Below are positions 1-64,000 of a stretch of 64,000 nt of DNA, piece by piece. Origin of the DNA: Capitulum mitella (taxonomy: Eukaryota > Arthropoda > Thecostraca > Pollicipedomorpha > Pollicipedidae); NCBI GenBank assembly GCA_030062745.1, contig CP099846.1:22806701-22870700 (forward strand), given 5' to 3'. Under the pieces are notes generated by a model, which did no database searches, was not told the origin of the DNA, and saw nothing but the letters and a program-made list of their open reading frames with translations. The translations under genes were made by a program, and so were the position numbers. Position 1 is the first letter of the stretch; each line of letters starts with the position of its first letter.

Positions 1-3000
1 CCTGAGGTGACCGCAGATAAAAAAATTGGCATAAGGTCGAAAAAGATGCATGAAAAGTTCGCCTATACGATTTCCGGCTATCCTCGAAAAAATCGGAGTG
101 TGTTCTCATGACCCGCTCTCTCTGTCCCCGCCTGCCTAGTGAGAGTTGATATGCTTCATAATGTGCCATTAAATGAATAATCACATAAAGCCGAAATATC
201 TCCTGGTTTAGAGGTAAAACTGTCATAGGCATTAACTGGTTCATTTGCGTGTGAGTTTTTCCATCTTAAAACCGCATAAACATATCCACTCGCACACATT
301 GGTCTCGATTAGAAAGTAAACACCATGGAACCACCAAAAAATCCTGGAAACATTTTTCATTGGCAATAAAAAGGGGAATAAGTCCAAGTAGTAAGCAGCA
401 GTTGATCAAAACATCTAGCGTGAAGTCGACGGGCACGGTCACGTCATTTTCTCCCCTCTGATAATGAATCTTAGACTCAAGCCATACTTTCCAGAGTTCC
501 GGAACAGGGCATTTTACGCTTCATGAATACTCCTGTGATGCTCATTAATGTAAATTTATTTTCGCTTGTTTTTCTCGAGAAGAATATGGCCAGCAATTCC
601 AGGCCAGCAAGTTGGCAAAGCCTCGGGCCCTCACAGGTGACGTTAAGCGCGCCTCTGGCTGTTCCGGTCAGGCCGTGACTTCTTGTCTGCCTTGCGTCCT
701 GCCATTACGGCCGGTCATCACCTCAGCCCCAGGCTGAGTCCTTGCCTGTCCTGCGTCCTGCTGCTGCGGGGTCATTACCGCCTAATTAATGCCGCATCAC
801 GGATGACTGCCGGTCGCGGTCTCAGCGAGGCTCCACCAGGTGCGCGGCGGAGCCGCCCGCACTGCGTGTCCGACAACAATGCCGCGGCGAAGCGCCGCCC
901 GCGAGCGCGGCGCAGAAACAAAGCGCTCATCCAAACGTCTTAATTGGCCTCCGGCGAGGTGCGTCGCGATGACAAAAAGCTCGCGATCTTTTGATGATCG
1001 AAATGTTGGCATATTCCGGGACGCGGAAGGACTGGCGGCGGGAAAGAACGGCGTTCTGCTGACTTTGAGGAAGTCGTGGAGTTCGTGACGGCTGGTTACT
1101 TGATTATCCTACGTTGCATGTCGATCCTCTGGCTCGTGGAGAGGGCTAGAAATAGCCCGCTCTCATCCGAACTGTTCTGAGATGAGATTCGAAACCTTCT
1201 CGCCAAAGCATCACCACGTCAAAGTGCAGCGCCAGCGTTTAGCGTAACGTCAACGTTTAAAAACTGCGCAAAAACCGCCAGTCAAGCCTCAGCCACAGCC
1301 CTGACAGCTCCTCGTCATCTGCCCGCCGGTGCCGACGCATCGCTGTCTCCCCTCCGGGCGAGCTGCCTGTGGCCGCGGCCGCCTGTTGTGCGGCCGACGA
1401 GCCGCCGGCCGGCCGGCGACGGGCCGCCGCCGTATTGATTTCGCGCGCCTGGATCAGGTGTCATCTCGGCATCCCCTGATAAACTTCAATACATCGAATC
1501 AAACACTGTCAATTGGAGCTCGCCGGCCATAACTCAGCGAGGCGGCCCCTGGTGGCGGGGCGGCCGCGGCGCAGCGGTGCGCCGGCGCCTCGTCGGCGAG
1601 CGCTGCAGATCTGCGGAACGGAGGTGCCCTCGGCGGACGGCGAAGGCTTTAGGAGAATGATAGCATTCTTGCTGTGATAATTGTGAGTTAAACATATGTT
1701 TATGGCGCGAGATTTTTATGGGCTATATGAGCCTAAAATTAGAAATCCGTAGAACGTGGAAAAATTTTACGCAAGCGATTTTCTTGTGATGGGACAAACC
1801 CAGTGTACAAATTAGTGCGGGGCTCTTGGTTTTGCTCCAACATACGTCACATTTTGCACCAGTTTTAGTGCAGAGTGTTATTGTTTGCCATATTATGTTG
1901 AAAATAGTTGTTGAACAGTGAGACACGTAAAGCCGCACAAAAATAAGTCAATACAAGGCGAACATACATTTTTGTGAGCACTAAAAACCGAGGTTTCAGC
2001 GGGTCCCCATAGATAGGTACGAAGGCGGATGGTTCTGTACTTCGCAAATTACAGGTGATATTATCAGCGGTCACAGATACCCACAGTTATGTCATTAAGA
2101 ACTTAAAATATTTACTTTCGTCGTATATCGGCTTTTCGCCCAAACCGTGAACAATGTCATACGATGCACATTTGGTAGCAAACTGAACAAGTCGTATTTC
2201 ACAATCGATGGGCAAATGTTATACGTGCCACTCACAACTTTTCTCGAGGCTTATGAGGCTGTACGCGATACAGCTATAAACAGCCTTATACAGATCAATG
2301 CAGCAGGCGTTCAGATAACTTCATTCTGATGCTCTCTTGGGTATTTAGAAACAAACTGAACAGTTTTGGCAGAATGACTATAGGATGACTTGCAGGCGTG
2401 GCGGTGCCGGACTGTCGGTTTCCGTAAAATTCCCCTGTAGGAAGCTGATAACAGCGATAACATGACTATGCATGAGGAAGCTTAATGATAAATCGATTCT
2501 TGATGGAGAGACCAGTGCTTTAGAGGTATCTAGAAATGAATCTTACATAAGGCTTTGCAGTGTGAAGATTTCAATAACGGTGCATGAAATTGTTACCGTA
2601 TTACCTAAACTTGGGTCGAGTCTTTCAGAATCTTTCCTTAAATTTCAGGACAAAGGCCAGCGGACCGTCTTTTGCTTCCAAAACCTAAATGAAACCAAGA
2701 TACTCAACATCATTTTCGTACTCCCAAATTAAGGGGGCAGGTTAGGTATGGAACAGCTTCTCTTTTATCCGGCAGTTTTGCCTATAAAGCCATTTAAATA
2801 CATGTGCAACAGATTGCCAACGATATTGCATATAATGATGAAGCGCATAGTCAACATCTGTATATGTGTGGCGTTTAGAAAGTATTGCAAATATCTTAAC
2901 ATCAAATATAATATCAAACATGGACTGACAGCAGCAGTGTATTAGAAATGAAAATTTAAAGCGCTCTCACCAAACATTTCGAGGAAACCTGGTGTTCAGC

Positions 3001-5496
3001 GATACGTGAAAGCGACACAGTCGTTCTATAGCCCTATATAATAAATAGGATCTTCCACCAGCAGTAGACATGCTGATACACATAACTCATTGTTTTGGAA
3101 CGGTTCTGCGTGGTGCATCGCCCCGAAACCAGGACGTTCAGGGGATATCACATGGAGTAGTGATACGATAGGGTGTGATATGACAGGGATCGTCAGTCGA
3201 ATAGATGGCTTACTGACAACGGCTGGATTATGAAAAACATGAGCGATATAAAATAACGCATTTGTTCATTTGCATGAGTTTGCTACTTTCTCGCTTGATG
3301 TTTGTTGCAAGCGGTTTGGGTTTATAAACTGCACATATCCTAAATCCTAAATTGGTTTAGTAAAGCACACCTATCTTCCCTGTTCGATGTGTCGTTTTCA
3401 GACCCAGTATAGGAAGTCATACTTCAGATTTTTGTTTGGGGGGGGTGTTCTGTGTTACGAGCAGAGTTTTACATTGCTCGTGATTACTCTTAAACTGTGT
3501 TATCATTATGAAACGGCAGTGCGATAATAGGAAACAAATATTCCTCTTCTCCCAAAAAGACCGGAAGATAATACTACCTGCAATATTTCGAATACTGACT
3601 ATGTTGCTTTTTCTGATTTCGATAGTTATTTCTGCTAGTAAAAATCCTCTTTACGTAGTTCTTCTCCAAGAGGCGTTTCAAGAAACTTTGTTGCATATAT
3701 TGCAGTATGGCGTATAAAAGATGTCACTTCACTTTATTGGAGCCAGAGCTTCAAACAAACAAGTGTGAGGGTAACCTATGCTGAAATAATTTTTTCAGTC
3801 TACGTCATTTTCATTGATTTAACAAAGCCCATCCGTAGGCATCACTTCTGAACTGGCACGTGGCACTACCTCCACAGGTGCTCCTCTCAATGGCTTCGCC
3901 TTCAGGGGTGACGCTGATGACGAGGCTTCCTCAACGTCACCTGCAGAGACTCTGCCTTTCGTGACGTCACTTCCAGGGCGCTGGCCCTCCGTGACCAGGA
4001 CTGTGAAGCCGCCACGCTCCACTGTGCTCACATCCGGTCCCCTCGGCCGCGACTGAACGCCTTGGAGCCTCGAACGAGTATCGGCGGATGGAAGTCGGTG
4101 GAGCATGGCGTCCGTGGTAATCTGCCGTGCCGGGACGTGCGGAGGCTCACGTGCAGGGCAGCTGCACTCGCTCTAGTGGTCACCGCTGGAAGAGAAACGA
4201 CCGGCTGATTTCTGGGGTTCTAGAAACGAAAGCTGCAGCAGGACACATGGAGTCGCTACGCCCCACCTTGGTTATACCTCCGCTGCACATCCTGTTGGGC
4301 AGTATTATAAACAACGTCAAGATCCGAGAAATGCACGTTATTGTACCGAAAGATTGCCCTTCTAAATTCCTCAGCTTTTATTCACGCCAAGCAAGGCCGC
4401 ATATTTGGTTGACTCACGGCACTCGTGCGACGCCCGTCCAAAACAGTACCCACTGACCTGGCCATAAATCGAGACCGGAAACACCGCGCCATGAGCGGGA
4501 CCTTCGGAAATCCTCCGTGCCATGCCTCCGCGAGACGATGCCCACCGGCCCCCTCACATCCCACAATGCGTCACTGGCGGCCTTTCCCGGAACAAGGGAA
4601 TGGGCCACCCTGCGGACTGCGTCCTTGCCTCGGAAGAAGGGGTGAAGGGTCCGCGGAGACGGAGCTTTCGGGCCCCTGACAGAACGGCTCCCAGACGGAC
4701 CGAGAGGAGTCAGCGGCGACTGCAGGCACACTGATGGCGTCACCGCTGACGTCATCACGCAGCGGGGAGGGCCGACTGACTCACGCGCTTACGCCCTGAC
4801 CAGGCGGAGACGGACTGGCTGAGGCTCTGCTGGGTTCAGAAATGACGGGCTGACGATGGCCGCCGTCGGAGAGCGGCTGGACGCGTCCTGACAATGCTGG
4901 TCAAACCCCGCAAACAGTGCTGCGCTGCAAGGTCAGGCAAACGATATGTGCATTGCGCTTGGGAATGGTTGATGCCTATGTTATTTGGACTTAAATAGTA
5001 TTCCTCATATTCTTTATTCCACATGTCATCTGTTCGCTTAATTTTTGACGGTATTGCTCGACGCTTCAAACAGAGGTGCAGTTGTTTTCTTTTTCGAAAT
5101 TCAGTACTCGCACGCAACGGAAAAGTTCTCGGTATCGAGCCCCAGCCCTGCTTTTCAATTTTATGGAGTGCTCAGTGCTAGACCTCCCTGTATCCTTGTA
5201 TCATGTTGGTGCCCTATGCACTCATGGCGTCTTTCATTTAAAATCTGCTTAACAGGCAAGTAGCTCTTGACGTTCGTGATAGCCAGACATGTGCCGGGAT
5301 TCCGATGGTATGCAGTTTTCCTCATTTTACGTCGGATTCTAAGCTGACTAGGGAAGTGTTGCGTCACCTGGGCACCACTTTGCTCCGGATGGACACAAAC
5401 TTTCCGAAATGACGCATTGGCCCGCCTAGGTAACGAGGGGCTGAATACAACACGGGGATAACCTGCATTTAATCGGGATCCCGGCACATCCCGGCA
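1..5496. other. 5' flank without recognisable genes
   Basis: Mostly AT-balanced unique-looking sequence, with GC-richer patches at about 600-1660 and 3820-4870. Open frames are all under 120 codons, occur on both strands and resemble no family. Full CRE palindromes TGACGTCA occur at 3962 and 4747. Confidence 0.4.
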
Positions 5497-5530
5497 CACA
5501 ACGCAGTCGTCTGGCGACGACTGCGTTGTG
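5497..5530. repeat. Perfect 15-bp inverted repeat (hairpin) with TGGC loop
   Basis: CACAACGCAGTCGTC is followed by TGGC and then its exact reverse complement. Just upstream CCCGGCACA occurs twice in a row (near 5480-5498). Downstream lies an 11-G run (5573-5583). Confidence 0.85.
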
Positions 5531-7100
5531 CTTATGTGAAAGTGGCTGGAACTACGCTTAGATGGCGCTACAGGGGGGGGGGGAAGAGAAAAGAAAAATG
5601 CATAAAGGATTTATGAAGGACCCCTAGGTGTAGGGCCGAATTCGAAAGACAGCTCACAAAATCGTTGCATGCACAAAAACAGTAGCTCGGCCTAAACTGA
5701 ACAAACTGCACGTCCCACCAAGCGACGGCAGCGTACAGCGCCATCAGAGCGCCCCGTCACTTATCAAAACTGCCTCGATCCCTCGGCCTGACGACGCACC
5801 CGTTCTCGGGCACCTCTCGAGTTCTCGACGCACGCGATCTCGAGCTGCCAATGGACCCGTTCTCTACTTCTCGATGCACCCGTCCTACCGACCGCCCCGC
5901 GGCGCAGTGACGGCCGGTCTCTGCGCCGGGCCCGCGCGACAAACGCCCGCGCGGGCAATACCGTTCACCGCGCCGGCCGTCAGCCGGAGCAACGGCCGGT
6001 CACGCGTGAGACCGCCTCACTCATTCATCTTTGCGCCGTCACGAGCGCGTTCACGGTCGGCACGGGCTTTCCAGCGTGCAGCGCGCGCGGTGACAGTTCA
6101 CTTTGCAGGTGGCGGCGCCGGTGTGGCGGCGGCCGCCGAGGCCCGAAACCAATCTGGCGCCGTTTGTTTCGAGCTGGGCTCCGGACAAAGACGCGTTCAG
6201 ATGCAGTGCGATGTGATTATGAACTCCGCAAGAGTCAATGGAAGCCCGCTCAGTGTGACCTTTTGGAAGCTTTTCATCGCGACTTTCGTGTCCATTTTCC
6301 CAGCGGTTCCCACGGGCCGTAGTCGTTACACGTCGCCAGGACGTTTGAGAATATACCCGAGCGCCCGCGCAAGGTTGTGTAATTCACGCAAAAGAAATTA
6401 AGTCAGCAAAATTAAGCTAATTATAAAAGTACCCGTTTTTAACTGGCTTAATTTATGGAGGTAGAGGTAGCCGAAGCAGCGAATGTTGAGGCCCATTAAT
6501 CAAGAGCTGCTTCATTAATTCAGAACTGGTGGCAGCAATGTTCTAGAAGGAGACACTCCAATCCTGGGCTGAAACAATCTGAAAATGCAAATCCCGGAAT
6601 CCAAGACGAGACGGCGCTGGGTCCGGCCTCGGTCAGACATGCCAAAAGCCTTGTTGGGCTGCGCTGTATTTAATTAAACAAATGCGATGCATTGTTTGCG
6701 GCTGCATGGCGAGTATCTGGGTGCCGTTCGGAGCGGTGGCCAGATTCCCGGAGACGTTTTGCACCATTGTTACGGCGGCCAGCGGGGGGGGGGCATTCCT
6801 GCACCGGTCACCGCCCTATGAAAACAAGCAATGGGACGGTGTGTCCCCCCACTTGGCTCAGTCGGCACCGGGACATTTCGGCGTTGTTTACACAAGGTGA
6901 AGCTTATTTGCTGAAGACATTCGTGCTGCCGGCGGTGCCCGAGGTGGAATTCTTCGTTTGATCAACTTGCGTCGGCTGCTTTTCGTGTTTTGAAAGCTCC
7001 CGGTATCGCTCCAGATCGGCATCCCTAGACGCCAAAGCTGTCATCAGCGCGGCGCTTTGAAATGCCGACGCAAACTTCTGCTCCTGTTTACCCGGCAAAA
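5531..7100. other. Non-genic stretch with GC-rich core
   Basis: G11 at 5573-5583; a GC-rich block at 5870-6200 that opens many frames in both directions; then AT-rich sequence with GGCTTAATTTATGG near 6445 and G10 at 6784-6793. No coding or RNA gene is supported. Confidence 0.35.
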
Positions 7101-7742
7101 ACCCCGTCTTTATCTCCGCCGCGGGATTAATAGGTGTCCCGGTGCGAATTTAATGTGCAATTAGACTGCCTTTGTTAATGTCGCGCCGTGTTGTCCGCGG
7201 CGGAGAGCATTCCGCCGACAGATGGCTCTGGTGCGACATAATTCCGTCATCTGGTGCCCACAATACCGGGCCGCCCGACGCGTGCCAAAAATATGGACGA
7301 GCCTCGCCGGCGCCGGCGGCGCAAGACAACGGCCGCGTTCGCCGCCCTCTCAGCGCGTCGTAAAAATACCTTTCTCCTCCGCTTCGCTTCTCCTATCTGC
7401 CGGCGCCGCGCGCGCAGAAGAATGCGCGTAATGACGATCGGCGCAAAAACAATCGGCGGCCGCTATTTGCGGCGCAGCTTGCCGCAACAATAACCGGTCG
7501 GCGGCGATCGCGGCCGCGGCCGTCTCAATCGCGACGCAGCTAATGGCGCGGGCCGAGTGCCGCGCGTGCTGGCCGCCGCGCCGCCAAAAAGGTCGCGGCG
7601 ATTATGGCGCGCGCGGCCCGCCACCCGCGCGGCGGCCCGGCGACCGGCCGGGCATCGATCAACGCTTCAGGCGGCCGCCGGCGAGCAGGTGAGAGGGCGG
7701 CGGACGCTGCGATCGGCCGCCGCCGGCCGGCCTCGCCCCGCC

Positions 7743-7768
7743 CCCGCCGCCGCCGCCGCCGCCGCCGA
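7743..7768. repeat. (CCG)n trinucleotide repeat
   Basis: About nine CCG units. It faces a complementary (CGG)n tract about 160 bp downstream. Confidence 0.8.
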
Positions 7769-7929
7769 CAGAAATATGTTTTGCTTTCCGGCCGACGGCG
7801 GCCATTCCTTCAAAAGCGCCGGCAAACAGGCCGGGCTCAAACGGCCCGGCCGGTCATAACAAATCAATAAAGCCGGCCGGCCGGCCCGGCGAGGTGACGC
7901 GTCTGGCTGGACGGCCATCGCCCCGTCCG

Positions 7930-7930
<1 letters not shown>

Positions 7931-7967
<37 letters not shown>
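7931..7967. repeat. (CGG)n trinucleotide repeat
   Basis: About twelve perfect CGG units. In inverted orientation to the CCG tract at 7743, so the two could pair. Confidence 0.85.
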
Positions 7968-9620
7968 CGGAGCCGGGCGGCCGCGGCCGCCGCTCGATAT
8001 TTCGTCAAGGTAGTTTTGACAGAGCGAACACAATGGACGTTTTATTTTTGTAATGTGCTGGCGCGCCGCCAGGCAGCAGGCGTCGACACGGCGGGCGGAG
8101 GCGCCGAGAGCGGCCTGCGTAGTTCCCGCTGACGCCGCGGCGCGGCGCTGCCGTCGTAGCCGGCCTTACCGGCTGACCACGCCCGCAGAGTACGGGGCTT
8201 TGATATTATGACTCTTGGTCCACAGTGTCTGGTATCGATAACGAGGCTTGACGAAACGACCTGTTTTGGTCCAAGAACAAGCCGGGTATCGCGAAGACGG
8301 GTTGCATCAGGGTATCATTACATGTATCTTTGCAGTATCACGTATGACGAGGCTTCGTGGTGTTTGATGTCCGGTTTTTGGATAAACATAGCACTTCCGT
8401 CGACCCGAACGCATAAACCTGCTTTACATGCTGGTGAAATAATTCATATATTTTGCGTTTCACACAACCACATTGTCTGCGTATAGCTACGTCTTCCGCT
8501 GCCATGTCGAATGCTACCATTTCAGACGCGTCCTCGCATTAATGTCTCTAGTTACTCACTCTTTTTGCCATGGATACCGGTAACAGCAAACTTTAGAGAT
8601 GTGAATCCTATCTTCAGATCTCTATGGCTCTGTTCAAGACTTTTGCGTCGAGCACTGGAGGGATATCTCGTTTGAACAGGTTGTTAACTGTCCCCTCTTC
8701 CCATGACCCGCAATCTATCAGGCTTCACTGGGTACGTCTCTCATTGATTTTCTAACGGTTCCGGGCTTTCAGAATCCCTCGTATTTCCTGTCGGTCTTGA
8801 CAACGCAATTATCCACACCGGTTATTGTCGAGCGCACTAAATCGTACGAGTTATTGCCCGGTGCGCTGAATCGTAACAAATGCCCGACCACTCTCACAAC
8901 TGTCATAGCGGTGACCCCGTTTCGCGGCCGATGACAGTTCCCGAGACGTCCCGCTCCGTCGCCCCGCCCGCCGCGTCCCAGCCGGGCTCGAATTTCACGG
9001 TCCGCACCGCCGACGAGCTGCGTCACAATCTAACTCTTTCTCCGCGCTGAAATGCGCCGGCTCGCCCTGCATTCATCGCGTAATTACACCTTTTTGTGGG
9101 CGGCGGCCGCCGTGCCCGCGCTGCCGGCCGCCGGCTCCTCCACACCGTCGATACGCATCTCATCGCCGGCGCCGGCCGCGCCGCCGCCGCCGCCGCGTCG
9201 CTTTGTCCGGCCGGCCGCCTGATTGGGAATTCTGTCCATCCCCGCCGGACATCCACCAATCAGTCCAAATCCAATAATATTCGCCTGTCAGTTCGGGATG
9301 ATAAGGCCCCAATCACCGGCCGGCCGCGTTACACATAACTGTAACCCTTCCGCGGCGCGCGCCGAGGGGCGCCGGCCGGAGGGGCCGATATTGGCGATGC
9401 CGGCCGCGCGCCGCCGCCGGCCCCTGATTGACTCGCGACGCGTGCTGTCGGCGGAGTGATTGCGGCCGCGCGGTGACGTCACGGCTGACCGGGCCGTGGC
9501 CGGAGGAGGTCGCGCGGGTCGCTGGACGGCGGCGCGGGGCCGCTGTCACGGCGCCGGCCGGCTGCGCGGTGGGTCTATGTCGTGTGTGCTCAGGCGGCCG
9601 TGTGACTGTAGCAGCGTGGA

Positions 9621-12590
9621 TTCATGATCCGGGACACCACACAGTCGAAGACGCTGGTATGGCCTTCGTTGCATTTGGTGTTTTCATGAAACGATTATTT
9701 GACGTAGTGATACGTCGTCCCCATACTGACTGCCGTCACCGCGATTTCAGTGCTGAGGAGCTGTTCGCCTCTCTCGAGCAGCCCGCTTCTCCGACATCTC
9801 CAGCGCCAGCCAGACGGCCAGAACGGCGTCGTCCAGGCCATCCCGCGCCGCTGTCTCGCGCCGCCGTGCGCCGAATCAATCGCGTTCCCGCGCGGGGCCG
9901 CCGGGCCGACACCCCTCCGGCGATTACACGGCGCGCGTGACGCTCCCCCCCCCCCGTATCTGCGCTCGAGCGATCCACCTGTGTCGTGTCCGGCGCGCGC
10001 TGGACAAACAGGCCGCCGCCGACCGGCTGCTCGCCACCTCGGCCGCCCCACGCCGGGGTTAAAGGGGTAATAGCCTGGCGATATGGGGCCCGGGGGAGAC
10101 CGGCCGACGCCGGAAGCGGTCCGGGACTGGCGCGGACGGCCCGGCTGGGGGAGCCGCCGGGGGTCGCATACGAACGCACGGAGTCTGCGGTGGGCTCTGG
10201 AGCTTTGAGAAGCTGTGAGCTGTTGGGAGCGGTCCCCGACGTCTTTGTGATAGCGTCAGATGCGTTCCGGGGAGATGAATTCTCGGCCTGCTCGGAAACG
10301 CGCTGAGAAGCCGCTGCCGCACTGCCAGTCAGAAAAGTCGGACGGTTTTACCGCAACGGTCTCCTTTCAAAGAAAACGTTCACACCCGATCCGCCGTCGT
10401 TTTTTACGTCATCTTCTGCTTACATGTTGGCGTCGCGCACGAAGCTGGGGACGAGGCGTTCCAATAAGTTCGGAACTACTTGCTCCAACTTAACACGAAG
10501 TCGCTCGTCGGTGCTCAGGGTTCCACCTGCCAGCTCCGGGGGCGTCACAAACGGCCGGCTGCGGAGGTACAGGGCTCGTGCGCGGAACAATGTATCTCGG
10601 GGAGGCCCGGGGCTAGCCGGCAGTCAGCACGCGTTTGGGCACGTGCCTCCGCAGGACACACAGAGGGGGAGTTGGTAATGTCTTCACTGGAATGTCTGGA
10701 CGCAGCCAAGGGTATAGCGAGGGACCATACATCTTTTCCTCGAGGCAACTTAGATTCTTGCCGGGTTATAAATGAGTAGGCTTCGATTTGATGGAAAGAG
10801 AAGGATATCCTCTAGGCGTGAAGCCCCTCAAGAAGTGATTTATGTTCCTGCCTCACCAAGAACAAGGCTCTAGAATTTCCGTCCTCGAAGGAAATTGAAC
10901 AACCTCGTTTTGGACCCCTTTGAGATGTCTGAATAACCTGTGGAATGCATTGGTAATGCCTGGCGAGACAGGGAAATAAACACGCATTTCACATTGTCAG
11001 CATTAGGCAGTGTGGCTGTGGTTCGACCAACTGATCTGAGGTCATTCGATTACCTTCCAGATGCAGATCGCCAATAGATGCACGATAATCCTAAACAACA
11101 GTAAGTATTCATCTGCACTTACAGTATATCTACATGCCATCAGCTGACTCGAGTACACTCGTTTTATGATGAGCATTGCGGCTACGAAGCATATGTTTGT
11201 ATTCAGATGACGTGTACCTTTTCCGCAATCTCCACTGCATCAGTCAGCCGACTGCGTGGCGTCTGCAAGTATATGGCTCATAAATCCGCTGTTATGTGCA
11301 GCACATCGTTTTTTAACTTTGCGTACGTCTTGGCACTGGCATCATGCGCTCTTACAACGAACCTCTATCTCATTCATCTACTGGACTCATCTTTGTGGTG
11401 AATTCATGTATGTCTGCGACTCCTACGTATCTGTCGATACGAGAGCACCTTTGCTTTTCAGATTATGAGCGATCCGATCTTAAGATGTTTCAAAAATGCA
11501 ATTTTTTCTTCCTTCGCACCCATCTAATCCCAAAGAAGCCAGTTTAGTTGAACTAGCATTATTGCCCAAGCCGGCGTTTCGCAAAACTGGGTCGCAGCCT
11601 TTCGGGCGCTTTCCACAAGTCTGAATCAACACTGCACCGGCGCAGCTGCCGTCTACATCACAGAACACCGCAGCCGCACGGTATCACTCAAACCGTTTTG
11701 TTGCCCACCCGTGCACCGTTGTACCCGGCCACTTCACAGCAGCGCCTGTCATCGCATGTGGCCTTGCGGCATCGGAGGACTGATATCGGCCACAGCTGGC
11801 GAGCAGTCTTCTCCCACAGCTGGAAACCGCCGGGGCATTTGCGTAAATCAACTTCAATGCAAAGCACAAAGCACGGCACAATTGATCCCCGAGATTACGC
11901 GGGGGCACAGCCTGCAGAGAACACGCCAGACTTCAAAGGGGGCACTTTTGGCCGAGTGTTTATCACCAGGGCTGCACGATCCCGCCGACCGCTCGACGGC
12001 GCGATTTTCCCGCGACCTGCACGCACGGCCGTGCCCGGGCTCCGCCTCTACGGCGGTGCGCCTCTGGTGCGAGCGCGCTGGGCGGCCTCCCCGCTTCCAA
12101 GAAGTCGGAATCGCCGGGCGCCGGTGCCGCCTCCTCGCCGGCAGCGCTATTGATCGGGCCATTAAACAACTGTGTTGAACACAGCACCGTCATCGCGCCA
12201 GTCGGTCTGACGTCGGTTGCAGATGTGTCAGGCGCAGCGGCGCGCCCAGGCGCCGCCAGGGGCGCGCTCAGCAGGTGCGAACAGGTAGGCGGATGGTTTG
12301 CGCTTGGGGGACATACACACGTCGGGTCTTGGATGTCAGAAATGTTTTGAAATTACGTGACGGCCTTTATGTCGCTGCTTAAAAGCCAGTTTGGCCAGAT
12401 GTAGCCTTGAGTACCGGTTGGCTTCTACAGCCGGTAAGTCCGGCGCTGGAATCGAGAAGGAAGCACGGGACTTGAATACCAGACATCTCTGGACATCCAC
12501 ATTCACGTCTCCAACAACTCGGGGAGCACCAAACATCTCCATGACGGATACGGCATTTCTCTGCGTTCCTCAGCCTGCTCAAACGGGCTC
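9621..12590. other. Mixed-composition flank, no gene supported
   Basis: A GC-rich part at 9780-10200 with C11 (9945-9955), then ordinary sequence to 12000. Frames up to 170 codons overlap on both strands without family resemblance. A possible donor GCCG|GTAAGT at about 12431 lacks a convincing exon in front of it. Confidence 0.35.
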
Positions 12591-12654
12591 ATCCGGTGCC
12601 CTGCGACGCCGAGGCCGCGTCTGCCCTCGGCCATCTGGCGCGAGGGCGTCGGCG

Positions 12655-12835
12655 CGCGGCCGCCGCCAATCTCCGGCCTGTTTATGGCGCGGCCGCCGCG
12701 CCGGCCCGATGAAAATTATAACCGACCGGCGCTGTCGAATGAGCTATAATGGCGCAGCGAGATTGGCTTCGGCCCGGAGCCGATTGGCGGCCCGATCGAG
12801 ATTAGCCGTGAGTTATTAGAAAAGTTGGCGGCCGT
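12655..12835. promoter_or_regulatory. Candidate regulatory islet: CCAAT, TTTATGG and ATTAG motifs in GC-rich DNA
   Basis: Within a CpG-rich block there are three CCAAT-type boxes (GCCAATCTCC, GATTGGCTTC, GATTGGCGG), GTTTATGGCG, two ATAATGGCGC/TATAAC stretches and GATTAGC/TTATTAG. TTTATGG suits posterior Hox/Cdx factors and GCCAT suits Pho/YY1. No expression or conservation data can be seen from sequence alone. Confidence 0.25.
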
Positions 12836-15400
12836 GTGAGCGGCGCCGCGCCGTTTTGACGGATCGGCCCGCTTTACGAGCGGCGCCGGCCGCGCGCTGG
12901 GAACGGCCGCGCCGCCATGGCCGCGCCGCGGCACGACCGTCTCGGCCGGCCGGGCGCCGCCATGTTGGCCGCGCTGGGTGGGAGCGGACGCGGCCGCGCT
13001 AACGGTTCCGCCGGCCAGGCGCAGACATCATCGGCTCCGGATCAGGAGTCGCTGAGGAGTAGGCTGATCTGCGCACACGCGGGACGCAGGGAGAGCTCTG
13101 TATTACGCGTTGTTACGGTGCAGGACGGACGTTCACGTCCGGCTGCCCCTGTAGCCTTGTTGATGCTGTTCCGTCACACAAAAGCCTTCATTTCAGCATA
13201 GAAACATACCAAGACAAACGACTGCGTTCATGACCTTATCTTTCTGGTGGAGCGGTTATCTATTCCGACTGCTTTAGGGCAGACGACAGGTAAATGCTTA
13301 ATCACGCCGTAAACCACACATCAATGATTTCCATTACAATGATCCATGTCTAACAGCATACATTACCGGAGATTGTGAAGCATGCGTGCACACAGGCTTT
13401 AAATTGCTTGGATTACTCGAAATACTCGTCTTTCCATTTGTCTGGTGGGCTAGTTCCCAGCATTTTATGATCTATCACGACAATTTGGTCTTGTTTTGGC
13501 TGACGTTTTGTATCTGTGGTAAAGGAAATAATGAACATTATCGTTCAGAATAATGCATGCATAAACATGCGAGACAGAATCTTGTTGCAGACGTCTCTCC
13601 GGTAAAAAAAAAACATTTTGAGGGTTGTTCAGCGCACTACTTGTGTTTTTCGTGTCAAGTAGATGGCATCCGCATAAATGTTCCCTCGTTCCTATCAAAC
13701 CTGAATCAAACTATTTTAGTTCAGTGCCAGAACATGGTGACAGAAGAAGCCCATTGCTGGCTGGAGAAGCACGAGGTCGCAGAACGATCGCCCAGGAATG
13801 GCCATCAGTAACAGTGTTTTGGAAATTTCATAGATACTTGCTACCAATTCGTCTTTTTATTGATATTTATTAGGGCGATTAATGGATGTTATGTTCCATT
13901 TAACAGCCCTCAGAACAGTCGCTTTTTGGGCACAGATTGGAAGGGGAACAAATGTGACTCAGTTATTTCTGTTGAAGAAATTCCGTATGGCCAACATATG
14001 GCGCGTGGAAAAATCACAAATTGGGTTAATGTGTAATAACTGTTTCATAACTCGAATCCATGAAGATAATCTGGGCAGCGAGGTTAACTCCGCTTAGAAA
14101 CAGCATACCAACCAGCATTTTGTCTTCCATGGATACCTGTTTCCCTGAAACGAACAGAACTGTGTGTGCTTTATTTCCCATCATCCCTGATTGCTCTGAG
14201 ATTCATACGTTGTCATCGCTGCCAAGGCAAGCGCGGATCCAAAAGGGGGACGATGGCGCCCCCTCCCCTGCAATTTTTGCAGGAAGACAGTAGCTTATTG
14301 AGCTACGAGAAAGCTTCTTGCCATCACCTGGCATTCCCGTTTCCTCAGATCCTGAATCGCCACCTGAAAAGAATTTCATGACTAATTTTTTCCTTGTCCA
14401 ACTGGCTCCAACAGCTGTTCGACGACCCACCGTTATTTTCTAAATTCGTCCAATAAAGACATAAAAAACGTCTGGATGATAATTGGTTTTTGTTCATTGG
14501 GAACACAAACCACGATGTATCAAGATGGTTTGTGTTGGAAAAACCCAACATTAATTTTTCTACCTCCAGTAATTTACATCCCGTCCATTTTGTTGTCGCG
14601 ACTTCACATGACTATGATCAGTCCAACATTCAGGATGGGAAGGTCTCTCTATCCGAGAGCGATTGCCTCCACCGACCATCAGGCATCTCGGCCTAAACGC
14701 ACGCGCGTCCGCGGCAAACTTCGCACGTCCAGCCCCGGCGAAAACCGGGCGGCAATTTCCCCGTGTTTGCCCAGGGTGGAACTCAAATATTTCGGACCAT
14801 ATACACACGGGCCATCGAGCGTTATTACACCCCGGTGCAATATCGTTCGACCAAGGGCGTCATATTGTTTTGCGAGTGTTTGCTCTGGTCTCCACGTCGC
14901 ATTTGGGTCGGAGCCCCGCCTGCGCTAATATCCGTCCACCGCCGTTGAGGAAATACTGCCGATGTGGCCGTCATACAGGCGCGGAGGGGCTGTGCCCGCC
15001 GGGGCCTGACGGGGGGGGGAGGGACAACGGAATGCAGCTGCTGACCCGTAGATTGACTGGGGAAATGGGGCCGATGTTGGCGGGATGTGGGAACAGCAAG
15101 AGAAGGGTCAGGCGTGGAAGACGCGCTGACTTCCGTCCGAATACGAGGGTCGGGTAGTTTGAGGGCGGTGCTGAGCGTAGTGACGAGGAGAAAGGCGGAG
15201 GAGGTGGGGGTGGTGGTGTGTTTTGACTGGGGCTATCACGTCATCCATCACAGAGGGAACTATATGGCGCCCTGCGAACTCATATTATCCATAATACCAT
15301 AAACACGCTTCCAAACAGGGTCGTTAAATTTGTTTGTACACCTGCTGGATCAGTATATTAGACGCTAATGCAGTCATTAGGGTGGCAATAGGCTGAGTTG
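12836..15400. other. CpG-rich tail then AT-rich flank, no gene supported
   Basis: GC-rich to about 13060, then AT-balanced sequence. It contains a TE-like scrap at 14227-14280 (listed separately), a run of G9 at 15011-15019, and no convincing exon. Confidence 0.35.
14219..14370. mobile_element. Possible DNA-transposon remnant
   Basis: GGCAAGCGCGGATCCAAAAG followed by a G run and GGCGCCCCCTCCCC resembles the ends of many invertebrate hAT-type elements. A loosely inverted counterpart (CAGATCCTGAATCGCCACCTG) lies about 110 bp on. No target duplication was found, so the boundaries are uncertain. Confidence 0.25.
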
Positions 15401-15409
15401 TGAAAAATG

Positions 15410-15476
15410 GGGGGAGAGAAAGAAAGAGAAAGAGGGGAGAAAGTGACAGAGACAGAGGGGGGAGAGAGAGAGGAGC
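15410..15476. repeat. Purine-rich (GA)n low-complexity tract
   Basis: Imperfect GAGA/GAAA/GGGG purine tract on the + strand, interrupted by GTGACAGAGACAG. Confidence 0.8.
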
Positions 15477-15820
15477 TCGAGATGAAAATATCAGCAAACT
15501 ATACTTGGGCCGGGGGCAGAAGACTTGCAGGGAAACAGAGACAATCAGAATCAGAGAGGACGTAAAATGGGTCTGTCACCTGAACACAGTACACACGTGT
15601 AGTCTGCGACCTTTGTTGATCTTTTCGCCGAAGTGAAGCACCTGGGAGAGGTAGGTGGGCAGGTCGACCGTCTGCTGCGAACGGATCCACGTGCCGGTAT
15701 TCTAATGCGCTGTCAGATAAATCGCAGGTAGTACATTGTACTTTTGGGCAGTCCTATTTCTCATAGCAAAAATGTGTTGAGTTTCACCATTAAAAGACAC
15801 AAGCTGGCTATGGATATCCA
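15477..15820. other. Short unassigned stretch
   Basis: AT-balanced sequence between the purine tract and the AT-palindromic tract. No feature seen. Confidence 0.4.
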
Positions 15821-15821
15821 G

Positions 15822-15895
15822 CTGTATAATATAATATGCATATGCATATAATGTATATATTATATGCATCTAATATAATAACATATGCAAAGCAT
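15822..15895. repeat. AT-rich palindromic tract
   Basis: Alternating TATATGCATATG / ATATATTATATGCAT units in both orientations, with many possible hairpins. A short low-complexity tract. Confidence 0.65.
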
Positions 15896-15954
15896 AAACA
15901 TTGACAGGAAAATAGATGGACAAATGGTAGAAGGAGAAGTATGAGCAGAGCTTT

Positions 15955-16080
15955 GCAAAAATAATTGGGGGCCCAAATGCTAATTTCGACAAATCCTGGT
16001 GTTTTGGGGGCCATGCTTTGCATGCACCACCATAAAACTAGTGTTAAAAATCCCGAATTTTTGGGGGCCCGGGCCCCCCA
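15955..16080. mobile_element. Possible TE remnant with GGGGGCCC ends
   Basis: The run TTTTGGGGGCC occurs twice, and the right end is the near-palindrome TTTTGGGGGCCCGGGCCCCC. The segment TTAAAAATCCCGAATTTTTG loosely resembles the CTAAAATTCCTGAATATTGG core of the elements at 32117 and 49153. Ends and target duplication are not definable. Confidence 0.25.
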
Positions 16081-16522
16081 AAACCTAAAGTTCTAACCAT
16101 GAAGAGAAGGTACCGAGGCAGATGGAGTGGAGGCAAAAAAATAAACAGGAATGGGAAGACAATAGAGATTACAGTTGCCGTGAATACACGTCTAGACATA
16201 CGGAAACACCCTGGGTGGCTTCCGAAGCAATACGGGGCCTCTCACCGGGTAAAATAGACACTAAAGCATGACACTTCTTTGTATTTGTATGGCACTTAGG
16301 CTTGTTGTGCCTACTTCCGTCTTAAGCTCTAAGGCATTATGCTACCCAATGTTCGTTGCTTGTTCCGTTTCTCGTTCGGAGCAGACCTTGCCGGAAGTCC
16401 CCGGAAGATCGGCCATTGCCGCCGGCGCCGTGTCCGGTGAGAGAGCACGTCCCGCGGCGCACCGTCCGGCGTCATCTATCGCCGGCGGCGGCCGAGTCGG
16501 CAGAGCGACCTGTCGGGACCGC

Positions 16523-16553
<31 letters not shown>

Positions 16554-17394
16554 CCCAGGTACGGTTTACAGCCGTCTGATGGATGGCGGCGCTCTCCTCC
16601 GGCGGCCGAGGCCGGGCAAACATCCCGGACCGGCGGCCGGCCGAAATGCGCCTCTTCATGGCCTCCGGCGCGGCTGGCCTTTCCGCGCGTTTGCACTCAG
16701 TTTGGCAATTATTTGCCGTGGCCGACGCGCATTACGAGACCGGGAAAGAGTCGCGCTGGCCAAACACAGTTCGACTCTGAGGAGTCGGTGGAACTTGGTG
16801 CCGGCGCCGCGGCCGGCCGGGGCTGGCCTCCTCGCCCGCGCCGGAGACGCGGCTCGGAAGGCCGGGATTAACGCTCGTCAGTGCGCGTGCCAGATGGAAG
16901 AGCTTCGCTGACGATCGGCGCGGCGCCTGCAACGCTGCGGAGCGCGTGTTATCATTGGCCGCGCGTTGTTATTTACGCCTACCGCCGGCCGGGCCCGGCT
17001 CGGCAGACAATCGTTTCCATGGGCGAGGAGAACGCCGGCTATTTTTACCCGGGGCAGCGCCTCTGGGGCGGCCCGCCGCCCGAGACCTAACCTGCACTAA
17101 CCCCGGGGTCGATAGCGGCAGAGTCGGCGGCCGGGTCAGCGCGAAGCCCTGACGTCACAGGTCGCGGGTCACGACCCGAGCAGAAGCTGCGTCAAGCTCA
17201 CCGACCGCTGGGCTCCCTCTAGCGGTCATCGGCGGCTCTCAAAAATCGTACCGACAGCCCATCGCCGCTCTTGACAGGCGCTCATGCAAGCGCCGGCGGC
17301 CGCCACGGCCGGGCCCCGAAATAGGCTCAGCACGGCGGCGGCGCGGCCGACGCCGCCGGTGGGCCGGCCGCCCGCCGGCCGTCCACCCACCTCC
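16081..17394. other. Upstream flank and CpG-rich 5' shoulder of the promoter island
   Basis: Ordinary sequence to about 16370, then strongly CpG-rich, with a (CCG)n tract at 16527-16556, GGCCGGCC runs and a full CRE palindrome at 17150. Frames here are composition-driven; none continues into the exon at 17736. Confidence 0.4.
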
Positions 17395-17735
17395 ACCTGA
17401 TCAATTCATATCTCGGCGGGCGCGGCACCGCCCGCCGACGCCGTCCGCCTATCGGCCGGCCGGCCGGCCGCCAGGCGCCTCCCCCTCACCTGGGCGCCGC
17501 TTATCATACCGGTTATGACAGGTTATGCGGCCAGGCTCCGCCCCGCGCGATATGATATGATATTACCTGCGCTGCGATTCGGCGGCGCCGAGGGCCCGCC
17601 CGCCGGCCGGCGCGCCGCCGCGCCGCCCGCTCAGTTGCCGGCCGACCGGGCAGCCGGGCGTGTGGCAGCAGCGCGCGCAGCAGCGGCCGCCGCGCCGCCA
17701 GCCAGCGAGCGAGCCGCAGCGCGCCAGGGGCCGGC
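17395..17735 (+). promoter_or_regulatory. Putative promoter and 5'UTR of the SNAG-type gene
   Basis: CpG-rich DNA just before the start codon. It holds a (GGCC)n run near 17454-17472, a short AT-rich patch with CATACCGGTTATG (Grainyhead-like ACCGGTT core) near 17507, a repeated ATATGATATGATAT near 17550, and TCAGTT at 17631-17636, which fits the arthropod initiator TCAKTY. With the A at 17633 as +1 the 5'UTR would be about 100 nt. No TATA box stands at -30, and no proper DPE is found at +28 (GTGTG; a CGTG lies a little upstream). The start site is an inference. Confidence 0.35.
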
Positions 17736-17811
17736 ATGTCGCGACGGAAGCAGGCGCGGCCGATCCGCCACCTGGACTCGGACGGCTCGGCGGAGATCGC
17801 GCTCGGCAATG
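17736..17811 (+). CDS. First coding exon of a SNAG/NuRD-motif C2H2 zinc-finger transcription factor (SALL/FOG/BCL11/ZNF423-type), partial
   Basis: Seen: ATG with a purine at -3 (GCCGGCATGT) opens 25 codons starting MSRRKQARPIRHLD and continuing with an acidic, small-residue stretch (DSDGSAEIALGN). One further base then precedes GTGAGT, giving AATG|GTGAGT, an excellent splice donor that leaves a phase-1 exon. Without splicing the frame stops after about 41 codons, so it is too short for ordinary ORF calling. Known: MSRRKQ-x-[KR]-P at the extreme N-terminus recruits the NuRD complex through RBBP4/7 in SALL, ZFPM (FOG), BCL11 and ZNF423/521 nuclear repressors; in SALL genes the first coding exon is similarly short and the zinc fingers lie in later exons. 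Inference: this is the 5' end of such a gene, SALL-like being my first guess because of exon length. No C2H2 (CxxC...HxxxH) exon is visible downstream, so the assignment within the group is open. Upstream in-frame codons stay open for about 100 nt, but the motif only works at residue 1, which fixes the start. Confidence 0.72.
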
Positions 17812-17817
17812 GTGAGT
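17812..17817 (+). other. 5' splice donor of intron 1
   Basis: GTGAGT directly after AATG; the match to the metazoan donor consensus (MAG|GTRAGT) is complete on the intron side. It ends the SNAG-type exon in phase 1. Confidence 0.65.
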
Positions 17818-20800
17818 GGCCGGTGGCGGCCGACCCCGAACGGCCCGGGGCGGTCTGAGCCGACCCGGGCTGACCTGGGCCGACCTTCTGGGACTCGCGG
17901 GGTGTGCTGGCGGTGCGTACGGGACTGCTGTGGAGTGACGGGCGTTATAAAGGCTTTGAAGAGGACCGCAAAGTGGATTTCTTGGAAAGCGGAGCATTCT
18001 ACATTTCATGGCAGAGTGCTTTTGTTGAAGTTTTTATGTATTCACCTGCGGCTCCGCTTGAGTTTGCTTCGGAGAGGATTTTTTACTACGCCTTGAAAGT
18101 TGCATTACTGTTGTGGGATATCTGTTGCTATTTGGACATGGCGCTTAGCTATCTTTTATCTTATTTTACTCATCTGATAAACCTGAATTTCGAATACCAA
18201 AGTAAATTGGTTCCATTTACGGATAAATTGCTTATAGCGCATTTCAAAGTTAATTTAGTCTTACAGTAACTGATATTTCGCGGAAAGGAAAGGAAGCCAC
18301 ATCGAAAAATCCTTCAAGTGATCGAAAGGCGTCATAGCAGTGGAACTTGCAAAGATCAGTCGCCTCTGAAGTGCAGTATCGCTGGCACTGAATTGCGGTA
18401 AGCTTCCTCGTTTTATTTTACGGCCGAGGCCGTCTCTCTGTCCGTGGCCGTTGGGCAAAACGTCCGAGAGGCTCGTGAACAAGATTTATCAGATTGCTCA
18501 TTCCCTGGCCGGCCGGCCGGTCGCCTCGCGTCTCGCCAGCCCCGTCCGACACGATTCCCAGCCCCGACTGCCAACTCGTCCGCGACACAAATTATCAGCA
18601 AATGTGGGGAAAGGAATATTTTTTATGTGTAGTATTTCTATGTCAGACGATGTATGGTGCTGATGAAATGTCAAGTTTTCTCTTTACAATGATGCTGCAT
18701 ATGTTTTATTTATTTTGTTTGCTTTCACGCGTCTGAACAGCAGAGGTTATGCTCTCAAAATATTTCAATATGGCCTCAGTACCACACTAACCGTTTTCAT
18801 AGCCGAAAAGCACCTGAATCACAAGCTAAAGCTTCTTGTCACGCCTGCTATTTTCGACTGGACACAATAAAACACAATATTATTACGTTTCGTTTTAACA
18901 ACCACAATGGCATGAAAAAATGCTACGCTGAACATCTTAGAGTTAGACGAAGCGAACTCGGTCGCCTTCGGACAAAGCTGCGGAACACTGCCCAGGTTTC
19001 TGATATTTTCGCGAGCGTTAGCGCCGTGGGTAATGGGCGTAATCAGCAGCCGGCTTCTTCATTCGTCACTGTCCGGTCGTGGCAGCCATCAAAAGCCTGT
19101 GAAACCAGCCGCCACCTGCGCCGGCCGTCTCGACGAGCTTTCACCAATTCAAATCGCCGGGAAGTGGCGTGAAATTGCCGGCGTTTCCCGCCAGCGACAG
19201 AGAGTACCTGGTGCGAGGGCCTGCTAGCCATAGCTGTGCGGCCTGTGATGGCAACGACTCAATGTAGTGGCTCAGGCGCACTGCAGTGAACTGATGATGC
19301 TGCTCTGCGAAGCCCGTGTTGGCACGCCGTCGTCAGTTTTTAATGGAAGGCACGGCGGTCTGTTAGTTGAGATGTTCGGTGATGTGCAGCTCTAAAAAGC
19401 CAGCACCCCCTTGCGTCTGCCTTCATCGCGCAGGGCTGTCTATGAAAAGATATGTTTAAACTGAAAGATTGCTATCCACGACTAATTTGTAAGAATGGAT
19501 GTTGAAATAAAGAAGGATAAGCATCAAATGAACTAAATTCGGATCCAGAAATGCTATCTTCTGAAGAGCATAAAGCATGTGTTGACGCAGATATTGCCCT
19601 TTAATTATCCGTACTTCTGAGGCCTTGTTTTCCGTAAGACGTGCTTTATGATGATGTGATGCAAGCCTAATGTTTGTGTTCTCCAACGCCCGCCGTATAA
19701 AAGCCAGCTGAACTAACGCTAATAATATCTGTGTAGAAACACTGAAAAAACAAAAGACGTACGAGGGATTTTAGGGCAATTACATCACTGGCTGCCGGAT
19801 AAGAAAATATAAAAATATACAAATCTGATTAAATGAGAGTCTTCCATGTTCGCCATTCCAAACCTTTCGTCGAATGTATTGGAACGCCATCACGAAGGAG
19901 GACTCGTACAGCACTTTCCTTCCATGGATTGCGTAATTATCGATGGCCACAGATCACAGATATTGAATCACGACCATCATAAATGTGAGAAGATTCTGTG
20001 TCCTGAATCCAAGTCCCTGATTTGGCTATTTTTTCATGCTACAAAACAGTCTGTTTCATTTTTAAATATCAGCGAGGATCTATGAGAAGCCAGAAAACCT
20101 TACACGAAGCAAATTCAAATCTACCCGTACAGAGATTACCTCAATGGGTAATGAGCACAAGACGAATGGGAATATTCTCCTGACTTTTGAGTTTAGGGTG
20201 CTGAGGACTGCAGTCGCGTGCAGCTGTTTGATGCTGAGCGCACCGCAATGCCGTTATTATTCCACGGCACCAGGCGGCCGGTAGAACGTTAGTAACGAAT
20301 GAAATGAAAAAATAAATGCTTCGTTTGCAAGATCACGTCAAAACATGGATGGATGCCGTAGGTCGTCGTAACCACATGTTTCTCGTGCAGCAGCTTAGCA
20401 AGTCCACGATTGAGAACAGAGCTCAATGAGAATGGGAAATTAAAATTGCAGTTCTGATATCCACAATGGAAAAAGAAATCTCCTGTGCTTGTACTGTCAT
20501 ACGAATCTGTACATTCTGTACTCTAAATGAATGATTGGGCCGTAAGGTGATATGGTTAGATGCTACCCTTATGTTTATTTCTGGGGAAAACTTTCTGGCC
20601 ATATCTATTCCATGCTTCATTAATTGTGACTTAAGCGTTTTGTTAATAATAAACGTAAGACGCTTTATTTGCGAGTGATTGCTAGTGAACATTTGTGTTT
20701 TCATTCTTGATCCTAGACATTAATGTATTTTCATACTGGGACTTTTAAATCTTGGCACTCATTGCAGACTGTTGGACACAGTGCCCTATGCACATACATA

Positions 20801-21989
20801 AAAATGTTGTGCAATTAAAGATACAACTCTCATTGTTCCCTAATATTACTCCACAGTCTATAGCAGGCCTTGGGATAACACAAGATCCAGGAATTGGCTA
20901 TTGCATTTATGACAAAAAAGGATGGTTTTTGTCATTTTTCATACCACTGAAATGCGAATCGAGTCGCGATTCGAGAATCAGAATCGATTCGATTCCGTGC
21001 AGTTAAAAACTTGTTGAATCGGAATCGAACGGATTATCTGTTCTCAATGTGGATAAGAATCAGAATCACCTTGGGCTTGAATCAGAATCGAGTCGATTCA
21101 CAATTCTGTGTATCACTTGCAAGTCTGCTCTACTATACCCGTGTCCAAAAAAATGCTTCTCTAAAACTTCATAACAAAAATTGTTTTGAAAATTCATGGT
21201 CCTATTTTCGGGCGGAATCAAAATGTCATTTTTGGACAACCAAAACCAGTTGGAGAGGGAACGGAACATTGGCAAGATAAGTAGCAAGCGCTTTTCAATA
21301 AGGTTTTCATCACAAGCGTAGATGTAGCAGGCCACCGAGCAGACCAATTATGATGTAGCCTTGAGGTTCTGCACAAAAAGAAATTGTGTAATAAAAAACA
21401 GCCCATCCTCACAAAGTTTAAAAACACTCAGGCACCAGTAGTAACGATGTATATCCTTGCGTGTTTATGGTAGATTTCTTTCTGTTGCAAAAATATGAGT
21501 AAGTATCTCCAAATTATTTTACTTCTTCTTCTTCCGTAAAACGCATTTCGTTATTGAAATATGATTTGATAAACAAATACATTTAAAACATATATTTATG
21601 TAAACCAGTGTAATTGTCACGACGGAGCATTGATGATATGGACATCGTCCGCTCCTGGTAACAAGATCAATAAGATCTTTTGCGAAAATATGTTTTAAAA
21701 TGCGTTTTCCACGATAACACTTGCCAGCACCAAGCCCAGGAATTCAAATGTGTGGTGAAGGAAATATATGATGATTATTTCATGAGAAATCTGTTCATTT
21801 TGCAGTAAATTACGTCTTCTCTGTTGTCCATCTGACCATGTCCAGTGAAATGCATCTCAATAGGCGACCGGAAACTGTTATATGTTCCATGCTGACATTA
21901 GCAGACCGTGTGCTCCAACTCATTCATTAATATGTAAAGCAGATATAATTCCTGCCTTATGAAAAAGCATCGAATCGTGTTTTGCGGTA
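17818..21989 (+). other. Proximal part of putative intron 1, no gene seen
   Basis: After the donor the sequence quickly turns AT-rich. Open frames such as 17904-18269 are short, lie directly in the intron and match nothing I recognise. One (GGCC)-type patch sits at 18507-18525, and a GAATC-rich tract lies at 20945-21105. Otherwise no feature can be supported. Confidence 0.4.
20945..21105. repeat. GAATC-rich degenerate tandem tract
   Basis: Repeated GAATCG, GATTCGATTC and GAATCAGAATC words in both orientations in an otherwise AT-rich region. It looks like decayed simple repeat or TE-internal repeat. Confidence 0.55.
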
Positions 21990-22014
21990 ATTTAATACCG
22001 TGTAGTGTTGCAGC

Positions 22015-22203
22015 TGAGTGCGAGGCTGCTGACCTGATCAGGCAGGTTGGTTGTTGAATTCTTCGTTGATGGCTTGGTTATTTCGCGCCACAGCCTCCTG
22101 CTGCCGCGGGCGAGGTTGAAAAGTCGCTGTTACCCAGACTCGAACCGGGGACCTTTCGGTCACTAGGCGAGCGTGATGGAAGCCTGCTCAGGCGACTGCC
22201 CAT
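22015..22203 (-). mobile_element. tRNA-derived SINE
   Basis: On the minus strand a tRNA-like head (22131-22203) holds an A-box-like TCGCCTGAGCAGG and a B box GGTTCGAGTCT with a proper T arm (CCCGG/CTGGG, 7-nt loop). The segment around GACCGAAAGGTCCCCGGTTC resembles eukaryotic tRNA-Val, but the anticodon stem is mispaired and the loop reads CTAGTGA, so it is not a working tRNA gene. A non-tRNA body (TTTTCAACCTCGCCCGCGGC and on) follows towards 22015. The 3' end and target duplication could not be set. Confidence 0.6.
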
Positions 22204-22335
22204 CGCCGTGTGCCGGATATGACGTCAGTTGACGTCGCTCAGCTGAGCCTGGAGATTCCGGCCTATCGTCCTGGGTAATAACAGGTCAATCTTCCTTTGA
22301 TGCCCTCGCCGAAGAATGTCGGTCTTTCAGTCTTT

Positions 22336-22370
22336 CAGCCCCATGGCATCGGGCCGATGCCATGGGGCTG
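22336..22370. repeat. Perfect 17-bp inverted repeat (hairpin), 1-nt centre
   Basis: CAGCCCCATGGCATCGG, a single G, then the exact reverse complement ending CATGGGGCTG. No other symmetric sequence surrounds it. Confidence 0.88.
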
Positions 22371-23740
22371 GCTGTAGATTTAGAAGCGATCCATACTCTG
22401 CTCCTGGAAATTTCCAAGCCCACGCAGTACTCACGACTATCCCATTCTGCACGCATTCCAAAATAACCCTCGACTGCGAATCGGTCGGATATATATCGGT
22501 CGGAGTTATCAGCGTCGTTGCGCCTCCTCGCCAGGGGGTCGGTCGGGTCCCGAATAGCGGCGCGGCAGGGCCCGTAATCGCGACATCTGGCATCGTGTGA
22601 ACCGCGTGCATAGCGCGGAAAACGGGCTGCCACTCTACGTCCGACTGGCCGGACACGGCTTCTCCATTTGACACCAGCGCGAACACGGCTGATAGCACCG
22701 CTCGCGGCTCCCATATTCATTGGATTATACAGCGGTATGACGGCGCCTGAGCACTCACATTTGCATGTGGCGTGTGATTCACCCGCGGCGACTGCAGGCG
22801 GCCCGCCCGGCCGGTGCATGGCCGATGCATGTGCGGGGTCCCCGAGCTCGGCCGCGCCGGGGACTGTCGGCACTCGCGGAGGAGTCAGTGATCGGGAAAT
22901 GTCGGCGGAGCGGGCATCGGCAGCTATCTGTCCGTTGCAGCCGGGCAGGCGCCGGGAACGCAGCCCAGATGTGCCGGGAACCATGATGTGCCATTAACTG
23001 GGCGGCCTGGCACGGCCAGTCACTGGACGCAGCCGCTTTCATCGGGAATGATGAAACCCGTGTTTGCCCGGTGACGCGTAGACTCGCCTCGTGTTTGATC
23101 GGCGGTAAAAAACTGATTCATAGAGGAGCCGGTGCCCCCGTCGGGTTTGTGTCGGCGGTTACCGGCTGGACTTCGATCCCTGTAACAGGACCTCTCGGGG
23201 GTCTCCGGAAACCAGTGTGGTTGCCTGTGTTTTACGTGGATTCCCCTCATAGTTGTGGGGATATGTTGCAAACAAAGCGAAACTTTGCATCTTGGGAGGA
23301 CGGTATTTTGCAGTTGGGCTTTGTATATAGAAATTACAGCAGCACACTGTCGCCTGTAATTTCATGCTTGGAATGGTTTGGCAAATCGGAGCCAACTTGT
23401 CGGAACATTGAGATCGAGATCGCCTTCGCAAATGAACCGTAAGAAACAACCATAAAAATGAATATAAAGGCAAGGAATCAAAACAGCAAATCATGATAAT
23501 CAGCAGGCTCTTTCATCTTGAAATATACATCACTCATCTTGGCGGGCAGCGGGACTTTCCCCCTGCGAAGTTAGATGTCATTCTAACCTCATCTTCAGCG
23601 GTTGCCATAACTATCTAAATTTGTTACTTTGTTTTTAAGAACTCAAAAAATGCAGCGATTTTATGTGGCCCGTGAGAGCGAACGATGCATGATAGTCGGT
23701 AAATTCGTGTTTGTTTGATCATACCGTTAGTCAGCCACAT
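22371..23740. other. Intronic stretch with overlapping open frames, no gene supported
   Basis: A GC-moderate segment with frames open on both strands (for example 22286-22984 minus, 232 codons; 22327-22698 minus, 123 codons). None resembles a known family and they overlap one another in three frames, as expected for chance frames. The remainder to 23740 is AT-rich. Confidence 0.35.
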
Positions 23741-23763
23741 CTCTCTCTCTCGAGAGAGAGAGA

Positions 23764-23829
<66 letters not shown>

Positions 23830-23860
23830 AAGAAAGAAAGAAAGAAAGAGAGGGAGAGCT
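23741..23860. repeat. (CT)n-(GA)n microsatellite grading into (GAAA)n
   Basis: Five CT units meet a long GA run at CTCTCGAGAG, so the left end is palindromic. The GA run lasts to about 23824 and then becomes GAAA. GA runs bind GAGA factor in arthropods. Confidence 0.95.
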
Positions 23861-23885
23861 CCCCTGATTACACGTCGCTCCCTGC

Positions 23886-24153
23886 CCAGCATCGTGTGAG
23901 GTGAGCATGTGCTCGAGATCCAGCAGTCAGATGGACTGAGCACGTGCTGCCCTCCCAGCATTCAGATGTGATGAGCACGTGCTCACACCCAGCAGTCGGG
24001 TGAGGTGAGCTCGTGCCCACCGACCAGCAGTATGAGATGAGCACGTGCTCACTGCCCAGCAGTCAGATGATATGAGCAGTGCTCCTCGTCCAGCAGTATG
24101 AGGTGAGCACGTGCTCGTCGTCCAGCAGTCAGACTAGGCGAGCACGTGCGTCG
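23886..24153. repeat. Eight-unit tandem array of GAGCACGTGCTC palindromes (32-35 bp period)
   Basis: Each unit reads CAGCAGTCAGATG then about GAGCACGTGCTC plus a short variable linker. The palindrome centre starts at 23906, 23941, 23976, 24010, 24042, 24075, 24108 and 24143. Five copies keep the E-box CACGTG exactly; the others are CATGTG, CTCGTG and a 1-bp deletion. The array directly abuts the GA tract. It is a minisatellite by form; a regulatory role is inference. Confidence 0.85.
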
Positions 24154-27100
24154 GGTACTGCCGTGGGAACGTACGGACCAGGCGGGTCGAGCCCGCCCGA
24201 GCCGGCCTGAATTATGTGCAATCACCATCGGCGAAATAGCCGCGCACCACGGCGACAGCGTGTTGGCACGCCGTTTGGCCAGAGTTCGTGTGATATATGC
24301 ACATCGCAAACGGGTCAAATGAAGCCTGGCGCGGAGCCGCCAAATGGCAGAACATGACAGGCGAAACATTCCTGAGGTCTGGCGCCCATCAGGAGCGCGG
24401 CCGGGGATGGCGCCAACAGAACGAGGCAGATGTTCGATGATTCTCCTCTCGGGATGCACGTCATCGTCTCTTTTGGAACTGACATCAGCCGATCTTTTCG
24501 CCCGGTCGCTTTGCGATTGGTTGTTATCTGTCGCCTTTTAACCATACTTCTTTGCTTAAGCGTTGCGCATTTTCCATGCATTTTGCGGTACGCTGAAAAG
24601 TTTGCTTCTCTCGCGGACAGGAAGGAAGACAAAATGTTCCCAAGAAAATATAATTGTGGGACGCTTCTTATAATTTGTTGGAAAATATCTCATGATTCTA
24701 AACAAAACAGGGAAATTTGAGGCGCACGTTTCGAATGCATCCACATCCACCACTCATGAAAAATTGTGAGCCAAAGTACGTACACGAATTTCAGCAGAGC
24801 CAAAGCTGTTTTGTCTTTTTCTTCGTCAGGACTTCCGACATGATTATGAAAGAAATCAATGCTTTATGCTAAGAGGTACTGGATTTTTGCTTGTAAAATA
24901 CATTTTTTGATAATGGACTTGACGTGTTGGCTCCAGACCGCCTTCAGAAATGAAGATTGACTCAAGAGGGTGGTCTGAAAATGTCTTAGAGGCGAAATGT
25001 CAAATTCATTGCTATTATATATAAACAGCACGTAAACTGAGCCTTTCGTGGCATAAAGGAGATCGTTATCTTCCGCAATAATATATGATTTTTTTTTTAA
25101 CAATGGCAGCTCGCCGTCAAACGACGCACACAAACGTGCATGTCGCCTCGTAATTAACAATAGCAGGGTCAATTGCAAGACCACCACGGAACCCCTTCCT
25201 GTTCAGTATTATTTCTAGTGCACGAGCTAACGGCATTGAGTCGTGTTCAGATAAAGTGTAACGATTACATGTTACATGTATGGTATATCCACTGGCTGTG
25301 CGATTGTTTTTGTAATCTATATGGACAGGAAAAGGCCTGGTGTGATATCAATATTCAAACTCCGGGGCGCATTCGCTCTGTGACAACTGGGAAATCACCG
25401 TCTGTTTGGGCATGCAAACGGGCTACGGTCGAACACTCGTGTCGGGTCGTCTATGCACGGAAGCACGGACCCCTTAGAGGAACTATTGAGCATAGTGGGT
25501 CGGGAACTGTACCGCCTAGTCGTGATTTTTTGAAGGATTTCTTCGGGTTTGAGTACCGAATTTAATTGATAAATCATATTGTACGAGATTTGTCATACCT
25601 CACGTTAAGAGATGTGCCTTTTATTGTTCTGAACGACAGCCAAAGGACCTGTCGACATGTGCGAGCGACGTCATTTGCTGTTGGTGTGATTAAGAGTATT
25701 TATTTGTCCTTTGTGCTCTTCTGGTGTGTAGGTATGACCTGAGGTCTTTGGAAATCCTAGACTCCTCACGACTTTTGAGAACATAAAGTTCTTCATAGTC
25801 CGTGACAGCTGCACCTGAGAGCAAGCGAATGGAGATGTGATTGTAGCATCTTTCAGAAAATACGCAAAAGATCAGGTTATGCTGGCCTAAGTACCGTTGT
25901 CTTTATGCGCCATAAAATAATTAATGGCTTGTGTGATGTTTCAGCTACAGTTGGGATACTGGGATATCACCTACATCTCTGTTTAAATATCAGTCTTTTT
26001 CGTTGGTTTGTCTACATTGCCAATAGTATTACTTGTACTACCAGTTAACTCAGTGCACCCAGCATGTCTGTAGTAGCCCATAGGGCAGGTAGGACAGTGG
26101 CCCTACCGTCTTGACAGTGAATCTAATAACTTTGTAAAATTTTAAAATAAGCTCCTTGGTGTTGTGTGAAAAGAAATCGCAAGAAAATAGCACTGGCCTT
26201 ACCAATTTCGAAAGCGCTACAATACTTATGGCATATAATGCACACCATTTCATGTCATATACAATTGTTAAGGGGAACGGTCCACCTCCGTCGACTTTCC
26301 ATAAATGCTAATTGCATGCACTGCATTTGTCTGAAGTGGATGAGTTTAAAGAGTTTATGAAAAAGGAAGGTTTTTACTTTTTGACACGATTTGATTGCAA
26401 TGAAGGAAAGAGAACGTCAAACGCTCGCAGCCAGCATTGCTGTTGCCCTCAAGCCTTACATCAATCCGCTGGGTGGTCGGTTAGCAACGTCACTTTGTCA
26501 TCATACAGACATCATCATAAGTGTTTCTTTCGACCAATGTGCGTGCTAACTTGAAACGCAAACATACAGGAAAATGTCTTTTGGCCTCTGTAACGGCAAC
26601 ATATCATTATCTGAAGGTCAAAAGACACATCACCAGTCTGACACAAATCTTACCACCGGCAGTTTTTGAATCTTGTTCCAACTCTGAGGATGTGATACTG
26701 TACTTTTCGAATAAGCAGCTATGGCAGAGCCTTTCAAAAGCTGAAACAAACGTGAATACTGACTCACTTAACTCAGTAGCCTAACGGTCGAAGGTAGCAT
26801 TGCCTGTGACATACAATGTTTTTAAAGGCAACACTGCGGCCGGGAAGGGCCACTTCAACGCATTATTGGAACCCAGGGGCGCGGCGCTAGTTGTAAGAAC
26901 AGCATTAGTCTTGGAACATCACAAGCATCTCGAAATTTATTGGCGTGCTGTTAAGTCACCGTCATGACCTCAAAATTGCGGAGTGCGTCTTGTCAACAAA
27001 CATTTGACACTCTTGTTTTGTTTTAAATGAAAGGACATTCATTTCATGGTAAACAACACAAGTGCTTCGATATGTGCATATGTAAAGCAGGTGTCACGGC

Positions 27101-28740
27101 ATTTGAGGGGCATAATTCTAACTCGCCACATACAGGAGCTGGAGGTTGATGCCATATCTTCTAGCAGTAGCCATGCAAATGGCTCAGATATGCACCTCCG
27201 TGGGTTCCAACCAAGATGCTCCACTGCTCAGTGAACTCAGGATTTGGCTAGATGCAGGCCCGATGTGAAGCGAAGCGTTAGGTTGGATATTGCAAACATA
27301 GTTAATGTGGACATTTACATAAGCTGGAAACTGTTCATCTAAAAGCAAACAAGCTGCTCCTTTGCAGTGGTAGGGCAGCAGCCCCCGTTAAATCTGTTCT
27401 GAACAACTGAGTATGTTTTTCTTGAGACTAGTTGCTCGATGCTTTCCTCGCTGGAATTCCTAGGAGACCTGCACAGTAAGTTGGCTGAAGCAAATCATAA
27501 CGATTTGGTTGTCTGACGGATCCATTTGGCATATGTCTACTGGTCTAGCAGACGAATTCTATTTCCCCACCCCAGAATGTCCATGTCTTTTATTACCACT
27601 CCGCTACACCTGTCGCGTCTCCTGGCGCACCTTTTGTTCTTTTCTGTGCTTTTGCGTGTCACCGTCGTCGTCACATTTTTGCTCGTGGTTTTTTGGACCA
27701 GGCGGCACGCAGTGGAGGCCGGTACAGGTGGTGAATCTGACTCGATGGGGCGGCACCATGTGGTGCCCATTATCCCCTGCGTGCGTGCGGCTGTTTTTCG
27801 TGTTTGTTTTGTTTGTCGTCGCTATCTAAATCGCATCAGAGTGCGGCGCAGATGCCCTCAGCACGTACACATGTAGTCGCACACATGCATGCACACCCAT
27901 TCACAGCGAACCCGCCCGCCTTCAAAACTCACATTCGGAGGTCGCGCGACGCATGATGGATTGGATGCTATCACAAGAATGACTGTCAGTGATGGAAGTT
28001 CAACTGAGCTGGCTTCCAAGTGCAGGCGTTCACAGAAAAGGCTGGAAGCACGTCCTGAATGCCGGCCCGGCCGTACCCTGTGCTCCAAGGGTGGCGAGGG
28101 TAGGGCCACAAAATGATATTGGGAAATGGAATATGACGAGTTCTTTGTTTCAATTTCGTGTGCCAGATTTGGCAATGTGGCAGCTGGGACACCTTGGACT
28201 CTTTTCATGCCCGTTAGGACCGATGTGAGGGCCCTTGACAAATTTCTCCTGAGGCACATTTGGTTCAAAGGACTGATGTAGATAAATGTTTCATCATTTC
28301 GTATTCGGCTCCTGCTTTAGAACTGCCAATCCTTTCATTGCATGGCCAAACCACAGAGCATGTACCGATGTAACTGTATGAAAATTTACCAGTTTCGTCG
28401 CTCAGTATTTCAACATTCTTCTAGTTTGTTTTCACTCGTTGCGAAAGCATAGGCTTAGTGATGATGTGAATACGATACAAAGGGTTTTGTTCGAGTCCAT
28501 TTGCCTCTTTCGTACCTAGAAGAAGAAGATCGCAGGGTCATCTCATCCCTTGCCTTCCAGGGCTTCCGCTTTCATAGGGAATTAAAATCGCTCAGACATA
28601 AACCAGTGATCCTGCGCTTGACGCAGGCGTCAAAAAGTGGTAAGCGGCAGACATCCGCGCGACAAGACACAGTCAGCCAAACGACAAGCGTCCGGTTCTC
28701 TGCCCTAGCTTAGAATGACCCTGCAACATTGACCCCTGCC
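24154..28740. other. AT-rich putative intron, no gene seen
   Basis: GC-moderate to 24480 then AT-rich throughout. Frames stay below 140 codons and have no family resemblance. A TE-like AGGGGCGCGGCGCTAG at about 26875 resembles an hAT end, but no partner was found. Confidence 0.4.
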
Positions 28741-30724
28741 GCCCGAGGAAAGATCTGTGACCTTTGCCCGCCACGTGTCCGGTCCGGGTCGGCCGGAAGT
28801 CGCCGCCGCAGGGTCGCCGCCAGGCGGCGCGGCGGGCGGTGCGGGCGCGCCATGTTTGTCTTGGCGGCGCGGCGCCGCGGCCGCGGCCGATAATTTATCC
28901 GGCTCGCCGCACAATGCGCCGTCACCATCTTTTATCGGCGAAAAGAAACACGTTCGATATGACGCGCCGGCCGAGCGGCGGCGCCGGCCGCGGCCGCTCC
29001 GCCGGCCGAGGACGCTGTTTGCGATCTCGGAGCGCATCTAATTGGCAGCGGGCGGCACTGGGCGGCGGCGACGGCGGCGGCGACGGCGGCGGCCGGTTGG
29101 ACGCCGGCCCGGCGCCGATCAACACCGCTGACGCCGCGGCTGCGCGGCGCCGGCCGCGGCGCGTCGCGACGGCCGCTCGCCGCGCCGCGGAGCCCAGAGC
29201 CCAGCTCCGGAGCCCCGGAGCCCGGCCGGAGGTAGTCCCGGTCGGCGAAGTAGGGCTTTCCCGGTCGGAGCTGCAGCCTGCTTATCCGACCATCTGCGCT
29301 CATTCGGGCCTGCGTTAAGTCCGTCATATCGCCGGCTGCCATGCAAACGGCGCCGGCCGGCCGACGGCTCTGTCACCGCGGCCAGAGGCGCGCCCAGGCG
29401 CGGGCCACATGGCTGCGACTCGCCTGGTCGAGCCGACCCCTGACCGTGCTCTTACCTCCCTTCGGCTGCCCTCCTTGTGGGCGCCGCTCGGTCGCCAGAC
29501 CCCGCCAGAATATGGCCCTCCCCGCCCCGGCCGGCTGGCGGCGCTCCTGATGACCGCGCGCGGCCGTTCGTCATCGCGGCGGGCCGCGGCGGCCGCGCGG
29601 CGTCGCCCAGCGGCCGTCACCGGCGCCGGCGCGCCCCCGACGACTCTAATGGGCCCATGTGCCGGCCGGCCGGCGCGGCTGACCGATAGCCGCGCATTGT
29701 TCGCACTCCGACCGCCGTCTCGGGGTATTTCGGGCCGCGCGGCCGGCCGCCGGCCGACGCGGCCCCCCCCCCCCGCGGGTCAGAGGCGGGTGGCCCCCGT
29801 CCTCCGTCGTCGCCCGGGAGCTTTGTCCGGCCGGGGCTGGCTGTCCGCCGCCGGCCGGGAGATGGCGGAGATGGGTCGGCCGATGTCGGGCCGGGAGGGG
29901 CGGCGGCGGCCCGCCCGCTCCGTGCAGCGGCTGCAGGGCAGCGGCGGCCCGCTGCGCCGCGGCCGCGTCAGGTGCCGTCTGCGGTGAGCGGCCGATCGCG
30001 GCCGCCGCGGTATGCGGCTTCTGAGCGGCCACCTCGCGCCCCCTGCCGTCTGGTGGACCCTCCGCGACAGCCTGCCCCTGCCCCCCCCCCCCCCTGCCCC
30101 CTCACCTTCTGGTCTCACCGTCGCCGGTAGGTGCCACCGGGAGAAGAGCCTGAAATGACGCGGTCTCCGGGGCGGGGGCGCCCAGGAAGGGCACGGTGAT
30201 CAGTATGCGGCAGAGGCCGCCAGAATGTCATGCACCTGTGGAGATGATGACAGAACTATCTGCTACGCATATCATCAGCATGTAATGGTGCTCACGGCGC
30301 GGACAACGAGGCGATCGGTCGTGCGGCCTGCAGCGCTTGATATTCCGCGATTCATGAGACCCGTGGACGTTAAACGGCAGTTTAGAGATGTTGAGACCCG
30401 TCACGGCGCTGCAGCCGGGCGGACGGGCAAACTCAGCCGACTGAGAACGCCCGTTTGTCCGGCATTCGATGCACGTCTGCCCATCTCCATTCCATTTTCC
30501 TAGCTTCCGTTTCCGTCTGTCCAGTTTCCTCGACACGAAGAGCGTGCACGAGAGACTGACCCACGCCGCCTGTCAAGGAAAGGCGGGACAAAAATCGAGA
30601 GGCTCCCCAGGACCTCCGAAATCCCGGAGCCGGCCCTCGGCATCTGCGGCGCTCCCGACCTGCGCCCGGCCCGCCACCTCCGACCCCGGCCGGCGCCGGC
30701 GCCGCCGCGCGCCCGCATTGTCCT
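28741..30724. other. CpG-rich block, no gene supported
   Basis: Very GC-rich at 28780-30060 with (GGC)n at 29060-29090, C12 at 29763-29774 and C14 at 30081-30094. All frames open through composition. AATTTATCCGG and CATCTTTTATCGG AT patches lie near 28890-28940. Confidence 0.4.
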
Positions 30725-30900
30725 GATTGATGCTTTATGACGCGATTAATCATCGGCGGACAGATGTCGGCGCCGACGATCCCGCCGTCGGCGCCGGCGG
30801 CGCCGCGCCGCTTATTAATATCCGCGGCGCGGCGATCGCGTCAAGATGGCCGCGCAGATAGCCGCCGACATGTTTTATTAATGACGCCCTGTTTTCTCTC
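30725..30900. promoter_or_regulatory. Candidate homeodomain-site islet
   Basis: TGATTGAT (Exd/Pbx-Hox composite form), TTTATGAC (posterior Hox/Cdx form), GATTAATCA (Otd/Bcd-type palindrome), TTATTAATATC, AAGATGGCCGCG (Pho/YY1-type GCCAT) and TTTTATTAATGAC lie within 175 bp, surrounded by GC-rich sequence. The sites match textbook consensus; function is inference. Confidence 0.3.
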
Positions 30901-32019
30901 GGCGCCGGCCGGGCGGGCGGCCGTCAGATTTTGCAATTATTGCAGGAGCGTCCGGCGGATAGCCCGGTGGCGCCCTGTCCCGCGGGAGCGTGTTCGCCGA
31001 GATTGATGACGCTTTAACGCTCGCTTATTCGCCGGCAGATTGTCCACTAATACGCAGCTGCAGCGCGGTGTGGTAACGCCGAATGTTTGATTTAGCGTCA
31101 GGCCATCAACGTCTGCAGGCTGCGTTGCAACAAGCCGTATACGAGCGGCGGTGGCGGCGCCGGCCACGGCCGGCGCTTTACGAGCCTGCGCAGCCGCGAG
31201 GCAAATTGATTTTTTTCCGATCGCAGTGGGCTGTCCCGGTTCGCACGGAGGGCCCGCGGTCGGCCGGTGTTTCGCTTCCACGAAGCGGTAACTCCTCTTC
31301 GGCGGCGGCCGCTGCGGTGTGAGTCAACCGTGTTTTCCGGGGCCGCCGCCAGGGGCGCCACGGGTCGGCCGTCGGCCGGTAACGGCCGGGCTGCCTGAGC
31401 AGCTCCGGGGCGGGCGGCCTGGAAGAGACGCGAAACCAGCCTCCGCGCCGGACCGCGACCAGACGCTCCCTGCACCCACGCCCTGCTGTGTCACCCACTC
31501 TTTCGTCCAGCTGCAGTTCCCTGGCACCCGCTCGCACCCCGCACCAGTATCTACTCACAGCGCAGGCCGCCACGGCCAGTTTGATAAGTGGCCGGCCGGC
31601 CAACTTCCTCGCGCATCGACTATGCATGCATCGCGAGCGCGCCGCCGCCGCCGCCGCGCGGCGCCTAATGCCGCTCCCGCCCGGATAACCCGAGGTGTGA
31701 ATCGGCCGGCTCGGATATAATCCGACAGTCATAAACCGGGACATAAAAAATGCATCTGGAGGCCATCGATACCCGTCGCGATGGCCGGCCGCGGCGATGG
31801 GTGGTCCGGCGGCCGGTCGCCGCCGCCGGCCGGCTCGTCCCGCCGGCGCCCCGACAGTCCGCGACGGAAGGCGATCGCCGGCCGCGCCCTCACGCTCGCC
31901 CGGCGTGCACGTGGTCGCATTTGGAGCGGCCTCTCGGCTGCTGGCCGGAGGCGTGACGGACGGGTGATTGTCGTGGAGTGGGCAGGCTCCTCTCGTTCGG
32001 TGACGGACGGGAGTCGGGA
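30901..32019. other. CpG-rich stretch, no gene supported
   Basis: GC-rich with a (CCG)n tract near 31640-31660. The long minus-strand frame across this region is rejected as a composition artefact. AT patch ATGCATGCATCG near 31620. Confidence 0.4.
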
Positions 32020-32116
32020 GGAGCAGAGTGGAGGTGGAATGGGGTGGAGGTGGAGTGAGGTGAACGTGGAGCGGGGTGAAAGTGGGGTGGAGGTGGAGCG
32101 GAATGGAGGTGGAGTA
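32020..32116. repeat. GGTGGAGTG-type minisatellite, left part
   Basis: Degenerate 10-12 bp units such as GGAGGTGGAG, GGTGGAGTGAGG and GGAGCGGGGTGAAAGTGG. The same array resumes at 32257 after an insertion. Confidence 0.75.
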
Positions 32117-32256
32117 ATGGCTGGCGAGCGGGGGGAGGGTGGTAGGGGATACGGACCTCTCCCCCCCCCCCAATATTCAGGAATTTTAGCATTAAGTCCA
32201 GGGCTTTGACTGCAGAGAAACGATCTGCTCAATAATTGTCGGAAATTCTCAGCCAT
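32117..32256 (-). mobile_element. MITE-like element copy A (140 bp)
   Basis: Short inverted ends ATGGCTGG...CAGCCAT. Read on the minus strand it contains GAGAATTTCCGACAATTAT, GCAGTCAAAGCCCTGG and CTAAAATTCCTGAATATTGG, all in the same order as a second copy at 49153. It sits inside a minisatellite. A C11 run (32161-32171) lies within. No clear target duplication. Confidence 0.6.
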
Positions 32257-32340
32257 AGGTCGAGTGGTGTGAAAGTGGAGTAGGGTAAAGGCGGAGTGGG
32301 ATGGCAGTGGAGTGGTGTGGAGGTGGGGCGGGCGGAGCGA
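32257..32340. repeat. GGTGGAGTG-type minisatellite, right part
   Basis: GAGTGGTGTGAAAGTGGAG, GGGTAAAGGCGGAGTGG and GTGGAGTGGTGTGGAGGTGG continue the repeat seen at 32020. Confidence 0.75.
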
Positions 32341-34409
32341 TGACCGCCTGCTGCTGCTGATCGGAGGCGACCTGTCGCCTGAGGGACGCCCTCCACAGAC
32401 GACCAGTCGACCCTCACCGCCGGCAGACGAGTCCTAACGAGCCCCGCGGCGCAGGCTCGACGATTTCCGCCGCCCGCCGGGGATCAAACAGGTACCGGGG
32501 GCGCCCCCTCCAGACTCGTGTCGGTGTTTGGGCGGCGGCGGCGGCTGCGCGCCGGCACGAGGGGCTGTCACCTGTTCTCCCCACTCAAGGCTCCGCACCG
32601 GCGTCCGGAGCCTGGGCTGACCTTCAGCGACGGCCGGCAGGCGGCCGAATACGCCGAGCCGCGTGTCAGCTGCGATAAAGACCGCCGACAACTTGGGCAA
32701 TTTGCATGCAACTTTGATCGCGAATGGCGCTATTCGCCAAATGCTCTGCGGTCGCCATCTGAAAGGTTATGTGGTTTGTGCTGTCCGTGGCGCGGGCGGC
32801 AAGTTGGATCGGGTCTCGGAGGCAATTTTTACAAGTTGTTGTAGAACAGAAATAGTGAGCTATCCCGCGAGAGCACCTTAAGACAGGAAAGCTCATGAAA
32901 TACCCAGCCAATGGTCTGAATTTCATCAGCCGGTCCAAATTTAAGTGCTGCTTCTGCGGCGTGTGCTCGGGAAGAGCACCTCAAACTGTCGCTTCGAAAT
33001 TCGGAATAGCTCATGCCAATTCGTTCAGATGCTGAAGGAGGCGCACAGCACATGACTTGGTCATTCCCTCGCTGGTAAGATGCCGCTCAGACTCCGATGT
33101 GAGAACCTGACTCGGATCGGCGCCACGCAAGGACCGGCAACTCCCCCCCACCCCCTCCTCCGCCTCCGTCGCGGAGTGACCGACCTTCCGTCCGCCCCGC
33201 GGACGCAAAGCGGGCCGGACAGCCGGACCGAACAACACCCGAACGCTTTCAGCAGCGCGCGCACAATGCCGGGCCGGCTCACGGCGCACAACACGGCGGA
33301 CACAATGGCCGGCCGGCGGCCGCCGTGTCTCTCTCCCGGCCGGCGCCGTCGTAATCCGCCCCGGAATCCGGCCGCCCGCGTGCCGCGTCACGCCGCTGTC
33401 ATAACCTCGCACCGGCCGCCCGTCTCCCCGCCGTGCGCTGTGTCTCCGGCGGAGCGCGCGCGTCCCGTCTCCCCGCCGTACGGCCGCCCGCGCCGCTCGC
33501 CGCCGCGCGGGGAGCGGGGCGGGGCGCGCGCACGCGAGCGTCTGTTGTGTCGGCGCGCTCGCACAGCGGCGCGATAGCATCGGCCCGCGCGCGCGCTGCG
33601 CACACATGGCACCTCCGTCAGGGAGATGCTGCCGCGCGGCGGGCGGCGGCTAATTTCCTCCTGCCCGGTGACAAGCAGGAATGGCTGGGACATGAGGTTC
33701 CGGCCGGTGTCGAGTGCGTATTCAGGTCGTTGTTATACATCCAGGCAAGGAAATGTACCTCCCGGCAAACTGCGTATGATTCTAAGATTTTTACGTCTTG
33801 CGCGATGGGAGACGAGAGCTTTGAAACATTGCTCATGGTCGGTCTTTCACATCCAGTGGACTGGCACGTCGAAGTGCTTTTTTGTGTAACGTGACAACCT
33901 CCCACGTATTCCGCTCCCTTGCGTGTAGGGCTTACCAATTGGTGTCGGCCAGCTATAGCACTTCTGTGGCCGTGGTTTGTCTGATATTTGTGACATTCTT
34001 TCTAAAGTCCTTCAAACGGCTTCCGCCACCGCTTGCCTCCCCGTCTGCCCGCTCGGTTCTCGGCCGGCCTTTCCTGTCCACTGCAACAGAAGCACGTCCG
34101 GGAATTAAGCGGCAAAGTCCGGAGTCGGCCGGCGTGATCCGGCGAAATTCAACAAAGGCCCGCCGAAATGTTATGAAAATGACCGACCGGCAAACACGCC
34201 GGAAAATTCAATATTGGAGGAATAGCCGGCTGTTGGTGGTCGGTCAACAGCAAATCGGACGGCCGCGAGGTAAACAGTCGGCCTCTGTCGGCCCGCGTGT
34301 GTACGGACGTGACGCGATCGTTATGATGTCGGCCGCCGCTTGGGGTCGCCGCTAGATGTCGCGTCGATCGCACCGCCGCCTCGTGCTGAACTATGCTGAA
34401 AAGAGAGTC
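32341..34409. other. Mixed stretch with one CpG-rich block, no gene supported
   Basis: A motif at 32386-32417 (minus) shares GACTGGTC-T-C-GTGGA with the 28-bp minisatellite at 51831. The CpG-rich block is 33130-33660. An ATG reading MSRRSHRR at 34353 is a chance echo without a donor. Confidence 0.35.
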
Positions 34410-35180
34410 TTAAAGAAGCTCTATTCTGGGTTTTGAGCGGGAATCTCGAAAGTGGAGTTGAACATTGGCCACAGGTTCCATAATGCAGCAAAAGTCATGG
34501 TTCTGAATAGTAAACCCAGGAGCAAAAAGCTGTCCTTTTCGTTTTTGATTACATAATGTCCGTTCACTTAAACTTTTCAAGTCCGTTATTACGGATAGGA
34601 GGTAAATTCCGCGTCGAAGTGAGTGTTTCTTAATCTGCATTTGCCGAATGTAGCTTTGATGTTCGTCATCTAAGGCTCTCCTGGGGTATCGGACTAGAAG
34701 GTTCTTTGTTCGTAATTCAGGTTTGACCTTTAGCAGCTGAGGTGTGTTGATTTTCTGCCGAGTTACAGCAGCCGAACGAGCTTCTCTACAAGGAAGCGGA
34801 GTTGTTGGAGTAGTAAAAACGTCCCATCCAATGCATGCACAATTGGAAACGCGAACGTAAAACATATATTTAAGGTGAACATTTCCCAAAGGGAACACCG
34901 TGTCGTGTGGCTCAGGAGCGATTGCCCTATTGACCGCCCACGGGAAATTGAATTCAGTCCAACTTGGAGAAGTTATCGCTGGAAAACCAACGTGTCGCAT
35001 TGCTTTTGGTGCTAGCATAGAATTTTTGATAAACGGGGACTTTGTAAGGTAGCGCTTAAACGGAGATAGCATAACTGCGATATGGAAGTACACTTCATGA
35101 TATTCTGATGTATTAATGCACATTTTCTTCCGAAAAAAAATCCAATAGGACAACCACAACTTACAAAATATGTACATCAA
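34410..35180 (-). CDS. Unrecognised 256-codon ORF, doubtful
   Basis: Seen: an uninterrupted minus-strand frame of 256 codons in DNA of roughly 44% GC, which is longer than expected there by chance. The frame is also open upstream of its ATG. The product is basic, with a hydrophobic start (YIFCKLWLSYWIFF, about residues 3-16) that could be a membrane segment, and later PHDTVFPLGN. No domain, catalytic motif or family is recognised. Odd: the opposite strand is open for about 93 codons over 34737-35018. A DNA segment behind PHDTVFPLGN recurs in altered form at 35225-35266 on the same strand (reading PEGKGDAVFPIGN in another frame). This could be a decayed transposon ORF, an orphan gene or chance. 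Confidence 0.15.
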   Translation of the reverse strand: MMYIFCKLWLSYWIFFRKKMCINTSEYHEVYFHIAVMLSPFKRYLTKSPFIKNSMLAPKAMRHVGFPAITSPSWTEFNFPWAVNRAIAPEPHDTVFPLGNVHLKYMFYVRVSNCACIGWDVFTTPTTPLPCREARSAAVTRQKINTPQLLKVKPELRTKNLLVRYPRRALDDEHQSYIRQMQIKKHSLRRGIYLLSVITDLKSLSERTLCNQKRKGQLFAPGFTIQNHDFCCIMEPVANVQLHFRDSRSKPRIELL

Positions 35181-35446
35181 GATTCGGTTGTCAATTGTGA
35201 CCTTACTAGATAAGATGCTATGGGATTGCCAATCGGGAACACCGCGTCTCCTTTACCCTCAGGCGTTCGTTTCCCAGTAAATGCATGTGCTAACTCAGTT
35301 TCGAAATTAATGTTGCTGTGAAAAAGGTAGTCACTGATTATGATATAATATTTTCAGCACGCCGTTGTTGGAATTCTGGTTTTCCGGCGCTACTTGTTCA
35401 GGAAACTCTGAGCAGTTGCACCAGCCGAAACGCGTCTCCTTTATCC
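34881..35446 (-). repeat. Three short related segments (direct repeats)
   Basis: On the minus strand 34881-34919, 35225-35266 and 35425-35446 share GACRCG-type cores. The first two share CCTGAG...GACRCGGTGTTCCC, and the last two share the 13-mer TAAAGGAGACGCG. Confidence 0.4.
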
Positions 35447-38400
35447 AAAGACCTCTGGTTAGATTCCTACACGTATGTTGTGCTAGTCCAGCACGATTAG
35501 CCGTGGAAAGAAGCCTGCCTCATTGTACCAGAACTGTTTATGCGTCGAAAATAGCCCTGAATAGTCACTACCAGAAATTCTCTCCATCCACTCCCGCATC
35601 TGCAGATAAACCTATCAATTCTAAATGGTGAAACGCCAACAAAAGCGGGCGATTCCGTTCGCACGCTGGCCAAACCTCGGTCCCTCGTCCAACAGTCGGA
35701 CCGGCTCGAACTCCGCGGTAATTGCCCGTATTCTGCTTCGTCGCGCTCGCGCGGCCCCCCCCCCCCCGTGCACGTGCAGCTTATTAAGGCGGCCCGGTTA
35801 TGAAGAGGGCCGGCGCGCGGCCCGCCCCCGCTGTCCGCTTTCACGCCACTCAAAGGGCCGGCGGCGTCGGCCGCGGCGTAAAATGCCGTCGGCACAAAGC
35901 GGCCGCTCGTAACGGGGCGGCCGGCGCTCACGGGCGCCATTGAGCCGCCGCCGCCGCCGCGACTGCGGGCCGCCCCCGCGTGGGGGAGGTGGGCCGCACG
36001 CCCGCTCACAATGACCGCGAGTGACCGGCGCGTGCACCTGGCCGCGCCGTCGCTGGCCGGCCGTCCACGCTGAATTAGATTTAAATGTGTGTGTTTGTCA
36101 GCGTGTGGCCGCGCGGCGGGTGTGGACAAAAAGCGCGCGCCGGCGCACGCGGGCCCGGACGGCGGCGGCGGCGGTCATAAACGGCGGCCGGCTGACAGAG
36201 TCATCTGCCCCCTCCCACGCGCCGACGCCCCCCCCCCCCTCTGATCCCGGCCGGCGCGCAGCCGGCAGGAGCGGGAGGGGGGAGTCGGTTAGACGCTGCC
36301 TTTCGAGAGGCGGGAATGGAGAAAACTGAGCAGCTGTCTGCCGACGAAGCCGGCAGCACTCGAACGGAGCGAGCCTCCGGCTCCTCGGACCGCTGGAACA
36401 AGCCTGCGTCCCTCCGGTCGCCATGTTTGTTCTTCATTGGGCCGATATCGTTCTCCTTCCCCTGCTGCCTGGGAACTGTAGGCTCACGTCTGCGCCATGC
36501 GCTCAGTTGACCGACCTCGGAGCCGCCCCGGGCGCCCCCGCCCGCCGCCGGCGCCGACGGGGAGCGCCATCCCCGGGGAGCGCCGCCCAGCGGGGAGCGG
36601 CGGCCACACGGGCGCCGATGATGAATGTTCCCTCGGGGAGCCACGTGCAGAGTGCAAAGTGGGATGGAAGGGCTTCCCGGCGCCGTCCAGCCCCTGATGG
36701 AGTTGTTTGGCCGCGCAGGATGAGAGCTTGATGGGCTCGGTATTATGGCCCAGGGGAGTGCTACGCCCGGCGGGCCTGCATGGAACACCACTCGCGCTTC
36801 GGCCATGTCGCGTGATCACATGTGGAAAGCTTGTTGTTCTTGGCAACGCTGGGGTATTACGATCATAAGGCACGGAAATTTCAAGGAAATGCTAAAAGAA
36901 ATAGCGAATAAAAGCCTCCGATCCGGGGTTACGTGGGTTAAGCCCACCCATCAGCGCGGACGGGTCTAAATTTCTATGGGGAAGTTTAACACTTAGCGAG
37001 GCTGTCGTAAAATCTTCTAACGCCCGCTATGGTTACAAATAGAACATCTCCACTTTTCCGGAGAACTTCCGAAATTGCCCCATAATTCACCGGGAGTACT
37101 TGTTGCACACAGCTTTATGGGACATTATTATCTGGCATTCCATTTAATAACATTTACCGATGGAGCCGGGGCATTTGTGTGAACACCGGTGTCCAGTTAA
37201 TGGGACTGTTCCGGGGTCCAGGCGCCCGGCGGTTCAGGGGCGCCTGACAAAACATTGGCACCCCTATGCTGGAACACAAATCGTTTGCTTTCGTCCGTCA
37301 ATGCTCAAGCCGTAAATTAATGAGCGGCGCGTTTGGTGAATTCGCGGAATACACTCCAGGCTTTCGGTGCGCGAAGTCACTATGCGGGATTCTGCCATAA
37401 GCCATCCATTTTTCCTTTCGCCGCCGTCGGTCATTTGGAAGTTCAAAATGTCATCGGTGCGGCATATTTCACCATTCGTGGGGTCATTTATCAACCACGA
37501 TGCGTTTCGGGAAACGGGAAGCGTTGACGTTTTTGCACCCTTTAATTTGCTGACGGCGGCACTTCAAAGGGATTTGATGAACGGGCACGTGCTTTGCTAT
37601 AACATTTGTGACAGCTAATTACTTCCTGGGAGCCCGTGCCTTTTGTTGTGCTTGACCGCCAGGTGGGAGAAGGGGAAGGAAGGGCTATTTCTGGTAACCG
37701 ACATGTTGGATGAGGTCGAACCCAAGAATGTCCATTCAAAAGGTGCGCTCGGGTCTGTTCATGCCAGTGTTCGCTGTAGCGACGACTTAACGGAACGAGT
37801 AAAAATGTGTTTTCCAAATGATGTTTGGTCATAACGGTAGGGTGGTTAGACATAAAAAGCACGCAGCCAGGTATCAAAAATTCTCTTGTTATCGGTATTT
37901 CGAAGACGTAGATAGTCCCTCTAATCTAAGTGGTTCAAAACATAAATGCCGACGGTGAAAAACCTGATGGAAATAGCGGCTGACCAAAAATGAATTTAAA
38001 ACCACCTGCTGCATTTCCGCGTGCCGTATTGCCGATAACTGTTTCGCCTTGCTGCCAACACCGGTTCACCAGAACGCGATGTGACCTGGGCAGACTCAAA
38101 ACCAGTTAGCTCTGGCGTCTCTGGTGATATTTTCAGACGAGACCACGCTCAAGTGGCAATTTGGTCCAAACGGCTCCGAAAAACCCGTCTAAGGCGACTC
38201 ATGAGCAACCGCATTTTTTTACAATGTTGTTTGGGAATGCTTCCATACTGACAGGCTTTTCCAGGCAGCATTAGAAAGGGAACCTCCGTCCCTTAACCCG
38301 TCTCGGGCAATCCCAGGCACGGCCAGAGTTATGGTTCATCGTTTGTTGCCATGCCATTGGACTTGATTTCAGAGCAGGATTTACTCCGCCGGAGCTCGTT

Positions 38401-39000
38401 GGATACGGGGAGACTGCCTCGGGGCATTCTGCTCCGGCTGCTAGGAGCTCGTCATGCCGCCGGAACTCTGTATTTCAACATGCCGTATAGATGCAGTCTC
38501 ATTTTGCTAATGGAAGACGAACTTGGCATATGTCCCCGGTACTGGAGGATGCGACTCCTGCAACAGCACTTGGTTCTTTGCTGATTGCTATCAGTTGCTG
38601 TATTTCCCGCTTGCTGTTTTAGAAAACGAGTGTGCAAAAATGTCTTGGCGGGAAACGTGGTTTTCCTCTCAGACCAATGTTGTTGGTATTGCGCGGTACA
38701 CTTCTGCACTTGCTAAACGCTTTACAATTTCTCTGAAATACCATTTCAGTCTGGCGATGCAAACAGTGACAAGATCCACGCTCATGTGGAGTCATTGCTA
38801 CCGTAGGTCTCCCTTCAACGGGCGAAGAGGGGAGGCTCCGTGCGGGTCTATCCCCCTCAGGAGACCCTTATGTGGGCCCAGCCCTCAGCACGCCCGGCTC
38901 ACGCACCCCCGGCCTGGCCCACCTATCGCCGAACAGCTGGCCAGTCGTAAATCTTCCGGCGTTTTGGCCGACATGACAGCCGTGTATACTTACGTGGCGG
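35447..39000. other. Alternating CpG-rich and AT-rich sequence, no gene supported
   Basis: GC-rich at 35740-36300 and 36500-36700, with C13 (35755-35767) and C12 (36228-36239). AT patches CTTATTAAGGC, GTTATGAAG and GTCATAAACGG lie inside the GC-rich part. From 36840 it is AT-balanced. No exon recognised. Confidence 0.35.
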
Positions 39001-42000
39001 CCGGCGCCGCTGCCAACTCTGCACCCGAATGACCGCTCCGGATGGGCGCGGGCAAAGTGAGGAGTCGCTCGGAGGTCCAGCCGGAGCAGCGGGGCCGATG
39101 GCGTCGCTGACGACTCAGTGACTGCCCGGCTCAGCTCGCCATGGAAACTGTTATCACCGTCTGGTGGTGGTTTTCTCCTGACTTCTGACTTCTTCTGACT
39201 AGAAGTCTCTACGCTACATCGTGGCGCGACGTAGGCTTACCGGCGTCAGTCCGACGACCCGAGTGGTCATCCGCCCCAGACCCGAAGGCCAAGCGTTGCT
39301 CTGAGCCGGGGTTCCCTCCGGCGATGCCCGGCTTCAGAGCGGTCCAGCGAAAGCTCCGCGTCGCTCGGGGCCCATGGCGGCCGACCGGCCGGCGCGGCCG
39401 CCGGCCGTCCCGACACAGACAGATGGGCACAAAGCGTGCACGACCAGCGTTTTTGCGACCAAGACGAATTCATTGTTGTGATACGAGTATTTATAGAGGC
39501 CGCGCGGCGAAGAGGCCGATTGTCAAAAAGTGAGCGGCCGGCGGTCTGCACCTGCTTGGGCGCTGCCGCGGCGGCGGCGACCAGACGACGCAGAGCTATG
39601 TCTCTGGGAGGCCGCCAGCAGCCGCGGCGACGTCCGCGCGCTTCGGCGGTGCCCCGGAACAGGACACCCGGTAGCGACTCGGGCGCCGCTGGCCTCTGGC
39701 TATGGCAGTTACAGGTGGATAGGACAAGAGTTGGCGATGGACGAAAGCATGGCGGCAGATGTGGGTTTTGGCCCAGCTGGAATGGTTTTAATCGTGCCGT
39801 TTCCGAAGAAAAGAATTTGGACATTAGAGGACATTAAGGCAGAGTATCTTGTTTCCTTTATTTGATTCGCTTTATCATAAAGGAAGTGACGTCGAACCAG
39901 GACGCAGCCAATCAAATGTAATTTTATGGAAATTCCGTTCCGGAAATGGATGGTGGGTCGTAAAGTTTCTTCTGCTCCGGCACTTTAATTGCCTCCTACT
40001 GTTTGTAAAAATGGCCTGTATGTCTTTGCGTGTGTTTTTTTCTGTCATGTTTGGATTGACGGATAGTTATCAGCGATTCAGCCGTCAACTGCACAATGTG
40101 ATGTCTGACATCTGATAAAATATAACAACCCCTTGACTAGTGATGTATAGCAGCTATTTATTGGTGTTTTCGGGCACACCGACTACTGACGTCATTATGT
40201 ATAGCAGCTGTGTCCAAAAGCATCTACACATCCAAAGTTGTATAATGTTGTAATTTCATGCGTCAGACAGGAAAGGTATGCACGCCGACAGTTTTAATAT
40301 CATAAACATTGCCACCTTATTTGCATATTTATTTTTGCGAAATCTTGTTACAGTGAAATCTCCCTAGTGAAATGCTTACATGGTTGTGATCAACTTAGCT
40401 CAGGTAGTTCTCAGAACCATCACAGGCATTGACATGATTATTGTCAACTTGCTTCCTAAAGACAAGGGCGAAATATTTTCAGTGAATATAAGGCCAGCTT
40501 TTACAACTTTATGAATTTCACGAGACAATAATTTCGCGGTGCACTCGATTCCCGGAATAGAGCCTTTCATAACCCGCAAGCGTAAATACGATTGATCCGG
40601 CGAACGTATGTATATCGGCGCACCTGGAAGGCGGCCGTTTTAATCGACGGGCCATTAGCTGGACGCGGTTCGCGGATGACAGCCGCTCCGGCAGCGCGTG
40701 TTTATACTCCGCAAATCGCCGGTCGAACGCGGCCGGCGAGCGCGGCCGATTTCGAAAGAACAACACTGCACAGGAGGCCGTAACTCGTCCGACGTTTCCT
40801 TTGTTTCGGCTGCATTAGCCATATTTCTCGACTGAGATAACAAATAGCGAAGCGGGGCGGCGCGTGCGGCTTTGGCGGCGCGCTCCGGCCGCACCAACTC
40901 ATAGCGAGTTTGACGGAGCCACGCCGGAGCCGACGGCAGCTGGTGTCGGGAGCGAAGGAAGACAATGGCGGAAGGGAAAATCTGTTAACGAGGCTAAGTG
41001 AAGGAACCTTTTTGTCACGCTCTGGGCGTGGCGCGTTGGGCGGGCGGCGGCGTCCAATGGCGGTCAGAACGCCGAACCGTGCCCTGGACGACTGACGGGA
41101 CCCCACCTCACGCCTTCGCGTTCGAGTCTGGTGTTGACGGCGCGGCGCGGCTTCGCCGAACCGTGAAGCGGCGTGATGGGCGACATCACAGCCGTCCGCG
41201 TTCGGCTGTGAACCGATTCGGATGGGCAATCGCTGCATGAGACATTTCATCAAATCGGCGCGTTCGAAACTATTCCTTGAGGGTGAATCTGCGCGCTTTG
41301 AAGCGCGCTCGCCGCTGGCGGAAGCCATCGGCGCTTCGACGTCCTCATCCGGAGATCAAGGGCCAGGCACCCTGAGCAATGGCTGTTAGCAGGTGACGAA
41401 ATGGAGGCGGCGATGGACCGTTCCAGAAAACAGGTGCAGAGGAGGGGGATGAGACGTGCCTTTAAACTAAAAGTATTTGAGTACGACTGACGATGAGTAT
41501 TTTTGGACGCTTGCTCTCACCAGCGTACCTTGGGTTTCTTTAGAACTGAAGTCCGCGTATAATTAAGTGAAGTTGATCTGAGTTTATTTTCTTGATAAAA
41601 TTTTACATCGCCAGACGCTATGGTCAGGACTTATTTTAACCCGTCAGCGTGTACGCTAACAATAGCTACATAATTAACACTGTCCGGCAGCACTATGACT
41701 CTCCGAATCATCCCACGTTTACCGTCCATCATGTTACGACAGTAACTGCCAACATCGGACGAATAGTTTTCCCTTCTGCGGAACCTTGTGAGACGTTAAT
41801 AAAGCACAGGATACCGCTAAGGACCGGATTCTGTCCTTGTAAGCCGCCTAATGAGATATTTGAACGTTTCAAGGGTCAGAGAGGCCCGATTTACCCTCCT
41901 TTCCCACATTTGTGTCTCACTTTATGCGTGTAATAATCCAGGACGTTCCAGGACCCTCTGTGCCGGAAGCGGGGTGGTCGGGCGCGTGCCGAACCGCTGG

Positions 42001-43470
42001 GGGGCGCCTCCGCTCCCGGAGATACGAAAAAAGTCGGCACCAGTGTTTCCTTCAGCCAGGGGTCTTCATCAGACCTGATTGCCGAGGCGGCGTTCATAAA
42101 AACAGCCGGGTGCCGAACAGCTGAGGCTGGGGTGAACAAGGGGCTCCGATTTCCCGCATGGCACGGAAACAGGAGAAAAACGCCAAAATCAGGGGGGAAT
42201 GTTTGCCGTGGAGATAAAAATGGAATGGCAAAAAGCGGAGGAGATGCGATTTTTAAGCGGAGGGTGATATGCAAAAATGATTCTGTCATCTGTTCCCGTG
42301 CTGTTAGCGCCGCGCCCCGTGCCAAATGATCGTGTTTTTATCATCACCGGAGACTAACGAGAGAGAACAACATCAAGACGACATTGTTGGTAGGGCTATT
42401 TTTAATGCAGATTGTCTCCCCGCGGACTGTCGGCGCAGCTGGAAAAAGCGCGTGTCGCTGGGTATTTTTACATGTTGCCCTCGCACGCTGGAGTTCTCTA
42501 GCAGCCGGCATTCGCAAAATTGCTGTTGGGGGCTGCAGCGCCGCTCTGAACGTGTTGATTGGATTGTATCGTTGATTTTGGGACTGCGAAATGTTTTACT
42601 AATTTCTGTCAGTCATTACGATCTCGATATAAGTTGTGAGCCATGAATGACATAAAAACCAACTGCCCGATCATCGGCACAAAGGGATACCTTACTTTTG
42701 AGGAATGTCATAAAATGAAGGAAATGCACGTTTTTCGCATACTATAGCAAAAAAAGTGTCAAAAGTTAGTTTATATAATTCGCCCCAGGGGCTTCTTCAG
42801 GACTTTTGAGAAATTCACCAAGAGATATTTTCAGTGCACTGTAAATATTCGCCCCATGCTGCCGCGGAGGAACCTGCTGGCTGATCCATAGCACTGATCG
42901 GAAAAACATAAGGCCACCTTAAGCTTTCCGCCGCGAATTTTCCTTCCTCCAGGTCTCATCGGCTGCATGATTAGCATTGTTGTATGGCAGAGACGTAGCG
43001 CTATTGGGAGCCGGTACGAACAAAAGCTTCATTGCCTATTCTACTTCTGGCATTTGCTGTCATTGTGAACCCGGTAATTATCCGTCAATTCTCCAATAAC
43101 GCCGGGACCCGTGTAATTATGCTCTTTATTCAGCCTAAAGTTCACTGAATAGAAAACGTAATTACCCATCTAACCACGTGAATAATTAGCCAGCCATGCA
43201 TGCCGGTTATTATTTAGAGGCAGTAGAGCACCCGTCTCTCGCGCCCGCCCCTTCCACGCCCCGTTCGTCAGCGCTGGCAGCCGACCGCAGCAAAAATACC
43301 CAAAAATGATATGAAAATACCCGGTCACGCCGCGAACACCCAGGCGGAAAAACGGTCGGGGGACGTGGCGGGGCGCCTCGCGTGACCAATAATTGGTAAA
43401 CGGTCTCGCGTGCCGGCGACAATTTACGTTTATGAACATCGGCAGCCGCGGGTGTAATCTGCGGACGACA
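39001..43470. other. Mixed sequence, no gene supported
   Basis: Small CpG-rich patches at 39350-39660, 40640-40930 and 41030-41200, otherwise AT-balanced. A full CRE palindrome is at 40187. Open frames up to 208 codons (40702-41328 minus) lie over the GC patches and look composition-driven. Confidence 0.35.
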
Positions 43471-43679
43471 GGTATGAGCGCCGGTTGTGACACACGGTAC
43501 GGCGGTGGGGTGGGGCGGCGCGGCGGCGGCGGCGGCCGCGCGCGCTGGCCGCCCGCCGCTGATTGGCGCGCACCGTTTACCGGAGTTTCCGGCGTGGGCG
43601 GCCGAGGAATCGCGGGCAGAAACTCGGCCGAGGCGCCCGCGAGGCGGCCATCGCCGCCGCCGCCGCCGCAAGGCCAACG
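43471..43679. other. CpG-rich block
   Basis: Contains (GGC)n at about 43515-43540 and (CCG)n at 43651-43670. No gene. Confidence 0.5.
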
Positions 43680-43750
43680 AACCGTAATAACGAATGGCGG
43701 CCGAAATTTATGGCTTTATTATGAGGCGAATATTTTTTCATGGTCATAAG
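43680..43750. promoter_or_regulatory. Candidate regulatory islet rich in TTTATGG/CATAA
   Basis: CGTAATAACG, ATGGCGG, AAATTTATGGC, TTTATTATGAGG and GGTCATAAG follow each other within 70 bp between two GC-rich blocks. Confidence 0.25.
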
Positions 43751-44079
43751 ACGGAGCGGCGTCCCTTTGTTCGGCGGCGGGGCGGCGGGGCCGGCAGTGC
43801 CGACGGCAACTCTCAGTCATCGGGCGATCGGCGGCCGGTCACGTGACCCGCCCGGTCCCGCCGCCGGCCGGCCGGGGCCAGTCACGTGACCGGTCTCTGC
43901 AGCCGGCGACGCCCGGCGGGCAGGGAGGTCGCACCGTAGCCAGGACACTGCGCACCTGTGTCGCCCGCGGCGGTCGGAGCGCGAGTCAGCTGGCGACGCG
44001 CAGTCAGCTGGCGCCGCGCCGGCCCCCGGTACGTCCCGGCAGGCCCAGAACGGATGAAGTCCATCTGTCTAATGAATGG

Positions 44080-44360
44080 CTTCTTTAGAATTTCTCGGAG
44101 GATGTCATAAAGGCAGGACCGTTTCGTGTGCCGTCAGCGCGCAGATGCCCGGCCTTGGCGCTGGAACGGGCGCCGCCTGTGTGCCGCCATAAAGTTTTCG
44201 CTCGGCCGGTGTAAGAGGATCGTTGTTAATTTTTCGTTTATGGCACAATAAAATTTACGACTTATCATTTTATACAGGTCACGAAAAAGGCCGTAACTCG
44301 CGGGGCTGGTTTTTAGTCATTTTTACGGCCCTGTAGTTGCGTGCATATTGTTCATTAGGC
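44080..44360. promoter_or_regulatory. Candidate regulatory islet with repeated (G/T)CATAAA/TTTATGG
   Basis: TGTCATAAAGG, GCCATAAAG, GTTTATGGC and GTTGTTAATTTTTCG with CAATAAAATTTACG occur in AT-rich sequence embedded in CpG-rich DNA. GCCATAAA combines a Pho/YY1-like GCCAT with a posterior-Hox TTTATGG. Confidence 0.28.
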
Positions 44361-44753
44361 GGCCGAGGCCGTCGGCTAAACCAAACACTGGCCGGGGGCG
44401 ATCTCGTTGTTCGGGAGTGCAGAGATGCCGCCATCACGTTCCCGTGCTCTTAAACCTGGGCTGGTGTTTCAGCCAAGTTATGAAGGGTTGTTGGTGCCCG
44501 ACGAGGTCTCGGAAAAGATAATTCAAGAATGCCTGTGGATGAGTCAATATGCATGCCAATGCGTTTAGATCAACGCCACCTGAGAGCTGCCGTTGATGTG
44601 AAAGGAATTCACTAAGTTAGCTCTTTCTACAAGTTTGATTGCTTCGGAATTTTGCTTTAATCAAATAACGTTTCTCCTCCTTGTTCGCTGCACGTCAAAG
44701 GCGCATCTGGAAATGTTTGATTGGCTTCGCCATGACAGAAACGTCCACCATCA
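44361..44753. other. Unassigned stretch
   Basis: AT-balanced intronic or intergenic DNA, no feature recognised. Confidence 0.4.
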
Positions 44754-44903
44754 CAGAAACATCGGAACCTCTGTTGAAATGGGGGGGGGGAAACGTTATT
44801 TTTTCTCGTGTCTTTCCATGCACCGCTATAGGGTTCATGTTAAATGTTGCCCAAGCTTGGAGGGGCAGCTATCTCCCCCCTCGCCTCCGTTCCTACGCCC
44901 CTG
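44754..44903 (-). mobile_element. hAT-type MITE, 150 bp
   Basis: Ends CAG...CTG. The right end on the minus strand reads CAGGGGCGTAGGAACGG; the left end reads CAGAAACATCGGAACC (10 of the first 15 bases alike). Flanks CACCATCA (44746-44753) and CATCATCA (44904-44911) form a 7/8 target duplication, the size typical of hAT. The minus-strand end continues GGGGGGAGATAGCTGCCCC, matching the element at 53849. It contains G10. Confidence 0.6.
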
Positions 44904-44911
44904 CATCATCA

Positions 44912-47900
44912 GCTGCGTGGCTAGGTCATGACGTATCCGTATTGACACCACAACAGTCATATCTAAATATATTGTTGCTTTCATGTCATTCCCCAGGACG
45001 ACCAGCTCAGGGCACAAGGGCAACCGTCCAGTCTTTCCTTGCCGGTAACCACCATCATCTGGCTTATATTCCGGACTATTTCAGACCACTGCGAAGTCCA
45101 GCCTGTCCGGCCGTTGCTCTCTGAGCCCGTTTTGGCGCCAACCCGGCGCGCCACCAGCTGGCGCCATCGTCACGGGACGGCGCCACACGTTCGCTCCTTC
45201 CTCTCACATTTATATCCATTGTTTGACCGCAGATGGCCGATACGCATTTCTGCCGAAAAACGTATTCGGGCGGAAATTTATAATGCCTTGCCTTTAAATG
45301 AGGCTATTATTCTTGTACTCTAGAGATGGGTCACTCTATCTGATTTTAGGGCCGTGTGGGCGCCGTGGAGGACCGCGCCGAAGATAGCCTCACAAGATAA
45401 GATACACATCGCGCGCACTTTGGCGGGTCGGCCGAACGGAGGGACAGCCCGCTCGCCCTGTGACCGTCACCGGCCCGGAAACGACCCTCATATCTCGTAT
45501 AAAGGGTTATGATGGTAATCAGGCTTTCACTCTCTTTGTGACTGATGACAACATTTTCACGGGACGCCCCGGGTTCATTGTACTGTCCCCTGGGTAATGT
45601 ATGGGGAGGGTTTTTTAGTGAGGTGGGTGGCAGGACGCGAGTTACCTCATGAAAGTCATGACTGGTCGACTCCGTAAGGCGTAAAAAATAACGATCTCGG
45701 ATGGAGTTATTGAGGGATGGCACCAATTTGTCATGGAGAATAGGTTCATTTTTCCAGGAAGGATTTAATGGGAGCGGGATCATTGGGCACGCTGGGGCCT
45801 CATGCGGTCGCAAGTTTAAAGTTCAACGGCTTTCCTGGGTGGTCGATAAGGAAGTAAGTTGTCCTAACTATGCAGATAAATTTCACTTCGCCGCGCCGAT
45901 GGCGGGAGTTGTATTTACTTTTCTGGCCACCTTTTGACCACTGCGACTGCTACGCTTTGTCCCGTTTCGCCCCTCGAACAAAGGCCATGGATTGCGTCAC
46001 ATCAGTTCCGCGATCTCCGCCCAGAAACCGTCATTACGAAAAGTGACTTTCTTAATCTACCATCCGCGTCATCCCAGCATCCATACCTCGACTGTTTATC
46101 CCCCTCAGCACGTTGCCATGTCGTCTCCTTCACTGCTGTTGCCGCTCTGCCCTCCTTCCCGCCGTCTCTCTCCCCCAGTTTTATCTCCTCGTGGCCGTTC
46201 CATCCCGAGCACGTGCGCGATTGACGAGAATATGGATTCTTTCATCGGCGTTCCATTTGCCAGATTGGCCCTGCTGCATCGGGATCGTAAAACACCGTTT
46301 ATGAATAAATAAATGATTAGGGAAATAACGCCCTGCGTTGACAAGGCAGCGGACAATGCCGACTCAAATGAACGAGCCGGCTCGTGAGGCGCTCCTGGAT
46401 GAGGCGCAGGGGAGGGGGCTGCGAGCGGGGAATCTCCAGCCGGCTCCCCGGCAGGCAGCTCTCGCCGGGCGACGAATGTTTCAGTGCGCGCATATCTGCG
46501 TCTGACGGGAATTTTCGCCGCTCGGGCTATGGAAATGCGACGGGAGTTAGCGCTGGCCGACGCGTCGAACGGAAGGGAGCCCGGGATGTCGACACCGGCG
46601 TGCTGAGCGGCGTCGATTTCGGCGTCGGGGCGTCGCTTGGCGGGCAGCGGTCACGCCGGCATCGACTTTGAGACGCTGAGCGGAAGGCGACCCCGACTAG
46701 AGGCGTGGCGTGGACGCCAGGTGAAGTGGTTTTCGGCCCAGCTTTTGTGTAGTGGAGCGCACCTCGTCCGGGTAGGTGATGAAAAGGAGAGAATGATTGG
46801 ACGTCAGCCACTCGAAGGGGTCACGGCTTCACATGAGATAGACTCATGCGCAGCTGAATGAGACCATTTTCAGGGAGGCGGACTGTTGTCTAAAAACGCA
46901 TTAACATGGCCTTAAAACGTCTTATAAATTGGATCAAACAGTCACGCAGATAGAACGTCTCGGAGGTCCGTTCCATTTCGACACAGCCTTTCGCGTCTTT
47001 CAATTACAAACGCCATGCCGCGACGGTACGCATCGCCCCCTCGCAACAGAGGATCTCATCATCCTTGGACGCGAGCTCCAATCTCTCCCTCCATTACCGC
47101 AAACTGCCGCGCGCCGCCATAGCCGGCCGCATCCCTCCAGGCCTCCCGCGGCACACCGTCCGTACGGCGGCCGGCATTGTCGGCTCTCTGCTGCGCTGAG
47201 TCCGCCGCCTCCTGCGCCGGCAATATGGCCAGGTCCCCCGGCGACAATTAGTTCATTACCGGCGGGCCGCACTGATTGCCAGCATTCAGTCCGGCGGCGA
47301 AATGACCGAGAGGGGACGCATGTAACTGGTCGGAAAATAGGACTTCTTGGCCCGATAAATGATCAATCCGCCGCCGGCTGTAAAGTCGATTAATGGCGCG
47401 GCTGCGGCCGCGAGAAAAAGATAGCGCTAAGCCGGCGCCGCGCGGTTTGCGCGAAATTAGAGGATTGCGACGTCGCCGACGGCCGGCCGACGGCTCTCGG
47501 CGCCGAGCGCGGCCGGCCTGACTGAAAAGATGGCCGCCCGCGGTCGTGACGGAGGCCGGGCGGCGCCGGTCTGACTGTGAATGGCGGCGCCTTTTCGCTT
47601 TTCACCGCCGCTCGCCGCTCGTCGAGCCCCCCGGCGAGTCTTTGGCGCGGCGCGGAAATACCACGTCAGCGTGGGCGCTCTCGGCGGCGCCGTTTTTGAG
47701 CGCCGTTTTGAACTGCCGTCAGAAGGCGGCCTGAAAGTCACTCGGGCGGAGCGTGAACGGCGCACTGACCGCGTTTCTGACGCCGCTCTGAACGCCATCT
47801 GTCGATGCGCTCGAACGGAGTTTTACGCGACTTTCGGACGACGGTTTTCACGAAGGTCTTGAGCGCCACGGAGAAGGCGCTCCCGCGGTCGTCCGGCGGG

Positions 47901-48121
47901 CCAGGGCGTGGCGGCCCGCGGCGCACCGGTCGAGCCGGGCCCTCCGTCCTCCAACCTTGGAAGGGACATATTTATTTGTCGCGCGGCGCGGCGCGGCGCG
48001 CGCGGCCGGACGCGCCGGCCGGCGGCCGCCGCGCGGCGCGACCCAATCAGACGGGACGCGCGGACGCTTTACGCCCGGGCCGGCGATAAATCGTCAAAAC
48101 CGTCCGCCGGAATACTAAGGA
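44912..48121. other. Mixed sequence then CpG-rich block, no gene supported
   Basis: AT-balanced to 46380 (including a (TCC/CTC)-rich patch at 46120-46190), GC-rich from 46390. Strongly CpG-rich at 47370-48110 with GTCGATTAATGGCGCG at 47385 and GCGCGGCGCGGCGCG at 47980-48003. Confidence 0.35.
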
Positions 48122-48161
48122 CGGTTAATGTCGGGCCCGGCGCCGGTGTCCGCCCGGCGAG

Positions 48162-48309
48162 CGGAGACGGAACAGGCGCCGGAGACAAGCCCGGCGAACG
48201 GAGACGGAACAGGCGCCGGAGACAAGCCCGGCGGACGGAGACGGAACAGGCGCCGGAGACAAGCCCGGCGAACGGAGACGGAACAGGCGCCGGAGACAAG
48301 CCCGGCGGA
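48162..48309. repeat. 37-bp minisatellite, four copies in alternating types
   Basis: Units at 48162, 48199, 48236 and 48273, each CGGAGACGGAACAGGCGCCG plus GAGACAAGCCCGGCG and a variable AA or GA end. The end alternates AA, GA, AA, GA, so the array is really two copies of a 74-bp dimer. The unit length is not a multiple of three and the open frames rotate, so it is not evidence for coding. Confidence 0.93.
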
Positions 48310-49152
48310 CGGACGGCGACTGAGCGCGGGCAGGCGAGCACATGGAGGTGCGCATAAATCGCGGGAGGGAAGACTGAAACAAAAGATGATTACACAGATG
48401 GGAGGATTTTGATGACGAGGGAGAATGGCCAATGGCCGGAAAATGATGGGATTCGGGATGCGCTGAGCGGCACCGGGACGACCGGCGTCGTGTCGCGAGA
48501 CGTTCAGAGAAGCAAGGGTAATAAATGAGTCACGACGGCTTGCAGTTTAGCGCCGCTAGCATTCCAATATTCGTCGCTGACCACCGAGTGTCGGTTTCGG
48601 TCGTAAAACGGCTACAAAACGCCTCGACGCCCTGAAACGAGCCGCTGGCAGTCATCGATATCCCGTTCCACATAGGCACGGTGGTCGGATCTGCAAGTCC
48701 CTAGCTTGGCATCGCTCTCCATGCTCACATTCTCGTCAGAGAACCCGGAATAATGGCCTCTCCGTGAGGTGGTATCCTGTGTGGAGACCGGGTGCGGCGA
48801 CCTCGTGCCGGTTCTGGTTCCCCCGGCCCGCAGTTCAGATCCACCTGCGCTCGCCTCGCCCGCCATCTGCTGACGGGCCTCGGCGGGTGGCTAGTTGCCG
48901 TCTTCTCCGGGCCTGCCCTCCCCAGTGGCAGCGCGGAGAAACGGCGCCAGACTGCACAAACCACAGGACGACGACGGGTCGGAGCAGAGACCATCACGCA
49001 GCCCGCCTCGCCGACGACACTTCGCAGTCGGCCAGCACTCGCATGCCGCTGCCGTCACGCGTCACCTGCGCAGCTGCGGCCCCGGCCCCTGATCGGCAGG
49101 CAGGGACCAGGGGACCAGGCGCGAGGGCCCGCAGAGCCCAGTCCCTTCGACC
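48310..49152. other. GC-moderate stretch, no gene supported
   Basis: Long overlapping frames on both strands (one of 304 codons crosses into the next element) are composition-driven. No family resemblance. Confidence 0.35.
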
Positions 49153-49296
49153 ATGACCGGAGATTTCCGAAAATTATGGGGGTGTCCACACAGGATTTCC
49201 GACCGCTTCTTTCCAGTCACTGCCAGAGGCCTCATGCCAAAATTCCTGAATATCGGGAGGGTCCACCTGTTCCAACCCTCTGGGATCGGCAGTCAT
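49153..49296 (+). mobile_element. MITE-like element copy B (144 bp)
   Basis: Inverted ends ATGACCGG...GGCAGTCAT. Contains GGAGATTTCCGAAAATTAT, CCAGTCACTGCCAGAGGC and CCAAAATTCCTGAATATCGG in the order seen in copy A at 32117 (minus). The base TCGACC precedes the left end in both copies, so the true boundary may lie slightly further out. Confidence 0.6.
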
Positions 49297-51830
49297 GCTC
49301 TCGACCCTGCGGATCCTGGCCGCCGCCGGCGCCGCGGAGGGTCCCGGCCGCCGCCGGCGCCGCCGCCCGCGCATTGTTCATAATCGCGCCGTTGACGCGC
49401 GCTGTTTGTCGCTGCTGTTTGGCCGGCGGCCGGCGGCCCGGCGGCAAAAACGGCACCGGCCCGGCCAGGGCAGGGCTCGGCGCCGAGACGGACACCCGAC
49501 ACGCGCGGCGACGAGCAGGCGCCTGCGGCGGGACCGCGCCGCCAGGGATCTGCAGGCCGCGAGGCCGGTTTGTTGAGCGCATCGGCCGCGGCGTCGCCGG
49601 TATCGTCGTATCTCGCGCGCTCGCACGGGGCGGGAGGCAGTGGTCACCGCTCAACGGGCTGCGAGGGAGCGAGCCGCGAGGGAGCGACCCTGATACGCCA
49701 TCTTAGCTGGGTGAATCGTCCGGGTCCGACTCCACGCTACTACCACTAGCACGTGACCGCGTTCCCCCCGCGTTCCCCAAAGCAGTCTTGAAGGAACTGG
49801 AACGGCCCGAGCCCGCTCCCTCTCCGCTCCCCTCCGCAGTCGGCGGCGTGCAGGGCGCGCGTCCCGTTCCCACGGCCCGGCGCCGGTGCACGTCCGCAGG
49901 TGGCGCGCTTAGCATAATGTGACAGGTATGACGGCGGCGGCACACGGCAGCGGCGGCGGCGGCGGGCGCCCGCTGGGTACCAAGCGGCCGGCCACGCGCC
50001 GGCCTGCAGCGGCGGCCGGCCGCGGGACCTGGTCCGGCCTCCCGCCGGCGTCTGTCGCCGGGGTAACGGGCTGTCTTAATCGCCCGCCTGCCGGTCAAGG
50101 TCGGCGGCATGCGCTTGCGGCTGTTAACTGGAGTGATGCACACTAATTGCTGCGGCGATGCGATATTTTTATTTTTCGGGGAGGGGTGCGAGCCACACGC
50201 TACGCAGCCTCCTGTGCATTACGTATTTACCACAGTGGATTTATGTCTAGTTTGCGTTCTTGACTTCCCTCAGTGCTTACCTTTGCTGCCCAGACTGAGT
50301 TTCCAGTCGGCGTGATGGTCGGACACACAGCCTCCGATGCCAGGGTGCTCTCCCGATGTTGCCCAGCTGTCACTGGGCCTGTACCGTAGGGCGTAGTTCT
50401 GCCCGTGACGGCGAACACTCTTTATTCGTTACATATCTTCTGCTCCCAGCTTTGGTATCCCCTTGCCCACCCCATCTTATGATCAACCCCAGCTCGACCG
50501 AAACCCCATCAGCGACATCTGCCCGCTGTCCGCTCGGCGGCCGGCCTTGCTGTCCGCTGTCCGGCCCTGTCCGGCGCCGTCCGGCCGGCGGAGACGCCGC
50601 GTCGTCGCCTTATGATTTATCCGGGCCCGGGCCGGCCGGGCCATTAGTAACATTTGAGGCGCCGTCACCCTGATGGACGGCCGCGGCGGCGGCGACACGA
50701 GCGTGGCCATTGTCCCCCGCGGCCACACACACTTAGCATGGAAGCGCAAACGTCGCCTTTAGCAAACAATGGATGGCGCCGGCCGCGACATCTATCAACG
50801 ATCTGCGGACAATACGCGCGCGATAAGGCCCGGCTGTTGTTGTTTAAAGAAAGCTTCTGCGTGTTGCTGGCCGATCTGGTATTCGGCGCGGCGCCGCGCC
50901 GCGCTCGCCGCGCGGCCCTGCATCACCGGCCGGCGGCGACCCGACGCGGCGCGCCAGTATCGCCGCATCGCGGCCACCCGTCATCGCGCCGGCCGGCGCC
51001 GACAACCGGTTTGTCGCGTTTAGCCGCACGGCTCTGTTGAGCGCCACGGCTCTGTTACCGGCCTGGACCGCGGCCGGTCCGGGCTGCGCCGCGCTGAGCT
51101 GAGGGCCAGGGCCGGACCGGGGCGGTCCGAGGGGTCCCCGTGTCAACGTCGTGGACCGTGGGCTCCGGCTGGAAGGCGTGAGTTGAGGGCCTGTGCGGAA
51201 CGCGCGTGGGTCGAAGCGGGAGTGGCGCGAGCTGCGGCGTGGAGCTGGGAGGGCTGTGGGTCGTTGGCTTGGGCGCAGCGGTGCCAGACAACGCGCACGG
51301 TCCGGGGTGCCGGCTGGAGTTCACCGGGTCCGCCCCCGTCGGATAGCATCCTCTGCAGCCTGTCCGGCTGCGCTTGCTGACTGAGCGGGCGGACCGGGCG
51401 ATATGGAGCTGGGCTGTAGCGGCAGCCGAGAGCGTTCAACGCCCGGACCAGTGACAGCAGTGCACCGGGTTCGTCCCAACGGATAACGCGACGCCTACGA
51501 GCTGTCCGTCCCTTCGTGGGCGCGGCGTTCATTTGTCAACAGGCTGTCGACATCATCTCACGAGGCATCGGGTCGAGCACGTCTCACAGACTAAAGACGC
51601 CCGCCCCGTCTCCATCGCTCCGGCGTGGCGGGCGACTCAGCCGCCGCCGCCGCCGCCGCCGCCGCCGGAGCGCGGTCTCTTCGCCGTACCGGCGGCCGGC
51701 CAGACCGGAAGCAGCTGTCGTCGGGCCGCGGCGGCAATAAAGTGGCGATCGGCTGTCATTCGGCGCCGGCGCGGGTCGGCGGACGTGCTCCGGCCCGGTC
51801 GGCGGCCCCGGCGGCCGCGGCCGACCGCCT
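49297..51830. other. CpG-rich blocks, no gene supported
   Basis: GC-rich at 49310-49600, 49950-50110 and 50520-51140, with (CCG)n at 51642-51669. Intervening patches carry GTTTAAAG and TTATGATTTATCC. Frames are composition-driven. Confidence 0.4.
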
Positions 51831-52107
51831 CCGTCAGAGAGGACGGCAGACTGGTCCTCGGCCCTCTGAACGGCCCTCTGGACGTCTGATCGGCCGGCCG
51901 CTGCCGTCAGAGGACGACAGACTGGTCCTCCGTCAGAGAGGACGGCAGAATGGTCTTCCGTCAGAGATGATGGTTGACTGGTCCTCCGTGGAAGAGGACG
52001 GCTAAATTATCCTCCGTCAGAGAGGGATCACGGCTGACTGGTGCTCCTCCAGAGGGCCGAGGATGACTGACTGGCTCTCTGTCAGAGAGGACGGCAGACT
52101 GGTTCTC
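51831..52107. repeat. 28-bp degenerate minisatellite, about eight copies
   Basis: Consensus CCGTCAGAGAGGACGGCAGA then CTGGTCCT. Units begin at about 51831, 51904, 51930, 51958, 51986, 52014, 52049 and 52081, with lengths 26-35 bp. A 45-bp non-unit segment lies after the first. Confidence 0.85.
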
Positions 52108-53840
52108 ATTTGGGCGACCTCCACAGTCCAGTCAATGACCGGCATAAAGACAGGAAAGTTTCGAAAGTCCGTCGGTCATTCATGATGCAATATCTTTCCA
52201 CACAGCACCATAGGGCCCATTTTAAAATTTTTGGAGACTTGTACGGCTGCCGTTCTTTGGGATATAACGCCTATGCGGTCCAGAAATTTCGTATGACCAC
52301 GCAGCTGACGCGCCCATAAACCCAGTACACAGCAAAGGGTATTTAGTGACCAAAAACTCTTTCTGCGGGTGACCCCATTTGATTCGCTTTGCAACCGTGT
52401 TATGGAATTGTGTGCTTTGTATCTGCTTTCAGTGGGATGTGCTTGTCCCCCACAGAAATCACTCTTAACTGCTGTAAAAGAGCCGACAGGAACAAAATGG
52501 TTCACGATTTAGCCCAGTTTTGGGAAATCGTGCGATATTTCGCCTCCTTGGCTGAGACAATGCCACATCATTTGAAGCACGTTTTGTCTCAGCTGGGCCG
52601 ACGACCTTGCAACAGCGGTTGAATGGGTCAGGGAGGTCGCTTGTGCCCAGTCAGCGCCTACCGCCGTTAACAACTATTATTCATTGCCATCTTGGCGGAC
52701 CGGCGCCCAACTGCAGGCTTGATATATCACCTGCGCCAAGGATGGGCAGGACTCACGCACCGTGTCCACCGCAATGGACGCAAGCCCATTTTTTGCAGCT
52801 CTAGGCGACTCCTACCGAAGCTCACCGAGGACAAGGAATATACCTAAATAGAGGGCATTTTCTACCTGCCTCCCTCACTCTCCCCCCTCTCTCTTCCCTT
52901 CTACAGACGACTACACTGACACGGTGACTGCTGGATTATGGGAGCTTCAGTTCTGCCCTGACGTCCCATTAGTAAGTCCGTCCACTAGCAGCGTCCCGTT
53001 GCCCGGGCCGGAGCGTCCCTTCTGTCGCCGGGAGGGCGAGAGAGACGCTTGCGTCGGGCCATGGGCCTGCAATGCGTCACAGAGGTCGCCGCACGCTGCA
53101 GAGTCTCCGCCAGGGGCGTCACCAGCGCTCGTGAAAGGGGCAACTGCTCCGTCTCCCAGCGTCGACGACCCGCTCGCGGACGCCTCAGAACTCCGCAGCG
53201 CCGGCGTCGTCCGACCGGTCCATCCAACCCCTCTCCGCGTCCGCTGTCGCGTCACTCGCCTCAGCGCGATTTCGCGACCCGCCGCCGTCGCCGCGACCAG
53301 CCGGAGACGGAAAGGTCCGCCTCTGGAGGCACCGTAGCGTGTCCCCGCTCGGCGGCACCGACCGGCCGCCCGGCACCGGCCGCCGCCGGCCGCCGGGTCC
53401 GGCCACCTGATAACTCTCATATTCTCCGCCGGCCGCCGCCGGCCGGCCCGATGACCCGTGAACGACACGGCGGCGCGATAAATCCGGCGCATTAATAACT
53501 TCCGCGAGGTCAGCGCGATGCGTCGGCCCGCGGCCGAGCAAATGACCCGGAAGGTGAGTGTCCCTCCCGGAGACAAAGTGCGAAAATGTAGGAGTTTGAT
53601 CACGACGCGCGCTCTTTCAGAAAGCCTGCGGGAACACGCCACTTAAAGCGTGGCGTGTTGGCTTTGCAGCTCCTGTTCTCGTGAAGGATTGCCTGTGACA
53701 ATATTAAAATACAATATATATATAATACAATATACATAAAATAGTCAGCTAATTTGGTTTCATTTGTGATGCAGCGCGACAGAACAGCGTCAGTCAGCTT
53801 GCGAAGCGAAATCTACGGCCACCGGCGTATCCTCTCCTGC
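52108..53840. other. AT-balanced then GC-rich stretch
   Basis: No gene recognised. A CpG-rich patch at 53140-53460 ends in GATAAATCCGG and CATTAATAACTTCC. A possible mini-exon at 53518-53553 is listed as a finding. Confidence 0.35.
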
Positions 53841-53848
53841 GCCACACC

Positions 53849-54085
53849 CAGGGACGTAGCCAAGGGGGAGAAATGCTGCCCCCCCAAGCCAAGAGGTCTT
53901 CACTAGATATAGAGCGATTTCGCACGAATACGGAATAGCGATCATGTATGTGTTGCAAAAGCAAATATTACATGTGTTCCTGTGGGTTAAATATAATGTC
54001 AGTTACATAAAATTGATGTTTTTTTCCTATGAATTCGACATTCGCCCCCTCCCCCCCCCCGAGGAAAGTCCTAGCCACGTGCCTG
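53849..54085. mobile_element. hAT-type MITE, 237 bp, with perfect 8-bp target-site duplication
   Basis: Terminal inverted repeats CAGGGACGTAGCCAAGG (left) and CAGGCACGTGGCTAGGA (right, read on the minus strand), 13 of 17 alike, start with the hAT-typical CAG. GCCACACC stands immediately outside both ends (53841-53848 and 54086-54093). The interior is AT-rich with no transposase. The left 40 bp match the right end of the element at 44754, so both belong to one family. Confidence 0.85.
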
Positions 54086-54093
54086 GCCACACC

Positions 54094-54970
54094 ACGGCCA
54101 CTGGACGTCTATGGTTCACGAGAGATTGCCAGTCCCGCCTGGGAGGGCGGTGGCCGGCCGGCCGGCCCGACACGACGGGGGCCGGCCGGCCGGACCGTCC
54201 GGACCGGGCGACAGCCGCCGATAGGGCCGCCGCGGCGGCGGCCGGCGCGCGCCCGTATTCGGCGCCGTATCGCCCGATCCGCGGCCGCCGCTCATCGCGC
54301 TGCCGGCGATATGACGGCCGCCGGCGGCCGCCGCTCCGGATGGGCCTCGCGTCGCCGCTGATGGGCTATCGCGGCCCGCCCGGCGGCCCGGGCGGGCGGC
54401 CGATGTCGCCGCTGATGCGGGCTCTTACCGTTGGCGGCTGTCAAACGGAGTGACGGATTCGGCCAGCAGAGGCGGCGGCGCGAGCGGCCGCGGTCGGGCC
54501 GGGCGCGGCCACCGGCGCTGACGGCCCGCCGGGGCGGAATTTCATTCCGACCCCGCTCGATGCGAGCTAACATTTTGACCGGCGCCGTCGGCGCGGTATT
54601 GCGGCTCCGATGGGCGCGGGCCGGCCGGCCGGCGGCTCCGGGAGCGCCGCGGGCGCCGGCCAGCTCTGAGGCGGCCGCTCGGCGTCAGATCGCGCCGGTC
54701 CCCCCGAGCGAGGCGGCCCCGGGCGCCGGTCGGTGGGTGGCCGCTTTGATCCGGGCGCAGGACGGCGCTGGCCGGCGGGAACAAATCGCGCTGCGCCCCC
54801 GCCGTCCGCGGGCGATCTCTGCAGCGCCCTGTGAGCGCCGGACGAGCGGGCGATTGGACGCGGCTTCGGCAATCGGCCGCCGGCGAAGTCGGGCGACTTC
54901 TCGGCCCGTTCGCGAGATTGCCGGGACAATTGCTCTCCCCGCCAGAGCAAGCTGCTCGGTCATCGCGCCG
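54094..54970. other. CpG-rich block, no gene supported
   Basis: Dense GGCCGG and CGCCGC from 54150 to 54960; composition-driven frames only. Confidence 0.45.
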
Positions 54971-55119
54971 TTTCAATCTCTGTCTTTGTCGATGCCTTTG
55001 TTTCTGTCGTGCACCGCTGTTCTTCTGGCCGTTCTCTCTCCGCCTCTTTCCTTTTTTCCCTTCCGTTTTCTTCTTTCTCTGTCTGTCCCCCTCTCCGTCT
55101 CCCCCTCTTCCCTTCAGCC

Positions 55120-57224
<2,105 letters not shown>

Positions 57225-57480
57225 TTGCACGCTGAGTTATATGATGGCCCCGGATAATTAAATTTGGGCCCTAATTGGGCCGCGGGACGTTCCGATTTTA
57301 CCACGATGGCGGCCGGTCGGCGGCAGGCGACGCTCCGGCCGACGCGACCAGAGCCGGAGCCGGGCGGATGGACGGACGGACGGCCAAGCCACGGCCGCCG
57401 CCGCCGGCGTGACCCGTTTAAATATTGGCCGGACTGCCGTCTGAGGCGTTGTCCGTTTTCAATAAAACGCGGCCAGTGAA
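57225..57480. promoter_or_regulatory. Candidate regulatory islet
   Basis: GGATAATTAAATTTGGG, CCTAATTGGGCC, ACGATGGCGGCC, GTTTAAATATTGG and TTCAATAAAACG in GC-rich DNA. Homeodomain-type TAATTA/AATTA cores alternate with GATGGCGGCC (GCCATC-type) words. Confidence 0.22.
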
Positions 57481-59030
57481 CAGCCGAGCCGCGGCGAAAT
57501 AACGGCGGCGGCGCGCCGCCTTCGTCGCGCATCATTTCTGCTTCAGGCGCCGTGAAATATGGCCGATGACACGCGCCCGTTCTGGGGCAGCTTTTTGCGC
57601 CTGTTCACACTTACACATGATAGAGGTCCACCTAGGCAGAAGGTGACAGTGGAAAAACGGCGGCAAAAACGCCCGGAACAATCGCCGCTCCTTTGTTTGC
57701 CGAGCTGATAGGACGAGGCGTAAGGAGAGTGGTGTTTGATGGGACCCCCATGGGCGCCCGTGGCACGCTTCCGGTCGGCTGGCGCGTCGAAATGAGACTC
57801 CGACGGTGTGGAGCAGCGACCCGCGTCGCCGTTCTTCGGGCCGCCCGCGCGGGCGAAACGGACCTCCGAGCGTGTCGCTTCGAGGCCATCTCCGGAGCCG
57901 AGTCGGACGGGTTGTGCCGTCGGTCGAGTCCTCGCCGCCTCCCGCCGGCCGGTCAACCGGTTCCCGGACCGTGTCCAGATTCCCGACATTCTGAAATCGA
58001 GCCTTCCCGTCTCAGCGGCGCGGCGGCTGACGTTTACGACGCGGCGCGCGCGGCGCCGACACAGGCACGGTTTTATTAACGTCGCGTCCGATTGCCGACT
58101 GAAAATTTCAGCCGCCGCCGGCCGCGGCGCCGGCCTTCTGCGCTGCCCGGCATCGTTGGCGGCGCGCCGGTGGAGCGGCATGTTTCCGTGTTGTGAAACC
58201 TGTCCGAGATATTTTTATGTGCTCGGTAATGGTGTCGATGGAGGGCCAGGCGGCACCGCGTGCCACCGTGCGCTACTTTTTCAAATATTTGTTTGCGAAG
58301 TGGTATCTGTCGACGTGTTACGCCTGAGACACATGGATCGATTATCTGTGTTCTAGACATCCCATGTGATTCTTCTTCAATCTGCAGGCTGTTTGATGTT
58401 AATTTATTTCATTTGCTTTTTGGCCTTAAAGTCATCTGCTCTCAAGGATCTTGCACGTCATACATACATCAGATGCATCCCATAGTCGTATGTCGTACTT
58501 ATAACAGACACGTTTTCCAAAGCTAGTATCCAAAATTTCAGATCAAACAGTGAGAACTCTCATCAAAACTGAGCAGCGCCTCGTGCAACGTTTGCTTTGT
58601 GGTCCCCCTGTTGGGCTGCTGCTCCCAAACGTTCTGTAACAGCCGTGTCCGGCGGATTATTTTATGGCCTGGGGGAAGAGTGGCCCGCTGAACCCGCAGC
58701 CATTAGCCGCTGTTCGTGCCGTAATTGTAGACTGCCGTCGCCACCTGTCTGCCTCAGTGTGGCAGACGAGAATTAATTCTCCACCTTTGGTATCATCAAG
58801 ATAGTGCATAATTTGTATTTTTGCCGCGTCGTAAATTCCGTCTTCATATATTATAAATTTCGGGCCGCATAGCGGGCGGCTATTTTTCAGCTGGTGTCGC
58901 ATCACTCAAAATGGCAAGCCGTAAATTGTTGCGGGAACGGGGTCGTTACCGCACGACATTGTCCCGATTGAAGGACCGTGTCAAACGGTGACGAACGGGT
59001 TCCATTAGCGCCACCATACCTGGCTCGGGC
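57481..59030. other. GC-rich then AT-balanced sequence, no gene supported
   Basis: CpG-rich to about 58170 with overlapping frames up to 212 codons on both strands; AT-balanced afterwards. No recognisable product. Confidence 0.35.
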
Positions 59031-59278
59031 CGACTGGACGGGGCGGCAAACAGGCGGACAGACCGGAGGACGGATTCGACTTTAAAGCAGGATGACGTGC
59101 GGTTGGCGAAGGGGTAGGCACGTATCGGAGCAGCGCAGACTCGCTCTGCACGACAGACGTCATTTCATTTGCCGAGGGAAACAGGGGACGGACAATTGAG
59201 GAAACAGGTTCACATGCAAATTTAACTATAGGGAATCTGACAACAGCCGGCCAGAAAACAAAGAGGCAAACAACTGAA

Positions 59279-59308
59279 CAAACAAGCAGACGGACATGAA
59301 CGCAGACA

Positions 59309-59345
<37 letters not shown>

Positions 59346-59550
59346 ACATACACAGAACAGACGGACCTCTAGACATACCAACAGACGAGTAGACAGACAG
59401 GCAGACAGACAGACCTACAGAAAGATAAATGCGCATATATGTACACAGACGGACACTCAGAGACAGAGATCAAACGGGCAGACAGACATGCAAGCTGACA
59501 AATAAACAACTAAGCAAAGGGATAAACGGGCAAACGGACAGACAGGTTAT
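59279..59550. repeat. (CAGA/CAGG)n low-complexity tract with (CAGG)8 core
   Basis: Core of about eight perfect CAGG units at 59311-59344, surrounded by diverged CAGA/CGGA words. Confidence 0.85.
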
Positions 59551-59970
59551 ACTGGCCCACGGACTGACGAACTGACTGGCTGACTGCCAAAGAAACGTAT
59601 GGGGACGTTCATAAAAACGAAAAATGAACACGCGCTGGAATGCAGCCACGCAAAGCGCCCACGCGCGATCACGCACACAGGCAGGGGCGCAGACAAGCAG
59701 CTGACCCCAGCCGACGCGCGCCGATACGCACACAAACACGCACGGGGACACGGCCGAGCTGTCGGCGCGGCCGATACCATCGGGTGGCCGGAGCGGCGTA
59801 TGTGCTCCTGCCCGCTATCAGGCGGCGGGCGCGCCGGGGACCGATCTCCAGATACGCCGGCTAAGTGCAGCCCTTGCCGGCCGGCGGCGCCGCGTGAGAA
59901 ATGAAACAGCGCGCGAGATGCGCCGATCGGACGGCGGGGGGGGGGGGCATGGGACGGCCGGCGCCGCGCC
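59551..59970. other. Unassigned stretch
   Basis: GC-moderate; contains CACACA-type words and a 12-G run at 59936-59947. No gene. Confidence 0.4.
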
Positions 59971-59971
59971 G

Positions 59972-60165
59972 GCCAGGACTGTGTCGGCTACATCGGGAGG
60001 TGTAGATCAGGGCCGTGTGAGCTGCATCAGGACGTAGAGACTCCCTGTGACAGCGATGTTAAGATGTACAGACCAGGGCTGTGCCAGTCTCGTCGGGACA
60101 TTCGACCAGGACTGAGTTGGTAAGGTGACGTCATGACCTGTCGGTGAGGGCTGTGTCGGGGCTGG
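59972..60165. repeat. Decayed minisatellite with CCAGGRCTGTG words
   Basis: CCAGGACTGTGTCGGC, ATCAGGGCCGTGTGAGC, ACCAGGGCTGTGCCAG, ACCAGGACTGAGTTGG and AGGGCTGTGTCGGGG recur at 30-60 bp steps, often followed by TCGGGA or CAGGACG. Confidence 0.45.
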
Positions 60166-62050
60166 TGCGATGCGTTCGCTGGCGACCCTCGTGGGGTCTG
60201 TCTGTGTCTTCTTTTGGCTGAGTGGTGCGTACACCGCGTAGTGCGGCGACTGATTGTGAGTTTAATGAGTGGAAAGCGTGACTGGCAGGGAATTTGTTGC
60301 TAGTTTCATTCGGAGCTGGCCGGACACCAGCCCTGAAATACATCGGTCTCTGGCTTCCGTTCGCTGAAAAACTTCGTAAAATTATATTTTACTTGTCTTT
60401 CACCAGCAGCGCCTGAGGCCACGGCCTTTCAGCCATGGGTCTTTCTAGGAAGACCAGCCATTCCAGTGCATGACCGTGCGCCGGCGATGCCCTGCTCATT
60501 CCTTGACTTAATCTTTTCAGTCTGTCACCAGCCCTCATTCACCCACGCCGAGAACGGGGTTCAGCCACAAGCCCCCTGAGGGCAATGCCGCCCGATTTTC
60601 CGGGCAGCCGCGTCTCCGCCGGCGCGGCCGGCGGCGCATGCGGCGCCGGATCACCCCTCTGTCCAATTTTCGAGGAAGGCCACGCTCGCCGGGCCGGCCT
60701 GTCGCGGGCCGGGCCGCATCTGCCCGGCCCGCGGGCGCGCACGTCGGCCTGTGCCGCGGCCGCACGGGCGCCGTGAAAACGTCACGATAAATTACGCCCG
60801 GTCCGGCCCGCCGCGCTCACACCCGCCCGGCGGCTCGACGGAGCGGGCCGGCCACGGTGGAGGGCCGGCCCTCCCAGGTTCCGGTACAGAGGCCGCGGAA
60901 CGTCTCTACCAGAGACTTCGCCTCCTGAGAGGGACTCCGGCCTGGGCTCACGGGATGCGAAGAAGAGATAGGGAACAGAAGTGGCAGAACCTCGTATCTG
61001 CCTCAGAAAATTATGGTCACAATTAATGAGCCCATGTGAGGGGTGTTTTTCATGGCGTTTTCAGTTTCTGATAACAGGTTGTAACTGATTAATTTTATGG
61101 GAATCTCGATTTAAGGGTCATAAGGGTCGCTTCACCTAAAACGGCGTGACAGATTTCAGTAAGATTTCAGGTATCCTAGTCCTTCATGTGAACTGAGATT
61201 ACTCCAGGGACCACCTCCGTTGCTACACCAACGTTTTCCCTTCATAATATCGTGATCGTCAATAAGCACCGAATCCTATCGCCCATGGCAGACGACAGGA
61301 CTGGTGAATCCTGGCGTGCCCAAACGAGGCAGCAGAGCCACCCAGCCCGGCCTGAAGTGGCACCAGACCATCCATCTGTCCTCCCCAGCTCTGGAGACTC
61401 CGCGACCGGGGAGTGGCGGCCGGAACTTTCTCCGCGGCGATGCGCCCCGATAGCGTCTTCCCCTCCGCACCGGCCGGACACATTTAAATATTTCAAGAGG
61501 TTTTGATTCAAAGCATGAGGAGCGGGCGGCGGCGGCGCAGTCGTAATGGATTTTACGGACGCCGGCGCGCTGGAATTTCTCTTTATATGTCTGCTGTCAT
61601 AAAACGACCGGCCGTGCCAGATCCTCCAATTATTTTTCACAATACGATAATTTTTCTCCGTCAGGTCTGACAGTTATGAGCGCGTTTACAACTAGGCCGA
61701 GATTTTAGGACAAAGCCCGGGACGGGCGGCCATTCGGCCCCAGGGATTGTATTATGTATCTATCAATCCCACGGTTTTGTAAATAGCGGCATAGAGAAAT
61801 GTGAATTACACAGGCGGCCGGCCGCGGCGCGGCGCCCGCGGCGCAGCCGGCGCGCCACGCTCGTCCCATTGGCGCCGCGTCCGGCCCCGGGCGGCGCGCC
61901 GACCCGGCCGGCTGCCGGATGACATGGCGCCGGGCAGCCATGTTATAGCTGGAGAGAGCGCGTCATTTATCATGTCACGTCGGAGAGACGGCGCGCCGAC
62001 CGGTCGATCCTCCGCGGCGCCGCCGGCCGGGCTGGACGGCGGGCCGGGGG
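60166..62050. other. Mixed sequence, no gene supported
   Basis: CpG-rich at 60590-60880 and 61800-62050; AT-balanced between, with TATTATGTATCTATCAATCC near 61750. No recognisable exon. Confidence 0.35.
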
Positions 62051-62051
62051 A

Positions 62052-62318
62052 CCGGACGGACGGACGGCGGACGCGAGGATGGAGGGACGAACGGACGGAC
62101 GGACGGACGGACGGCAGCACGGACGGAACGGCGGACGGACAGACGGGTGGACGGGCGGACGGCAGAAAGGACGGACCGGTGGGCGGACGGACGGACGGGC
62201 GGGAGGGCGCATGGACGCACGAACGCACGGACACACGGACGGATGAGCAAAGGAGGGACGGAAGAATGGAGGAAGGACGGATGGGCGGACCCGTGGACGG
62301 ACAGGTGGACGGACGGTC
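62052..62318. repeat. (GGAC)n tetranucleotide array
   Basis: GGAC repeated in perfect blocks of up to about six (62093-62113) with many point changes (GGGC, GCAC, GGAA). The Thr-Asp-Gly-Arg frames across it come from the repeat. Confidence 0.9.
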
Positions 62319-64000
62319 ATAAGAACGGAGAGCTGAGTTCGATCTGTTGATGCGGGCTTCATTGTGGGAGTAGGTTTGCCGCTGGAACATCATTCATATA
62401 CTCTCCACATTAAATTTCGCGGGAAAAGGCGGGTACTCGCAAAATAAATATGAGGGTCGTGGCCAAGCAGCTGGTAGAAGTGTCCTACTCTCAGCCAAAG
62501 GCGGTATCTAAAAAAGGAGGTAGATGCCTTCTAAAATCAGCACCCGTCATATGGGCCGGTTTTCTAATCAAGATGGCGAAATCTTAGTCCGTCGTTTCAT
62601 CAACTCGTCAGGGTGACAATGCAATAAGCTTTATACCTCAGACTAACGCAAAACAACTCCCAGCTCGGGAACATTAACGGGAACAACAACACGGCTTGCT
62701 GGAAGCCCCATTTATCCCGAAACAACTCAAAAGCCTAGATGGATTTAGTGCTGAAAACTCTGCTTACCTGCCACAATAAGAATTTCTGGGACATATTTGG
62801 TTGTGTTTCACTGGGCGCTGTATGTAGAGGTTTCGCGACTGTACTTTTCCTTGGCCTCCCCGCTCCACAGCTGTAGCTCCCTAGCCGCAACCAGCCGTAG
62901 TCGAACCCATGGGTCCAACAGCCAGCCGTTGGCAAGCGGCGCCAGTTTTTTTTTTCAAAATCTAATTGAAAAGCATTTGTTTAGGGATAAGTTATGCTCG
63001 AATTAAAGCACTCACAGCTGTTACAACACAAAAAAATATTAAATGACGGCATCATACACCTGTTATATTTCCTACATTATCATACATGTTCTATTTTTTG
63101 TATAATCCTCTGTCAGACAATAACCGTGGCCACAGCCGCAGCCATGCTTTGCCAGATTTATGCAGCCGCCCCACCCCGCTGGCCATAGGCTACTACAGCC
63201 GGTCGCACGGCTGGCCGCCTCATCTAAACCTCTAACTGTATCAACTGGAAGCGCAGGCATTTATGAAGACTGTGCAAGGGAGAAACGTGAATATGTTGTT
63301 GTCATTGAAGTAGAGGCTGTTTTGGCTCCAATACGTTTTCATACCCGGAATCATGCAGTGCCTGCTTTGTGGACAGACCCATTCTTGTTTTGCGGGAAAG
63401 ATATTTTGGCTAAGCACCGACTAGAACGAGACACCTTTTCAGAGTCGCGATCCAAAACTTCAAGAGTATTCACCTTTGAAAAAAATGATCCGTTTTTTTG
63501 TTCAAAACTTGTTCAGTTACAGGAAAACTATTTTACACCGGGCGCAAATTGAGTTTCAAAACTCACTGACACCGTGTGCACCATTTGTCATTCGCGGTGT
63601 AACGCCACCTTTAAAAAGAATGTTTATTTTTCCACGCTAGAGTCACGAGAAGAAACGGCATGAGAATAGATTGCCTCTGACGTTTCAGCTGACCCAGAAT
63701 GTCTACACCTCAACTCACCTGTCTCCGATTGCTTCAGGCTCCTGTGTTCTTCCGTTTGAGTTGGCCGATTTTTTGCTTGGCAGCGCCTCAGATCGGCGGC
63801 ATCGGGCGGCCCGCCGCCCCCGCCCCCGCCCCCGCCCGGGAGCCATTGTCAGTCCGTCAGCCGCCGCCCGAATATGAGATATATGACGCAATCGTGCTGG
63901 CACGGCTCACGTGTTGCTTGTACGCAAACATGTTCCCCTCGGCCACGCTTTAGAGAGCGGCATTTGATGTTGGCTTCAAAGGGGCCGCGGGCGCGGGCGG
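62319..64000. other. AT-rich end of the window, no gene seen
   Basis: AT-balanced unique sequence to about 63760, then CpG-rich with (CCCCCG)n-like GCCCCCGCCCCCGCC at 63815-63835. The frame 63160-63552 (130 codons) matches nothing I know. Confidence 0.35.

Follow-up and report, generated by a model that had tools for sequence, protein, structure and literature searches.

The window (the whole 64,000-nucleotide stretch of DNA that was analyzed) corresponds to C8:22806701-22870700 of a 16-contig, 477-Mb genome, and its numbering is continued here beyond 64000. On its forward strand, at 17736-17811, an open stretch of 25 codons and one nucleotide runs into GTGAGT and thus ends at a phase 1 intron, its 76 bases encoding a peptide that starts with MSRRKQARP. 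We predict with high confidence, from the sequence comparisons described below, that this stretch forms the coding portion of exon 1 in a spalt (SALL) gene and is spliced to a finger exon at 68349-71255. The features of the locus, together with the related gene on contig C12, are as follows.

7982-8105, forward strand: conserved non-coding element ~9.6 kb upstream of exon 1, collinear with C12:24802495 upstream of the paralogue.
17463-17610, forward strand: promoter-proximal non-coding element that is conserved upstream of paralogue exon 1 (86% identity over 148 bp).
17631-17636, forward strand: TCAGTT, a possible transcription start that matches the arthropod-type initiator consensus.
17736-17811, forward strand: predicted coding portion of spalt/SALL exon 1, which reads MSRRKQARPIRHLDSDGSAEIALGN plus the first base of a Gly codon, with a matching exon in the C12 paralogue.
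Residues 1-12 of the exon 1 peptide: predicted NuRD/RBBP4-binding motif, MSRRKQARPIRH.
17812-17817, forward strand: phase 1 splice donor GTGAGT, agreeing (as ATG/GTGAGT) with 8 of 9 positions of the general consensus, and with a matching phase 1 acceptor at 68349.
17812-64000, forward strand: the part of intron 1 that lies in the window; the intron continues to 68348, and exon 2 begins outside the window.
About 64868-64990: conserved non-coding element ~3.4 kb upstream of exon 2, collinear between the C8 and C12 loci.
C12:24760396-24797510, reverse strand: second spalt gene, with its own MSRRKQ first exon.

Exon 1 and the Spalt finger exons

On re-reading the sequence we found the coordinates, the 25-codon translation and the donor at 17812 all as the original prediction had given them. 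Unspliced, the frame meets a stop at 17856-17858 after 40 residues, so the exon would be overlooked by routine ORF calling, as had been anticipated; upstream, 60 further open codons precede the nearest in-frame stop, at 17553. MSRRKQxxP, written as a degenerate DNA pattern, matched once in the 64 kb (both strands) and in none of 100 dinucleotide shuffles. Simple base composition leads one to expect 0.00045 such matches per window and ~3.3 per 477-Mb genome, so that the pattern by itself is no proof at a genome-wide scale. The surrounding DNA is GC-rich (71-77% in 500-base windows from 17001 to 18000) and GTGAGT occurs nine times on the forward strand of the window, both of which would suit a chance open stretch beside a chance donor. 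Set against the shuffles, the phase-matched SALL exons and a conserved copy whose changes are mostly silent, the last of which already contradicts it, we give this reading next to no probability.

The exon had also been singled out as the only sequence in the window to combine a recognizable protein signature with a splice donor. This stands for the strict C2H2 pattern, which has no match in any of the six frames of the 64 kb; for Pfam it stands over the 10 longest stop-to-stop frames, out of 130 with at least 120 residues, in which no match reached E 0.001. Rfam at gathering scores and ARAGORN likewise returned no matches and no tRNAs, respectively, in the window. The 25-residue exon 1 peptide on its own had no match in Pfam, as expected with so short a query, and none with phmmer against the PDB, for which the query is again too short; a literature search for the string MSRRKQARP found no paper. 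On C9, a stretch that matches the exon 1 region at 75% was rejected as GC-rich DNA that lacks the motif.

The original prediction had proposed looking beyond position 64000 for C2H2 exons in phase 1, and Spalt/SALL finger exons were indeed found there, starting 4.3 kb past the end of the window on the same strand. Over 264 kb (the window and the next 200 kb, both strands), the strict C2H2 pattern has six matches, all on the forward strand between 69239 and 71646 and all resembling Spalt/SALL fingers. The main zinc-finger frame (68228-71359, forward strand) holds a Q-rich stretch, recognized by eye between the N-terminus and ZF2 (LQSTLFTLQQQQVFQMNLIQQLQAQL), and the ZF2 and ZF3 groups. Its best solved relative, among the 60 best of 138 PDB matches at E 1e-5, is Sal-like protein 4 (E 4.7e-46), with the match spanning the ZF2 pair and the SETSKLQQLV...CVICQRVLSC (ZF3) region. 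A further finger pair, taken as ZF4 by eye, sits in two further exons. The paired Sal-box C2H2 fingers present are CRYCGKVFGSDSALQIH with CNICGNRFTTKGNLKVH; CVICQRVLSCKSALQMH with CKICSRAFTTKGNLKTH, plus CPVCHKRF; and CNLCFKVFACQSALDIH with CPRCDKGFSTK/GNMKQH.

Predicted splicing joins these elements in a four-exon model (17736-17811, 68349-71255, 71626-71762 and 73553-73712) of 1093 codons with no stops, in which the introns are of the GT..AG type with consistent phases, the donors of the four exons match 8, 8, 8 and 6 of 9 consensus positions, and intron 1 measures 50.5 kb from exon 1 to 68349. Around the beginning of the exon 2 frame we examined six pyrimidine-AG sites, of which three (68199, 68256 and 68349) are in phase 1, the first of them lying upstream of the open frame. 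Our preference for 68349 (C8:22875049; CTCTCCGCAG/GCTCGG) over 68256 rests on the paralogue, where a strong phase 1 acceptor falls at the corresponding codon (C12:24762615; TTTCCTCAG/GCTCCGAAGAC), although the second usable site at 68256 counts against this reading; a further exon, phase 1 at both ends, may also lie between exons 1 and 2.

The gene, which we take to be of the arthropod type, resembles the known SALL/Spalt proteins (human SALL1-4, Drosophila Salm/Salr, Daphnia SALL) in its MSRRKQ N-terminus, its Q-rich stretch, its ZF2 pair, its ZF3 pair with a single finger and its ZF4 pair. It is unlike them in having no convincing ZF1, no ZF5 found within 200 kb and an intron 1 of ~50 kb. 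The model contains seven C2H2 fingers, equal to the number reported for SALL of flies and Daphnia (PMC2889900), and the N-terminus of human SALL2 is given as MSRRKQRKPQ (PMC7937961), compared with MSRRKQARP here. In short, this is an ordinary member of the SALL family, of a kind that is well known.

Four families had been offered in the original prediction (SALL, FOG, BCL11 or ZNF423/521), and exon 1 might be thought to belong to another MSRRKQ-type repressor (FOG/ush, BCL11, ZNF423/521), with the spalt exons as coincidental neighbors. The N-termini of ZNF423/521 likewise carry a NuRD motif of the MSRRKQxxP type, and the zinc-finger arrays of BCL11A/B, FOG1/2 and ZNF423/521 differ from those of SALL. 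BCL11A/B and FOG1/2 (ZFPM) are reported to share the MSRRKQxxP NuRD/RBBP4-binding N-terminus (PMC8079813, PMC10679446), and in BCL11B the replacement of the first 19 residues in an exon-2 fusion evidently reflects a short first exon (PMC4505893). Within 200 kb downstream, however, there is no other strict C2H2 match; moreover, the phase of exon 1 fits spalt exon 2, and in the paralogous spalt gene an exon 1 of the same kind occupies the corresponding position. Ownership by another repressor is on these grounds very improbable. We assign exon 1 to SALL on the strength of the phase-matched finger exons and of a paralogue with the same exon arrangement, and it is these same findings that bear out the prediction that a developmental C2H2 repressor begins here with a NuRD-type exon. 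SALL is thus the one family retained, and membership of FOG, BCL11 or ZNF423 is rejected because the linked exons are SALL.

The label under which the exon had been introduced, that of a SNAG domain, proved mistaken. Like the present motif, the SNAG domain (Snail, GFI1), which recruits LSD1, confers repression as a short peptide at the N-terminus of C2H2 proteins. Its sequence is MPRSFLVK in the Snail family and is common to GFI proteins (PMC10435889), whereas the N-terminus here lacks MPRSFLVK and reads MSRRKQARP, placing it in the class described as the MSRRKQ, FOG-repression or SALL 12-residue motif (PMC8079813, PMC5892016).

A second spalt gene on C12

A genome-wide search with the exon 2 protein gave 89 matches, which comprised its own locus, one other spalt gene on the reverse strand of C12, matched in two stretches (59% and 54% identity), and matches of E 9.3e-13 or weaker that we took provisionally as generic fingers; with 46 of 18190 first-look candidates scored, the genome may hold a further weak spalt copy. 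Examination of the 50 kb upstream of the C12 gene revealed an exon 1 at C12:24797510-24797429 (MSRRKQPRPSRHLDRPGQHWPQPGPGN plus one base, then GTAGGT), whose peptide begins MSRRKQPRPSRHLD and which, like 17736-17811, ends in phase 1, ahead of an intron 1 of ~35 kb.

The two exon 1 peptides are identical at 12 of their first 14 residues, and the alignment score of residues 1-14 was reached by none of 1000 shuffles; from residue 15 onward the peptides align no better than shuffled letters (score reached by 230 of 1000). Across the first 14 codons there are five silent and two replacement changes, over 10.7 silent and 31.3 replacement sites (Fisher p 0.009, a test built on seven differences). Given that most of these changes are silent, the short peptide looks to have been under selection, small as the numbers are. 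Exon 1 gave no match in a BLASTN comparison of the two loci at E 0.001, and a genome search with the exon 1 region did not recover the paralogue, the sequence being too short for such searches and different at its silent sites.

An ancient genome duplication has been reported for barnacles (PMC11331182), and a whole-genome duplication of this kind would explain the two spalt copies, the C12 copy then being a possible ohnologue. The Daphnia survey describes one SALL copy (PMC2889900), compared with the two found here. A literature search for spalt/SALL with barnacle gave no paper on a barnacle spalt gene among the matches listed.

Promoter region and alternative starts

Comparison of the window plus 16 kb with the paralogue region by BLASTN gave nine matches, and none when the sequence was reversed. 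Five fall in exon 2, three, at about 7988-8102, 17463-17610 and 64868-64990, are the collinear non-coding elements listed above and one is a non-collinear match to the minus strand. This last (53848-54085, 72%), which aligns next to the paralogue promoter element at C12:24798175, was set aside for its lack of collinearity and is perhaps a GC-rich repeat.

The promoter-proximal element includes 125 ungapped bases with 13 mismatches (90% identical), spread over the three codon positions (3, 4 and 6) with none favored. It aligns with its counterpart at a score of 196, where 200 random intron pairs scored no higher than 45, and a genome search, which skips very common words, placed it at two sites only. 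With its repeated GTTATG and CACCTG/TACCTG strings, 17463-17610 is likely to be a conserved core regulatory element, as judged from the alignment. Between TCAGTT at 17631 and the start of exon 1 at 17736 there is no ATG, the four upstream ATGs from 17401 on (17515-17557) all preceding TCAGTT; three looser initiator matches lie at 17401, 17406 and 17504.

Transcription from this region need not account for every Spalt protein. Most transcripts could start elsewhere, for example at the ATG at 68273, yielding Spalt that lacks a NuRD tail and making exon 1 a regulated switch. The frame is indeed open from 68228 through the acceptor, with the ATG at 68273 in frame, and human SALL2 is reported to have an E1 isoform with the motif and an E1A isoform that lacks it (PMC7937961). 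The paralogue frame, by contrast, opens only 16 bases before its acceptor and has no ATG there. We consider such a predominance of other first exons unlikely, though distinctly more credible than ownership of exon 1 by another repressor; it complements the assignment of exon 1 to spalt and does not contradict it.

The predicted repression tail and ZF1

If exon 1 is spliced to the finger exons as predicted, joining across the 50.5-kb intron would give Spalt an N-terminal tail of 12 residues, MSRRKQARPIRH. In SALL proteins the N-terminal 12 residues are reported to recruit NuRD (PMC5892016), and the RRK residues of such tails to bind the acidic face of RBBP4/7, an interaction in which positive charge outweighs exact sequence (PMC10679446). 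These residues are present in the exon 1 peptide, which is accordingly a predicted RBBP4/7 ligand: by analogy, its Arg-Arg-Lys would fit against the acidic RBBP4/7 face, and the tail so bound would draw the NuRD deacetylase complex to sites where the Spalt fingers contact DNA; NuRD there would silence whichever genes are the presumed Spalt targets. In BCL11B, the tail is described as required for NuRD binding in vivo, yet fragments that lack the motif also bind RBBP4/7 in pulldowns (PMC8079813), so that the motif is not the sole conceivable RBBP4/7 contact. Phosphorylation of the BCL11B tail serine is further reported to impede binding to MTA proteins (PMC7158892).

The value of exon 1 lies in correct annotation: sequence alone is enough to recover a 76-base exon that routine ORF calling passes over, and a Spalt protein annotated in its absence would appear to lack its repression tail. 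Modest leads come from the comparison with the paralogue and from the missing ZF1. Two spalt copies that have separately kept their tails, along with shared non-coding elements, would make a clean system for studying retention in a duplicated homeotic regulator. Spalt is reported to repress posterior Hox genes in the crustacean Artemia (PMC8173736) and barnacles are reported to be without an intact abd-A (PMC11331182), which together would lend this gene some interest if the animal is a barnacle.

ZF1 itself was not found. No whole C2H2 or C2HC finger pattern occurs on the forward strand of intron 1 within the window, and from 17812 to 72000 on that strand a whole C2HC pattern gave nothing besides the SALL C2H2 fingers. 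Half-patterns for a split ZF1 matched twice (48701 and 53945), unconvincingly by eye, and three finger-pattern matches in paralogue intron 1 were, again by eye, unlike ZF1. Regular expressions found no ZF5 pair, a pair lost in Drosophila Salm among others, in the 200 kb downstream of a model whose 3' end is provisional, and no further C2H2 finger fit to be ZF6 was found over the same distance. The N-terminal motif and the ZF1 (C2HC) finger are described as almost always present or absent together (PMC5892016). The same source reports domain losses across the family, so a missing ZF1 does not disqualify the gene as SALL, and it is possible that ZF1 is fragmented or strongly diverged here. More tentatively, and with the balance of our judgment somewhat against it, the NuRD tail may have been uncoupled from ZF1 in both spalt copies, its inclusion perhaps being switched by promoter choice, that is, between exon 1 and the ATG at 68273. 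Were this so, it would break a near-absolute pairing of tail and ZF1 reported across bilaterians, and the tail would repress independently of ZF1-dependent nuclear placement.

As a separate observation, intron 1 carries a tandem array at 23871-24149 in which a GAGCACGTGCTC palindrome recurs with periods of 32-101.
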